From positions 1 through 39,980 of the IMG/VR virus record IMGVR_UViG_3300046660_000097: DNA of 39,980 nucleotides; one strand, written 5' to 3'. This DNA comes from a virus. The notes under the pieces were generated by a model. The model was not told the origin of the DNA and ran no database searches. It was given only the letters and a program-made list of their open reading frames with translations. Shown in pieces: positions 1 to 39,980 of the stretch (positions are counted from its first letter, which is position 1; each line of letters starts with the position of its first letter). The position numbers and the translations under genes are program-made.

Positions 1-18
1 GGGGTGGGGTTGTGCGTT

Positions 19-447
19 TCATGGCTGCACCTGCTTGCTCATCGCGTCATCAATGTATTCATCAAGCTGGTTCTGGGTGCCAATTGCGTGCATTTCCATC
101 GACACTTCCGAACTGGCACCGCGTACAAACAGGTAGCGGTCGGAATTTCTCTTGAGTTCTGCGTGCTCCAAAAGCAGCCTCTCAACTTTTCGGCTCAGCC
201 ACCGAATGCGATCTTTAACTGCAGTCATCCAAGCAATTGGCGAGTGGTAGTCAGGATCGCCAGCGAGAATCCGTTGAACATCCAACACGCCGTCGTAATT
301 CATGAAGGCGCCATTTGCCAGCTCGTCGTCAGTAAGGTGGCCAAGAGCGAGCTGGGCGCGCTCAACGTTGTAGTGTCCAGCGTGTGGATCCGCTTCGCCT
401 TCCTGCTTCCATCGTGCAGATGGCGTACTTTTCGGTCCGTTCTTCAT
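19..447 (-). CDS. Hypothetical early phage protein, 142 aa
   Basis: This is a leftward early gene of unknown function. The ATG at 447 is chosen over the in-frame codon at 468 because a strong GGAGG lies 8 bases upstream of it. The product is soluble and polar, with no signal peptide or membrane segment. A basic N-terminus is followed by a central acidic, helical stretch and then a Lys/Arg/Leu-rich, possibly coiled-coil part around residues 85-105. A rho-independent terminator lies just upstream, so the gene is separated from the structured region before it and probably depends on read-through or antitermination. It reads toward the missing left end, where integrase is expected. I do not recognise a named family. 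Confidence 0.75.
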   Translation of the reverse strand: MKNGPKSTPSARWKQEGEADPHAGHYNVERAQLALGHLTDDELANGAFMNYDGVLDVQRILAGDPDYHSPIAWMTAVKDRIRWLSRKVERLLLEHAELKRNSDRYLFVRGASSEVSMEMHAIGTQNQLDEYIDDAMSKQVQP

Positions 448-469
448 CACACTCACCTCCAACCGCAAA

Positions 470-499
470 ATAAAAAGCCCGACACGTATGCCGGGCTTT
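470..499 (-). terminator. Rho-independent terminator, leftward
   Basis: Read on the minus strand, AAAGCCCG (499-492) pairs with CGGGCTTT (481-474) around a 10-base loop, followed by a run of T. It sits between the structured region at about 500-850 and the gene that starts at 447. It therefore either ends a short transcript or acts as a controlled terminator inside the leftward early operon. Confidence 0.75.
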
Positions 500-746
500 A
501 CTCACTCACGAAGACCTCCCTACGTGAGGGGATATTTGCCTCCTGCTGGAGGGCTTGGCTGTCTGTTACATGGCTGCAAATCCTCCGCGTTGAGTTGGGT
601 ATTGGTAGTGTGATCTGACCGGAGCTGATCCCGGCACGACTATTAGCGGCCTTAGTGACACCGGAGTTCCACCGGGGCGAAGGTTTCAGCCGCTTATTCT
701 TGGACTCGCCGTGGCCATCTGGGCGCTTACTCACTCTACCGGCCAC
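498..746 (-). CDS. Doubtful small basic ORF within a structured region
   Basis: This 82-codon open frame starts with GTG and has only a weak upstream GAGG at a poor distance. The first half is rich in Lys, Arg, Ser and Gly and could be a small nucleic-acid-binding protein. The second half runs through several hairpins and a long inverted repeat, and its codons do not look selected. Two other Shine-Dalgarno-like sites lie inside it: GGAGG ten bases before an ATG-TAA start-stop pair (571-566), and GGGAGG before a GTG-AGT-GAG-TAA mini-frame. The stretch may be a non-coding or leader RNA rather than a protein gene. No family is recognised. Confidence 0.25.
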   Translation of the reverse strand: MAGRVSKRPDGHGESKNKRLKPSPRWNSGVTKAANSRAGISSGQITLPIPNSTRRICSHVTDSQALQQEANIPSRREVFVSE

Positions 747-815
747 GATTCCCGCGATCCCTCAGGTCTTACACTTGCCCGTCAGCCCGGGCATTCAGAT
801 CACACTCCAATACCC
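597..815. repeat. Long-spaced near-perfect inverted repeat
   Basis: The 22 bases at 597-618 and the reverse complement of the 21 bases at 795-815 match except for one inserted base. The shared core is GTGTGATCTGA, preceded by GGTATTGG. The arms are about 176 bases apart and bracket the first half of the doubtful minus-strand frame at 498-746. In a leftward transcript they could form a long closing stem. Smaller hairpins lie further left, for example CTCACG 505-510 with CGTGAG 523-528. Confidence 0.6.
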
Positions 816-877
816 TCTCTAAACGAGTTTCCCCAGAGAGATATCGGGCCGTTGTGTACGGCGGACGATGGAGTGGG

Positions 878-1150
878 TTATTCCAGTACCAGCGAAATGG
901 CAGCGCGAGCCGTTTCAACGTCTTCTTCGACCATTCGGCCAGCATCACCGCAGTCGTTCAGCTCGCTTAGTGATACGTGCAGTTTTTGCAGTGCGGCCAG
1001 CAGGTCAGGCGCGGCGGCAATCAGCTTGGCGTTGGCTTGGCCTTCGTCATCCAAGACTCTTACTTCTGCGACCTTCCGTTCGCTTCCAGAAAGACTTCTG
1101 ATCACGCTGCCATATTTTGCCCAAGGCCCGGGCGTGTGTTTCGTTTCCAT
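878..1150 (-). CDS. Conserved phage protein, HTPGPW/AAPDLL family, 90 aa
   Basis: The start at 1150 has a good GGAG about nine bases upstream. The N-terminal HTPGPW motif (residues 5-10) and the central NAKLIAAAPDLLAALQ segment are hallmarks of a very widespread family of small phage early proteins whose function is not known. The C-terminal half is helical and acidic. The gene is transcribed leftward. Its leader carries two strong adjacent hairpins (1168-1246), the nearer ending only 17 bases before the start codon, so translation or mRNA stability is probably controlled there. The family assignment is confident; the role is unknown. Confidence 0.88.
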   Translation of the reverse strand: METKHTPGPWAKYGSVIRSLSGSERKVAEVRVLDDEGQANAKLIAAAPDLLAALQKLHVSLSELNDCGDAGRMVEEDVETARAAISLVLE

Positions 1151-1167
1151 GGTCTTGCTCCGTTCGT

Positions 1168-1246
1168 GGCTTTACAAGTGCTGTCTGGGGTTTAGACAGC
1201 ACTTGTAAAGCCAGATGGCGATCCTGAAACAGCAGGAAGCCATCTG
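1168..1246 (-). promoter_or_regulatory. Two adjacent hairpins upstream of the 878-1150 gene
   Basis: Bases 1168-1186 and 1194-1212 are a perfect 19-bp inverted repeat around a 7-base loop (GGGGTTT). Directly beside it, CAGATGGC (1212-1219) pairs with GCCATCTG (1239-1246), with inner CCTG/CAGG pairing. Neither hairpin is followed by a T-tract on the minus strand, so they are not ordinary terminators. They lie immediately upstream of the ribosome-binding site of the leftward gene starting at 1150. The stretch 1247-1385 further upstream contains no gene I can support. Confidence 0.7.
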
Positions 1247-1385
1247 ATATCCGGTCGCTCTCTACTGGAGGCGCGACTGGGTGTTGCGTTAGAGGTGGGT
1301 GATGTAGGTGGCCTCGTTGCGAGGAGTGTTGCTTCGTCCACATCCCAAATCGCCCTCGTCGAAGGCGCTTCAGTGATGCTTTCTG

Positions 1386-1589
1386 TTATGCAGTCCTTAG
1401 ATCTTTGATCCACTTGTCCCTCGCCTGGGCGTCCCTGACGTATTCAGTTGCCCGGCATTCAGCCTTCAGCTTTCCGACCCAATCGCCGGCCGCTTTGCAC
1501 TTCGCCGCCTCGGATCGAGCCGCCTTTGCGTGAGCCCGGAGGTTCTTTGCCTCGGCCCGAAAGCGGGGAATGTCTTCTTTCGTCAGCAT
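1386..1589 (-). CDS. Small hypothetical phage protein, 67 aa
   Basis: The start at ATG 1589 is preferred because GGGAG lies about nine bases upstream; the longer frame to 1625 lacks a site. The product is highly charged (Lys/Arg and Glu/Asp), Ala-rich and almost entirely helical in composition, with a KNLRAHAKAARSEAAKCKAA segment typical of a short coiled coil. There is no membrane segment and no known motif. It is part of the leftward early cluster, downstream of the operator-like sequences at 1846-1905. The function is unknown. Confidence 0.7.
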   Translation of the reverse strand: MLTKEDIPRFRAEAKNLRAHAKAARSEAAKCKAAGDWVGKLKAECRATEYVRDAQARDKWIKDLRTA

Positions 1590-1635
1590 CTTGGTATCTC
1601 CCGTTGATTTCCAATGCCGCCTCATAGAAGCGGCA

Positions 1636-1806
1636 TCAGTAAATCTGTGGGTGTTTCACACCGTGACCCGCTACTGGCTGGTCACCGGCTTGAATCTCAG
1701 ATTGTTTTTCCAGCCGCGACCCTGTCCGCCAGAAAACTGCTTTCGGTGCTTTACGCTGCACACCCGGGTCAGTTGCCAACCCTCTGAACCGTTGAGGCCG
1801 GTTCAT
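1636..1806 (-). CDS. Possible small basic protein, 56 aa
   Basis: An ATG at 1806 opens a 56-codon frame rich in Arg, Lys, Gln and Pro, with the start RPQRFRGLATDPG. The upstream AGG is weak and the longer frame depends on a TTG with no ribosome site, so the start is uncertain. It would be the first gene leftward of the operator-like cluster at 1846-1905. No family is recognised and coding is only weakly supported. If it is not coding, 1590-1845 holds no gene. Confidence 0.35.
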   Translation of the reverse strand: MNRPQRFRGLATDPGVQRKAPKAVFWRTGSRLEKQSEIQAGDQPVAGHGVKHPQIY

Positions 1807-1845
1807 CGCTGCCTGTGTTCGCCGTGTTTCGTTTGGCTTGAGGTC

Positions 1846-1905
1846 AAAGTTACAACCTAAAGTTACAGTGCGCAAGTGGTTTGGTTGTAAATTTTTCAAC
1901 TTTGG
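1846..1905. promoter_or_regulatory. Operator-like repeat cluster (left)
   Basis: AAAGTTACA occurs at 1846-1854 and again 13 bases on at 1859-1867. GGTTGTAAATTT follows at 1883-1894, with CAACTTTGG next to it. The same words recur in the repressor/Cro intergenic region (GTTGTAAATTT at 2983, and GGTTGTAATTGTAACTTTGAG at 3040-3060). The simplest reading is a left operator and promoter region bound by the same repressor, driving the leftward early genes. No promoter hexamers are convincing by eye. Confidence 0.5.
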
Positions 1906-1950
1906 TTATCGCCTCAGGAAATTCAGTAACTTGCAGTTGTTTTTAGGGGC

Positions 1951-1976
1951 GAAAAAAAGCCCGCTGGCGGCGGGCT
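1951..1976 (-). terminator. Rho-independent terminator of the repressor operon
   Basis: On the minus strand AGCCCGC pairs with GCGGGCT around a 5-base loop and is followed by seven T (complement of 1952-1958). It lies about 45 bases after the stop of the small membrane protein gene (2022-2240). It closes the two-gene repressor operon and insulates it from the left operator region. Confidence 0.85.
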
Positions 1977-2021
1977 AGGTTCTGAAAATTGGTATTAATC
2001 CCAAAATTATAGGGCTGACCG

Positions 2022-2240
2022 CTACCCGGCTGACTGCTCGGCTAGTTTTTGCGTCAGCCGATCCGCTGCTGCCCGCGCCTCGGAGGCTTCAATCGCGGCG
2101 TCAGCGATCTGCGTTTGCAGGCTGACAAGAAGCGGATCAATGGCGTCAATTCGTCGTGTCAATTGTCGCAAGCTGTTGCGGATCTCAAATAACAGGTAGA
2201 GCGCCATCGTTGCGAAGATGGCAGCGACGAAATAACCCAT
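2022..2240 (-). CDS. Small membrane protein with coiled coil, 72 aa
   Basis: The start at ATG 2240 has GAGGA about nine bases upstream and lies ten bases after the repressor stop codon, so the two genes are co-transcribed and probably translationally coupled. Residues 2-18 form one hydrophobic transmembrane helix (GYFVAAIFATMALYLLF). The rest is a heptad-like helix rich in Leu, Ile, Ala and charged residues, ending near the C-terminus. The position beside the repressor means it is probably made in the lysogen. It might be a lysogenic-conversion or exclusion protein, but that is inference from position only. Confidence 0.75.
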   Translation of the reverse strand: MGYFVAAIFATMALYLLFEIRNSLRQLTRRIDAIDPLLVSLQTQIADAAIEASEARAAADRLTQKLAEQSAG

Positions 2241-2250
2241 AGCATGTTCC

Positions 2251-2961
2251 TCAGTGAAATCCGCCAGACCAGAACACCCGGCCCAGTACCGCAAGCTCCT
2301 GTTCCTCGATCTGCTGCGCGGTGTATTCCTCGTCTTGATGCTCGTCGCGGTTGAAGCTGCGCAACCTTAGTCCACCACCAGGGAGGCGGTAGAGCTGTTT
2401 AACGCGAAGTTGGCCGGCGTGGTTTATTGCGTACATATCGCCATCGACCACTTTGGTGCTTGTCGTATCGATCGCGACCGTTGAGCCGTTGCGCAACACC
2501 GGCTCCATGCTATTACCTGCAACCGTCACGCACCTAGCGCCGGCTGGGTCAACACCCTTATTCCTCAGGCTGATACGGCCAAACCGAAGCTTTCGGTTTG
2601 ACGATTCTTCGACAGCTGTCCGACCGCTACCAGCCGACAGCTCGACCTCTTTTAGAAATGGCACGTACACCTCATCCACATCCAGAGGCGTTTCGTCATC
2701 CCAGACGTCGATTGGCCCAAGCAACTCCGCATTGGGTTCGATCACTGCGGTCCTTGCAGGCAAATCGCCAGTGATAAGAAACCCAACTGTAGTTGATAAA
2801 GCGGCGGCTATTTCGTCCAGCCGACGCCCGCGGGGTACGGACACCTCAGATTCCCACTTCTGGACGGCCTGAGGCGTGACTGAGAGCCGGCGCGCCAGCT
2901 CCGACCTGTTCAGCCCTGCGTGTTCTCGTTTTTGCGCTATGCGCTTACCTAATGTGCTCAT
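2251..2961 (-). CDS. CI-type phage repressor, self-cleaving (XRE HTH plus S24 peptidase)
   Basis: This is the lysogeny repressor, 236 aa. Residues 3-58 are an XRE helix-turn-helix (SELARRLSVTPQAVQKWESE). The C-terminal half is a LexA/UmuD-type S24 peptidase with the Ser nucleophile at 151 (GNSMEP) and the Lys base near 188 (LRVKQL). The Ala110-Gly111 bond (ELSAGSG) is the likely RecA-stimulated autocleavage site, so prophage induction should respond to the SOS system. The start at 2961 fits the HTH; no Shine-Dalgarno precedes it, and a CATTAT sequence only a few bases upstream could be a -10 box for a leaderless mRNA. It is divergent from the Cro-like gene and binds the region between them by inference. 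Confidence 0.95.
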   Translation of the reverse strand: MSTLGKRIAQKREHAGLNRSELARRLSVTPQAVQKWESEVSVPRGRRLDEIAAALSTTVGFLITGDLPARTAVIEPNAELLGPIDVWDDETPLDVDEVYVPFLKEVELSAGSGRTAVEESSNRKLRFGRISLRNKGVDPAGARCVTVAGNSMEPVLRNGSTVAIDTTSTKVVDGDMYAINHAGQLRVKQLYRLPGGGLRLRSFNRDEHQDEEYTAQQIEEQELAVLGRVFWSGGFH

Positions 2962-2982
2962 CAGCAAATAATGCAACCCGTA

Positions 2983-3060
2983 GTTGTAAATTTCACTGTG
3001 AATGTAAGTTGTAGTTTTTCCGCGACTGCGATAACCTCTGGTTGTAATTGTAACTTTGAG
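2983..3060. promoter_or_regulatory. Operator/promoter region between repressor and Cro-like gene
   Basis: This intergenic stretch contains GTTGTAAATTT (2983-2993), a TTCACTGTGAA palindrome (2992-3002), AAGTTGTAG (3006-3014) and GGTTGTAATTGTAACTTTGAG (3040-3060). The GTTGTAA/TTACAAC word is repeated here and in the left cluster at 1846-1905, as expected for OR and OL of a lambda-type switch. TTGTAG (3009-3014) and TAACCT, spaced 17 bases, are a weak candidate for the rightward promoter. Exact operator limits cannot be set by eye. Confidence 0.65.
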
Positions 3061-3067
3061 GTTCAAA

Positions 3068-3280
3068 ATGGAAGAGCTACCTATCTGTAAGGCGGTCAAG
3101 GCTCTTGGCCGTGGCGGCCAGTCCGCCCTTGCTCGCCTCCTCAAGGTCACTCCTCAGGCGGTGCAGAAAATGTGCGCCTCCGGGCGTGTCCCTGCCGAGC
3201 GAGTTCTCGAAATCGAAAAGGCTACTGGCGTTTCTCGCCATGAGCTTCGTCCCGACATCTACCCACCTATCGCTGCATAA
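3068..3280 (+). CDS. Cro-like YdaS-family DNA-binding protein
   Basis: This is the first rightward early gene, 70 aa, with ATG 3068 preceded by GAGG at a good distance. The upstream TTG at 3056 is rejected. The helix-turn-helix covers residues 15-45 (SALARLLKVTPQAVQKMCAS), followed by GRVPAERVLEIEKATGVSR and an Arg-Pro-Asp tail typical of the YdaS/Cro family of prophage regulators. Its place opposite the repressor gene makes it the functional Cro. It should bind the shared operators at 2983-3060 and favour lytic growth. Confidence 0.88.
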   Translation: MEELPICKAVKALGRGGQSALARLLKVTPQAVQKMCASGRVPAERVLEIEKATGVSRHELRPDIYPPIAA

Positions 3281-3309
3281 CCCCTTCGTACAACAAAGGA
3301 GCCTCACCA

Positions 3310-3504
3310 ATGGCAGATGAACCACGGAAAAACAAAAAGCACGTCAACCAACTCAAGGTCCTGCTCGACGACGAGTTCGACGGCCTTCTGGACTATGCAG
3401 CCCAAATTCATGGGACCAAGAAGGGTGTACTCGCCCGAGAGGTTTTGAAGTCTTGGCTCCATGACCTTGTTGGCAAGTCTATCCGCGATGACCGTGCGGC
3501 CTGA
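3310..3504 (+). CDS. Ribbon-helix-helix (CopG/Arc-like) regulator, 64 aa
   Basis: The gene has a good AAGGAG nine bases before ATG 3310. The pattern is that of a ribbon-helix-helix protein: a short beta strand (residues 12-18, NQLKVLL), a helix (DEFDGLLDYAAQI), then a turn and a second helix (KGVLAREVLKSWLHDLV). Such dimers bind short tandem direct repeats. Three 11-bp tandem repeats lie just downstream (3512-3543) and could be its own operator. It would regulate the early operon; the role is inferred from fold and position. Confidence 0.75.
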   Translation: MADEPRKNKKHVNQLKVLLDDEFDGLLDYAAQIHGTKKGVLAREVLKSWLHDLVGKSIRDDRAA

Positions 3505-3511
3505 AGCGAAA

Positions 3512-3543
3512 CAGTAGGGACCCAGTAGGGACCCGGTAAGGAC
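3512..3543 (+). repeat. Three tandem 11-bp direct repeats
   Basis: AGTAGGGACCC at 3512-3522 is repeated exactly at 3523-3533 and again imperfectly as GGTAAGGACC(G) from 3534. The array lies between the RHH gene and the next small gene, overlapping the latter's leader. An 11-bp period is one helical turn, which suits cooperative binding of RHH dimers. An RNA antitermination site is an alternative. Confidence 0.7.
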
Positions 3544-3553
3544 CGGAGGCCGT

Positions 3554-3748
3554 ATGCCAGATGAGAAGGGCATGGAGCTTGGAGAGTTGCTTGATCCGGA
3601 AGAGTTGAAATTGCTGGAGGCTGAAGCGGCGAAACGGGGGATGTCACCCGAGGAGCTGGCAAAGCTTGGAATCCAGCAGGAATTGACCAGAAGGACAAGG
3701 CCAAGAGCTATGACAGGAACGATTCAAGCGTTCCGAAAGAATACCTAA
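3554..3748 (+). CDS. Small hypothetical early protein, 64 aa
   Basis: ATG 3554 follows GGAGG at about five bases. The product is charged and helical. It contains two DPEEL/SPEELAKLG-type acidic helices, a basic middle (TRRTRPRAM) and a basic tail. It could be a small DNA-binding protein of the RHH or CII-like sort, but no motif is decisive. It lies between the immunity region and the replication genes, the usual place of cII-like regulators. Function unknown. Confidence 0.65.
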   Translation: MPDEKGMELGELLDPEELKLLEAEAAKRGMSPEELAKLGIQQELTRRTRPRAMTGTIQAFRKNT

Positions 3749-3760
3749 ATCACACGCACA

Positions 3761-3785
3761 AAAAAGCCACCGGGCAAGGGTGGCT
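3761..3785. terminator. Hairpin between immunity and replication genes
   Basis: AGCCACC (3765-3771) pairs with GGTGGCT (3779-3785) around a 7-base loop. On the plus strand the following bases (CTTCC) are a poor T-tract. On the minus strand it is followed by six T. It could act as a weak rightward attenuator of the tR1 kind, or stop leftward transcripts before they enter the repressor region. Confidence 0.5.
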
Positions 3786-3816
3786 CTTCCTACAGCAAAG
3801 TTCAGCGAGATCAATT

Positions 3817-4773
3817 ATGGCAGCACTACATGCGATAAGCAAAGGTCGGTTGAGGATGCAACTCACTGAGTTAGCCGGAAGCGCCGTTGCCGTGTATCCG
3901 GCATTCAGGCGTGTATTAGGCCTGAGCGCTTCGGTGGCTCAGTTTCTGTCCCAGGCTGTCTACTGGACTGAGAAGACCAATGATGGCTGGTTCTACAAGA
4001 CCGAGTCAGAGTGGGAAGAGGAGATCGGGCTGTCGAACAAAGAAGTTCGCACCGCTCGCCGCTGCCTTGCTCAGATCCAGCTCCTGTCCGAGGTGCGCAA
4101 GGGCGTTCCTGCCAAGATGCATTTTCGTATAGATACCGAGCTGTTGCTGGGTTATCTGTCAGGCGAAACATCACTTCCAGTCCTGCCCAAAGAGAACAAC
4201 AAGTCCTGCCCAAAAGGCACAACTGGTTCTTCCCTTGCAGCACAACTTGTCCTGCCTGAAGGGTATGACAAGTGCGGCCCTAACGGCACAACTATTACAG
4301 AGATTACACAGAAGACTACAGCAGAGACTACGGCAGTGGTGCTCGCTCCAGCTTCGCCGAAGCGTGCCGCGAAAAAAATAGACGCCGCAGAGTCTGATCG
4401 GCAAGAAGCATGCCGTGAGATCTGGTCTTCCTACTCCGCCGCATACCAAGCGCGCTACCAAGCCGCCCCCGTACGCAATGCCAAGGTAAACCGCAACGTT
4501 GTTGACCTCTGGAAGCGTCTTGGCTCGGAAGCCGCTGCGGTAGCCGAATTCTACGTTGGCATCAACGACTCCTACTTGATCCGCAATTGCCACGACCTCG
4601 GTTCCCTGCTGGCCAAGGCAGAGTCGTATCGCACCCAGTGGGCGACCAATCGCCAGATGAACGCCACAACTGCCCAGCAGATTGAGCGCAAACAGGCAAA
4701 CCTTCAGGCCGGGCAAGAAGCCGCCCAGCGAATCATGAGCCGCGAAGGGAGGAAGGAAAATGAATTCCTCTAA
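3817..4773 (+). CDS. Phage replication initiator, lambda O-like role
   Basis: This 318-aa protein has an N-terminal winged-helix domain (residues about 25-105, with SASVAQFLSQAVYW, LSNKEVRTARRCLAQ and MHFRIDTELL) like that of phage replication and DnaD/DnaT-type proteins. A low-complexity Thr/Lys/Gly linker (about 120-190) and a helical C-terminal domain follow. The linker is encoded by five iterons (4180-4292), so the gene contains its own probable origin, as lambda O does. It should bind the iterons and recruit the helicase loader encoded just downstream, whose start overlaps this gene by 14 bases. The start at 3817 lacks a strong ribosome site; an in-frame ATG at 3856 is a less likely alternative. 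Exact family not named. Confidence 0.82.
   Translation: MAALHAISKGRLRMQLTELAGSAVAVYPAFRRVLGLSASVAQFLSQAVYWTEKTNDGWFYKTESEWEEEIGLSNKEVRTARRCLAQIQLLSEVRKGVPAKMHFRIDTELLLGYLSGETSLPVLPKENNKSCPKGTTGSSLAAQLVLPEGYDKCGPNGTTITEITQKTTAETTAVVLAPASPKRAAKKIDAAESDRQEACREIWSSYSAAYQARYQAAPVRNAKVNRNVVDLWKRLGSEAAAVAEFYVGINDSYLIRNCHDLGSLLAKAESYRTQWATNRQMNATTAQQIERKQANLQAGQEAAQRIMSREGRKENEFL
4180..4292 (+). repeat. Five iterons at 23-bp spacing, probable replication origin
   Basis: Copies begin at 4180, 4203, 4226, 4249 and 4272, exactly 23 bases apart. The pattern is GTCCTGCCC, four variable bases, then GGCACAAC. The copy at 4203 fits it completely. Those at 4180, 4249 and 4272 differ at several positions, and the one at 4226 keeps about two thirds of it. 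TGCC and GGCA inside the unit form a small dyad, as in lambda iterons. The period is not a multiple of three, so the repeat is a DNA feature rather than a protein repeat. An A-rich stretch (about 4290-4330) follows and could be the unwinding element. Confidence 0.75.
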
Positions 4774-5566
4774 TCGCATGACTACCGAACAAATCGCCAG
4801 GCTTGCGCTGGCTATCGCTGCCACGGCTGAAGTACTCGGCCAGACAATCACTACTGATGCCGCCGAGATGATGGCTGACGACCTCGCTGACTATCCGGCT
4901 GATGTCATCGGCTCGTCGCTCAAGGCGTGCCGCCGCGAACTGACAGGCAAGCTGACTTTGGCCGCGATCCTTCAGCGCATTCAGGCCGCTGACGGTCGCC
5001 CAGGCAAGGATGAGGCGTGGTCAATCGCACTTGAAGCGAGCGACGAGAGCGCAACTGTGGTGATGACTGCTGAAATCTTGCAGGCCATGACCGCCGCACA
5101 GCCTGTACTCGACCTTGGCGATAAGATCGGCGCGCGAATGGCCTTCATGAGCGCCTACGAGCGCCTTGTGACATCGGCCAGAGCCGAGGCAATTCCAGTC
5201 ACTTGGAGCGTATCCCTCGGGTTCGATTCTGCGCGCCGCGTGACCGCCATCGAATCGGCTGTGCGGATGCAGCTCATCAGCCAGCAGGCCGGCGCTCAAT
5301 ACCTGTCCGACCTGCGCATCGCTCCGATCACCAGCGACGGCCAAGCAATCGCCGGGCTGATCACGGGGAAGGTCGTGCAGCCATCGCCGAAGCTGCGGGA
5401 AAAGCTCGCCGAAGTCCGCTCAATCGTCACCGCCGCCAAGGCTCGCCAAGACCGCGAAAAACTCAAGCAGGCCCAAGCCAACCGGGTCGACACATACCTG
5501 CGCAAACGCCAAGCACGGGCTGCGATTGCTGCGCTTCAGGATCAGGAGAACTCCAATGGCCGATGA
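4760..5566 (+). CDS. Putative replication protein in helicase-loader position, 268 aa
   Basis: The start at 4760 follows GGAGGAAGG and overlaps the initiator gene by 14 bases, so the two are translationally coupled. The N-terminal 75 residues are helical, with the MADDLADYPADVIGSSLKAC pattern seen in phage and plasmid proteins that act with helicases. The middle is Ala-rich. The C-terminal 60 residues are a strongly charged Lys/Arg/Gln/Ala helix. No Walker motif is present, so it is not a DnaC-type ATPase. By position it is the lambda P counterpart, which loads the host DnaB helicase at the iterons; this is inference. Confidence 0.75.
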   Translation: MNSSNRMTTEQIARLALAIAATAEVLGQTITTDAAEMMADDLADYPADVIGSSLKACRRELTGKLTLAAILQRIQAADGRPGKDEAWSIALEASDESATVVMTAEILQAMTAAQPVLDLGDKIGARMAFMSAYERLVTSARAEAIPVTWSVSLGFDSARRVTAIESAVRMQLISQQAGAQYLSDLRIAPITSDGQAIAGLITGKVVQPSPKLREKLAEVRSIVTAAKARQDREKLKQAQANRVDTYLRKRQARAAIAALQDQENSNGR

Positions 5567-5774
5567 CATCGACATCGCGCAAGAGCGCATCGAGGCCGAC
5601 ATGGCCCACCGAATTGCTACGCGCACCGTTTACACCGGCATCAGCGCCTTTGAGTGCGAGGAGTGCTCAGAGGAGATCCCTGAAGGCCGTCGCAATGCGG
5701 TCAAGGGCGTGAAGCTGTGCGTGGGTTGTGCTGAGCGGGTGGCGCTGGTGAAGCAGGGAGTGCGCAGAGCATGA
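5556..5774 (+). CDS. TraR/DksA-family zinc-finger protein, 72 aa
   Basis: ATG 5556 follows AGGAGA and overlaps the previous gene by 11 bases. The protein has an N-terminal helix with a DIDIAQERIEADMAHRI pattern and a C4 zinc finger with Cys34, Cys37, Cys55 and Cys58 (CEEC and CVGC), followed by a short basic tail. Size and motif match the short TraR branch of the DksA family. TraR binds the secondary channel of RNA polymerase and mimics DksA with ppGpp. The phage copy probably shifts host transcription during lytic growth. Confidence 0.9.
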   Translation: MADDIDIAQERIEADMAHRIATRTVYTGISAFECEECSEEIPEGRRNAVKGVKLCVGCAERVALVKQGVRRA

Positions 5775-6004
5775 GCATGAAAAAAGTTATCCATCTGGTG
5801 AGTCATTTCGGATGCTTCGATGACCACGATTGCAAAGTAGCTTGCGGGACTCTGGCCGAAGAATTTGAAAGCGACAGTTATGCGCGGAACGTGACCTGTA
5901 AAAATTGCCTTCGTGTTTTTGCTGCCAGTGAGAGTCGTGCGGCCAAGGCTATGGCTAGATCCATGGCAGCCCGCGAAGCTTGGGCAGATGAGTGTGCATC
6001 ATGA
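5771..6004 (+). CDS. Small Cys-containing hypothetical protein, 77 aa
   Basis: The start ATG overlaps the TraR-like stop as ATGA; a second Met lies two codons on. Cys/His residues (HFGCFDDHDC, KVAC, CKNC) could bind a metal, the last being a CxxC pair at about residues 43-46. The C-terminus is an Ala/Arg-rich helix. It belongs to the tightly overlapping nin-like block. I do not recognise a family; a small zinc-binding protein is plausible. Confidence 0.75.
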   Translation: MSMKKVIHLVSHFGCFDDHDCKVACGTLAEEFESDSYARNVTCKNCLRVFAASESRAAKAMARSMAAREAWADECAS

Positions 6005-6468
6005 CTGACAAGATCAGCGTGAACAGCTCCGCCAAGCTCACCGAAGCCATTGGCATGCTCACCGCCATGTTCCGCGAGAAGAAGTTCGTGGTGGTGTCGC
6101 TGCGCCCGGGTAAGGATCGCACGCTCGACCAAAACGCATTGTGGTTCGCCTTCTACAAGCGCATCTCCGAGATGACGCAGATCGGTGATGCCTCTGACGC
6201 GCGCAAGCACTGCAAGCTTCACTTCGGCGTGCAGATCCTGCTGAACGATGACCCGGAGTTCCAGGAGGCTTGGTACCGCGTCATGCGCCATCTGCCATAC
6301 GAAGAGAAGCTGGCCATGATGGGCGATTGCAAGCTGTTCGGTCCTGATGGCTTTCCGGTGACCAGCCTGTTCAACCGCGCGCAGGGGATCGCCTACACCG
6401 ATCGCATTTTGGCCGACTTCACCGAGAAGGGTGTCTTCTTTGGCGACTTGATCAAGGAGGCAGCATGA
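6001..6468 (+). CDS. NinB-like recombination protein
   Basis: This 155-aa product starts at ATG 6001, overlapping the preceding stop; the GTG at 5992 is rejected. The segment VVVSLRPGKDRTLDQNALWFAF strongly recalls the NinB/Orf family, where a strand ending in RSLDQN-type sequence is followed by the first helix. NinB of lambda binds single-stranded DNA and supports RecFOR-independent recombination. The neighbouring ninG gene supports the call. The C-terminal part (residues 90-155) diverges from lambda NinB and looks like the longer Pseudomonas phage variant. Confidence 0.72.
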   Translation: MTDKISVNSSAKLTEAIGMLTAMFREKKFVVVSLRPGKDRTLDQNALWFAFYKRISEMTQIGDASDARKHCKLHFGVQILLNDDPEFQEAWYRVMRHLPYEEKLAMMGDCKLFGPDGFPVTSLFNRAQGIAYTDRILADFTEKGVFFGDLIKEAA

Positions 6469-6773
6469 GCCAGTTCAAGAGCGGCGATGTCGCGCTGATC
6501 ATCAATTCGATAAACGAGGAGAACATTGGCCGGGTCGTAACGGTGGCGGGGATCGCCGTGCAAGGGCAGCGAATCGATCAAGAGGATGGTGCTTATGTCA
6601 TTTCTGATATCGACGGCATGGTCATCGTTGAAGGCGACATAGTCGTATCTGCGGAATGGCTTCCAACGCACAAGACAGTAGTCCGCACCCACGTCTTTAG
6701 ACCGAATTTCCTGATGCCCCTGCGCGGGAATTTCCAGCCCGAGCAGCAGAAGTCGCTGGAGGTGGTCGAGTGA
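6465..6773 (+). CDS. Hypothetical early protein, 102 aa
   Basis: The start overlaps the previous stop as ATGA. The N-terminal half (residues 4-60) alternates short hydrophobic strands and turns (GDVALIINS, GRVVTVAGIAVQG, YVISDIDGMVIV), as in small beta-barrel, SH3- or KOW-like folds. The C-terminus ends in a polar tail with PEQQKSLEVVE. There is no signal peptide. It is part of the nin-like operon; function unknown. Confidence 0.75.
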   Translation: MSQFKSGDVALIINSINEENIGRVVTVAGIAVQGQRIDQEDGAYVISDIDGMVIVEGDIVVSAEWLPTHKTVVRTHVFRPNFLMPLRGNFQPEQQKSLEVVE

Positions 6774-7051
6774 GCCAGAAATTTACGATGCGCTACATCG
6801 CTTGGCAGGTCGCCACAGGCATGCTCGACCGTGATATGTACCGAGAGGCTTGGAAGGGCTTCTATCGCCTTGCTTTCGCTATTACAGCATTCGTTTTGCG
6901 ATTGGCGATGCTGGTTACCTTTCCGGTTTCAGTTCCGCTTATGTGGGGTTTTCTGCGGCTGATGGGGCCGGTTAATCAGCGCCGGCAAAAAGCGCGGAAT
7001 GAGCGCGCACGGCATGCGTATCTCGAAAGTGTGCGAAGGGGTGAAGAATGA
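6770..7051 (+). CDS. Small membrane protein of the nin-like block, 93 aa
   Basis: This gene starts with GTG that overlaps the previous stop as GTGA. Residues 33-65 form one long or two short hydrophobic helices (LAFAITAFVLRLAMLVTFPVSVPLMWGFL). A strongly basic cytoplasmic tail follows (NQRRQKARNERARHAYLESVRR). The charge pattern suggests the C-terminus stays inside. No family is recognised. Small membrane proteins in this region of lambdoid phages are often accessory. Confidence 0.75.
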   Translation: MSQKFTMRYIAWQVATGMLDRDMYREAWKGFYRLAFAITAFVLRLAMLVTFPVSVPLMWGFLRLMGPVNQRRQKARNERARHAYLESVRRGEE

Positions 7052-7659
7052 GCATCCCATCGAAACCCCGCAAACCCAAGAAGTGCCAGAACCCGGCGTG
7101 CTGCGAATCATTCGTCCCTTTCCGCACAGGTCAGAACGTATGCAGTCCTCGCTGTGCACTGGCGATGCGGGAAGTGAATCAGGAGAAGGCGCGAAAGGCT
7201 CTTTCCCAGCTCGATCGCGCCGAAATCAAGGTGCGCAAAGAGGCCCTGAAAAGTCGCGGTGATCACGCCAACGAAGCCCAGGCTGCAATTAATCGTTACG
7301 TCCGACTTCGTGATGCGCACCTTGGCTGTATCAGTTGCGACAAGCCTGCTAGTTGGGGCGGTCAATGGCACTGCTCTCATTTTCGCAGCGTTGGCGCCGC
7401 CGCGCACCTCAGATTCAACCTCTGGAACATGAACAAGTCCTGCTCCCAGTGCAATACATATCTGAGCGGAAACATCATGGTTTACCGGCCTCGCTTGGTC
7501 GAGAAGATCGGAGCGGAAAAGGTTGAGTGGCTGGAGTGTAACCAGGACCTGGTTCGCCATGAAGTTCCGTATCTCAAGCGCCTTAAGTTGGTTTTCACTA
7601 AGAAGGCGAATCGACTCGAGAAAAGACTTGGGGAGCGCTTCTCATGTGTAGCGATGTGA
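7048..7659 (+). CDS. ninG: NinG (Rap-like) recombination protein
   Basis: This 203-aa product matches the NinG family, whose lambda member Rap is a structure-specific nuclease for branched DNA. The N-terminal zinc module has KCQNPAC, FVPF and CSPRC (residues about 12-37). A Lys/Arg-rich helix follows, then the core CISCDKPASWGGQWHCSHF with downstream RFNLWNMNKSCSQCN (residues about 90-135), which carries the metal-binding and catalytic residues. The start overlaps the membrane protein stop. It acts in phage recombination with the NinB-like protein. Confidence 0.93.
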   Translation: MSIPSKPRKPKKCQNPACCESFVPFRTGQNVCSPRCALAMREVNQEKARKALSQLDRAEIKVRKEALKSRGDHANEAQAAINRYVRLRDAHLGCISCDKPASWGGQWHCSHFRSVGAAAHLRFNLWNMNKSCSQCNTYLSGNIMVYRPRLVEKIGAEKVEWLECNQDLVRHEVPYLKRLKLVFTKKANRLEKRLGERFSCVAM

Positions 7660-8276
7660 TTCTTCTGCGCAAGTTCACCGAAGTCCGCTCGGGGAATCGC
7701 CGGTCAATCGGGGTTTTTGAGTGCCGCGATTGTCGCTGTGAGTTCGAAACCCGCACCGAGCGGGCAAAGGTTATGACTGGCCTGTGCATTCCGTGCGCGA
7801 ACAAACGCAGCGCTGAGAAGCGCACAACCCACGGGCTTAACAACCGGAACAGCCGGCTACATGTGACCTGGTCAAACATGAAGCGGCGATGCCTGAACCC
7901 GAGGGGTACAGAGGTTCAGAAGTACGAGGGAGTCACCCTGTGCGATGAGTGGATGAGCTTTGCGCCGTTCATGCAGTGGTCGCTCGCCAATGGCTATACC
8001 GACGAGCTGACCCTCGACCGCATTGAGTCCTCTAAGGGTTACGAGCCGAGTAACTGCCGCTACGTCGATTACAACGTACAGGCCGCAAATCGTCGCCTCA
8101 CAGATAAGAACACCAGCGGCCATGTCGGGGTGTCGTGGGATAGGGGTAAGTGGTCCGCAAAGGTGCAGTGGCAGAAAAAGCAAATACACCTCGGGCGGTT
8201 CAAGGATAAAAAAGACGCCGTGAAGGCTCGCAACGAATACCTAGCAGCCAACAACCTGCCGCACTTGAGGGCCTGA
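7644..8276 (+). CDS. HNH-type homing endonuclease with AP2 domain
   Basis: This 210-aa protein starts at ATG 7644 after GGGGAG and overlaps ninG by 16 bases. Residues 23-55 carry a CRDC/CIPC zinc ribbon. The middle (residues about 70-140) has the phage HNH-like pattern (HVTWSNMKRRCLNP, LTLDRIESSKGYEPSNCRYV). Residues 155-205 are an AP2 DNA-binding domain (TSGHVGVSWDRGKWSAKVQ, HLGRFKDKKDAV). Such genes are free-standing mobile endonucleases that spread between phages. Its place inside the nin block suggests insertion after ninG. Confidence 0.88.
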   Translation: MCSDVILLRKFTEVRSGNRRSIGVFECRDCRCEFETRTERAKVMTGLCIPCANKRSAEKRTTHGLNNRNSRLHVTWSNMKRRCLNPRGTEVQKYEGVTLCDEWMSFAPFMQWSLANGYTDELTLDRIESSKGYEPSNCRYVDYNVQAANRRLTDKNTSGHVGVSWDRGKWSAKVQWQKKQIHLGRFKDKKDAVKARNEYLAANNLPHLRA

Positions 8277-8278
8277 GC

Positions 8279-8407
8279 ATGATCACTTTCATCAGCGAGA
8301 ACCTGATCCATTTCTACCTCGGCGGTCTGCTGGTGGTCATGGGCGGATGCTTTGAAGGCTGCCGCCGGTTGATTCGCCGGGATCGGATTGCGCGGGGTGT
8401 GAAATGA
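8279..8407 (+). CDS. Tiny membrane protein, 42 aa
   Basis: This short frame starts with ATG just after the previous TGA and ends where the next gene begins (ATGA overlap at 8404), so it fits the chain of overlapping genes. Residues 5-26 form one hydrophobic helix (ISENLIHFYLGGLLVVMGG). A basic tail follows (CRRLIRRDRIARGVK), placing the C-terminus in the cytoplasm. Function unknown. The call rests on the tight spacing and the membrane-protein composition. Confidence 0.65.
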   Translation: MITFISENLIHFYLGGLLVVMGGCFEGCRRLIRRDRIARGVK

Positions 8408-8643
8408 GCATTCATTCTCTACCGCATAACGCAAAAGTAATTCACAGCAAACTGCCCAAGGCGTCGATGTTGAACATCAGTTTCCTGCCGTGGCGATACC
8501 AGGTTCACAGGAATTACATGCATACCCGTGGGGCCAACTTCGCCGCGATCTGGTTGTGGCGATTCCAGATTGTGATTCGGCGGCCGTGGATGGCTGGGCC
8601 GGCGCGACAACTGCATCCTGAATTATTCGAGGTGAAGCCATGA
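8404..8643 (+). CDS. Hypothetical phage protein, 79 aa
   Basis: ATGA overlap with the 42-aa gene before and with the next gene after. The product is rich in aromatic and basic residues (LPWRYQVHRNYM, AAIWLWRFQIVIRRPWM) and lacks a clear signal peptide. The Trp/Arg-rich segment at residues 45-65 may sit on a membrane surface. No family assignment. Confidence 0.75.
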   Translation: MSIHSLPHNAKVIHSKLPKASMLNISFLPWRYQVHRNYMHTRGANFAAIWLWRFQIVIRRPWMAGPARQLHPELFEVKP

Positions 8644-8849
8644 ACTGGACACCAGTAGGCGAAAGCAAGCGCTGCATCTCTTCGGAAGAGGGCTATCTGA
8701 TCAGCAAGTATTCGATGCAGGAAGGATTTGCGTATGTCGCGCGCACTCCGGCGCCGGCCTCGAAGATCCTCAGCTCCGGCACCGATCTGGCCAAAGCCAA
8801 GGCCGCATGCGTCACACATCTTGAATCGACACGGGGAGTAGCAGCATGA
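8640..8849 (+). CDS. Hypothetical phage protein, 69 aa
   Basis: ATGA overlaps on both sides keep it in the early operon. The sequence contains a compact alpha/beta pattern: CISSEEGYLISKYSMQ, then YVARTPAPASKILSSG, then a helix (DLAKAKAACVTHLES). A short domain of this type, one beta sheet with a C-terminal helix, is common among phage accessory proteins. No known catalytic residues are visible. Function unknown. Confidence 0.75.
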   Translation: MNWTPVGESKRCISSEEGYLISKYSMQEGFAYVARTPAPASKILSSGTDLAKAKAACVTHLESTRGVAA

Positions 8850-9121
8850 AGGCTCACGAATTTCTCGGTAAGGCCCAGGCTCTCATGCTGGAACGCGGCA
8901 AGCAGTATGACAAGCCAGAAGGCGAGCGAAGCATGGCAACCACTGTTACTGCGTTCAACGCCATCACCGGCCAGTCCCTGACCGAGGCTGAAGGGTGGCT
9001 GCTGCTTCAGATCCTGAAAGACGTGCGTCAGTGGCAGAATCCGGCCTACCACGCCGATTCCGCCGAGGATGGTGTGGCTTACTCTGCGCTGAAGGCTGAA
9101 GCACTGGCGAGGGCCCAATAA
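8846..9121 (+). CDS. DUF6378-type conserved phage protein, 91 aa
   Basis: The start overlaps the preceding gene as ATGA. The pattern LMLERGKQYDKPEGERSM, AFNAITGQSLTEAEGWLLLQ, LKDVRQWQNPAYHADSAEDGVAY is the signature of a conserved phage family (DUF6378 from memory) of about 90 residues. Its helices and conserved Glu/Asp pairs (EAEGW, DSAEDGVAY) recall MazG-like nucleotide pyrophosphatases, but that link is only suggestive. Confidence 0.85.
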   Translation: MKAHEFLGKAQALMLERGKQYDKPEGERSMATTVTAFNAITGQSLTEAEGWLLLQILKDVRQWQNPAYHADSAEDGVAYSALKAEALARAQ

Positions 9122-10314
9122 TGGCCGAGCGCAAAGTAACCGACGAGCAGCTTGTCGAGGCCTTCAAGACCATGAGCCTATCTCAAGCTGCCAAGCACTT
9201 CGGCATGGAGCAGCGCAGCGTTGAACGGCGCAAAGCACGCATGGTCCGCAAGGGCTGGAGCCCAGAGCACGACATGGTTCACATCGTGCCGGACGGGTTC
9301 AAGCTCAAGGGCACGTCGAGCCTGTACAAGGATGGGGTTAAGGCGCCGGTACTTCAATGGGTTAAAACCAGCGCTGATGCCGAGCGTCAGCGCGAGATGA
9401 ATGAAGCTTTCGCCAATGCGTTCATGGAAGACGTCAACCCGCTGCCTGAAATTACAGGGCCTATTGAGGCTCTGGATACCGACATCATCCCGTGGTTTCA
9501 AATTGGGGATGCCCACGTCGGGATGCTGGCACATAGCCATGAGGTAGGCCACAACTTTGACCTGAAGATTGCCGAGCGCGAACTGATCGTCGCCATGCAC
9601 AAGCTGATCGACCGGGCGCCGAGCTGCGAACGTTGCGTGATCCAGGACCTGGGCGACATGTCGCACTATCAGGATTTCACCGCCAAGAGTGAATCCGGCC
9701 ACGACTTCGACTTCGACAGCCGCTATCCGAAGATGATCGAGGTCTGCGCGCGCATCATGCGGTCGATCGTCGACAAGGCTCTGGCCAAGTTTCAGTTCGT
9801 CGACGTGATCGTCAATCAGGGCAACCACTCCCGCTCGAACGACGTATGGATGCGCATCTTCCTGAACCACGTCTATCAGGAGAATCCGCGCCTTCACGTC
9901 CTCGACAACTCCAGCGTGTTCATCCCGTACCGCATGGGAAACACGTTCGTGATGTGTCACCACAGCGACAAGTGCAAGCCGGATCGCCTGATTGACGTGA
10001 TGGCCACCGATTTCTCCGTGGACTGGGGCGAATCCACCTACCGCTACATCGACATCGGCCACATCCACCACCGCATGCAGTCGAAGGAATCCGCCGGCGT
10101 GACGGTCGAGTCGTGGAACCAGCTCGCTCCGGGCGACAAGTACGCCCATGACGGCGGCTGGCGGTCCCGTGCGTGCCTCACGGCCGTGCTGCGTTCCAAG
10201 ACATACGGCGAGAAGGGCCGCATCACCATCAGTGCTGAGGAGGTCAAGGACATCATCGCCAAGGCTGTGCCAGGTGCTGAAGCTTCGAAACGTCGCGCTG
10301 TTTACTCGGTTTAA
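9121..10314 (+). CDS. Phage metallophosphoesterase with N-terminal helix-turn-helix
   Basis: This 397-aa protein overlaps the previous stop by one base. Residues 8-45 are a homeodomain-like HTH (SLSQAAKHFGMEQRSVERRKA). The rest is a calcineurin-like metallophosphoesterase with the metal ligands in order: GDAHVG (Asp130, His132), DLGDM (Asp176, Asp179), NQGNH (Asn235, His236), MCHHSD (His280, His281) and GHIHH (His314, His316). The combination suggests a DNA-binding phosphodiesterase or nuclease. Similar proteins lie near the end of the early operon in many Pseudomonas siphophages. Substrate unknown. Confidence 0.9.
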   Translation: MAERKVTDEQLVEAFKTMSLSQAAKHFGMEQRSVERRKARMVRKGWSPEHDMVHIVPDGFKLKGTSSLYKDGVKAPVLQWVKTSADAERQREMNEAFANAFMEDVNPLPEITGPIEALDTDIIPWFQIGDAHVGMLAHSHEVGHNFDLKIAERELIVAMHKLIDRAPSCERCVIQDLGDMSHYQDFTAKSESGHDFDFDSRYPKMIEVCARIMRSIVDKALAKFQFVDVIVNQGNHSRSNDVWMRIFLNHVYQENPRLHVLDNSSVFIPYRMGNTFVMCHHSDKCKPDRLIDVMATDFSVDWGESTYRYIDIGHIHHRMQSKESAGVTVESWNQLAPGDKYAHDGGWRSRACLTAVLRSKTYGEKGRITISAEEVKDIIAKAVPGAEASKRRAVYSV

Positions 10315-10327
10315 GGGGGAGTTGAAC

Positions 10328-10993
10328 ATGACCTACAGAAACGTTGTGTCCGCAGTCGTGCGCGCTCTGGCCGCCGAAACCATCAACTCGGCAGGTGGGT
10401 GCAATCTGGAACCACGCGTCCAGTGCGCCAAGCAGAAGGGGGAGATCGTCGGGAAGGAGGCGGCCCTATTACAGGACTGCATCGTGCACAAGCTGCTGCA
10501 TAAGATCCTGAACCAGCGCCATTGGTTTGCCCTTACCGCAAAGTTCAGCACGCACAATGGCCGCAAGATCGAGGCGACCGGGCGTTTGGTGGCGATCGTG
10601 ACCAGTCCGGCTCCGGCGCTGTTCACCCGCAAGGCTGTGACCGCTTGGGCGATCCCGCAAATCAAGGGCGTGCGCCGGGAGCCTGTAAAGGTCAAGGCGC
10701 CACAGTTCGACGAAGACGTACCAGCGTGGCGGGTAGAGGCAGCAAAAGCAGCAGTCGAGCGCGCAAACGCATCAGCGGCCAAGCGCGGGGCCAATCAGTT
10801 GGATGGCGCAATCATCCTTGCCGACTCGAACTACGACATGAACACCTGGGACAACCAGGGGATGAGCGAGCGCACCTATCAGCTCTGGAACAAGGCTATC
10901 AAGAAGACTCTGGAAAGCCTTGTGGATGATGCGCTGGTGGAAGCGCAGATCATTTTGGAGCAGGCTGGTGTATTAGGTGAGGAAGCAGCATGA
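10328..10993 (+). CDS. Hypothetical last early gene, 221 aa (Q position)
   Basis: The start at ATG 10328 follows GGGGGAGTTG; a longer in-frame extension upstream is discounted because it runs antiparallel to phosphoesterase codons. The N-terminal half is helical with NLEPRVQCAKQKGEIVGKEA. The C-terminal half holds an Ala/Lys-rich helix and ends in a conserved-looking helix (SERTYQLWNKAIKKTLESL). It is the last rightward gene before the triple-terminator region, where lambda places the antiterminator Q. That role is inferred from position only; no zinc finger or RNA-binding motif is clear. Confidence 0.78.
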   Translation: MTYRNVVSAVVRALAAETINSAGGCNLEPRVQCAKQKGEIVGKEAALLQDCIVHKLLHKILNQRHWFALTAKFSTHNGRKIEATGRLVAIVTSPAPALFTRKAVTAWAIPQIKGVRREPVKVKAPQFDEDVPAWRVEAAKAAVERANASAAKRGANQLDGAIILADSNYDMNTWDNQGMSERTYQLWNKAIKKTLESLVDDALVEAQIILEQAGVLGEEAA

Positions 10994-11071
10994 AAGTGCT
11001 TGCTTTCTTTACGCGGTTTCGCGATTATGAGTCATCTTAGGGATTTAACGTCTTAAGGTAGCACGAAGAAA

Positions 11072-11097
11072 AGCCCGGCCGCCGTGTCGGGATTTTT
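11072..11097 (+). terminator. Weak terminator-like hairpin
   Basis: CCCG (11074-11077) pairs with CGGG (11088-11091) around a GC-rich loop and is followed after one A by five T. The stem is short and has a mismatch, so it is a weak candidate. It lies between the last early gene and the tRNA-like sequence. Confidence 0.4.
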
Positions 11098-11102
11098 GCT
11101 AT

Positions 11103-11172
11103 GCGGGTGGCGTAGGTCGCTAGACAGCCTTCCAAGCTGACGATGAGAGTTCGATTCTCTCTATCCGCTCCA
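11103..11172 (+). tRNA. tRNA-Gly(TCC)-like sequence with reduced D arm
   Basis: The ends pair as a 7-bp acceptor stem (GCGGGTG with TATCCGC, two G-U pairs), followed by TCCA. The anticodon arm has loop CTTCCAA (anticodon TCC) with a CAGC/GCTG stem. The T arm is perfect (GAGAG, TTCGATT, CTCTC). The D region is short and pairs poorly (TAG/CTA at best), and the whole is only 70 bases. It is either a degenerate or specialised phage tRNA, or a tRNA mimic in the late leader. It lies between the early genes and the triple terminators. Confidence 0.55.
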
Positions 11173-11218
11173 GACACAACCAGCGCCAAGTGACCGCACA
11201 TGCGGCCGTCTTTATCGA

Positions 11219-11280
11219 CATGGACCCTGAATAGATCCGCCAAACTGGGTGCACCCATGAGCAGGGGATTAGGGTCCATG
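11219..11280. repeat. Nested inverted repeats in the late leader
   Basis: CATGGACCCT (11219-11228) and AGGGTCCATG (11271-11280) are perfect 10-bp inverted copies. Between them GGGTGCACCC (11247-11256) forms a second self-complementary element. A further perfect palindrome, GGGCCTAGGCCC, lies at 11322-11333. There is no protein gene here: the whole stretch 11041-11614 appears to be a structured, non-coding control region. Confidence 0.6.
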
Positions 11281-11420
11281 ATCGATGCAGATGAATGCGC
11301 AGGCTGATGCGCACAGAGCATGGGCCTAGGCCCTGTGGAAATCGGAACCACACTGGCTGGTCGTGCAACTCGACCAACTCCGAAAGCCGGAGATCAGCAC
11401 CGGACATCTGCTCCAATTCA

Positions 11421-11448
11421 AAGCCTCGCCACTGTGCGAGGCTTTTTT
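11421..11448 (+). terminator. Strong rho-independent terminator 1 of the late leader
   Basis: AGCCTCGC (11422-11429) pairs with GCGAGGCT (11436-11443) around a 6-base loop, followed by six T. It is the first of three strong terminators within 165 bases, all ahead of the holin-like and structural genes. Confidence 0.9.
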
Positions 11449-11495
11449 GTTTCTCAAGTCCGGACAGCCTCTCAACGATGCACAAATCGCCCGGC

Positions 11496-11527
11496 AAGGC
11501 CCAGCTCTCACCGTCTGGGCCTTTTTA
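11496..11527 (+). terminator. Strong rho-independent terminator 2 of the late leader
   Basis: AAGGCCCAG (11496-11504) pairs with CTGGGCCTT (11515-11523) around a 10-base loop and runs into a T-tract. It should block late transcription unless RNA polymerase is modified. Confidence 0.9.
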
Positions 11528-11558
11528 TTTCCCTCATCCGCTGCTCCCCAGCAGTTTT

Positions 11559-11584
11559 GGCGCCCCACACTGGCGCCTTTTTTA
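11559..11584 (+). terminator. Strong rho-independent terminator 3 of the late leader
   Basis: GGCGCC (11559-11564) and GGCGCC (11572-11577) form a 6-bp GC stem with a 7-base loop, followed by seven T. It ends 31 bases before the first late gene. A small CTGC/GCAG hairpin (11541-11554) precedes it. Confidence 0.88.
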
Positions 11585-11614
11585 TTCAATACATGCAACT
11601 GAGAGGTCAAGCGC

Positions 11615-11956
11615 ATGGGAGATTTCCTTCAGCGCCTGATCAGCGGAGCCGACTGGCTACTGACCGGGCTCGTCTCGGCGATGCTTGCCAGCATCCTGCA
11701 CAAGGATGACATCCCGGACAGGCTTTCTTGGGGCGTGTTCGTTGTCACCGGCGGAATGTGCTCTTTGTACTTCACCGGCCCGATCGCGCAATTCTTCAAG
11801 ATGACTGACCCCGCATGGATTGCCTGCATAGGCTTCCTCCTCGGCGCGTTTGGCGGGTCGTTGATATCCGCAGTCACTCGCGCCCTAAAAGCCGCCGACG
11901 TCTGGGGCCTGATCGTTGACCTGATCAAGGCCAGATTCGGGGGAGGCAGCAAATGA
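11615..11956 (+). CDS. Holin-like membrane protein, 113 aa
   Basis: This is the first late gene, starting at ATG 11615 with AGGT upstream. Residues 12-28, 40-60 and 66-90 form three hydrophobic helices (LLTGLVSAMLASIL, WGVFVVTGGMCSLYF, AWIACIGFLLGAFGGSLISAV), and the C-terminal tail carries Lys/Arg. Three segments with a charged tail fit class I phage holins, possibly of the LydA type. Holins form the inner membrane holes that release the endolysin (here encoded far downstream at 37821). The family name is a guess from topology. Confidence 0.75.
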   Translation: MGDFLQRLISGADWLLTGLVSAMLASILHKDDIPDRLSWGVFVVTGGMCSLYFTGPIAQFFKMTDPAWIACIGFLLGAFGGSLISAVTRALKAADVWGLIVDLIKARFGGGSK

Positions 11957-12282
11957 CTCTTCAGCTATTGAGTACGATTTCGATCGGAACCATTGCCATC
12001 TGGGCAGCTTGGTGCGTGCTGAGCAATCGAGTGCGGGACGGAATCGTCGGCAAGATCATTTATGCGGCGATTGCCCTGTCAGGTTTCGCCATAGCAACCA
12101 GAGGCGAAACGGTGTTTATCACCCCCAGCGCCGCCGGCGTCACCTTCCACGGAGCGCTCGCATTGGCTGGACTGAGACACTGGTTCGTTGCCAATCACTG
12201 GCCCCGCGTAAAAGCCTTGCTGTGCCGATACCTGCACTGTGAGCAATGCCTGAACAACACCAATGAGGCGGACAAGACATGA
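11953..12282 (+). CDS. Second holin-like/membrane protein, 109 aa
   Basis: The start overlaps the previous stop as ATGA. Hydrophobic helices lie at residues 3-23 (LQLLSTISIGTIAIWAAWCVL), 34-48 (KIIYAAIALSGFAIA) and weakly around 62-76. A Cys-containing polar C-terminus follows (CRYLHCEQCLNNTNEADKT). Conserved in context with the other two small membrane proteins, it may be an antiholin or accessory holin. Function inferred only from topology and neighbours. Confidence 0.72.
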   Translation: MTLQLLSTISIGTIAIWAAWCVLSNRVRDGIVGKIIYAAIALSGFAIATRGETVFITPSAAGVTFHGALALAGLRHWFVANHWPRVKALLCRYLHCEQCLNNTNEADKT

Positions 12283-12500
12283 ACCTGATTCCCCAATGGC
12301 AACAGCTCTGGAAGATGTACAGCGTTCAACTGTCCGCGCTTCTGGTGGCACTGAACCTGGCTGCGACCTGCTGGCCCGCCTTCCAAGGCGTGTTGCCTGA
12401 TGGCGTGTTCACTGCGGTGAACTCCTTCCTCGGTCTGGCTGTGATCGTCTCGCGCATCATCAAGCAGCCTGAGTTGTCCGCCGACAAGCCTACCGTTTAA
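12279..12500 (+). CDS. Small holin-like protein (DUF7940-like), 73 aa
   Basis: ATGA overlap with the gene before. The sequence has a first helix MYSVQLSALLVALNLAATCW (residues 13-32) and a second around VFTAVNSFLGLAVIVSRII (42-61), with a short charged tail. This two-helix pattern with the N-terminal IPQWQQLWKMYSVQ is common in phage holins of Pseudomonas and other proteobacteria. It is the third membrane protein in a row and may be the true holin. Confidence 0.78.
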   Translation: MNLIPQWQQLWKMYSVQLSALLVALNLAATCWPAFQGVLPDGVFTAVNSFLGLAVIVSRIIKQPELSADKPTV

Positions 12501-12615
12501 ACCAAAGGGCGCGAACGGCTCATGCCGACGCCACTCTCTACACGCAATAGACTGCGCATATCCGCCTGAAACGGCTGGAATACTGGCAGTAGATTGCAGA
12601 TCTCCATGGTGACCT

Positions 12616-12870
12616 ATGAGCGCAGACCTGAAAGTCGTCAGCCTTCCGCGTGACGCATGGCGTGAGCCTGTTGCCACGCTGCGCCTCATTGCTGACCAGA
12701 TGGAAAGCGGGGAGATCGAACCCTGCTCCATCGGCGCCATGGTGATGATCTACGAATCCGGCGGTGTCGGACTGTTCGGCTTTGGCCCCAAGGCTGAAGA
12801 CCTGCAGACCCTGGCCGCGTTCCGGATCGGCGAACAACTGATGCTCGACACCATCCTTGACGGTGAGTGA
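12616..12870 (+). CDS. Hypothetical protein, 84 aa
   Basis: Start at ATG 12616 with a weak GGTG upstream, after a 115-base gap that holds no gene I can support. The product begins with a short basic strand-turn-helix (LKVVSLPRDAWREPVATLRLIADQMESGEI) and contains a Gly-rich middle (GGVGLFGFGPKAEDLQ). It looks like a compact alpha/beta protein found near phage terminase genes. No motif gives a function. Confidence 0.75.
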   Translation: MSADLKVVSLPRDAWREPVATLRLIADQMESGEIEPCSIGAMVMIYESGGVGLFGFGPKAEDLQTLAAFRIGEQLMLDTILDGE

Positions 12871-12871
12871 T

Positions 12872-13048
12872 ATGGCCCAGATCACATTGAAGGCCTACTA
12901 CCCCTGGTGGTTCAGGTTCTACGTTGTGGCAGTGCACACCTTTGCCTATCTCGCTGGCCTTGAGGCTGACGAGGAAGTGCTACAAAGGCATGCGCGGGCC
13001 GCCAAGCGATACCGTGAAGTGATTCCGGCTGATGAGGCGAGCCAATGA
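12872..13048 (+). CDS. Small hypothetical protein, 58 aa
   Basis: ATG 12872 follows GGTGAG and lies one base after the previous stop; an upstream TTG start is rejected. A hydrophobic, aromatic segment (residues 8-27, YYPWWFRFYVVAVHTFAYLA) may cross or lie on the membrane, followed by a charged helix (EEVLQRHARAAKRYREV). Function unknown. It is co-transcribed with the proteasome-like gene that follows. Confidence 0.7.
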   Translation: MAQITLKAYYPWWFRFYVVAVHTFAYLAGLEADEEVLQRHARAAKRYREVIPADEASQ

Positions 13049-13479
13049 CCACGATCGCCTACAAGGACGGGATCATCGCCTATGACGGTCGAGCAACAAC
13101 CAGTAGCGGCACCATTGTCTATGACGACTTCGAGAAGTGCCTAGAGCGTGAAGGGGTGAAGTTCGTTGTCTGCGGCAGCCTAAGTGGCGCTGACAAGCTG
13201 CTTGATGCCTATTTCGGCGACCCCCAGACGTCCGTTCAGATGAGCGCGCTGGTAGTGGTCGAGGGGGAAGTCTGGTACATCAGCCACGACGACGAAGACG
13301 GCATCGAGAAGAGTCGGGTATTGCCGGATCGTCCTTATGCGATCGGCAGCGGCTCCGATCATGCCTACACAGCAATGGACATGGGCGCCTCAGCCTACCA
13401 AGCAGTCGAGATGGCCATGAAGCGTGACAGCTGCACTGGCGGCAAGATCAGAACGCTCACCGTGAAGGTTGAGCAGTAG
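13045..13479 (+). CDS. HslV/proteasome-like Ntn hydrolase
   Basis: This 144-aa protein aligns by eye with the beta-type proteasome subunit HslV: an N-terminal MTTI with a potential Thr nucleophile exposed after Met removal, YDGRAT (Asp14) matching the catalytic Asp segment, Lys31 in the position of the catalytic Lys, and YAIGSGSDHAYTAM near residues 98-112 matching the conserved GSG loop. The C-terminal TGGKIRTLTV also fits. No HslU-type ATPase is in the window. The phage might use it for protein turnover or maturation, or it may be a structural relic. Start overlaps the previous gene by four bases. Confidence 0.8.
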   Translation: MTTIAYKDGIIAYDGRATTSSGTIVYDDFEKCLEREGVKFVVCGSLSGADKLLDAYFGDPQTSVQMSALVVVEGEVWYISHDDEDGIEKSRVLPDRPYAIGSGSDHAYTAMDMGASAYQAVEMAMKRDSCTGGKIRTLTVKVEQ

Positions 13480-13491
13480 AAGGAATTCAAC

Positions 13492-14016
13492 ATGGCGGCA
13501 AAGCAACCCGACTGGGAGGCGATCGAACGAGCCTACCGGGCTGGTGCGCTTTCCCTGCGAGCAATCGCCGACAAGTACGACACTAACGAAGGCACGATAC
13601 GCAGCAGAGCCAAGAAGCATGGCTGGCAGCGTGACCTTACTGCTCAGGTGCGCACGGCGACCAAGGAAAAGCTTTCACGCAATACTTCACGCAGCGACGT
13701 CACGCAGCGTGATGTGCGTGAAGATGCACAGATAGTTGAAGAGGCGTCAGATGAAGCCGCGTCGATTGTTCTCGCACACCGGGCAGACCTCGGCCAGTGG
13801 CGAGACATCTCCAGCAAGCTGCGCTTGGCACTGAGCGACATGGAAGTGACTGAGGACAACCTCGGGGACTTCTCGCGCGCACTGAATGCCGGTGTCGACG
13901 CTCAACTCAAGGTCATCAAGGGTGAGCGCCAGGCCTACAACATGGATGCTGACCTTGGGGGCAGCGATTCCGAAGACCTATCCAAGCTGATGGACGAACT
14001 ATCGAAGGAAGCCTGA
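13492..14016 (+). CDS. terS: Terminase small subunit
   Basis: This 174-aa protein starts after GAAGGAATTC at ATG 13492. Residues 8-45 are a homeodomain-like helix-turn-helix (YRAGALSLRAIADKYDTNEGTIRSRAKKHGW) typical of small terminase subunits that recognise the packaging site. An extended acidic, helical region with oligomerisation potential follows (residues 75-165). The next gene is terL, two bases away. It binds phage DNA and directs the large subunit to the pac or cos site. Confidence 0.9.
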   Translation: MAAKQPDWEAIERAYRAGALSLRAIADKYDTNEGTIRSRAKKHGWQRDLTAQVRTATKEKLSRNTSRSDVTQRDVREDAQIVEEASDEAASIVLAHRADLGQWRDISSKLRLALSDMEVTEDNLGDFSRALNAGVDAQLKVIKGERQAYNMDADLGGSDSEDLSKLMDELSKEA

Positions 14017-14017
14017 C

Positions 14018-15502
14018 ATGAAGCCCGAGCACTTGAAGCTGCTCCGGGATAAGCGTTGGAGGCTGAACAACCTGTATTTCATCACGGACAAAAACGGCAA
14101 GCGCATTCGCTTCCGAATGACCGATGAGCAGGTTGAATACTTCGATGGGATGCATACCCGCAACATCATCCTGAAGGCTCGGCAGCTCGGCTTCACCACT
14201 GAGTGTTGCATCATCCAGCTGGACGCCGCCCTGTTCGAGTCGGCCAAGTGCGCGCTGATTGCCCACACGCTGCCTGACGCTCACCGACTCTTTCGGGAGA
14301 AGGTGAAGTATGCCTACGACAACCTGCCCATAGAAATCCGTAAGGCAAACCCGGCGCGCAATGATGCGTCCGGCGAGCTGGTGTTCAACAAAGGCGGCTC
14401 AATCTACGTTTCAACGTCTTTCCGGGGCGGCACGCTGCGTTACCTGCACGTCTCCGAGTTCGGGAAGATCTGCGCCAAGTTTCCGCACAAGGCCCGCGAG
14501 ATCGTCACTGGCGCCTTTGAGGCTGTAGCGGCTGACTGCTTCGTCACGATCGAGTCGACGGCTGAAGGCCGGGCTGGTTACTTCTTCGACTACTCACAGA
14601 GTGCCGAGAAGCAGCAGATGTCCGGCACGGCTCTGGGGCTGCTGGACTGGAAGTTCTTCTTCTTTTCCTGGTGGAAGAACAAAGACTACAGCCTTGACCC
14701 GGACGGAGTGGTCATCCCGCAGCGCCTGACCGACTACTTCAATGAGTTGGAATCCAAGCACGGGATCGTCACTGATTACGGCCAGCGCGCCTGGTACGCA
14801 GCCAAGGAGAAGACCCTCGGCGATGACATGAAGCGGGAATACCCGTCGGTGCCAACCGAGGCGTTCCAGCAATCGGTCGAAGGCGCCTACTACGCCAAGC
14901 AGTTTGCCAGGCTCTATGCCGAGAAGCGCATCGGGGTGATCCCTGAAAACAGTCACCAGCCGGTTATGACCTTCTGGGACATCGGCGTCGGCGACTCCAC
15001 GGCCATCTGGTTCGTGCGTCAGATCGGCACCGAATACCACGTCATCGACTACTACGAGAACTCCGGCGAAGGCCTGCGGCATTACATGAAGGTGCTCAAG
15101 GACAAGGGTTACACCTATTCCGAGCACTGGGGGCCGCACGACATCGAGAACCGCGAGTTCGGCAGTGATGCCAAGAGCCGCAAGGACATCGCCAAAGAGG
15201 GCTATGTGATCGATGGTGACAAGTACTCCATTCGGTTCCAGGTCGTTCCTCGGACGGGCATTGATACCGGCATCGAGGCGGCGCGGGAGATCCTTCCCCT
15301 CTGCGTGTTCGATGAGTCCAAGTGCGAAGAAGGCATCGGTCATCTCGAAAACTACCGCAAGGAGTGGGACGAGAACCGCGGCTGCTGGAAAGACAAGCCA
15401 TTCCACGACTCGACATCTCACGGCTCCGACGCCTTCAGATACTTCGCTGTCGCCAAGACCAAGCGTGTACGCACCGCCTCTACCGCACCTTTGAGAATCT
15501 AA
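14018..15502 (+). CDS. terL: Terminase large subunit
   Basis: The 494-aa packaging motor has an N-terminal ATPase and a C-terminal nuclease. The Walker A-like segment is ILKARQLGFTT (residues 51-61) and the Walker B-like acidic residue is Glu147 in LHVSE. The RNase H-like nuclease has Asp321 (FWDIGVGDST), Asp375 (GPHDIENRE) and Asp471 (HGSDAFRYF) as likely metal ligands. It translocates DNA through the portal encoded next and cuts concatemers. The frame is complete, with GAAGGA ahead of the ATG. Confidence 0.95.
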   Translation: MKPEHLKLLRDKRWRLNNLYFITDKNGKRIRFRMTDEQVEYFDGMHTRNIILKARQLGFTTECCIIQLDAALFESAKCALIAHTLPDAHRLFREKVKYAYDNLPIEIRKANPARNDASGELVFNKGGSIYVSTSFRGGTLRYLHVSEFGKICAKFPHKAREIVTGAFEAVAADCFVTIESTAEGRAGYFFDYSQSAEKQQMSGTALGLLDWKFFFFSWWKNKDYSLDPDGVVIPQRLTDYFNELESKHGIVTDYGQRAWYAAKEKTLGDDMKREYPSVPTEAFQQSVEGAYYAKQFARLYAEKRIGVIPENSHQPVMTFWDIGVGDSTAIWFVRQIGTEYHVIDYYENSGEGLRHYMKVLKDKGYTYSEHWGPHDIENREFGSDAKSRKDIAKEGYVIDGDKYSIRFQVVPRTGIDTGIEAAREILPLCVFDESKCEEGIGHLENYRKEWDENRGCWKDKPFHDSTSHGSDAFRYFAVAKTKRVRTASTAPLRI

Positions 15503-15505
15503 ACC

Positions 15506-16900
15506 ATGTCCGATGACCCAAGCAAAACGCTACCGGCAGTGGACGCCATGCGCGAAGACTGGGCCATCGTCGATCCTTTGATGGGCGGGACCCGGGCGAT
15601 GCGCGAGGCGGGCACTGCTCTGCTGCCGAAGTGGCCCAAGGAAGAAAACGAGGACTACCAGAACCGTCTGAAGCTATCCACCTTGTTCCCGGCCTACAGC
15701 GAGACGGTGAAGAACAACACCGGTCGTGTGTTCGCCGAGCCGATCGTGCTGGGGGATGATGTCTCTGAGCCGATGCAGGCCTATGCCGAGAACATCGATC
15801 GCCAGGGCAATAACCTGCAGGTCTGGGCTCAGTCGTTCTTCACGGTTGCGTTGTCACATGGCCTGTGCCATGTGCTGGCTGAGTATCCGAAGACCACCGA
15901 CGAGGCCGGCAACCCGGTAATCCTGACCAAGGCAGACGAGCAGGCCGCCAAGGTCCGCCCGTATGCGGTGATGGTCCGCCCTCAGCAGGTTCTGGGCTGG
16001 CGTTCCAGCTCAGTCGATGGTGAGCACGTCCTGACCCAGTTCCGCTACATGGAATCGGTGGAAGAGGACGACGGCGCCTTCGGTACCAAGTGCATCAGCC
16101 AGATCCGCGTGCTGGAGCCCGGGAAATGGTCGACGTACCGCGAGACTGAGTCTGCCGAGAAGCGCAAGGAGTGGACGCTGTTCGAATCCGGCACCACCTC
16201 GCTCATGCACATTCCGCTGTCGACCCTCTACACCGGTCGCACAGGCTACATGACCGCCAAGCCTCCGCTGCTGGAGTTGGCACACCTCAACGTCAAGCAC
16301 TGGCAGTCCCAGAGCGATCAGGACAACATCCTGCACGTCGCCCGGGTGCCGATGCTGTCGATCTCCGGCATCGACGACGACACCTGGGAGCTGAAGGTAG
16401 GCACCGCAAACGCCACCAAGCTGCCGAAAGACGGCAAAATGGAGTGGGTCGAGCATACCGGCGCATCGATCGAGGCGGGGCGCACGTCCCTGATTGACCT
16501 CGAAGACCAGATGAGGGTCGCGGGTGCCAAGCTTCTCCAGAAGGACAAGCAGGCCGTCAAGACTGCCACGCAGGCCGAAGAAGAGGCCGCTCAAGAGATG
16601 AGCCCGCTCCAGACCATGGCCGGTCAGCTTGAAGACACTCTGGATCAGCTGCTTCAGTTCTTCGCCGAGTTCACCGGCGAGCAGGAAGGCGGTCACGTTC
16701 AGGTGCATGGCAACTTCGATGTTGACTTCGCGCCCGAGACGACGCTCCCGCTGCTGCTCAACATGGCATCGCAAGGCCGCTTGTCCGACGAGACGCTGTT
16801 CTCCGAGATGCAGCGCCGCAACGTGGTGTCGGGCGACATCAAGTGGGAAGAGGAATCAGCAAAAATCGCCTCGCAAGGGCCAAGCCTCGGGACTCTCTAA
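15506..16900 (+). CDS. Portal protein (DUF4055-like)
   Basis: This 464-aa protein follows terL by three bases. It contains the portal-type core with LSTLFPAYSETVKNNTGRVFA (residues 50-70), a central beta-rich region and a conserved QMRVAGAKLLQK segment before a long helical stretch (AEEEAAQEMSPLQTMAGQLEDTL). Size and pattern fit the DUF4055 family of portal proteins. The dodecameric portal forms the channel for DNA entry and exit and binds both TerL and the head-tail connector. Confidence 0.9.
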   Translation: MSDDPSKTLPAVDAMREDWAIVDPLMGGTRAMREAGTALLPKWPKEENEDYQNRLKLSTLFPAYSETVKNNTGRVFAEPIVLGDDVSEPMQAYAENIDRQGNNLQVWAQSFFTVALSHGLCHVLAEYPKTTDEAGNPVILTKADEQAAKVRPYAVMVRPQQVLGWRSSSVDGEHVLTQFRYMESVEEDDGAFGTKCISQIRVLEPGKWSTYRETESAEKRKEWTLFESGTTSLMHIPLSTLYTGRTGYMTAKPPLLELAHLNVKHWQSQSDQDNILHVARVPMLSISGIDDDTWELKVGTANATKLPKDGKMEWVEHTGASIEAGRTSLIDLEDQMRVAGAKLLQKDKQAVKTATQAEEEAAQEMSPLQTMAGQLEDTLDQLLQFFAEFTGEQEGGHVQVHGNFDVDFAPETTLPLLLNMASQGRLSDETLFSEMQRRNVVSGDIKWEEESAKIASQGPSLGTL

Positions 16901-18016
16901 ATGCTCAACGTCAACCAGATCATCGAGGACGAACAGGTCGCGCACGCGGTCAGCCTCGAGAAGTACAAGGTTGGCGTGGTGAAGCGGATCATTGCGCTGC
17001 TGAACCGGTCGGATGCTGACCTTTCGGCGGCCTTGGCTGCTGCACTGGAGCGGTTGCCGGCCGAATCCTTCACGGTTGAGCGTCTGGAGCTGCTGCTGGA
17101 TCAGGTGAGGCTGATCAACAGTCAGGCCTATGCGTCGGTAGCCACGGAGCTACAGAGCGACCTGAAGGAGTTGGCAGGCTACGAGGTGAGTTGGCAGCGA
17201 GCATTGTTCGAGTCGGCCATACCCAACCCTGTGCAGGTTCGCTTCCCTATTGCCAGTGTCAGCGCGGAGCAGGCCTATGCTGCTGCGATGTCTCGGCCGT
17301 TTCAGGGCCGCTTGCTGCGCAACTGGGCGACGGAGATCGCCGCCGACCGCATGGTCAAGATCCGGAACGCCATCCGCACCGGTTACCTCGAGGGTAAGAC
17401 GACCGACCAAATCGTTCGCGGCATTCGCGGTTCCCGGGCTACTGGATACGCTGATGGCTTCCTTGAGCGGCCCCGCAAGGACCTTGCAGCGGTCGTCAGG
17501 ACTGCCGTGAGCCACACTGCGGCAACTGCACGGGATGAGTTCATCAAGGCCAATGAGGAGATCATCAAGGCTGATCGCTGGGTTTCGACCCTCGACAACA
17601 AGACTTCGCCGATGTGCCGAATCCGTGACCAGCTGCAATACACGGCTGTCACGCACAAGCCAATCGGTCACAAGGTGCCTTGGCTGCAAGGCCCAGGCAA
17701 GATCCACTGGTGTTGCCGGTCAACATCGGCGCCTGTGACCAAGAGCTGGAAAGAGCTGGGAATTCCTCTCGACGAGATGACCCCAGCCCAGCGCGCCAGC
17801 ATGGACGGCCAAGTCCCGGCCGGCACCAACTACAGCGAATGGCTCAACCGCCAGTCGGACGCCCGCAAGATCGAGGTGCTCGGCCCGGTGCGCGCCCAAC
17901 TGCTGAAGGATGGCAAGCTCGACCTTGAGGACTTCTATTCGCCTACGGGTGAATGGCTGACGCTCGACCAGATGCGCGCCCGTGATGCTGCGGCATTTGC
18001 TAAGATCGCCGCATGA
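16901..18016 (+). CDS. Head morphogenesis protein, MuF/SPP1 gp7-like
   Basis: The 371-aa protein starts directly after the portal stop. Residues about 155-290 hold the MuF-type domain: AIRTGYLEGKTTDQIVRGIRGS, RTAVSHTAATARDEF, RWVSTLDNKTSPMCR and PGKIHWCCRSTSAPV. The N-terminus is helical. MuF proteins are minor capsid components that bind the portal and may be ejected with DNA. The order portal then MuF then scaffold and coat is typical. Confidence 0.92.
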   Translation: MLNVNQIIEDEQVAHAVSLEKYKVGVVKRIIALLNRSDADLSAALAAALERLPAESFTVERLELLLDQVRLINSQAYASVATELQSDLKELAGYEVSWQRALFESAIPNPVQVRFPIASVSAEQAYAAAMSRPFQGRLLRNWATEIAADRMVKIRNAIRTGYLEGKTTDQIVRGIRGSRATGYADGFLERPRKDLAAVVRTAVSHTAATARDEFIKANEEIIKADRWVSTLDNKTSPMCRIRDQLQYTAVTHKPIGHKVPWLQGPGKIHWCCRSTSAPVTKSWKELGIPLDEMTPAQRASMDGQVPAGTNYSEWLNRQSDARKIEVLGPVRAQLLKDGKLDLEDFYSPTGEWLTLDQMRARDAAAFAKIAA

Positions 18017-18261
18017 CCGACAAACCCCGCTTCCATGTAATCGACGGCACCGCTCCACCGGACACCCCGGCCGAGCAGGTGCGTCGTCGTGTGCGGGCTC
18101 AGCAGAAGCCTGAGGCGATGGTTCAGTGCCATCGCTGCGGCGGAAGGGAAGTTATCGAGTCCAAGATCGGTGTCCTGATGAAGAACGGCAAGCCTACGGG
18201 CGGGACCAAGGCGCTGCTTTGCGTCTGCTGCCTGCTCAAAGGAGAGCGCGTCACGCTGTAG
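18013..18261 (+). CDS. Small zinc-ribbon protein, 82 aa
   Basis: ATGA overlap with the MuF gene. Two Cys pairs (CHRCGG at residues 39-42 and CVCC at 70-73) frame a beta hairpin, so the product is a probable zinc ribbon. The N-terminal 35 residues are Pro/Arg-rich. A rho-independent terminator follows (18283-18309). It could be a nucleic-acid-binding accessory of head assembly or a regulator. Function unknown. Confidence 0.75.
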   Translation: MTDKPRFHVIDGTAPPDTPAEQVRRRVRAQQKPEAMVQCHRCGGREVIESKIGVLMKNGKPTGGTKALLCVCCLLKGERVTL

Positions 18262-18282
18262 CGTCACGAAACGAATTCAAAC

Positions 18283-18309
18283 AGCCCTGGCATCCGCCGG
18301 GGCTTTTTT
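18283..18309 (+). terminator. Rho-independent terminator
   Basis: AGCCCTGGC (18283-18291) pairs with GCCGGGGCT (18296-18304), with one G-U pair and a 4-base loop, followed by six T. It lies inside the late operon and probably adjusts expression of the head genes rather than ending the operon, given antitermination. Confidence 0.85.
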
Positions 18310-18347
18310 ATGCCCGCAAATCAGCCTGTGCGCAGGCCGGAGACGTT

Positions 18348-18584
18348 ATGAAGATCATCGAATACAAGGTTCGCCCGGTTAAACGCTACATCGTGACCCG
18401 GTTCGAGGATGACGGCGCAGGCAGCGCCTCAAGCTCCCAGGTCGGCGAGTACCAGAACGGCAATGACGCCGACCTGGTCGCTGACGCCATGGTAGCCCTC
18501 GACAAGTCCAAGGGCGTCGACTCGATCCGAGTCCGCGAAGGGTTGTCGCTCGGCGAATGTATCTCGGGCAAGCGCTGCGAGTAA
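18348..18584 (+). CDS. Hypothetical protein between two terminators, 78 aa
   Basis: The start at ATG 18348 has GGAG upstream. The product is beta-rich at the N-terminus (IIEYKVRPVKRYIVTRFED), then Ser/Gly-rich, then a helix (ADLVADAMVALDKSKGV) and a C-terminal Cys-containing tail. It stands alone between two terminator hairpins (18283 and 18603). Its function is unknown. It could be a moron, since single genes bounded by terminators are the usual form of such insertions. Confidence 0.7.
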   Translation: MKIIEYKVRPVKRYIVTRFEDDGAGSASSSQVGEYQNGNDADLVADAMVALDKSKGVDSIRVREGLSLGECISGKRCE

Positions 18585-18602
18585 GCGAAAACGATTCACA
18601 CA

Positions 18603-18627
18603 AGCCTCGTTCATGACGGGGCTTTTT
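18603..18627 (+). terminator. Rho-independent terminator
   Basis: AGCCTCG (18603-18609) pairs with CGGGGCT (18617-18623), with one G-U pair and a 7-base loop, followed by five T. It closes the small gene at 18348-18584. Confidence 0.8.
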
Positions 18628-18703
18628 ATTGGGCGCGATTCCGGATGGATAGCGCCGCATCGAGCCGGATGGCTCAACAACGGGCGGATGCCTGGAGACC
18701 TAG

Positions 18704-19471
18704 ATGAAACTCAAACTCGACGAGCAAGGCCACGTAGTTGTCCGTGACGGCAAGCCTGTTTACCAACATGAGGACGGTTCCGAGGTGGCGTTCGACGCAC
18801 CCAGCACTGTCGCGACCATCTCTCGACTGAACGGCGAGGCAAAGTCTCACCGCGAGCGCGCAGAGAACGCCGAAGGCAAGCTGAAGGGCTTCGAGGGTAT
18901 TGATGACCCGGCAGCAGCTCTCAAGGCACTGACCACAATCAAAAACCTGGACGACAAGAAGCTTGTTGATGCCGGTGAAGTCGAGAAGGTCAAGGCCGAG
19001 GCCATCAAAGCAATCGAAGAGAAATACGCCCCCTTCGTCAAGGAGAATGACACTCTCAAGGGGCAGTTGAATAGCCACCTGATCGGCGGGGCGTTCTCTT
19101 CCTCGAAATACATCGCCGAGAAGTTCGCGGCTGAAGGCCCTGCCGGCGTTGAGATTGCTCGAGCACTGTTCGGCAGCGCTCTCAAGGTCGAAGACGGCAA
19201 GGTTGTCGGCTACGACAGCAACAACAACAAACTTTACTCCCGCGCCCGTCCCGGCGAGCTCGCATCCGCTGATGAAGCGATCGAGTTGCTGGTAGAGGCG
19301 TACCCCCACAAGAACCACATCCTGAAAGCAGGCGGCGGCAATGGCGGCGGTGCCAGTCAGGGCGGCGGCAATGGCGGCGGGAAGAAAACCATGGGTCGTG
19401 CCGGGTTCAACGCTTTGAACCCGAACGATCAAGCAGCGTTTGCACGCGATGGCGGCGTCGTCACCGACTGA
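18704..19471 (+). CDS. Scaffold-like protein, 255 aa
   Basis: ATG 18704 opens a charged, helical protein just upstream of the coat gene. Residues 40-125 are coiled-coil-like (LNGEAKSHRERAENAEGKLKG, KKLVDAGEVEKVKAEAIKAIEEK). A Gly-rich linker with a repeated GGGNGGG element (residues 207-226, also a direct repeat in DNA) precedes a conserved C-terminal motif (GRAGFNALNPNDQAAFARDGG). This composition and position fit a scaffolding protein that guides coat assembly and binds the coat through its C-terminus. Confidence 0.82.
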   Translation: MKLKLDEQGHVVVRDGKPVYQHEDGSEVAFDAPSTVATISRLNGEAKSHRERAENAEGKLKGFEGIDDPAAALKALTTIKNLDDKKLVDAGEVEKVKAEAIKAIEEKYAPFVKENDTLKGQLNSHLIGGAFSSSKYIAEKFAAEGPAGVEIARALFGSALKVEDGKVVGYDSNNNKLYSRARPGELASADEAIELLVEAYPHKNHILKAGGGNGGGASQGGGNGGGKKTMGRAGFNALNPNDQAAFARDGGVVTD

Positions 19472-19568
19472 TGCCGAACTACTGCCGGTGCCCGGATGGG
19501 AGTCGGTGCTTGGGTCGGATGGCCCGGAAGTCTGAACACTCAATCATCGTTTAATCAAGGAGCCAATC

Positions 19569-20732
19569 ATGGCTAACACCCTTACCGGGTTGATCCCTAC
19601 GCTGTACAACGCACTGGACGTGGTGTCCCGTGAACTGGTTGGTTTCATCCCAGCCGTGTCGTCCGACATGACCTTCGAGCGTGCCGCTGTTGGCCAGACC
19701 GTGATGTCGCCTGTGGTGCCAGCATCGACTGCTACCGACATCACTCCTGCGGTGACTCCGCCGAACGATGGTGATCAGGTTATCGGTAACACTCCGATGA
19801 CTATCACCAAGGCTCGTCGCGTCCCAATCCGCTGGAATGGCGAAGAGAAGCGCGGCCTGGACAACAACGGCGCTGCCTACAACACCATCCTGTCCGGTCA
19901 GATCCAGCAAGGCATGCGGACCCTGGTCAACGAGATCGAAAGTGACCTCGCCGCGCTGCACATCAACGCCTCCCGCGCCTACGGCACCGCCGGCACCGCG
20001 CCTTTCGGCACCGCGAACGACCTGAGCGATACCGCTGGTGCGCTGCGCATCCTGGAAGAAAACGGCGCGCAAGGCCTGGACTTCCAACTGGTGCTCGGCA
20101 CCGCCGCGATGTTCAACCTGCGTGGCAAGCAGTCCGGCCTGTTCCATGTGAACGAAGCCGGTCGCGAAGACATGCTGCGCAATGGCATCACCGACCGTCT
20201 GCAAGGCCTTGCCCTGCGTCAGTCGGCGCAAGTCAAGCGCTTCACTCCAGGCACCGGCGCCGCCGCTACCACCAACACTGCTGGCTACGCAGTTGGCGCG
20301 ACGGTCATCACTCTGGCATCGGCCGGCACCGGCACCGTTCTGACTGGCGACGTGATCACCTTTGCTGGCGACACCAACAAGTACGTTGTTGTGTCTGGCG
20401 ATGCCGACACCTCGAACGGCGGTAGCATCACCATCGCTGCTCCTGGTCTGATGCAGGCTATCCCTACGTCTGCAACCCTGATCACTGTATCGCCGGTGAG
20501 CAACCGCAACATGTTCTTCGCGCGCTCGGCGATTGCTCTGGCAACTCGTGCTCCTGCGCTGCCTGAGCAGGGCGACTCGGCCGTTGATCGCATGATCATC
20601 ACCGACCCGCTGACCGGCCTGAGCTTCGAGATCTCCATGTACGCCCAATATCGTCAGATGCAGTATGAGATTGCTCTGGCGTGGGGCTGCGCGGCTGTCA
20701 AGAAAGAGCACATCGGTCTGCTGCTCGGCTAA
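19569..20732 (+). CDS. Major capsid protein, P22 coat-like
   Basis: This 387-aa protein starts after AAGGAG and begins MANTLTGLIPTLYNALDVVS, which matches the P22-type coat family. The N-arm and the DVVSRELVGFIPAVS segment are typical, as is the ANDLSDTAGALRILEENGAQ helix region. A Gly/Ala/Thr-rich part at residues 220-290 may be the surface inserted domain. The C-terminus (SFEISMYAQYRQMQYEIALAWG) closes the HK97 fold. It is the most abundant virion protein. A strong hairpin follows the stop codon. Confidence 0.93.
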   Translation: MANTLTGLIPTLYNALDVVSRELVGFIPAVSSDMTFERAAVGQTVMSPVVPASTATDITPAVTPPNDGDQVIGNTPMTITKARRVPIRWNGEEKRGLDNNGAAYNTILSGQIQQGMRTLVNEIESDLAALHINASRAYGTAGTAPFGTANDLSDTAGALRILEENGAQGLDFQLVLGTAAMFNLRGKQSGLFHVNEAGREDMLRNGITDRLQGLALRQSAQVKRFTPGTGAAATTNTAGYAVGATVITLASAGTGTVLTGDVITFAGDTNKYVVVSGDADTSNGGSITIAAPGLMQAIPTSATLITVSPVSNRNMFFARSAIALATRAPALPEQGDSAVDRMIITDPLTGLSFEISMYAQYRQMQYEIALAWGCAAVKKEHIGLLLG

Positions 20733-20741
20733 TCGGAACTC

Positions 20742-20759
20742 CGGGGCTTCGGCCCCGGT
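20742..20759 (+). promoter_or_regulatory. UUCG-capped hairpin after the coat gene
   Basis: CCGGGGC and GCCCCGG form a perfect 7-bp stem closed by a TTCG tetraloop, ten bases after the coat stop. There is no T-tract, so it is not a classical terminator. It probably protects the 3' end of the coat mRNA or sets the ratio of coat to downstream proteins. Confidence 0.65.
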
Positions 20760-20782
20760 GCTCCCTCTAAGAGGAAGTGCGC

Positions 20783-21127
20783 ATGCCAGTTATCCAAGTT
20801 CAACCGTGGGGCGAAGGCCAGGGCGATTTTGTCCTGATCGAAGACTACGACTTCAATCCAGAATTTCATAAGCTGCTCGGCGAAGAATCGTCTGGTGGCG
20901 ACAAGGCCAAGCTGACCGCTGCCGAGATCAAGGCCAAGCTGACCGAGCTGGGCATTGAGTTCAAGGGCAACGCGTCGCGTGATGTGCTGCAAGAACTGCT
21001 GGACGCCCGCGTCGCCGGTGATCTCGCCGTTGCTGCGCTGAAGGCCCAGCTGACCGAAAAGGGTATCGAGTTCGCCGATGACGCTGACCTCGAAGCTCTG
21101 CAAGCACTGCTCCCAGCCGAGGAATAA
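20783..21127 (+). CDS. HeH/LEM-domain protein with two repeats, 114 aa
   Basis: The start at ATG 20783 follows GAGGAAG. The N-terminal 30 residues are polar. Residues 44-75 (LTAAEIKAKLTELGIEFKGNASRDVLQELL, split here by the usual helix-extended-helix pattern) and 83-112 (AALKAQLTEKGIEF, DLEALQALL) are two HeH-type modules. Such domains occur in phage head-associated proteins next to coat genes and may bind DNA or the capsid interior. Role unproven. Confidence 0.8.
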   Translation: MPVIQVQPWGEGQGDFVLIEDYDFNPEFHKLLGEESSGGDKAKLTAAEIKAKLTELGIEFKGNASRDVLQELLDARVAGDLAVAALKAQLTEKGIEFADDADLEALQALLPAEE

Positions 21128-21130
21128 GTC

Positions 21131-21550
21131 ATGGCATCAGCGAATTCGCTCTTTCTGCCGAAGCGTATGGCTGATGCCTACTTTTCCGGCACGTTCAAGA
21201 TGCTGCTGGTTTCGGCGGTTCCGACCGAGACTGAGCTGGACACGTTCGACTTCCGCAACGACGTCGTGACCGAAGTTGCAGCGTCCGGCACGTACGCCAC
21301 TGGCGGCGCGACGGTCACCTGCAGTGTCGGCGCCGTGGATACCACCAACAACCGTGTCGCGGTGACTTTCGGCAACCCGGCGGCCTGGACTGGTGCGACC
21401 ATCAGCGCCGTCGGCGCCTGGATCTACAAGTCGGTCGGCACTGCTGCAACTGACGAGCTGATCACCTTCGTGGACTTCGGCGGCACCGTCACCAGCACGG
21501 CCGGCAGCTTCACTGTCACGCTGTCCACTCCGCTCTACGTCAACCGCTAG
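21131..21550 (+). CDS. Putative head decoration or structural protein, 139 aa
   Basis: ATG 21131 follows GAGGAATAAG. The sequence is Ala/Thr/Val/Gly-rich with alternating beta strands (YATGGATVTCSVGAV, RVAVTFGNPAAWTG, SFTVTLSTPLYVN). It ends in a strand, in the manner of capsid decoration proteins and jelly-roll-like virion proteins. No catalytic motif is present. By position and composition it is a head accessory or surface protein. Confidence 0.75.
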   Translation: MASANSLFLPKRMADAYFSGTFKMLLVSAVPTETELDTFDFRNDVVTEVAASGTYATGGATVTCSVGAVDTTNNRVAVTFGNPAAWTGATISAVGAWIYKSVGTAATDELITFVDFGGTVTSTAGSFTVTLSTPLYVNR

Positions 21551-21558
21551 GTGATCTG

Positions 21559-22356
21559 ATGGCTATTACGTCGCTTGACCAGCTCATCGCGGCCGCGTCA
21601 CAGCGGGTGCAGATCGTGAAAACCAACGTTATCACCTCTGTGGCTGTCATGCCGACTCAGGTGATCAACGCGGGCGGCAACCCTGGCTCGGGCACACTGG
21701 CCGGCTCCAACACGGCAAACGGGATTGTCCCGACGGATGCAAACGGCGGGTTCCCGACCATCAACGCGTTCGGCGGTGGCAATCTCGGCTACATCACCAA
21801 CATGACCTTCGGGTCTACGGTGAGCTGCCGGCTGCACTTGTTCGACTGCCTTTTCAAGGCTGGGGCTTATGCGTTCAACGCCGCGACCACGCTGTCCTCT
21901 CAGCCGAGCTATGCGTCCAGGGTGCCAGACGGTACGGACTTCACCTGCACCGAGTTGTGGATCGAAGCGGCTACGGCCTTCACCGGCAGCCAGAGTATCG
22001 CGATCACGTACACCAACGAGCTTGGCGTAACAGGGCGGACAACTGGCACGATTGCCACGGGTGTCGCGCCGATCGCCAACCGCATGCTTCAGTTGCCGCT
22101 TCAATCTGGCGACACAGGCATCCAGAAGGTCGAGTCGGTGACCAGCACGGTTTCCAGTGCCGGGACCTTCAACGTGCTTGTGCTGCGCCGACTCTGGTCT
22201 GGGCGCGTCCTGCTGGCCAACAGCGGCGACACGCACGACTTCATGAGGACTGGCATGCCGCAGGTCTTCGCCGATAGCGCCCTGATGGCCGTGGTTCAAC
22301 CTGACAGCACGTCAACCGGCGGCTTTGAGCTGATGTTTGAAATCGTAAACGGGTGA
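21559..22356 (+). CDS. Putative virion structural protein, 265 aa
   Basis: ATG 21559 follows AGGTGATCTG. The protein is beta-rich, with a Gly/Asn-rich part (residues 37-75, GGNPGSGTLAGS, NAFGGGNLGYITN) and a core with STVSCRLHLFDCLFKAG and a QSIAITYTNELGVTG sheet. It resembles phage head accessory proteins of the coat-proximal cluster in Pseudomonas phages. No enzyme motif. Role inferred from position between coat and neck genes. Confidence 0.75.
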   Translation: MAITSLDQLIAAASQRVQIVKTNVITSVAVMPTQVINAGGNPGSGTLAGSNTANGIVPTDANGGFPTINAFGGGNLGYITNMTFGSTVSCRLHLFDCLFKAGAYAFNAATTLSSQPSYASRVPDGTDFTCTELWIEAATAFTGSQSIAITYTNELGVTGRTTGTIATGVAPIANRMLQLPLQSGDTGIQKVESVTSTVSSAGTFNVLVLRRLWSGRVLLANSGDTHDFMRTGMPQVFADSALMAVVQPDSTSTGGFELMFEIVNG

Positions 22357-22360
22357 CGTC

Positions 22361-23335
22361 ATGGCCAAAAACGCTTGGCGCGCCTCTGCTGGCCGAATCG
22401 CCACGGTCGACTTCTACACCTTCAGGCCTGAGTCTGGGGCTGTGGAGGCGATGCTTGCGGGGTACTGGCAGGCAGGCAGCGATGCGGCGGCGACTGGCGC
22501 TGTTGCGGCGGTTGGGCTTTCCGTTCTGGCCGCGACAACTTCGGCTGATGCAGCAACCAGCGCTTCTATCGACCTGCTATCACTTGATGCTCCATCCGGA
22601 TCTGCGTCTGCTTCGACAGTGGTAAATGGCTCTGCCAGCGCCTCTGTATCGTCAGTAGCGCTGTCTGCACCAGTATCGTCTGCCACCGGTGGCGCTTCAC
22701 GGTCTGCGGCTACTACTGCGATCACAGCGAGCGCTCCGGCAGCATCCGGAACCGGTTCTGCTACGAAGTCTGCCGCGACAAGCCTTGTAACACTGTCCGC
22801 GCCGGCCTCAACCGGTTCCGGGGCCGCCTCAGCGCCGGCCAGTCTCGCTAGCATCACCCAGGCCGCACCGAACGCTTCGGCATCTGGCAGCACCTCGGTC
22901 AACGGTAATGCTGCTGGCGCGCTCGCTCTTGTCGTGTTGAGCACCACCGGTGCAATCGCTCTGGGTGGCGCATCTAGGGCTGCAAATCTCGCATTTTTGG
23001 GGATTACAGCACCAGCAGGATCAGCGCTCCCGGCAGCGAACGCGAACGGTGCGCCAGTGCCGATCCTATTCACGGCGCCGGCGACCACAGCAGCAGGATC
23101 AGCAGCAACGTTCGGCACCATCGACGAAGTGTCATTTGACCCGTCGCAGGGCTCGGCGGCTGGCACTGATGCCAATGCGCAGCAGTATCCGCTGGCAGGC
23201 TTGACGCAGGTCTATCCGCTCGACGGTTTGACCCAGCAGATGCCGCTCGCCGGACAGTCGCAGGACTACCCGCTGGCCGGACAACAGAACACTCGCCCGC
23301 TCGCCGGGCAAACACAAACTTTCCCGTTGGGGTAG
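22361..23335 (+). CDS. Repetitive virion protein with 22- and 9-residue repeats
   Basis: This 324-aa protein starts at ATG 22361 after GGGTGA. After a 50-residue head, residues about 54-259 consist of nine consecutive Ala/Ser/Gly-rich units. Most are 22 residues and begin SAP, TAP or similar; two are 26. Residues 277-324 then hold five 9-residue units of the form PLAGxxQxY (277, 286, 295, 304, 313) and a final PLG. The first array looks like a beta-solenoid stalk, the second like an extended tip. It lies between head accessory and neck genes, so a head fibre or decoration fibre is likely. No known family. Confidence 0.8.
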   Translation: MAKNAWRASAGRIATVDFYTFRPESGAVEAMLAGYWQAGSDAAATGAVAAVGLSVLAATTSADAATSASIDLLSLDAPSGSASASTVVNGSASASVSSVALSAPVSSATGGASRSAATTAITASAPAASGTGSATKSAATSLVTLSAPASTGSGAASAPASLASITQAAPNASASGSTSVNGNAAGALALVVLSTTGAIALGGASRAANLAFLGITAPAGSALPAANANGAPVPILFTAPATTAAGSAATFGTIDEVSFDPSQGSAAGTDANAQQYPLAGLTQVYPLDGLTQQMPLAGQSQDYPLAGQQNTRPLAGQTQTFPLG

Positions 23336-23338
23336 CAC

Positions 23339-23842
23339 ATGGCTCTCATTGTTGAAGATGGCACCGGGCGCGCCGATGCGGAGTCGCTTTGCTCGGTCTC
23401 CTACGCGGACGCCTATCACGACGCGCGCGGCAACACGATCTGGGCCACGCTGAGCACGATCGACAAGGAGAGAGCGCTGCGTCGAGGCACTGACTACATC
23501 GAACGCACCTACGGCATGCGGTTCTGCGGTTATCGGGTCAACTTGACTCAGGCGCTGTCGTGGCCACGCTACGAGGCGCGCCGCAAGGACAGTGGCCGCT
23601 GCGAATACTGGCCGAGCGATGCAGTGCCAAATCCAATGGCTCAGACCTGCGCCGAGATGGCCTTCAAAGCCGGCCAGGGTGAGCTGGATCAGGACATCGA
23701 TCGGATCATCAAGTCCGAGACTGTCGGCCCGCTGAAGACCGAGTACATGGACAGTAACGGCGTGATTCGCTATCGCCAAACGGACAAGATGATGGCTCAG
23801 TTCATTGATGGGTCGAGCAGCATCTCCATGGTGCGCTCATGA
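23339..23842 (+). CDS. Head-tail connector (DnaT-like family), 167 aa
   Basis: ATG 23339 follows GGGG just after the previous stop. The start MALIVEDGTGRADAESLCSVSYADAYHDARG is the signature of a phage family that databases label DnaT-like ssDNA-binding protein, but which lies in neck operons and is probably a head-tail adaptor. Helices follow (KERALRRGTDYIERTYG, PMAQTCAEMAFKA). It likely joins the portal ring and the next protein. Confidence 0.85.
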   Translation: MALIVEDGTGRADAESLCSVSYADAYHDARGNTIWATLSTIDKERALRRGTDYIERTYGMRFCGYRVNLTQALSWPRYEARRKDSGRCEYWPSDAVPNPMAQTCAEMAFKAGQGELDQDIDRIIKSETVGPLKTEYMDSNGVIRYRQTDKMMAQFIDGSSSISMVRS

Positions 23843-24228
23843 CCGACATCTATGATCGCGCCAAGGCGACTGCAACCCGGATGCTTGCGCCGCGCAGCAA
23901 GGGTGGGAAGGGGCTGGAGTTGACGCTGACGCGCGTCACGAAGGGCGAGTACGACCCTGAGACTGGCACAAGCCCTGTGACCACTGACCTGTTCGAAGGC
24001 TCTGGCTTTCGCGAGAACTACCGGAACAGCGATATCGACGGTTCCCGCATCAAGCAGGGCGACGTGAAGATCCTTGTCTCTCCGGTGCAACTGACCGGCG
24101 CCGACATGCCAACACCCACCACCCTCGACAAGATCCTCTTCGACGGCGACACCTACACGGTGCAGAACGTCGAACCTTGGAACTACGCCGGCCTCAACGT
24201 CGGCTTCAGCGTGCAGGCCCGAAAATGA
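23839..24228 (+). CDS. Head-tail stopper/neck protein, 129 aa
   Basis: ATGA overlap with the adaptor gene. The protein begins with a short helix (YDRAKATATRML) and is then beta-rich (KGLELTLTRVTKGEYDPETG, DVKILVSPVQL, TYTVQNVEPWNYAGL), ending in a strand. This pattern and its place before the gp10-like gene fit the head-tail stopper (gp16/gpFII-like) that closes the portal channel after packaging. The assignment is by pattern and context. Confidence 0.78.
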   Translation: MTDIYDRAKATATRMLAPRSKGGKGLELTLTRVTKGEYDPETGTSPVTTDLFEGSGFRENYRNSDIDGSRIKQGDVKILVSPVQLTGADMPTPTTLDKILFDGDTYTVQNVEPWNYAGLNVGFSVQARK

Positions 24229-24794
24229 GTTTTGCATTGGATCTGAAGGCGTTCGCCGAGAAGGCCGAAGCCAATGCCGAAACCGTGATCAAGAAGGTCG
24301 CCATCGACCTGCTGGGCGCCGTGGTAGATCGATCGCCAGTCGGCAACCCTGAGCTTTGGGCGGCCAACGCCACCGCGACCCAGTACAACAACGAAGTGGC
24401 CAGACTCAATGCCGAGCTGCGTAACGATCCGGCGAACCTGACCAAGAACGGACGGATGAAGCCCGGGCGACTCATTAAAGACGGCATGGATCTTGTCGCC
24501 GGCGGCGATTACGTCGGCGGGCGGTTCCGGGGCAACTGGCAGGTTAGCTTCGACACGGCCAAGACTGGCACGCTCGAACGCATCGACCCTACCGGGCGCG
24601 AATCGCTCGGCTCCGGGACAGCAGTCATCCAAGGGTTCACGACAGAGGTCGGCACCATCTGGATGATGAATAATCTTCCATACGCCCAGCGGCTCGAATA
24701 TGGCCATTCAAGTCAAGCCCCGGCCGGTGTCGTTCGAATATCCGTGCTTGAGATGCAGATGTTCATCAGCAAGGCCGTATCGGAGCTTACCTAA
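24225..24794 (+). CDS. Neck protein, HK97 gp10-like, 189 aa
   Basis: The start at ATG 24225 overlaps the previous stop as ATGA; a longer upstream extension is discounted. The protein has the N-terminal helix FALDLKAFAEKAEANAETVIKK, then the VVDRSPVGNPELW loop, a KDGMDLVAGGDYVGGRFRGNWQVS strand set, and the characteristic NNLPYAQRLEYGHSSQAPAG motif (residues about 146-166). The family completes the neck or tail end (HK97 gp10). Confidence 0.9.
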   Translation: MSFALDLKAFAEKAEANAETVIKKVAIDLLGAVVDRSPVGNPELWAANATATQYNNEVARLNAELRNDPANLTKNGRMKPGRLIKDGMDLVAGGDYVGGRFRGNWQVSFDTAKTGTLERIDPTGRESLGSGTAVIQGFTTEVGTIWMMNNLPYAQRLEYGHSSQAPAGVVRISVLEMQMFISKAVSELT

Positions 24795-25216
24795 TGTCAG
24801 ACCGAATCATCAGAAGCCTCTTTGATGCGCGCCTGAAGACATGGGCTACTGCCCGCGTCCCACCGCTACCCATCGAATACGAGGATGTCGCGTTCACGCC
24901 GCCAAGCGACGGTTCGCCCTATCTGCGCAGTTACCTGTTGCCGGCCAACACGACCAGCGAAGACCTTGAAGGCAAGCACACGGCTTACCGTGGCGTCTAC
25001 CAGGTTAGTGTCGTGACAAAGGCCGGCGAGGGGCGCGGTGTCGCCAGCTTGATTGCTGACGAGCTTGCCGCGCTGTTCCCAAACAATCTGGCCATGACCA
25101 AGACGTCGTTCACGGTCTACACCCGATCGCCGATGTCCACTGCTACTGCGCAACCGGGCGACACCACTACCACGCTGCCGCTGTCGTTCGTTTATCGAGC
25201 CGACACCACAACCTAA
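24794..25216 (+). CDS. Tail terminator protein (DUF4128-like), 140 aa
   Basis: The start ATG overlaps the previous TAA by one base. The N-terminal helix (IIRSLFDARLKTWATAR) is followed by PIEYEDVAFTPPSDGSPYLRSYLLPA, a strand pattern, and a conserved helix with VASLIADELAALFP. A final strand set has LPLSFVYRA. This matches phage tail terminators that cap the tail tube and connect it to the head. A terminator hairpin follows. Confidence 0.88.
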   Translation: MSDRIIRSLFDARLKTWATARVPPLPIEYEDVAFTPPSDGSPYLRSYLLPANTTSEDLEGKHTAYRGVYQVSVVTKAGEGRGVASLIADELAALFPNNLAMTKTSFTVYTRSPMSTATAQPGDTTTTLPLSFVYRADTTT

Positions 25217-25238
25217 TCCGCCCATTGGGCAAACCCAG

Positions 25239-25261
25239 AACCCGCCATTGAGCGGGTTTTG
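25239..25261 (+). terminator. Weak rho-independent terminator
   Basis: AACCCGC (25239-25245) pairs with GCGGGTT (25252-25258) around a 6-base loop, followed by only a short run of T. It separates the neck genes from the tail tube gene. Confidence 0.6.
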
Positions 25262-25286
25262 TCATTTCTGCAAAGAGGAAACACCA

Positions 25287-25934
25287 ATGGGATACAAAAT
25301 TCCTAACGGCGGTACGTTTGAGCACGCCGCTACCTACGCTGCCGCACTCCCGTTCTCGGCTATCTCGAACGCCTCAGAAGCCATTTGCACCGTGACAGGC
25401 GCGACGCTGGTTGTTGGCGATATCCTGCTTGTCACCTCAGGCTGGACGGCGTTGAACAACAAGGTCGTCCGCGTAAAGGCAGCAACTGCTACCGCGATCA
25501 CCCTGGAAGCGATCGACACCACCAGCACCACGACTTACCCGGTCGGCTCGGGCGTGGGCAGCCTGAAAAAGGTCCTGACATGGGTGCAAATCCCGCAGAT
25601 CACCGACGTGGCATTCTCCGGCGGAGACCAGAACTATCAGGACGTCGTGTTCCTCGAAGATGCCCAAGGCCGCCAGATCCCAACCGACAAGGCCGCTGCG
25701 AGCATGGTGCTGACTGTTGCTGATGACCCGACTTTGGCTTATGTGCCAATTGTCCAAGCCGCAGACGCTGCGCAGACCGTACAAGCCGCTCGCCTGAACC
25801 TGCCAGGCACCGACAAGATTTACTACGGCGCCTACACCTCGTTTTCGCTGCAACCGGCTGTATCGCGCAGCAACATCTTGACGCGCACCGTCTCCCTGGC
25901 CTTGCAGGCCGCTCCTGTTCGCTACCTGTCGTAA
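25287..25934 (+). CDS. Major tail tube protein, 215 aa
   Basis: ATG 25287 follows AAGAGGAAAC; an in-frame ATG at 25248 is rejected because the terminator lies between. The protein is beta-rich: PFSAISNASEAICTVTGATLVV, DILLVTSGWTALNNKVVRV, then QITDVAFSGGDQNYQDVVFLED and IYYGAYTSFSLQPAVS. It fits the siphophage tail tube family. It stacks in rings around the tape measure. The ribosome-binding site is one of the best in the window. Confidence 0.88.
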   Translation: MGYKIPNGGTFEHAATYAAALPFSAISNASEAICTVTGATLVVGDILLVTSGWTALNNKVVRVKAATATAITLEAIDTTSTTTYPVGSGVGSLKKVLTWVQIPQITDVAFSGGDQNYQDVVFLEDAQGRQIPTDKAAASMVLTVADDPTLAYVPIVQAADAAQTVQAARLNLPGTDKIYYGAYTSFSLQPAVSRSNILTRTVSLALQAAPVRYLS

Positions 25935-25943
25935 GGAAACCAC

Positions 25944-26327
25944 ATGGCCAGCTTCAAGATTGCCCAGAACCCGACTTTCAAAAAGGAAGTCGAGATTCCG
26001 CGCGTGGGTGGCGACCCGATCTCTGTCGAGTTCGAGTTCAAGTACCGCGACCGGAAAGAGCTCTCCGCGATGTTTGACAAATGGAATGCGGCCCGCGAGG
26101 AGGTTGCCAAGGATGCCGCCAAGGAAGGCTCGACGTGGGGTGAAACCACGGCAGCCGAGATCGATCTTCAGGCCAACCAGATGAAGGATATCGTGGTCGG
26201 CTGGGCGTTCGATGACGCGTTCGATGACGCATCGATCACCGAGCTGGTCACTACCTGCATTGGCGCCCCTGCTGCTGTGCTCGAAGCCTACCAAAAGGCC
26301 TACGAGATCGCTCGCCGGGGAAACTGA
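25944..26327 (+). CDS. Tail assembly chaperone (gpG-like), 127 aa
   Basis: ATG 25944 follows GGAAACCAC. The product has an N-terminal beta part (EIPRVGGDPISVEFEFKYRD) and a helical remainder (KELSAMFDKWNAAREE, IVVGWAFDDAFDDASITELVT, AVLEAYQKAYEIARRGN). It is typical of the first of two chaperones before the tape measure. The last two sense codons form the slippery heptamer GGGAAAC just before TGA (26318-26324), so a fraction of ribosomes should shift -1 and continue into the next frame. Confidence 0.9.
   Translation: MASFKIAQNPTFKKEVEIPRVGGDPISVEFEFKYRDRKELSAMFDKWNAAREEVAKDAAKEGSTWGETTAAEIDLQANQMKDIVVGWAFDDAFDDASITELVTTCIGAPAAVLEAYQKAYEIARRGN
26318..26324 (+). promoter_or_regulatory. Programmed -1 ribosomal frameshift site GGGAAAC
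   Basis: The codons are CGG-GGA-AAC-TGA in the zero frame, so the heptamer reads G GGA AAC, the XXXYYYZ form. In lambda the equivalent gpG-gpT site is GGGAAAG. After slippage the next codons are CTG-ATC and the reading continues without a stop to 26632. The second frame has no stop between this site and its first ATG at 26345. Confidence 0.82.
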
Positions 26328-26344
26328 TCGCCGCAGCCCGCGCC

Positions 26345-26632
26345 ATGTATGAGCCTAGAGCTACCGCTGAAGACATGGCGATGTTCGGTCTGACGCTGGA
26401 CGACATTGACGATGAAGTAGAGGTCTGGCCAGGAAACTGGCCAGCCTTCCGCCTGTTCAATGCGCTCGGCACGCAGTGGCGAACGGGCGCATGCGGCGCC
26501 ACCGGGCTCGACTACACGTCAATCCGCGACGTGGCCAGCTTCATTGGCATCAAGAAAAAGCATCTCCCCGAGATATTTCCTGACCTCCAGATCATGGAGG
26601 CCGAGGCGCTGGCCGTTATGGCCGAGGCGTGA
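26345..26632 (+). CDS. Tail assembly chaperone extension (gpT-like, DUF1799-like)
   Basis: The frame carries an ATG at 26345, but no ribosome-binding site precedes it, and the frame is open back through the slippery site. It is therefore probably made as the C-terminal half of a fused gpG-gpT protein of about 229 residues, as in lambda. The sequence has RATAEDMAMFGLTLDDIDDE, then an aromatic WPGNWPAFRLFNALGTQWR and IKKKHLPEIFPDLQIMEAEAL, which fits the DUF1799 family. It guides tape measure assembly and is absent from the virion. Confidence 0.88.
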   Translation: MYEPRATAEDMAMFGLTLDDIDDEVEVWPGNWPAFRLFNALGTQWRTGACGATGLDYTSIRDVASFIGIKKKHLPEIFPDLQIMEAEALAVMAEA

Positions 26633-26674
26633 AAACGCAGCCCGTTAGATCGGGCGCTTATTTGAAGGTGGTCT

Positions 26675-29600
26675 ATGGATATTGCATCGCTCGGCATAAA
26701 GATGGACACGTCGGACGTTGCGAAGGCCGCCGTTGATCTAGACAAGGTAGTTGACGCTGGTGGGCGCGCCGAAGAGACGGCGAAGAAGACCGGCAAAGCC
26801 TGGGAACAGGCAATGGGCAGCATGGCTGCCGATACCAAGCAGATCGTCCGCGAACTTCAGGCGCTGAATGCCAAGCAGGATGCCACGGCTCAGGCCATGG
26901 TCACGGTTGGCAAGTCGATCACTACCGCCTCCAGCGCATTCCAGACTGCCGCCACATCGATCAATAGCTATCGTGAGCGCAGCGAAGCGCTGACTGTCAC
27001 TCAGACGAAGGCTACCCAGAGCACTGAAAAAGCCACGGTCGCCGTAAAGAAGCAGGGCGATGACCTTGCCGCGCTGCTCGGGCAGATAGATCCGACGGTT
27101 GCAGCGCTCGGTCGCCTTGATGACATGGAGAAACGTCTCTCTGGGTACAAGAACAAAGGGTTGTTGGACGCCTCCACCTTCAATGAGTACAAGGGCAAGA
27201 TCGATCAAGCCAGAACCGGCCTGACAAAGTTCGATGAGTCAATCAAAAAGACTGGCGTGTCTTCTGCACAAACTGCCGCGGCTTTGCGCGGTGTGCCCGC
27301 ACAGTTCACTGACATCTTCACCAGCTTACAAGGCGGACAAGCCCCCATCACTGTCTTGCTTCAGCAGGGCGGCCAACTCAAGGACATGTTCGGCGGGATT
27401 GTTCCTGCGGCACGCGCTCTCGGCGGTTACGTCGCTGGCCTGATAAACCCATTCACCCTGGCTGCTGCTGCTGCTGCGGCACTTGGTCTTGCATACTTCA
27501 AGGGCAGCGAAGAGGCGACGGCCTATAACAAGGCGCTGATCCTCACCGGTAATGCTGCTGGCACCAGTGGCGACCAGCTTGCATCGCTCGCTGAACAGGT
27601 GTCTTCGACAGTCGGCACAACCGGCGCTGCTGCTGAAGTTCTGGCAAAGCTGGCTGGCAACGGCAAGATCGCTGGCGAAAGCTTCGGCGAGATCGCCACT
27701 GCCGCGATCGAGATGGAAAAGGCCACGGGCAAAGCGATTGATGAAACGATCGCTGAGTTCGCCAAGATCGCCAAGGACCCGGTCGCCGCAGCTAAAGAGC
27801 TGAACGACCAGTACAACTTCCTGACTGCCTCGGTCTATTCGCAGATCGTTGCACTGAAGGAGCAGGGCGATACCATCGGCGCGGCCAAGCTGCTGACGGA
27901 CACCTACGCGGACACCATCAAGACCCGCACGGCTGACGTGACTGCCAACCTCGGGCTTATCGAGAGCGCCTGGAAGAAGGTCAAGTCGGCTGCTGCTGGT
28001 GCGCTTGATGCAACGCTTGATGTAGGTCGTACCCAGTCGATCGACGCGCAGATTGCCGAGCGTGAGAAACTACTTGCCTCGCGGAAAGACGGGTTCCTAG
28101 CCAACCTGTTTCCCGATACTCTCGGCGCAAACAGCGAGTCGACGAAGTTCATCGAGGGGCAGGTTGACGCTCTCAAGCGCGCAAAAGTCCAGATCGAAGC
28201 CAATGCCAAGGCTGAAGGCGACAAAGTTGCTATTCAGCGTTCTGGTATTGATGCGGCTGGCCGACTCAAGGCCATCAGCGATGCCAACCTCAGCAATGAG
28301 GAGAAGCGCAATAAGCTGATCAAGGAGTACAAGCGCGACGTCGAGGCGCTGCGTAAAGCAAATCCGAATGATCCTCTGGTTCAGGCCGACGTCGTCGCGA
28401 AGAACATCCAGAACATCAAGGACAAGAACAAAGATCCTGCTGCGAAGGCTGGACGCGTCAATCTTACCGACGTCAACGACGCTCAGAACGCGATCAAAGC
28501 TATTCAGTCGGCCTACTCCAACTCCGAGAAAGAGCTGGAGGCGCAGCAGAAGGCTGGCCTGATCTCGCAACAGAGCTACCTTGACCAGCGCACCGCGTTG
28601 ATCAGGGCGGAGCGTGAGGAGGTCACTGGGGCCTACCAGTCGCAGATATCGGCACTGGAGGCGCTGAAGGACAAGTCCAGCACGACCGGCGAGCAACGCA
28701 TCCAGCTAGACCAGAAGATCGCCGACGCGCGCACCAGCATGGTCAAGGCGCAGAAGGACGCCGACAGCGAGCTAAGCATTCTCGCCACCAATGAGGAAGG
28801 CCGTCTCAAGAAGCAGTCGCTTGCCATCAAGACCTACACCGATGCATTGCAGCAGCAAGTCACCACTCTGCGTCAGCAGGGCGACCGAGATGCTGCAAGC
28901 CTCGGCATGGGCGACCGGCAGCGCTCGCAGTTCAGCCAGTTCAACGCCATCGACGATAAGGCCAATGCCCAGCGCATCGACCTTGCCAACCAGTATGGTG
29001 ACGGCTCGCGCGGCATGAGCCTCGATGAGTACAACGCCAAGCTCAAGGCTGTCGCACAGAGTCAGCAGGATCTGCGCGGCGCCGTGGTCGATAACTACGA
29101 CAAGATGACGTCTGCGCAGGAAAGCTGGAGCGCCGGCGCATCGTCGGCTTGGGATAACTACCTGGAATCGTCGCGAGATGTGGCCGGGCAGACCAAGAGT
29201 CTGTTCACCAACGCGTTCAGCTCCATGGAAGACGCCATTGTCCAGTTCGCCATGACCGGCAAGCTGTCGTTCTCTGACTTCGCCAAGTCCGTATTGGCCG
29301 ATATGGCCAAGATCGCCGTTCGACAAGCCAGCTCTTCGGCACTCAGCGGGTTGTTCGGCATCGTTGCAAACGTCGCCAGCTCTTATTTCACCGGTGGAAG
29401 CGGGAATGGGTTGGCAACTGGTTCGGCTGGAGCAACGTCTTCAAACCTTGGGGCTTCGCAGGCTGGATATTCAGCGCCTTATTTCCAGGCAAAGGGCGGC
29501 GCTTGGCTCGGCGGCGTGCAGATGTTCGCCAATGGCGGAGCGTTCTCCAATAGCGTGGTAACCCAGCCTACTGCTTTCGCCATGGGCAATGGTGGCCTAG

Positions 29601-29839
29601 GTGTTGCTGGTGAGGCAGGGCCGGAAGCGATCGTTCCTCTGGCGCGTGACTCGCAGGGTCGTCTCGGTATCCGTGGCGGCGGTGGCGGCGCCGGCTCGAC
29701 GTTCAACATGAGCTTCTACGTCGATGCCACCAATGGAGACGCCTCAGTTCCAGATCCGGCCAAGCTTGCAGAGGCCATGAAGGTTGTGGCCCAACAGGAA
29801 ATCGCTCGTCAGCGCCGCAACGGCGGTCAACTCGCATAA
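26675..29839 (+). CDS. Tape measure protein, 1054 aa
   Basis: This is the longest helical gene before the tail tip. Residues 1-215 are coiled-coil-like and Ala/Thr/Lys-rich. A phage minor-tail N-terminal segment (LRGVPAQFTDIFTSLQGGQAPITVLLQQGGQLKD) lies near 205-240, followed by hydrophobic segments around 240-275 (GGYVAGLINPFTLAAAAAAALGLAYF) that could enter the host membrane. The C-terminal 250 residues match the lambda tape-measure C-terminus (SAWDNYLESSRDVAGQTKSL, FSDFAKSVLADMAKIAVRQA). Its length sets tail length. A GCCCG/CGGGC hairpin (26640-26655) precedes the start. Confidence 0.94.
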   Translation: MDIASLGIKMDTSDVAKAAVDLDKVVDAGGRAEETAKKTGKAWEQAMGSMAADTKQIVRELQALNAKQDATAQAMVTVGKSITTASSAFQTAATSINSYRERSEALTVTQTKATQSTEKATVAVKKQGDDLAALLGQIDPTVAALGRLDDMEKRLSGYKNKGLLDASTFNEYKGKIDQARTGLTKFDESIKKTGVSSAQTAAALRGVPAQFTDIFTSLQGGQAPITVLLQQGGQLKDMFGGIVPAARALGGYVAGLINPFTLAAAAAAALGLAYFKGSEEATAYNKALILTGNAAGTSGDQLASLAEQVSSTVGTTGAAAEVLAKLAGNGKIAGESFGEIATAAIEMEKATGKAIDETIAEFAKIAKDPVAAAKELNDQYNFLTASVYSQIVALKEQGDTIGAAKLLTDTYADTIKTRTADVTANLGLIESAWKKVKSAAAGALDATLDVGRTQSIDAQIAEREKLLASRKDGFLANLFPDTLGANSESTKFIEGQVDALKRAKVQIEANAKAEGDKVAIQRSGIDAAGRLKAISDANLSNEEKRNKLIKEYKRDVEALRKANPNDPLVQADVVAKNIQNIKDKNKDPAAKAGRVNLTDVNDAQNAIKAIQSAYSNSEKELEAQQKAGLISQQSYLDQRTALIRAEREEVTGAYQSQISALEALKDKSSTTGEQRIQLDQKIADARTSMVKAQKDADSELSILATNEEGRLKKQSLAIKTYTDALQQQVTTLRQQGDRDAASLGMGDRQRSQFSQFNAIDDKANAQRIDLANQYGDGSRGMSLDEYNAKLKAVAQSQQDLRGAVVDNYDKMTSAQESWSAGASSAWDNYLESSRDVAGQTKSLFTNAFSSMEDAIVQFAMTGKLSFSDFAKSVLADMAKIAVRQASSSALSGLFGIVANVASSYFTGGSGNGLATGSAGATSSNLGASQAGYSAPYFQAKGGAWLGGVQMFANGGAFSNSVVTQPTAFAMGNGGLGVAGEAGPEAIVPLARDSQGRLGIRGGGGGAGSTFNMSFYVDATNGDASVPDPAKLAEAMKVVAQQEIARQRRNGGQLA

Positions 29840-29848
29840 GGAGGCCTC

Positions 29849-30178
29849 ATGGCAGTGTTTACATGGGTGCCAACCTATGACTCTACGAAAACGATCACCC
29901 CAAGGGTGAAGGTCATCAAGTTCAGTGATGGGTATGAGCAGCGGCAGGGAACAGGTATCAACCAAAAGCCGCGCACCTACACGCTGACCTTCAAGCGTGC
30001 GGCTTCAGAAATTGAAGCAATAGATTTATTCCTCTATACGCGAGGAGCGCTTGAGTCATTTGACTACACCCATCCAGGAAGGCCGATCGGGAAATTCGTG
30101 TGCAGGGAATGGGTCAGGACGAATGTTGCGCGCGGCGTCGACAGCCTAACTGCGACTTTTGAGGAGGTTTACGAATGA
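29849..30178 (+). CDS. Minor tail protein M
   Basis: ATG 29849 follows GGAGG. The 109-aa product has FTWVPTYDSTKTITPRVKVIKFSDGYEQR at its start, the classic lambda gpM pattern, then a ASEIEAIDLFLYTRGALESFDYTHP core and a strand-rich end (VRTNVARGVDSLTATFEEVYE). In lambda gpM joins the tip complex of L, K, I and J. Overlaps the next gene by four bases. Confidence 0.93.
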   Translation: MAVFTWVPTYDSTKTITPRVKVIKFSDGYEQRQGTGINQKPRTYTLTFKRAASEIEAIDLFLYTRGALESFDYTHPGRPIGKFVCREWVRTNVARGVDSLTATFEEVYE

Positions 30179-30867
30179 CTGCACTTCAAGGGCAACTGTC
30201 TCTTGCGTCAGGTCTTTCTATCTGGGAGGGGTTTGAGCTTGTTCTTCCTGATCAGACTATCCGATTTCATAATGGGACCAATGAAAGCCTCGGTGCAGTT
30301 GTCTGGAAGGGTGTTACGTACACTCCATGGCCGATTAATGCGACTGAGTTTGCAACTCCAAGCCAGGGGTCTCCGGCCCGCCCAAAACTCCAGGTTGGCA
30401 ACTTCGGCGGTACTATTTCCGCGCTGTGCCGGCAGTATGAGGATTTGCTTGGCGCCAAGCTCAAGCGCAGACGCACGCTAGTGAAGTACCTGGACGCGGC
30501 GAACTTTACTGCGGGCAATCCCACTGCAAACCCGTCAGAAGAGTACCCGGTCGAAACGTGGATCATAACCCGGAAGGCCAACGAAACTCCGGCGGCCATT
30601 GAGTTCGAGCTTGGATCGCCGCTGGATCTTCATGGCGTAAAGTTGCCGCGCCGTCAGGTCATTGCTGGCACCTGTCTTTGGGCCTACAGATCGGGCGAGT
30701 GCGGATATGCGGGAGGCCCGGTTGCAGATTATCTAAACCGACCAACCAGCGACCCAGCACAAGATCAATGCAGCCGCTCAGTCAAGGGCTGCAAATTGCG
30801 GTTTGGTGAGAATGGAGAACTACCGTTTGGTGGATTCCCAGGTATCGCCAGTGTCCCGAGGCTTTAA
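30175..30867 (+). CDS. Minor tail protein L
   Basis: The 230-aa protein begins MTALQGQLSLASGLSIWEGF and follows the lambda gpL pattern. The C-terminal domain has four conserved cysteines at 167, 176, 199 and 206 (GTCLWAYRSGECGY and QCSRSVKGC), the ligands of the iron-sulphur cluster reported for this family. The middle part (RPKLQVGNFGGTISAL, EYPVETWIITRKANETPAAIEFEL) forms the hub-type beta domain. It links the tail tube to the tip. Complete and apparently functional. Confidence 0.94.
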   Translation: MTALQGQLSLASGLSIWEGFELVLPDQTIRFHNGTNESLGAVVWKGVTYTPWPINATEFATPSQGSPARPKLQVGNFGGTISALCRQYEDLLGAKLKRRRTLVKYLDAANFTAGNPTANPSEEYPVETWIITRKANETPAAIEFELGSPLDLHGVKLPRRQVIAGTCLWAYRSGECGYAGGPVADYLNRPTSDPAQDQCSRSVKGCKLRFGENGELPFGGFPGIASVPRL

Positions 30868-30870
30868 GTT

Positions 30871-31584
30871 ATGAGCGAACTCTTGAATAAGTGTCGGGCT
30901 GACGCCGAGGCGCACGCTTTGGCTGAATATCCTCGGGAGTCCGTTGGGCTGGTGGTTAGCACAAAGGGGAAGCCCCGCTACATCGCATGCAGAAACCTCT
31001 CTGATGACCCTGACCGATTCATTCTCCACCCAGAGGATTATGCGGCCGCCGAGGACATCGGTGAGATCGCCGTGATCGTCCACTCTCATCCCGACGCAGG
31101 CCCTGAGCCAAGCAACCACGATTTAGCCAGTCATGCAACAAGTCGCACCGCATGGTGGATAGTCGGCATTCAGCAAGGTGTCGCAACGTGGCATGAAATG
31201 CCAGCTTCCGGCGAACTCCCGCTGGAGCGAAGGGTCTTTGTTCATGGGGTGATTGACTGCTACACGCTGGTGCGCGATTACTACCGAATGGAACTCGGTA
31301 TCACCTTGATGGACTTCCATCGTGATGACGAGTGGTGGCACAACGGGGGCAACCTGTATGTCGACAACTTCGAAAAAGCCGGATTCTTGCAAGTTGATTC
31401 GCCACAAGAAGGCGATTTGCTGGTAATGGCGATCGGAAGCCCAACGCCTTGTCACGGGGCCATATGGCTCCCTGGAGATGTCATTTTGCATCACTTCTAC
31501 GGCCGCATGAGCTGCAAAGAGGTGTACGGCAGAGCGTACCGAGAGTGCACAACTCATATCCTGCGGCATCGGGAGATGATGTAA
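30871..31584 (+). CDS. Tail tip protein K: JAMM peptidase plus NlpC/P60 domain
   Basis: This 237-aa protein has an N-terminal JAB1/MPN metal site (Glu23, His71, His73, Asp84, in HSHPDAGPEPSNHD) and a C-terminal NlpC/P60 cysteine peptidase (Cys130 in GVIDCYTLVRDYYR, His195 in PTPCHGAIWLPG). This two-domain form is the lambda gpK family. It probably processes tip proteins or cuts peptidoglycan cross-links during DNA entry. All main catalytic residues are present. The ribosome site upstream is weak, suggesting coupling to gene L. Confidence 0.93.
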   Translation: MSELLNKCRADAEAHALAEYPRESVGLVVSTKGKPRYIACRNLSDDPDRFILHPEDYAAAEDIGEIAVIVHSHPDAGPEPSNHDLASHATSRTAWWIVGIQQGVATWHEMPASGELPLERRVFVHGVIDCYTLVRDYYRMELGITLMDFHRDDEWWHNGGNLYVDNFEKAGFLQVDSPQEGDLLVMAIGSPTPCHGAIWLPGDVILHHFYGRMSCKEVYGRAYRECTTHILRHREMM

Positions 31585-31662
31585 TCCGACAAAGCGCAGG
31601 AATTGGTTCTGTAATGCGCAGCGGCTACCTGTTAGATTCGCCAAAACCCTTGGAGGATCTGT

Positions 31663-31998
31663 ATGCGTAACGCTCTTGTTGCATTGGCACTGGCTGCTTT
31701 GGTTGGCTGCACGACTACCGGTTTACAGGAGCGGGTGCCGGCTTACTCTGGATCCTCTCAAAAGACACCGCAAAACCTCGCACGCTGCCTAGCGCCAAAG
31801 TGGCAGGAGATAAACTCATCTACCAGTTCGGTTGAGACGCAATCTGGCTACAAGATCGCCGTATCGTCTCTGTTCGCCGGAACTATCGCTCTCGCTACCA
31901 TCGACGGCAGCGCATCAGGCTCAACCGTCAAAGTGTTTCTGCCCTCCGACTGGGCTGGTACGCAAGGATGGAAGGATGCCGCCAAAAACTGCACCTGA
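31663..31998 (+). CDS. Phage-encoded lipoprotein between K and I genes, 111 aa
   Basis: ATG 31663 follows GGAGG. The N-terminus is a lipoprotein signal (RNALVALALAALVGC) with lipobox LVGC and lipidated Cys16. The mature part is Ser/Thr-rich with strand patterns (YKIAVSSLFAGTIALATIDG, TVKVFLPSDWAG) and a second Cys pair. It is inserted between the K and I genes and ends at a terminator, so it is a moron-type gene. Lipoproteins at such sites in other phages block superinfection by hiding receptors or DNA entry channels; here that is a hypothesis. Confidence 0.82.
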   Translation: MRNALVALALAALVGCTTTGLQERVPAYSGSSQKTPQNLARCLAPKWQEINSSTSSVETQSGYKIAVSSLFAGTIALATIDGSASGSTVKVFLPSDWAGTQGWKDAAKNCT

Positions 31999-32015
31999 TT
32001 ACCTCGAATCTCGAA

Positions 32016-32037
32016 AGCCGCCTACGGGCGGTTTTTT
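32016..32037 (+). terminator. Rho-independent terminator after the lipoprotein gene
   Basis: The stem at 32016-32022 (AGCCGCC) pairs with 32027-32033 (GGCGGTT, with one G-U pair) around a 4-base loop and is followed by six T. It ends a lipoprotein transcript, while late transcription must read through into the gpI-like gene. Confidence 0.82.
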
Positions 32038-32054
32038 ATTGCCTGGAGAAAAGT

Positions 32055-32666
32055 ATGGCCGCTGCCATGACCACCATTTTGCTGTCCGGCAGCTTGGCGA
32101 AAAAGTTCGGCCGCGAACATTCCAGGATGCTTGAAAGCGGGTCCGTGCAAGAAGCATTCAGCGCGCTCAAACACACCCTTGAAGGCTTCGCTGATTTTGT
32201 AACCGATATGTCAAGGCGCGGCACTCAGTTTGCAATTTTCCGCAACCGAGAAAACGTCGGGGTTGATCGCTTCACGATGAGCGGAGCTTCTGAGATCCGA
32301 ATTGTCCCGGTGATCGCCGGAAGCAAAAGCGGTGGGTTATTGCAGACAGTGCTTGGCGCCGTACTGATTGTTGTTGGTGTTGTTGTGACCGGGATGAGCT
32401 TTGGTAGTGCTGCCCCGGTGGGTGCTGCGCTTATCGGTGTGGGTATTGGGATGGTTGCAGGAGGGATCCTGCAAATGCTGTCGCCAACGCCCAAGTCCCC
32501 ATCACAACAAGAACAGGCTGGAACTGAGAACAAGCCCAGCTACTTCTTCAACGGCGCCTTTAACTCAACGCAGCAAGGTGTCCCGGTCCCCCTGATTTAC
32601 GGACAGATGTTGACTGGATCGAGTGTCGTTTCCGTTGGAACCTGGTCAGAGGCGATTCCGGTATGA
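32055..32666 (+). CDS. Tail assembly protein I
   Basis: ATG 32055 follows GGAGAAAAG; an upstream in-frame extension from 31968 is rejected. The 203-aa product has TTILLSGSLAKKFGREHSRMLESGSVQEAFSALKHT and a Gly/Ala/Val-rich membrane-like segment (LLQTVLGAVLIVVGVVVTGM, GAALIGVGIGMVAGGILQML) as in lambda gpI. The C-terminus (VPVPLIYGQMLTGSSVVSVG) is the strongly conserved end of the family. It acts in tip assembly and overlaps gene J by four bases. Confidence 0.92.
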   Translation: MAAAMTTILLSGSLAKKFGREHSRMLESGSVQEAFSALKHTLEGFADFVTDMSRRGTQFAIFRNRENVGVDRFTMSGASEIRIVPVIAGSKSGGLLQTVLGAVLIVVGVVVTGMSFGSAAPVGAALIGVGIGMVAGGILQMLSPTPKSPSQQEQAGTENKPSYFFNGAFNSTQQGVPVPLIYGQMLTGSSVVSVGTWSEAIPV

Positions 32667-35600
32667 GTGAAGTAATCGTAGGGCGCAAAGGCGGCGGCGG
32701 GAAGGGCGGCGGCAGTAGCTCGGGCGGTACTGTTCGGGCGGCCATCGAGGCTCCCGACAGCATCAGGACGAGGCAGCACGTCCAGATTCTGCATGCCCTG
32801 TGTGAGGGTGAAATTGAGGGCATCCCTTACGGTGATATGGGCATCTTCTTTGATGACATACCACTGCAGAACCCAGACGGTACCTATAACTTTTCTGGCG
32901 TAAAGGTTGACTTTCGTTCCGGAACCCAATGGCAGCCTTATGTCCCGATTGCAGGGCTTGAGTCCGAGCAAACAGTCGGCGTAGAGATGAAATACTTGAT
33001 CGGCATTGAGCGGGCTATTACAGACCCCGAAGTCGATGCGGTCAGGATCACCGTAGGCATCCCTCAGCTTTCACAGCAGGACATGAAAACAGGCGATATG
33101 TTCGGCGCCCGAGTTGACTTTAGGGTCGAAGGAAAGATTGGCGCAGGCGCATGGAGCCTCCTGTGCTCTGATATTCCTATTGGCGGCAAAACCATGAGCC
33201 GCACGACGCTTTCCTACTTGATTCGCCTTCCCGTGTCCGGTGGCCTTCCGCGCTATGTTCGCCTGACTCGGCTAACTGCCGACGCGACCAGCGCATCCCT
33301 TCAGAACAAAACATTTTTCGATAGCTTGACGTGGATTTGGGACGAAAAGCTTCGCTATCCGAATACCGCCATGGTCGGCTTGTCCTTGGATGCTCAGCAG
33401 TTTTCTAGCATCCCCCGGATGTCGTTTATGGTCCAGGGGATCAAGGTACTGGTCCCGGTCAACTATGACCCGATCACCAGAAGCTACACCGGTTCTTGGG
33501 ATGGTACATTCAAGCGCGCATGGACCGACAACCCAGCATGGGTATGGTACGACGTACTCACTAACACCCGTTACGGGCTTGGCGGTCTGATTGATTCAGC
33601 GCTGATCGACAAATACACGCTTTATAGCATCGCACAATATTGCGATGTGCTTGTCCCAAACGGATATGGGGCTGGCGGATATGAGCCGAGATTCACTTGC
33701 AACATTGCGCTGACTACCCAGCAAGACGCATGGAAGCTGGTCAACGACATGGTTTCGATTTTTCGGGCCATCTGCTTCTGGGCTGGCGGCACACTGACTG
33801 CTGTGCAAGACGCGCCAAGGACTTCTAGCCGATACCCATTCAACAACTCGAACGTCATCGGTGGAGAATTCAGCTATCAGTCAGTCGCTTCAGATCAGCG
33901 CTTCAATGTTGCGGCCGTAACATGGAATGATCCATTTCAACAGTACAAGCAAGCAGTTGAGCTGGTCGAAAGACCTGAACTGATTGCCAAGTGGTCGAGA
34001 ATCCAGCAAACAGACGTAATGGCCGTAGGCTGCACGTCGCGCGGGCAGGCAAGACGCCTGGGGCGCTGGATTCTTTTTGCGGAAAGTGAGGCGGTGACGT
34101 TTGCAGTAGGTGCCGATGGGGCTATCCCACTTCCTGGCGATATCATCGACATCGCAGACGCAAATAGGGCCGGGGCCAGAAATGGCGGACGAATTCTTGC
34201 CGGCAGTACTACTACAACGTTGCTCCTTGACGCTCCTCTCGGAGTTGGCGGAGCTGGCACTGTAGGCGTAGTGCTGACAGATGGCAGCTATGTCACAAGA
34301 AGCGTCACAGCATCCACTGGTGCAACCTTCCTCACTGTTTCTCCCGCCCTTCCTTCGGCTCCAGCAGCAACGGCGCCTTGGGCGTTTTCCGCTCCGGCGC
34401 TAAATACCCAGATGTTCAGGGTCATAGGGATCACTGAAGGGGATGACGGCAGCTATGTAATAAGTGGCGCCGCATATGACCCTGACAAGTTCAATGAGGT
34501 GGACTATGGCATCCCGGATGTGGACCAGCCAACCAGTATCGTCAATCTTGGCGCACCAGCCGCGGTAGGTCAGCTAACATTCCTTGAGTCTCTGTACGAG
34601 ACTGGTGCGGGCTTGGCCGCTGCTCGTCTAACTGTAAGTTGGACGCAGTCAGCCCGCGCGATGCGATATCAGGTCGAAGCCAAGAAGCCTGGAGGTAACT
34701 GGGAGTATGTCGGGGAGTTTTCTACTCCAAGCATTGACTTTGACTCGGCTTCGGCAGGGCTTTGGTCTATTCGGGTAACTCCAAAGTCTGTTCTCGGGCT
34801 GTCAGGGCCTGCATCACTTCAGGAGTTCACTGCTCAGGCACTTCTGGCGCCTCCCGCAGCTCTATCCGGTCTGCGTCTTGATGTAGTCAATAGTGTTGCC
34901 ACTCTGTCGTGGGATCCAGCTCAGGAGCTTGACGTTAAGCTTGGTGGGTTTATCAGCGTGCGGCATTCTCGCGACTTGGGTGCCACATGGTCAGCTGCCC
35001 TGCCATTGTCAGATGTCGCAGGTCGATCTACATCCGCAGTTGTTGCGCTTCTTCCTGGCAAGTATCTGGCCCGAGCAGTCGATTCGTCGGGTGTTGGCGG
35101 GGCAGTCATGGAAGTCTGGTCTGACGCCCAAGTTCCTTTGCCTGCAAACGTGTTCGTCACACTCACGGAGTCGCCGACGTTTTTGGGCGCTGCAACCAAC
35201 TGCTACGCGGTAGATGGTGTTCTCAAGCTTGCTGGAGGTGGACTGTTCGACGACATTCCAGACGTCGATGCCATGTACGTGGATAACGACAAGTTTGGGG
35301 GATCACTGCCAACAATGTCGTATCGTTTTGCAGCACCTCTGGATCTTGGGTACGTCTACGACAACCGTCTGTCAGCGAATATTTCGGCGCTGATCTACAC
35401 CGACGGGACCTACATCGATGAAGTCGCTGATTTTGATGCGCTTATCAGTATCGACGGAGATCCGCCGAACGGTTCATCGCTCTCTCTATGGGTCAGGACT
35501 TCTGACGTCTCGCCGGCTGTTTGGTCTGACTGGAAGCCATTTGTTGTTGGCGATTACCGCGCTAGACAGTTCGACTTTGAGCTACGTGGGTCGGTCGCAA

Positions 35601-35887
35601 GCGTTAATGACTGGATCGAAATTTCCTACCTGCAAGTCATCGTTGATATGCCCGACCGTGTCGAGAGCGGTAACGATCTAGTTGTCCCCGCTGGCGGCTT
35701 AACCATCACATACAGCCCTCCGTTTAAGCAAAGCCCAGCAGTCAGCCTGACCGCGCAGGGGTTATCGCCTGGCGACTACCTAGACGTTACATCTAAAGGG
35801 ATTTCCGGCTTCACCGTGTTCATCCGCAACTCAAGCGGTGTTGCCCAGTCTGGCAGATCGATTGACTACATCACCAAGGGATACTAA
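32663..35887 (+). CDS. Tail tip attachment protein J (host specificity), 1074 aa
   Basis: This protein follows the lambda gpJ layout. The N-terminus has a Gly-rich stretch and the hub domain (HVQILHALCEGEIEGIPYGDMGIFF, SIPRMSFMVQGIKVLVP, WYDVLTNTRYGLGG). The phage-tail_3-like domain lies near residues 200-420. Two fibronectin-III-like modules occupy about 627-812. The C-terminal 80 residues carry a beta-rich terminal module (VPAGGLTITYSPPFKQSPAVSL). It forms the tail tip and probably chooses the receptor, helped by the downstream fibre proteins. Confidence 0.93.
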   Translation: MSEVIVGRKGGGGKGGGSSSGGTVRAAIEAPDSIRTRQHVQILHALCEGEIEGIPYGDMGIFFDDIPLQNPDGTYNFSGVKVDFRSGTQWQPYVPIAGLESEQTVGVEMKYLIGIERAITDPEVDAVRITVGIPQLSQQDMKTGDMFGARVDFRVEGKIGAGAWSLLCSDIPIGGKTMSRTTLSYLIRLPVSGGLPRYVRLTRLTADATSASLQNKTFFDSLTWIWDEKLRYPNTAMVGLSLDAQQFSSIPRMSFMVQGIKVLVPVNYDPITRSYTGSWDGTFKRAWTDNPAWVWYDVLTNTRYGLGGLIDSALIDKYTLYSIAQYCDVLVPNGYGAGGYEPRFTCNIALTTQQDAWKLVNDMVSIFRAICFWAGGTLTAVQDAPRTSSRYPFNNSNVIGGEFSYQSVASDQRFNVAAVTWNDPFQQYKQAVELVERPELIAKWSRIQQTDVMAVGCTSRGQARRLGRWILFAESEAVTFAVGADGAIPLPGDIIDIADANRAGARNGGRILAGSTTTTLLLDAPLGVGGAGTVGVVLTDGSYVTRSVTASTGATFLTVSPALPSAPAATAPWAFSAPALNTQMFRVIGITEGDDGSYVISGAAYDPDKFNEVDYGIPDVDQPTSIVNLGAPAAVGQLTFLESLYETGAGLAAARLTVSWTQSARAMRYQVEAKKPGGNWEYVGEFSTPSIDFDSASAGLWSIRVTPKSVLGLSGPASLQEFTAQALLAPPAALSGLRLDVVNSVATLSWDPAQELDVKLGGFISVRHSRDLGATWSAALPLSDVAGRSTSAVVALLPGKYLARAVDSSGVGGAVMEVWSDAQVPLPANVFVTLTESPTFLGAATNCYAVDGVLKLAGGGLFDDIPDVDAMYVDNDKFGGSLPTMSYRFAAPLDLGYVYDNRLSANISALIYTDGTYIDEVADFDALISIDGDPPNGSSLSLWVRTSDVSPAVWSDWKPFVVGDYRARQFDFELRGSVASVNDWIEISYLQVIVDMPDRVESGNDLVVPAGGLTITYSPPFKQSPAVSLTAQGLSPGDYLDVTSKGISGFTVFIRNSSGVAQSGRSIDYITKGY

Positions 35888-35889
35888 AT

Positions 35890-36756
35890 ATGTCGCAGCA
35901 TGACATGAACGTTGCAAACGGCGCAGGGGCCGCAGTTCGGGCTGACTTAAACAACGCGCTTGTAGCGCTTGCCACGCTAAGCAGCGGAGCAAGCGCTCCA
36001 AGTCCATCATTTCCTTCGCAAATTTGGGCTGACACTGGTACTGGTCGGCTTAAACGCAGGGATAGCTCAAACGCTTCTTGGATTGATATCGGCCCACTGA
36101 ACTCTGACAAGCCAGGCAGCTTAATTAACTGTCGTGTTTTCAGTACACCTGGTTCCGTTACTTACACGCCAACAACAGGAACTAGCTTCGTTGTCGTTGA
36201 ATGTCAAGGTGCTGGCGGGGCTGGCGGCGGATGTGTAGCGACTGGCGCTGGTAACGGATCAATAGGCTCTGGTGGCGGGGCTGGTGGCTATGCACAAGCA
36301 CTGTACACCTCTGGATTTTCTGGTGTAACTGTAACTGTAGGGGCTGGCGGAACACCCGTTACAGGTGGCGCTGGAGGTGTTGGTGGTACGTCTTCGTTTG
36401 GCGGATTGATCTCCTGTCCGGGCGGTAAAGGCGGCACTATTGCCGGCCCGTCATCTGGTGGGTTCTATGCCGCTGCGGGGAATAGCAATAGCCCATCAGG
36501 GACAACATTGATTTCCGTCTACACCGGGGAAGCATCTGATCTTGCTATTTGCCTCAGCTCAGGAAGCTCGTATGTAGGAAAGGCTGGCGCCTCCGTATTT
36601 GGCCCGGGCGCACCTCCAAATCCGGCTGATACATCAGCTACTGGTGGTTTTTCCTATGGATCTGGCGGTGGAGGTACAGCCAGAACGCCGAGCGGAGGAG
36701 CTATCACTGGTGGAGTTGGCGCGCCAGGCATCGTCCGCGTATGGGAGTACACTTAA
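35890..36756 (+). CDS. Glycine-rich tail fibre/tip protein, 288 aa
   Basis: The gene starts two bases after gene J. Residues 1-80 are an N-terminal domain with RADLNNALVALATLSSGASAPSPSFPSQIWADTGTGRLKRRDSSN, as found in phage tail proteins that bind the tail. Residues 105-285 are Gly-rich with many GAGG, GGGAGG and SGGG motifs, like the polyglycine-type adhesin domains of phage receptor-binding tips. The end IVRVWEYT is typical. It is a likely receptor-binding or adhesin subunit. Confidence 0.82.
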   Translation: MSQHDMNVANGAGAAVRADLNNALVALATLSSGASAPSPSFPSQIWADTGTGRLKRRDSSNASWIDIGPLNSDKPGSLINCRVFSTPGSVTYTPTTGTSFVVVECQGAGGAGGGCVATGAGNGSIGSGGGAGGYAQALYTSGFSGVTVTVGAGGTPVTGGAGGVGGTSSFGGLISCPGGKGGTIAGPSSGGFYAAAGNSNSPSGTTLISVYTGEASDLAICLSSGSSYVGKAGASVFGPGAPPNPADTSATGGFSYGSGGGGTARTPSGGAITGGVGAPGIVRVWEYT

Positions 36757-37373
36757 TGACCGCACTCCCTGTAACAGTGGATGTGGAGGGTGACTCCACT
36801 ACCCTTGGCGCTGAGTTGTTCCCCAATGGAACTTGGGGACAGTCTCTGTCGAATGTTCCAAAGGTACTTCAGAGCAAATATGCGGCAAACGTCAAAGTCA
36901 ATAACCATGGGGTTTCTGGCGTAACGATGCCGCAGACCCTGCAAGGGTTTTGGCCTGCCGTTAAGACCTGGGCGCAAAAGATGTCGGAGTCGCCTGCGCA
37001 CATTGTGACGATCAACCTCGGTATCAATGATTCGGCGCAGACATGGGAGACGGATGCGCTGGTGCGGTACTACCTGCAGCAGTTGATTTATGGCGCACAG
37101 CAACATGGGAAAACCGTGCTGCTCGAAACGCCGAACCCGATAACTACGTCTGGTTATCAGCGGGTTGCAGAAATAGCCCAGATAATTCGAACGGTCGGCA
37201 GCGAGATGCAACTACGCGTAGCTGATCACCACTCATGGATACAGAGCGGCCTGCCCAACTGGCAGTCGTATCTGCCTGATGGCATTCATCCAAACGCCGC
37301 GCTGTATGAGTACAAGGCCAATAACCTTTACATCATGATCGACCCGCTGATTCAGTGGTACCTGACCCATTAA
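36756..37373 (+). CDS. SGNH/GDSL-family hydrolase in the tail fibre locus, 205 aa
   Basis: The start overlaps the previous TAA by one base (TAATG). The block I motif is EGDSTT with Ser14. Gly52 lies in NNHGVSG (block II), Asn91 in NLGINDS (block III), and the Asp175-His178 pair in LPDGIHPN (block V). The spacing is right for a catalytic triad with oxyanion residues. Phage tail enzymes of this class remove acetyl groups from O-antigen or exopolysaccharide. Here it may act on the host capsule or LPS as part of the virion. No signal peptide. Not fused to a fibre. Confidence 0.87.
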   Translation: MTALPVTVDVEGDSTTLGAELFPNGTWGQSLSNVPKVLQSKYAANVKVNNHGVSGVTMPQTLQGFWPAVKTWAQKMSESPAHIVTINLGINDSAQTWETDALVRYYLQQLIYGAQQHGKTVLLETPNPITTSGYQRVAEIAQIIRTVGSEMQLRVADHHSWIQSGLPNWQSYLPDGIHPNAALYEYKANNLYIMIDPLIQWYLTH

Positions 37374-37385
37374 GCTGGAGCTGAA

Positions 37386-37811
37386 ATGAAAAAGTATGCA
37401 CGTATTTGCGATGGCGAGGTGCAGGAACTGTTCTCTACGGACGGTGACATTACGCAGATGTTCCACCCGGACATTATCTGGTCGGACATCACCGATCTTG
37501 AGCTAGAGCCTGTTGTAGGCTGGTCTGCGGTTAAATCCGGAGATGATTGGGTGCTGACCCCGCCGGTAGTGGTGCCGCCCACTGATGCAGAGATGAAGGC
37601 CTCAGCCATTCGACAGCGTGACGCCATGCTGTCGATCGCCAACGAAGCAACCGCCGGCATGGCAGACGCCTTTATTGCTGATCTGCTCGAAGCGGCGGAC
37701 GTTGCGAAATTCAAGGCTTTCGCGGCGTACAAGCTGGCCTTGAACAAGATCGACAAGCAGCCAGGGTATCCATCGGAAGTTATCTGGCCTGACTACCCAT
37801 CAAATCAGTGA
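37386..37811 (+). CDS. Tail fibre assembly protein-like, 141 aa
   Basis: ATG 37386 follows GGAG. The N-terminus MKKYARICDGEVQELFSTDGDITQMFHPDIIWSDI and the LEPVVGWSAVKSGDDWVLTPP middle fit the tail fibre assembly family. A helical C-terminus follows (EMKASAIRQRDAMLSIANEATAG, KFKAFAAYKLALNKID), ending in the usual GYPSEVIWPDYPSN. It probably acts as a chaperone or a small tail component for the fibre proteins just upstream. Confidence 0.85.
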   Translation: MKKYARICDGEVQELFSTDGDITQMFHPDIIWSDITDLELEPVVGWSAVKSGDDWVLTPPVVVPPTDAEMKASAIRQRDAMLSIANEATAGMADAFIADLLEAADVAKFKAFAAYKLALNKIDKQPGYPSEVIWPDYPSNQ

Positions 37812-37820
37812 GGCGCCGAC

Positions 37821-38372
37821 ATGGCAATCACCGCGCAGCAACTGCTGCAGATACTCCCGAACGCCGGCAAGCAAGCCGGCGTTTTTGCGTCTGCGCTGAA
37901 TTTGGCCATGGACCGGTATCAGATCAACACGCCGCTGCGGATGGCGGCATTCATTGCGCAGGTCGGGCATGAGTCCGGGCAGTTCCGATATGTCCGGGAG
38001 TTGGGCGGCGATCAGTACCTGAGTAAGTACGACACTGGGACGCTGGCCAAGCGGCTTGGAAACACGCCTGAGGCGGATGGCGATGGTCAACGATTTCGGG
38101 GGAGAGGTTTGATTCAAGTAACGGGCCGCGACAACTATTACGCCTGCAGCAAGGCGCTTTTCGGCGACGATCGTCTGCTGCGCACCCCGGAACTGCTCGA
38201 GCAGGCCGAATGGGCGTGCAAGTCGGCGGCGTGGTTCTGGAACTCGCGGAACCTCAATGCGCTGGCCGACGCCGGCGACATGAAAGGGATCACCCGGCGC
38301 ATCAACGGCGGCTTGAACGGGCTGGCCGAGCGCCTGGAGTTCTACGATCGTGCGCTGAAGGTGCTGGCATGA
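37821..38372 (+). CDS. GH19 endolysin (chitinase-like lysozyme)
   Basis: ATG 37821 follows GAGG. The 183-aa product has the glycoside hydrolase 19 fold: LNLAMDRYQINTPLRMAAFIAQVGHESGQFRYVRE, with Glu51 as the likely acid and Glu60 as the second acid, then RFRGRGLIQVTGRDNYY and a C-terminal helix RRINGGLNGLAERLEFYDRAL. No signal peptide is present, so it needs a holin. It cuts the peptidoglycan glycan at lysis. The next gene (Rz) overlaps its stop. Confidence 0.95.
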   Translation: MAITAQQLLQILPNAGKQAGVFASALNLAMDRYQINTPLRMAAFIAQVGHESGQFRYVRELGGDQYLSKYDTGTLAKRLGNTPEADGDGQRFRGRGLIQVTGRDNYYACSKALFGDDRLLRTPELLEQAEWACKSAAWFWNSRNLNALADAGDMKGITRRINGGLNGLAERLEFYDRALKVLA

Positions 38373-38884
38373 GCATATGGCTGCGATTCCTTCCTTATAT
38401 AGCTGCCGTGCTTCTGGCACTTGGTGCGCTGTACGGCGCCTATCGCCACGGCGTGAGTGTCACAGACGCAACATGGCAGGCCCAATGGGCCGAACGCGAC
38501 ACGCGGGACGCGACGGCCAAGGCAGACAACGAATCCGCTCAGCGCGTCATCGAGCAAACCCGGCAACTTTCCATGAACAAGGCGATACAAGATGGTCAAC
38601 GCACTCTCGATCAAGCCACTGCTGATGCTGCCAATGCTCGCGCTGCTGCTGACAGCCTGCGCGGGGAAGCCGACAAACTTGCCGCTCGACTCGCAGCCAG
38701 TCAGGCTGGCGGCCATTCCTGCACTGCCGCCACAAGCGCAGCAGCTACCCGTGCCATCATGGTGTTTGCCGACGTGCTCAAGCGCGCTGATGAAAGAGCG
38801 GGCGATTTGGCAGGATATGCTCAGGACAGCCATGCCAGGGGAGTGACGTGTCAGCAGGCTTATGGCGCGCTGTCGTCTGACTGA
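38369..38884 (+). CDS. Inner-membrane spanin Rz-like (DUF2514 family), 171 aa
   Basis: The start at ATG 38369 overlaps the endolysin stop. Residues 6-26 are one transmembrane helix (RFLPYIAAVLLALGALYGAYR), followed by a long periplasmic coiled coil (TDATWQAQWAERDTRDATAKA, RVIEQTRQLSMNKAIQDGQR) and a Cys-containing C-terminal part. This is the i-spanin, which with the embedded Rz1 fuses the inner and outer membranes at the end of lysis. It carries an Rz1 gene inside it in another frame. Confidence 0.9.
   Translation: MSIWLRFLPYIAAVLLALGALYGAYRHGVSVTDATWQAQWAERDTRDATAKADNESAQRVIEQTRQLSMNKAIQDGQRTLDQATADAANARAAADSLRGEADKLAARLAASQAGGHSCTAATSAAATRAIMVFADVLKRADERAGDLAGYAQDSHARGVTCQQAYGALSSD
38592..38846 (+). 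CDS. Outer-membrane spanin Rz1-like lipoprotein, embedded in Rz
   Basis: This 84-aa frame lies wholly inside the Rz gene in a shifted frame. It has a lipoprotein signal (residues 8-22, KPLLMLPMLALLLTA) with lipobox LLTAC and Cys23. The mature part is Pro/Leu/Gln-rich (IPALPPQAQQLPVPSW), as expected for an o-spanin. The ribosome site upstream of ATG 38592 is weak. The nested arrangement is the same as in lambda. Confidence 0.88.
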   Translation: MVNALSIKPLLMLPMLALLLTACAGKPTNLPLDSQPVRLAAIPALPPQAQQLPVPSWCLPTCSSALMKERAIWQDMLRTAMPGE

Positions 38885-39085
38885 TCACCACGCGGTGATT
38901 TTCAGCTTCTCGAACTCAACGTATTCGGCCCACTCATTTTGAATGGCTGGGTCGTTGTATGCGCCGTCTGTCCTTGTCAGGCTGTAGACTTTCCCTTCTG
39001 ATTTTTTCAGCGCTTCGAACGGTTCGCGAAATTGCTCGTCGTCGATGCCTTCCGAGAAAAACCCTTTTGTCATAAATTCGAACAT
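38885..39085 (-). CDS. Small acidic hypothetical protein, 66 aa
   Basis: ATG 39085 is chosen because GAGGGA lies about seven bases upstream; the longer frame to 39139 lacks a site. The product is acidic (ERK-poor, with EGIDDEQFREPFEALKKSEG) and has a mixed alpha/beta pattern ending LKITAW. It converges on the lysis genes; an ATCACC/GGTGAT hairpin at 38884-38899 overlaps its 3' end and may terminate both transcripts. It lies in the accessory zone between the lysis genes and the attachment site. Function unknown. Confidence 0.72.
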   Translation of the reverse strand: MFEFMTKGFFSEGIDDEQFREPFEALKKSEGKVYSLTRTDGAYNDPAIQNEWAEYVEFEKLKITAW

Positions 39086-39245
39086 GTCAATCCCTCGCGT
39101 GCTTGATCCGTCACTGGAGTGTATCAAAACGCCATACATATGGAGTGGTGTTTGGTCGGCAGAACGCCGGAGAGGATGTTGCTGAAAAGTCGCTGAAGGC
39201 TGCGCGAATCGACATCAATCCACAACAACCATCAGCAACATTGCA

Positions 39246-39728
39246 TTATGCGGAGCGCGCAAACTCTCCATGGTGGAGCGCGGCGGCCTTGGCATAAGCC
39301 GCAGCCGCTTCTTCTTCGGTGGCAAAGCAGCCAAGGTTTATTCGCTGTCCGTCGACGGTTATCTGCGCCCTGAATCGCCCGGCTGCGCGGTAGACGCCTT
39401 TGGTTCCGGTGCCTGAGTCACGCCGCGTCACGCGGTTGCGCAAGTTCTCGGCATAGGTGGCTTCGCGCAGGTTGCGCCAGCGATTGTCGGTCTTCACCAT
39501 GTTCCTGTGGTCTATGCATGCTGCTGGCATTTCTCCGTGGACATACAGCCAGGCCAGCCGATGAGCCTGATAGCTGACGCCATCAATCCGGATCTCAATG
39601 TAGCCTGAGTTTTTATGAGTTCCAGCAACCGCGCCGGCCTTTATGTGCTGCCGCTGCTCTCTCCATGTGAACAAGCCAGTCAATTTGTTGTACTTGAGTA
39701 GCTGAAGAAGTCGTTCGTGAGTGATCAT
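39246..39728 (-). CDS. HNH endonuclease with AP2 domain, 160 aa
   Basis: The start at ATG 39728 has AAGG upstream and cuts off a poorly supported N-terminal extension. Residues 1-110 carry an HNH core (YQAHRLAWLYVHGEMPAACIDHRNMVKTDNRWRNLREAT), with the N-terminal ITHERLLQLLKYNKLTGLFTW of phage HNH proteins. Residues 115-160 are an AP2 domain (GTKGVYRAAGRFRAQITVD, NLGCFATEEEAAAAYAKAA). Like the nin-block gene at 7644, it is a mobile or regulatory endonuclease. It may act beside the attachment site or packaging end. Confidence 0.9.
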   Translation of the reverse strand: MITHERLLQLLKYNKLTGLFTWREQRQHIKAGAVAGTHKNSGYIEIRIDGVSYQAHRLAWLYVHGEMPAACIDHRNMVKTDNRWRNLREATYAENLRNRVTRRDSGTGTKGVYRAAGRFRAQITVDGQRINLGCFATEEEAAAAYAKAAALHHGEFARSA

Positions 39729-39776
39729 GGGTCGCCTTTTTCGTAGGTGATTGATCGGGCAGGGGCGAGCCGCCAA

Positions 39777-39916
39777 GGTGTGGCAGCCGACGGTGGGGGA
39801 TTTTTGGGGGAATCATTGCACCAAAACATGTAGGGCCATGTTTTGACTTTGTGCCTCAAAAGTGAGGCCCTGAAGGGGCCAGCAGGAAATGCTACCAATG
39901 ATCATTAGGGGCGAAA
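39777..39916. other. Non-coding right arm next to the attachment site
   Basis: No protein gene is supported here. AAACATG (39825-39831 region) and CATGTTT form a hairpin flanked by A and T runs, so it may act as a bidirectional terminator. A GGCCCT/AGGGGCC hairpin (about 39868-39882) follows. This arm of the prophage ends in the tRNA-derived core that begins at 39917. Confidence 0.5.
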
Positions 39917-39979
39917 ACGGATTCGAAATCCGTTGTACCTTCACCGGTACCTAGGGTTCGAATCCCTATCTCTCCGCCA
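39917..39979 (+). tRNA. tRNA-Ser(CGA) 3' fragment, prophage attachment core
   Basis: The anticodon arm is ACGGA, loop TTCGAAA (anticodon CGA) and TCCGT (39917-39933). A serine-type long variable arm (GTACC...GGTAC) follows, then the T arm (CTAGGGTTCGAATCCCTAT) and the 3' acceptor strand with CCA. No matching 5' acceptor strand or D arm lies upstream. This is the displaced 3' end of a tRNA-Ser gene and marks the right attachment site; the intact gene should lie left of the window. Confidence 0.9.
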
Positions 39980-39980
39980 T

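Follow-up and report, generated by a model that had tools for sequence, protein, structure and literature searches.

Initiator gene and genomic neighbourhood

The gene order in the stretch of DNA that was analysed (39,980 nt of IMG/VR record IMGVR_UViG_3300046660_000097, a Pseudomonas-type phage, hereafter the window) is lambda-like: it contains a CI-type S24 repressor (2251-3150, opposite strand), a replication initiator (3817..4773, + strand, 318 aa), a gene at the position of lambda P (4760..5566, + strand), a NinB/Orf homologue and NinG. The gene at the P position matched PHROG 6028 (function unassigned), and the Marinobacter gene at the corresponding place is annotated as DUF6475. Of the contigs retrieved in a search for relatives, only L032 and L033 were close; a third match was weak.

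The initiator has relatives L001-L009 and matched PHROGs 9773, 391, 428, 678 and 270, all of which concern replication initiation: phrog_9773 ('replication initiation O-like') was matched over residues 16-172, i.e. the N-domain and linker (E 2.8e-27), and phrog_391 covers residues 181-302. No model of Pfam or NCBIfam was matched, including those of a RepA_N domain and PF04492 (Phage_rep_O, the lambda O family), the latter of which is matched by lambda O itself, and there was no significant sequence match in the PDB. An hhalign comparison between the N-domain alignment (A4) and lambda O gave an E-value of 0.33, i.e. no detectable similarity.

The N-terminal domain (3817..4161, + strand) is predicted by AlphaFold to have a winged-helix pattern (H-H-H-E-E, pLDDT 81), and is presumed to read the iterons on the basis of the model, Foldseek and the covariation of residues 62-110 with the iterons described below. 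The best PDB neighbours found with Foldseek were winged-helix proteins, including N-domains of plasmid initiators (4pql, 4pt7, 4pta, 5kbj) and DnaD (2v79), all with E > 0.008; the similarity to the first four, which we take to be staphylococcal RepA entries, was weak (E 0.01-0.04). The C-terminal helical domain (4390..4770, + strand; alignment A2, model pLDDT 87) also occurs in phages with other N-domains, residues 191-318 being 69-70% identical to the equivalents in LPPA33 and LESphi3, and a fold search with this domain against the PDB yielded no match. Two other repeats were noticed in the window: the 11-bp sequence CAGTAGGGACC, present in three tandem copies ahead of the initiator gene (3512-3544), and a 27-bp tandem repeat in codon step (23177-23317) that is probably a protein repeat.

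A 23-bp iteron array inside the initiator gene

Between the parts that encode the N- and C-domain, the initiator coding sequence contains tandem sites. The initial annotation had described these as five 23-bp units that start at 4180, 4203, 4226, 4249 and 4272, and this description held: the iterons occupy 4180..4202, 4203..4225, 4226..4248, 4249..4271 and 4272..4294 (+ strand), the last one continuing into a CTATTACAGAGA junction. The mean pairwise identity of the five copies (0.665) was the highest of all periods between 12 and 40 bp, both within the gene and within the whole 40-kb window, and was reached in 0 of 2000 synonymous-codon shuffles (max. 0.600) and 0 of 2000 Markov shuffles (max. 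0.525). Across relatives the unit reads GTTSTGCC-N5-GGCACAAC, an imperfect palindrome (inverted repeat); the TGCC/GGCA dyad reported before is present but too short a rendering of the full unit. The middle copy, said to be the most diverged, has 7 mismatches to the consensus among its 23 positions by direct count, but copy 4 has as many, and copy 3 is near consensus in relatives L002-L004.

The sites are maintained as DNA and not as protein, as had been proposed. When codons for the same amino acid were compared between six close relatives, 39.9% of them differed in the N-domain and 39.4% did so in the C-domain; the figure dropped to 8.4% for the iterons and to 7.3% for the adjoining opening tract (see below). 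Since amino-acid change in the iterons (20.5%) and the opening tract (26.3%) is as fast as in the C-domain (23.5%), the pattern is the opposite of that expected from selection on the protein.

We then collected a family of 71 genes, nearly all retrieved by the N-domain alone, which was reduced to 53 non-redundant ones and searched for repeats of any period from 16 to 32 bp, the significance being determined against synonymous shuffles. A significant repeat was found in 50 of the 53 homologues, with a period of 23 bp in 46, 24 bp in three (in one of which, L007, the repeat found is the opening tract and not the iterons) and 22 bp in one. The iteron letters varied (TGCGG/CCGCA, GGCG/CGCC, GTGGGG/CCC, GTTCTTCT/AGAACAAC and others), and in 26 of the 53 homologues the iterons are followed by a YTATTACARAGA junction. 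The homologues thus hold the DNA period while linker protein and iteron sequence change; conservation of the protein without the period, which had been named as contrary evidence, is not what was observed. We hold the reading of the array as the iterons of a replication origin with high confidence.

The putative opening repeat in the window

The sequence downstream of iteron 5 reads CTATTACAGAGATTACACAGAAGACTACAGCAGAGACTACGG and contains repeats of CAGAGANTAC that are spaced 10-12 bp apart. Of the three CAGAGAYTAC units, two are perfect (starting at 4298 and 4322) and the one between them, at 4310, is degenerate: units 1 (CAGAGATTAC, 4298..4307) and 3 (CAGAGACTAC, 4322..4331) match the family unit at 10/10 positions and unit 2 (AGAAGACTAC, 4310..4319), 12 bp after unit 1, at 7/10 (all + strand). 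According to a nearest-neighbour scan, the segment 4287..4331 constitutes the least stable 45-bp duplex of the gene. The position and instability of this candidate agree with the earlier proposal of an A-rich flank as unwinding element, but the tract contains only 56% A+T, against 73% in lambda, and is itself a repeat, a feature absent from that proposal. DnaA boxes with at most one mismatch were absent from 3300-5600.

Conservation of the putative opening repeat across phages

Within the 53-gene set, GAGANTAC occurs 121 times, where 23.9 copies are expected from synonymous shuffles, and is found in 51 genes with a spacing of mostly 12 bp, and also 10 and 11 bp. The survey of units was seeded on GAGANTAC; the codon test described below was not. 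Extension of the arrays yielded 166 units, which show conservation at positions 1-6 and 8-10 but not at position 7; the CAGAGA half is conserved as strongly as the TAC half.

For the codon test the tract was defined by the protein alone (102 units in 44 genes). The glutamate codon was GAG in 102 of the 102 units, and the codon that follows ended in T in 99 of 102, against 29% elsewhere (p 3e-47). The middle base of this second codon is variable, so that it encodes Thr, Ile, Asn or Ser. The GAG/wobble-T rule is kept in AT-rich as well as GC-rich genes, and units spaced at 10 or 11 bp encode a scrambled peptide (ETTQRLPETT, NTRDYTETT) yet retain their DNA sequence. That the opening repeat functions at the DNA level is close to certain.

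The two-unit DNA pattern was recovered in at least 120 viral contig stretches. Among the two-unit matches it was located within one long reading frame at 80 of the 80 loci examined, at some 380-960 nt from the 5' end of the frame for loci not cut by a contig edge. A 52-nt consensus matched 111 phage records, in most cases within a gene whose annotation is that of a replication protein; the hosts are Acinetobacter, Staphylococcus, Klebsiella, Vibrio, Pseudomonas, Burkholderia, Synechococcus, Bacillus and Geobacillus. An N-domain of the window type is encoded by Staphylococcus phage 37, Synechococcus phage Yong-L1-251, Vibrio X29 and BcepIL02; that of Bacillus PM1, Acinetobacter IME-AB2 and Lactobacillus mv4 shows only remote similarity (hhalign E 0.0036, 2e-4 and 3e-5, respectively), each with its own iterons. 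For the N-domain of Geobacillus PT9.1 no similarity was found by blastp. The C-terminal domains of the carriers differ (Phg_2220_C, DnaB_2 and, on a Marinobacter plasmid, a lambda-O-like one), and the unit is absent from MD8, LESphi3, LPPA33, phiAH14a, Medea1 and Pavtok, which combine related C-domains with other N-domains. The element thus tracks the N-domain superfamily.

Some of the records show features of their own. The initiators with other N-domains (L250, L251, L038, L041, L254) contain repeats of their own: these are 17 bp long and CACCCCCGCAG-like in MD8, LESphi3 and LPPA33, and 22 bp long in phiAH14a and Medea1, where they are followed by 12-bp repeats of a different sequence (AATCAGGATACC). 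The record of Xanthomonas phage SU1 (OR842880, L253) has 32% GC and a Staphylococcus-phage-like initiator, and its host label may be wrong.

Covariation of the iterons with the N-domain

The similarity between iterons correlated with the identity of N-domain residues 62-110 (34 genes; Mantel r 0.43, p 0.0005), and continued to do so when residues 25-62 were controlled for (partial r 0.31; 0.03 for the reverse), although the effects of shared ancestry and linkage are only partly removed in this test. Two of the homologues, L005 and L009, share with the window gene the first 65 residues (bar one or two), the C-domain and the opening tract, and differ from it in the recognition half of the N-domain and in the iterons (GTTCTTCT-N5-AGAACAAC). 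They are natural recombinants in which recognition half and iterons were swapped. The iteron sequence changes with the recognition half of the N-domain, and the opening repeat stays constant. The invariance of the N-domain and that of the repeat could both reflect a third partner. This natural variation offers material for working out how the winged helix recognises its sites.

Plasmid copies and HNH domains

The opening element was also found on Bacillus plasmid pBSG3 and in five related plasmid records, with no annotated gene beneath it. On pBSG3 (L255, 720-841) iterons of the PM1 type are followed by three opening repeats; the region is 76% identical to the PM1 initiator gene over ~170 bp, the matching frame is interrupted by stop codons, and upstream of the array there is no initiator N-domain. 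Judged by this comparison, the element of these small plasmids is a captured phage origin, of which the DNA was retained without the protein; such plasmids might parasitise or hinder the phage.

In several initiators an in-frame HNH nuclease domain separates the winged-helix domain from the iterons: L005 (2588-3859), L009, L008, L060, L065, L066, L076, L084, L095 and L113, with a GC content ranging from 38% to 63%. Pfam PF01844 was matched in L005 and L113, and the residues DH...P...GG.H...N...H..CN are conserved, L066 seemingly being degenerate. The domain recalls the origin-directed nuclease Odn of phage ICP1 (PMC8263062); it might serve self-nicking or an attack on rival origins, or be a homing relic. 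The HNH-bearing initiator of L008 changes frame at 3400-3430, where a stop and a start codon overlap (TGATG). Its winged-helix domain may thus be produced as one protein and its HNH and C-terminal domains as another, but a sequencing error could give the same picture.

A model for origin opening and its alternatives

Taken together, the data very probably describe the replication origin of a lambda-like temperate phage, located where the phage's own initiator gene encodes the linker, which would operate in four steps. The N-terminal winged-helix domain, probably as a dimer, would bind each of the 23-bp palindromic iterons, a step well supported by the observations above. Binding to the phased array would strain and open the adjoining weak duplex (~4287-4336). 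The exposed CAGAGANTAC repeats would then be captured on one strand in a sequence-specific manner, most likely by the same initiator and in analogy to RK2 TrfA with its 13-mers; on capture by the initiator itself we lean only slightly towards yes. The C-terminal domain and the downstream gene would finally recruit the helicase.

An origin with iterons inside the initiator gene is a known architecture; the invariant opening repeat looks new. Our estimate is evenly balanced on the broader proposal that the CAGAGANTAC arrays represent an undescribed sequence-specific strand-capture element, used in common by 'LSQ..YW' initiators with a winged helix from phages that infect Gram-negative, Gram-positive and cyanobacterial hosts, in which the iterons diversify with the recognition helix and the opening code is invariant: a variable address followed by a universal opening word. 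No description of such a repeat was encountered in the open literature that was searched, and a search for the literal 10-mer retrieved only irrelevant papers; as mainly open papers were covered, 'undescribed' is provisional.

The exposed repeat might instead be read by a conserved host protein, which we regard as possible and rather unlikely. The candidates are DnaA, for which YTA would provide a [G/A]AT DnaA-trio on the other strand, a DnaD-like loader (TnnT motifs) and primase (CTA/TTA/CTG starts). A host reader would suit an opening element that is identical in phages of very different hosts; moreover, the commonest bases at the variable YTA position yield exactly both trio forms, and the B. 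subtilis DnaD recognition element 5'-CTACTATTACTTCTACTA-3', situated opposite the DnaA-trios, resembles CTATTAC...CTAC (PMC10201434). However, neither trios nor priming sites need the CAGAGA half, which is as conserved as the TAC half, the 10- and 11-bp spacings break a 3-nt register, the 3300-5600 region is devoid of the DnaA boxes searched for, and the unit is missing from MD8, LESphi3, LPPA33, phiAH14a and Medea1, which have related C-domains and overlapping hosts and differ in the N-domain.

A further alternative, in which the origin is located at another place and the iterons chiefly let the initiator regulate the early operon as an operator would, is very improbable: initiators often autoregulate and a palindromic site within the early operon could serve that end, but the array is situated in the middle of the gene, at a distance from the start codon and adjoining the weakest duplex of the gene, in an arrangement that matches the proven lambda origin feature by feature. 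The notion that a Thr/Glu-rich flexible linker and repetitive peptide are kept for protein reasons, to which the E-T/I-T frame of 150 of the 166 units would conform, was rejected on the frozen wobble bases (GAG in 102/102, T in 99/102) next to varying amino-acid-changing ones and on the low synonymous change, and has a negligible probability, 23 bp not being a multiple of the codon and pBSG3 carrying an intact array in a frame with stop codons.

The findings bear on the manner in which iteron initiators open DNA strands, which a review calls 'still an open question' (PMC5043065). An invariant 10-mer beside varying iterons provides a simple handle on strand opening and helicase loading, as it can be recoded without changing the protein. 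The repeat can also be used as a DNA signature to locate origins in many uncharacterised phages and in plasmids that have acquired such origins.

Comparison with known systems

The initial annotation had likened the locus to the lambda ori in gene O, with an iteron sequence of its own, and the comparison stands: an O-like initiator gene contains an array followed by the weakest duplex of the gene. In the origins of lambda and the Stx-phages (L036), likewise positioned mid-initiator gene with the weak duplex downstream, four to six palindromic iterons of ~18-19 bp are spaced at 20-24 bp and end in a CTATTACA junction; for lambda O, iterons, an A/T-rich tract and binding of single-stranded DNA have been described (PMC7466680, PMC5043065). 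The window differs in its iteron sequence and in an N-domain without detectable similarity to lambda O, and the A/T-rich tract of lambda has no clear CAGAGANTAC array.

The RepA_N replicons, including PLE of Vibrio and those with staphylococcal RepA, have a DNA-binding N-domain that covaries with the iterons and a conserved C-domain (PMC8263062). The window-type initiators share this covariation, but in structure the resemblance is no more than weak (E 0.01-0.04); PLE has its origin in an intergenic region, whereas that of the window would be inside the initiator gene. In B. subtilis, the DnaA-trios and the DnaD recognition element are strand-specific short motifs in the unwinding region (PMC10201434), the letters of which are partly similar to those of the window repeat; these are motifs of 3-4 nt, in contrast to a conserved 10-mer at 10-12 bp spacing.

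For the proposed mode of opening, RK2 oriV is a precedent: a single strand of its 13-mers is bound in a sequence-specific manner by the winged-helix initiator TrfA (PMC4081077), and iterons are combined with short repeats in the unwinding element, as in the candidate element of the window. RK2 has T-rich 13-mers that are confined to a single plasmid origin, whereas the window-type 10-mer is common to many unrelated replicons.
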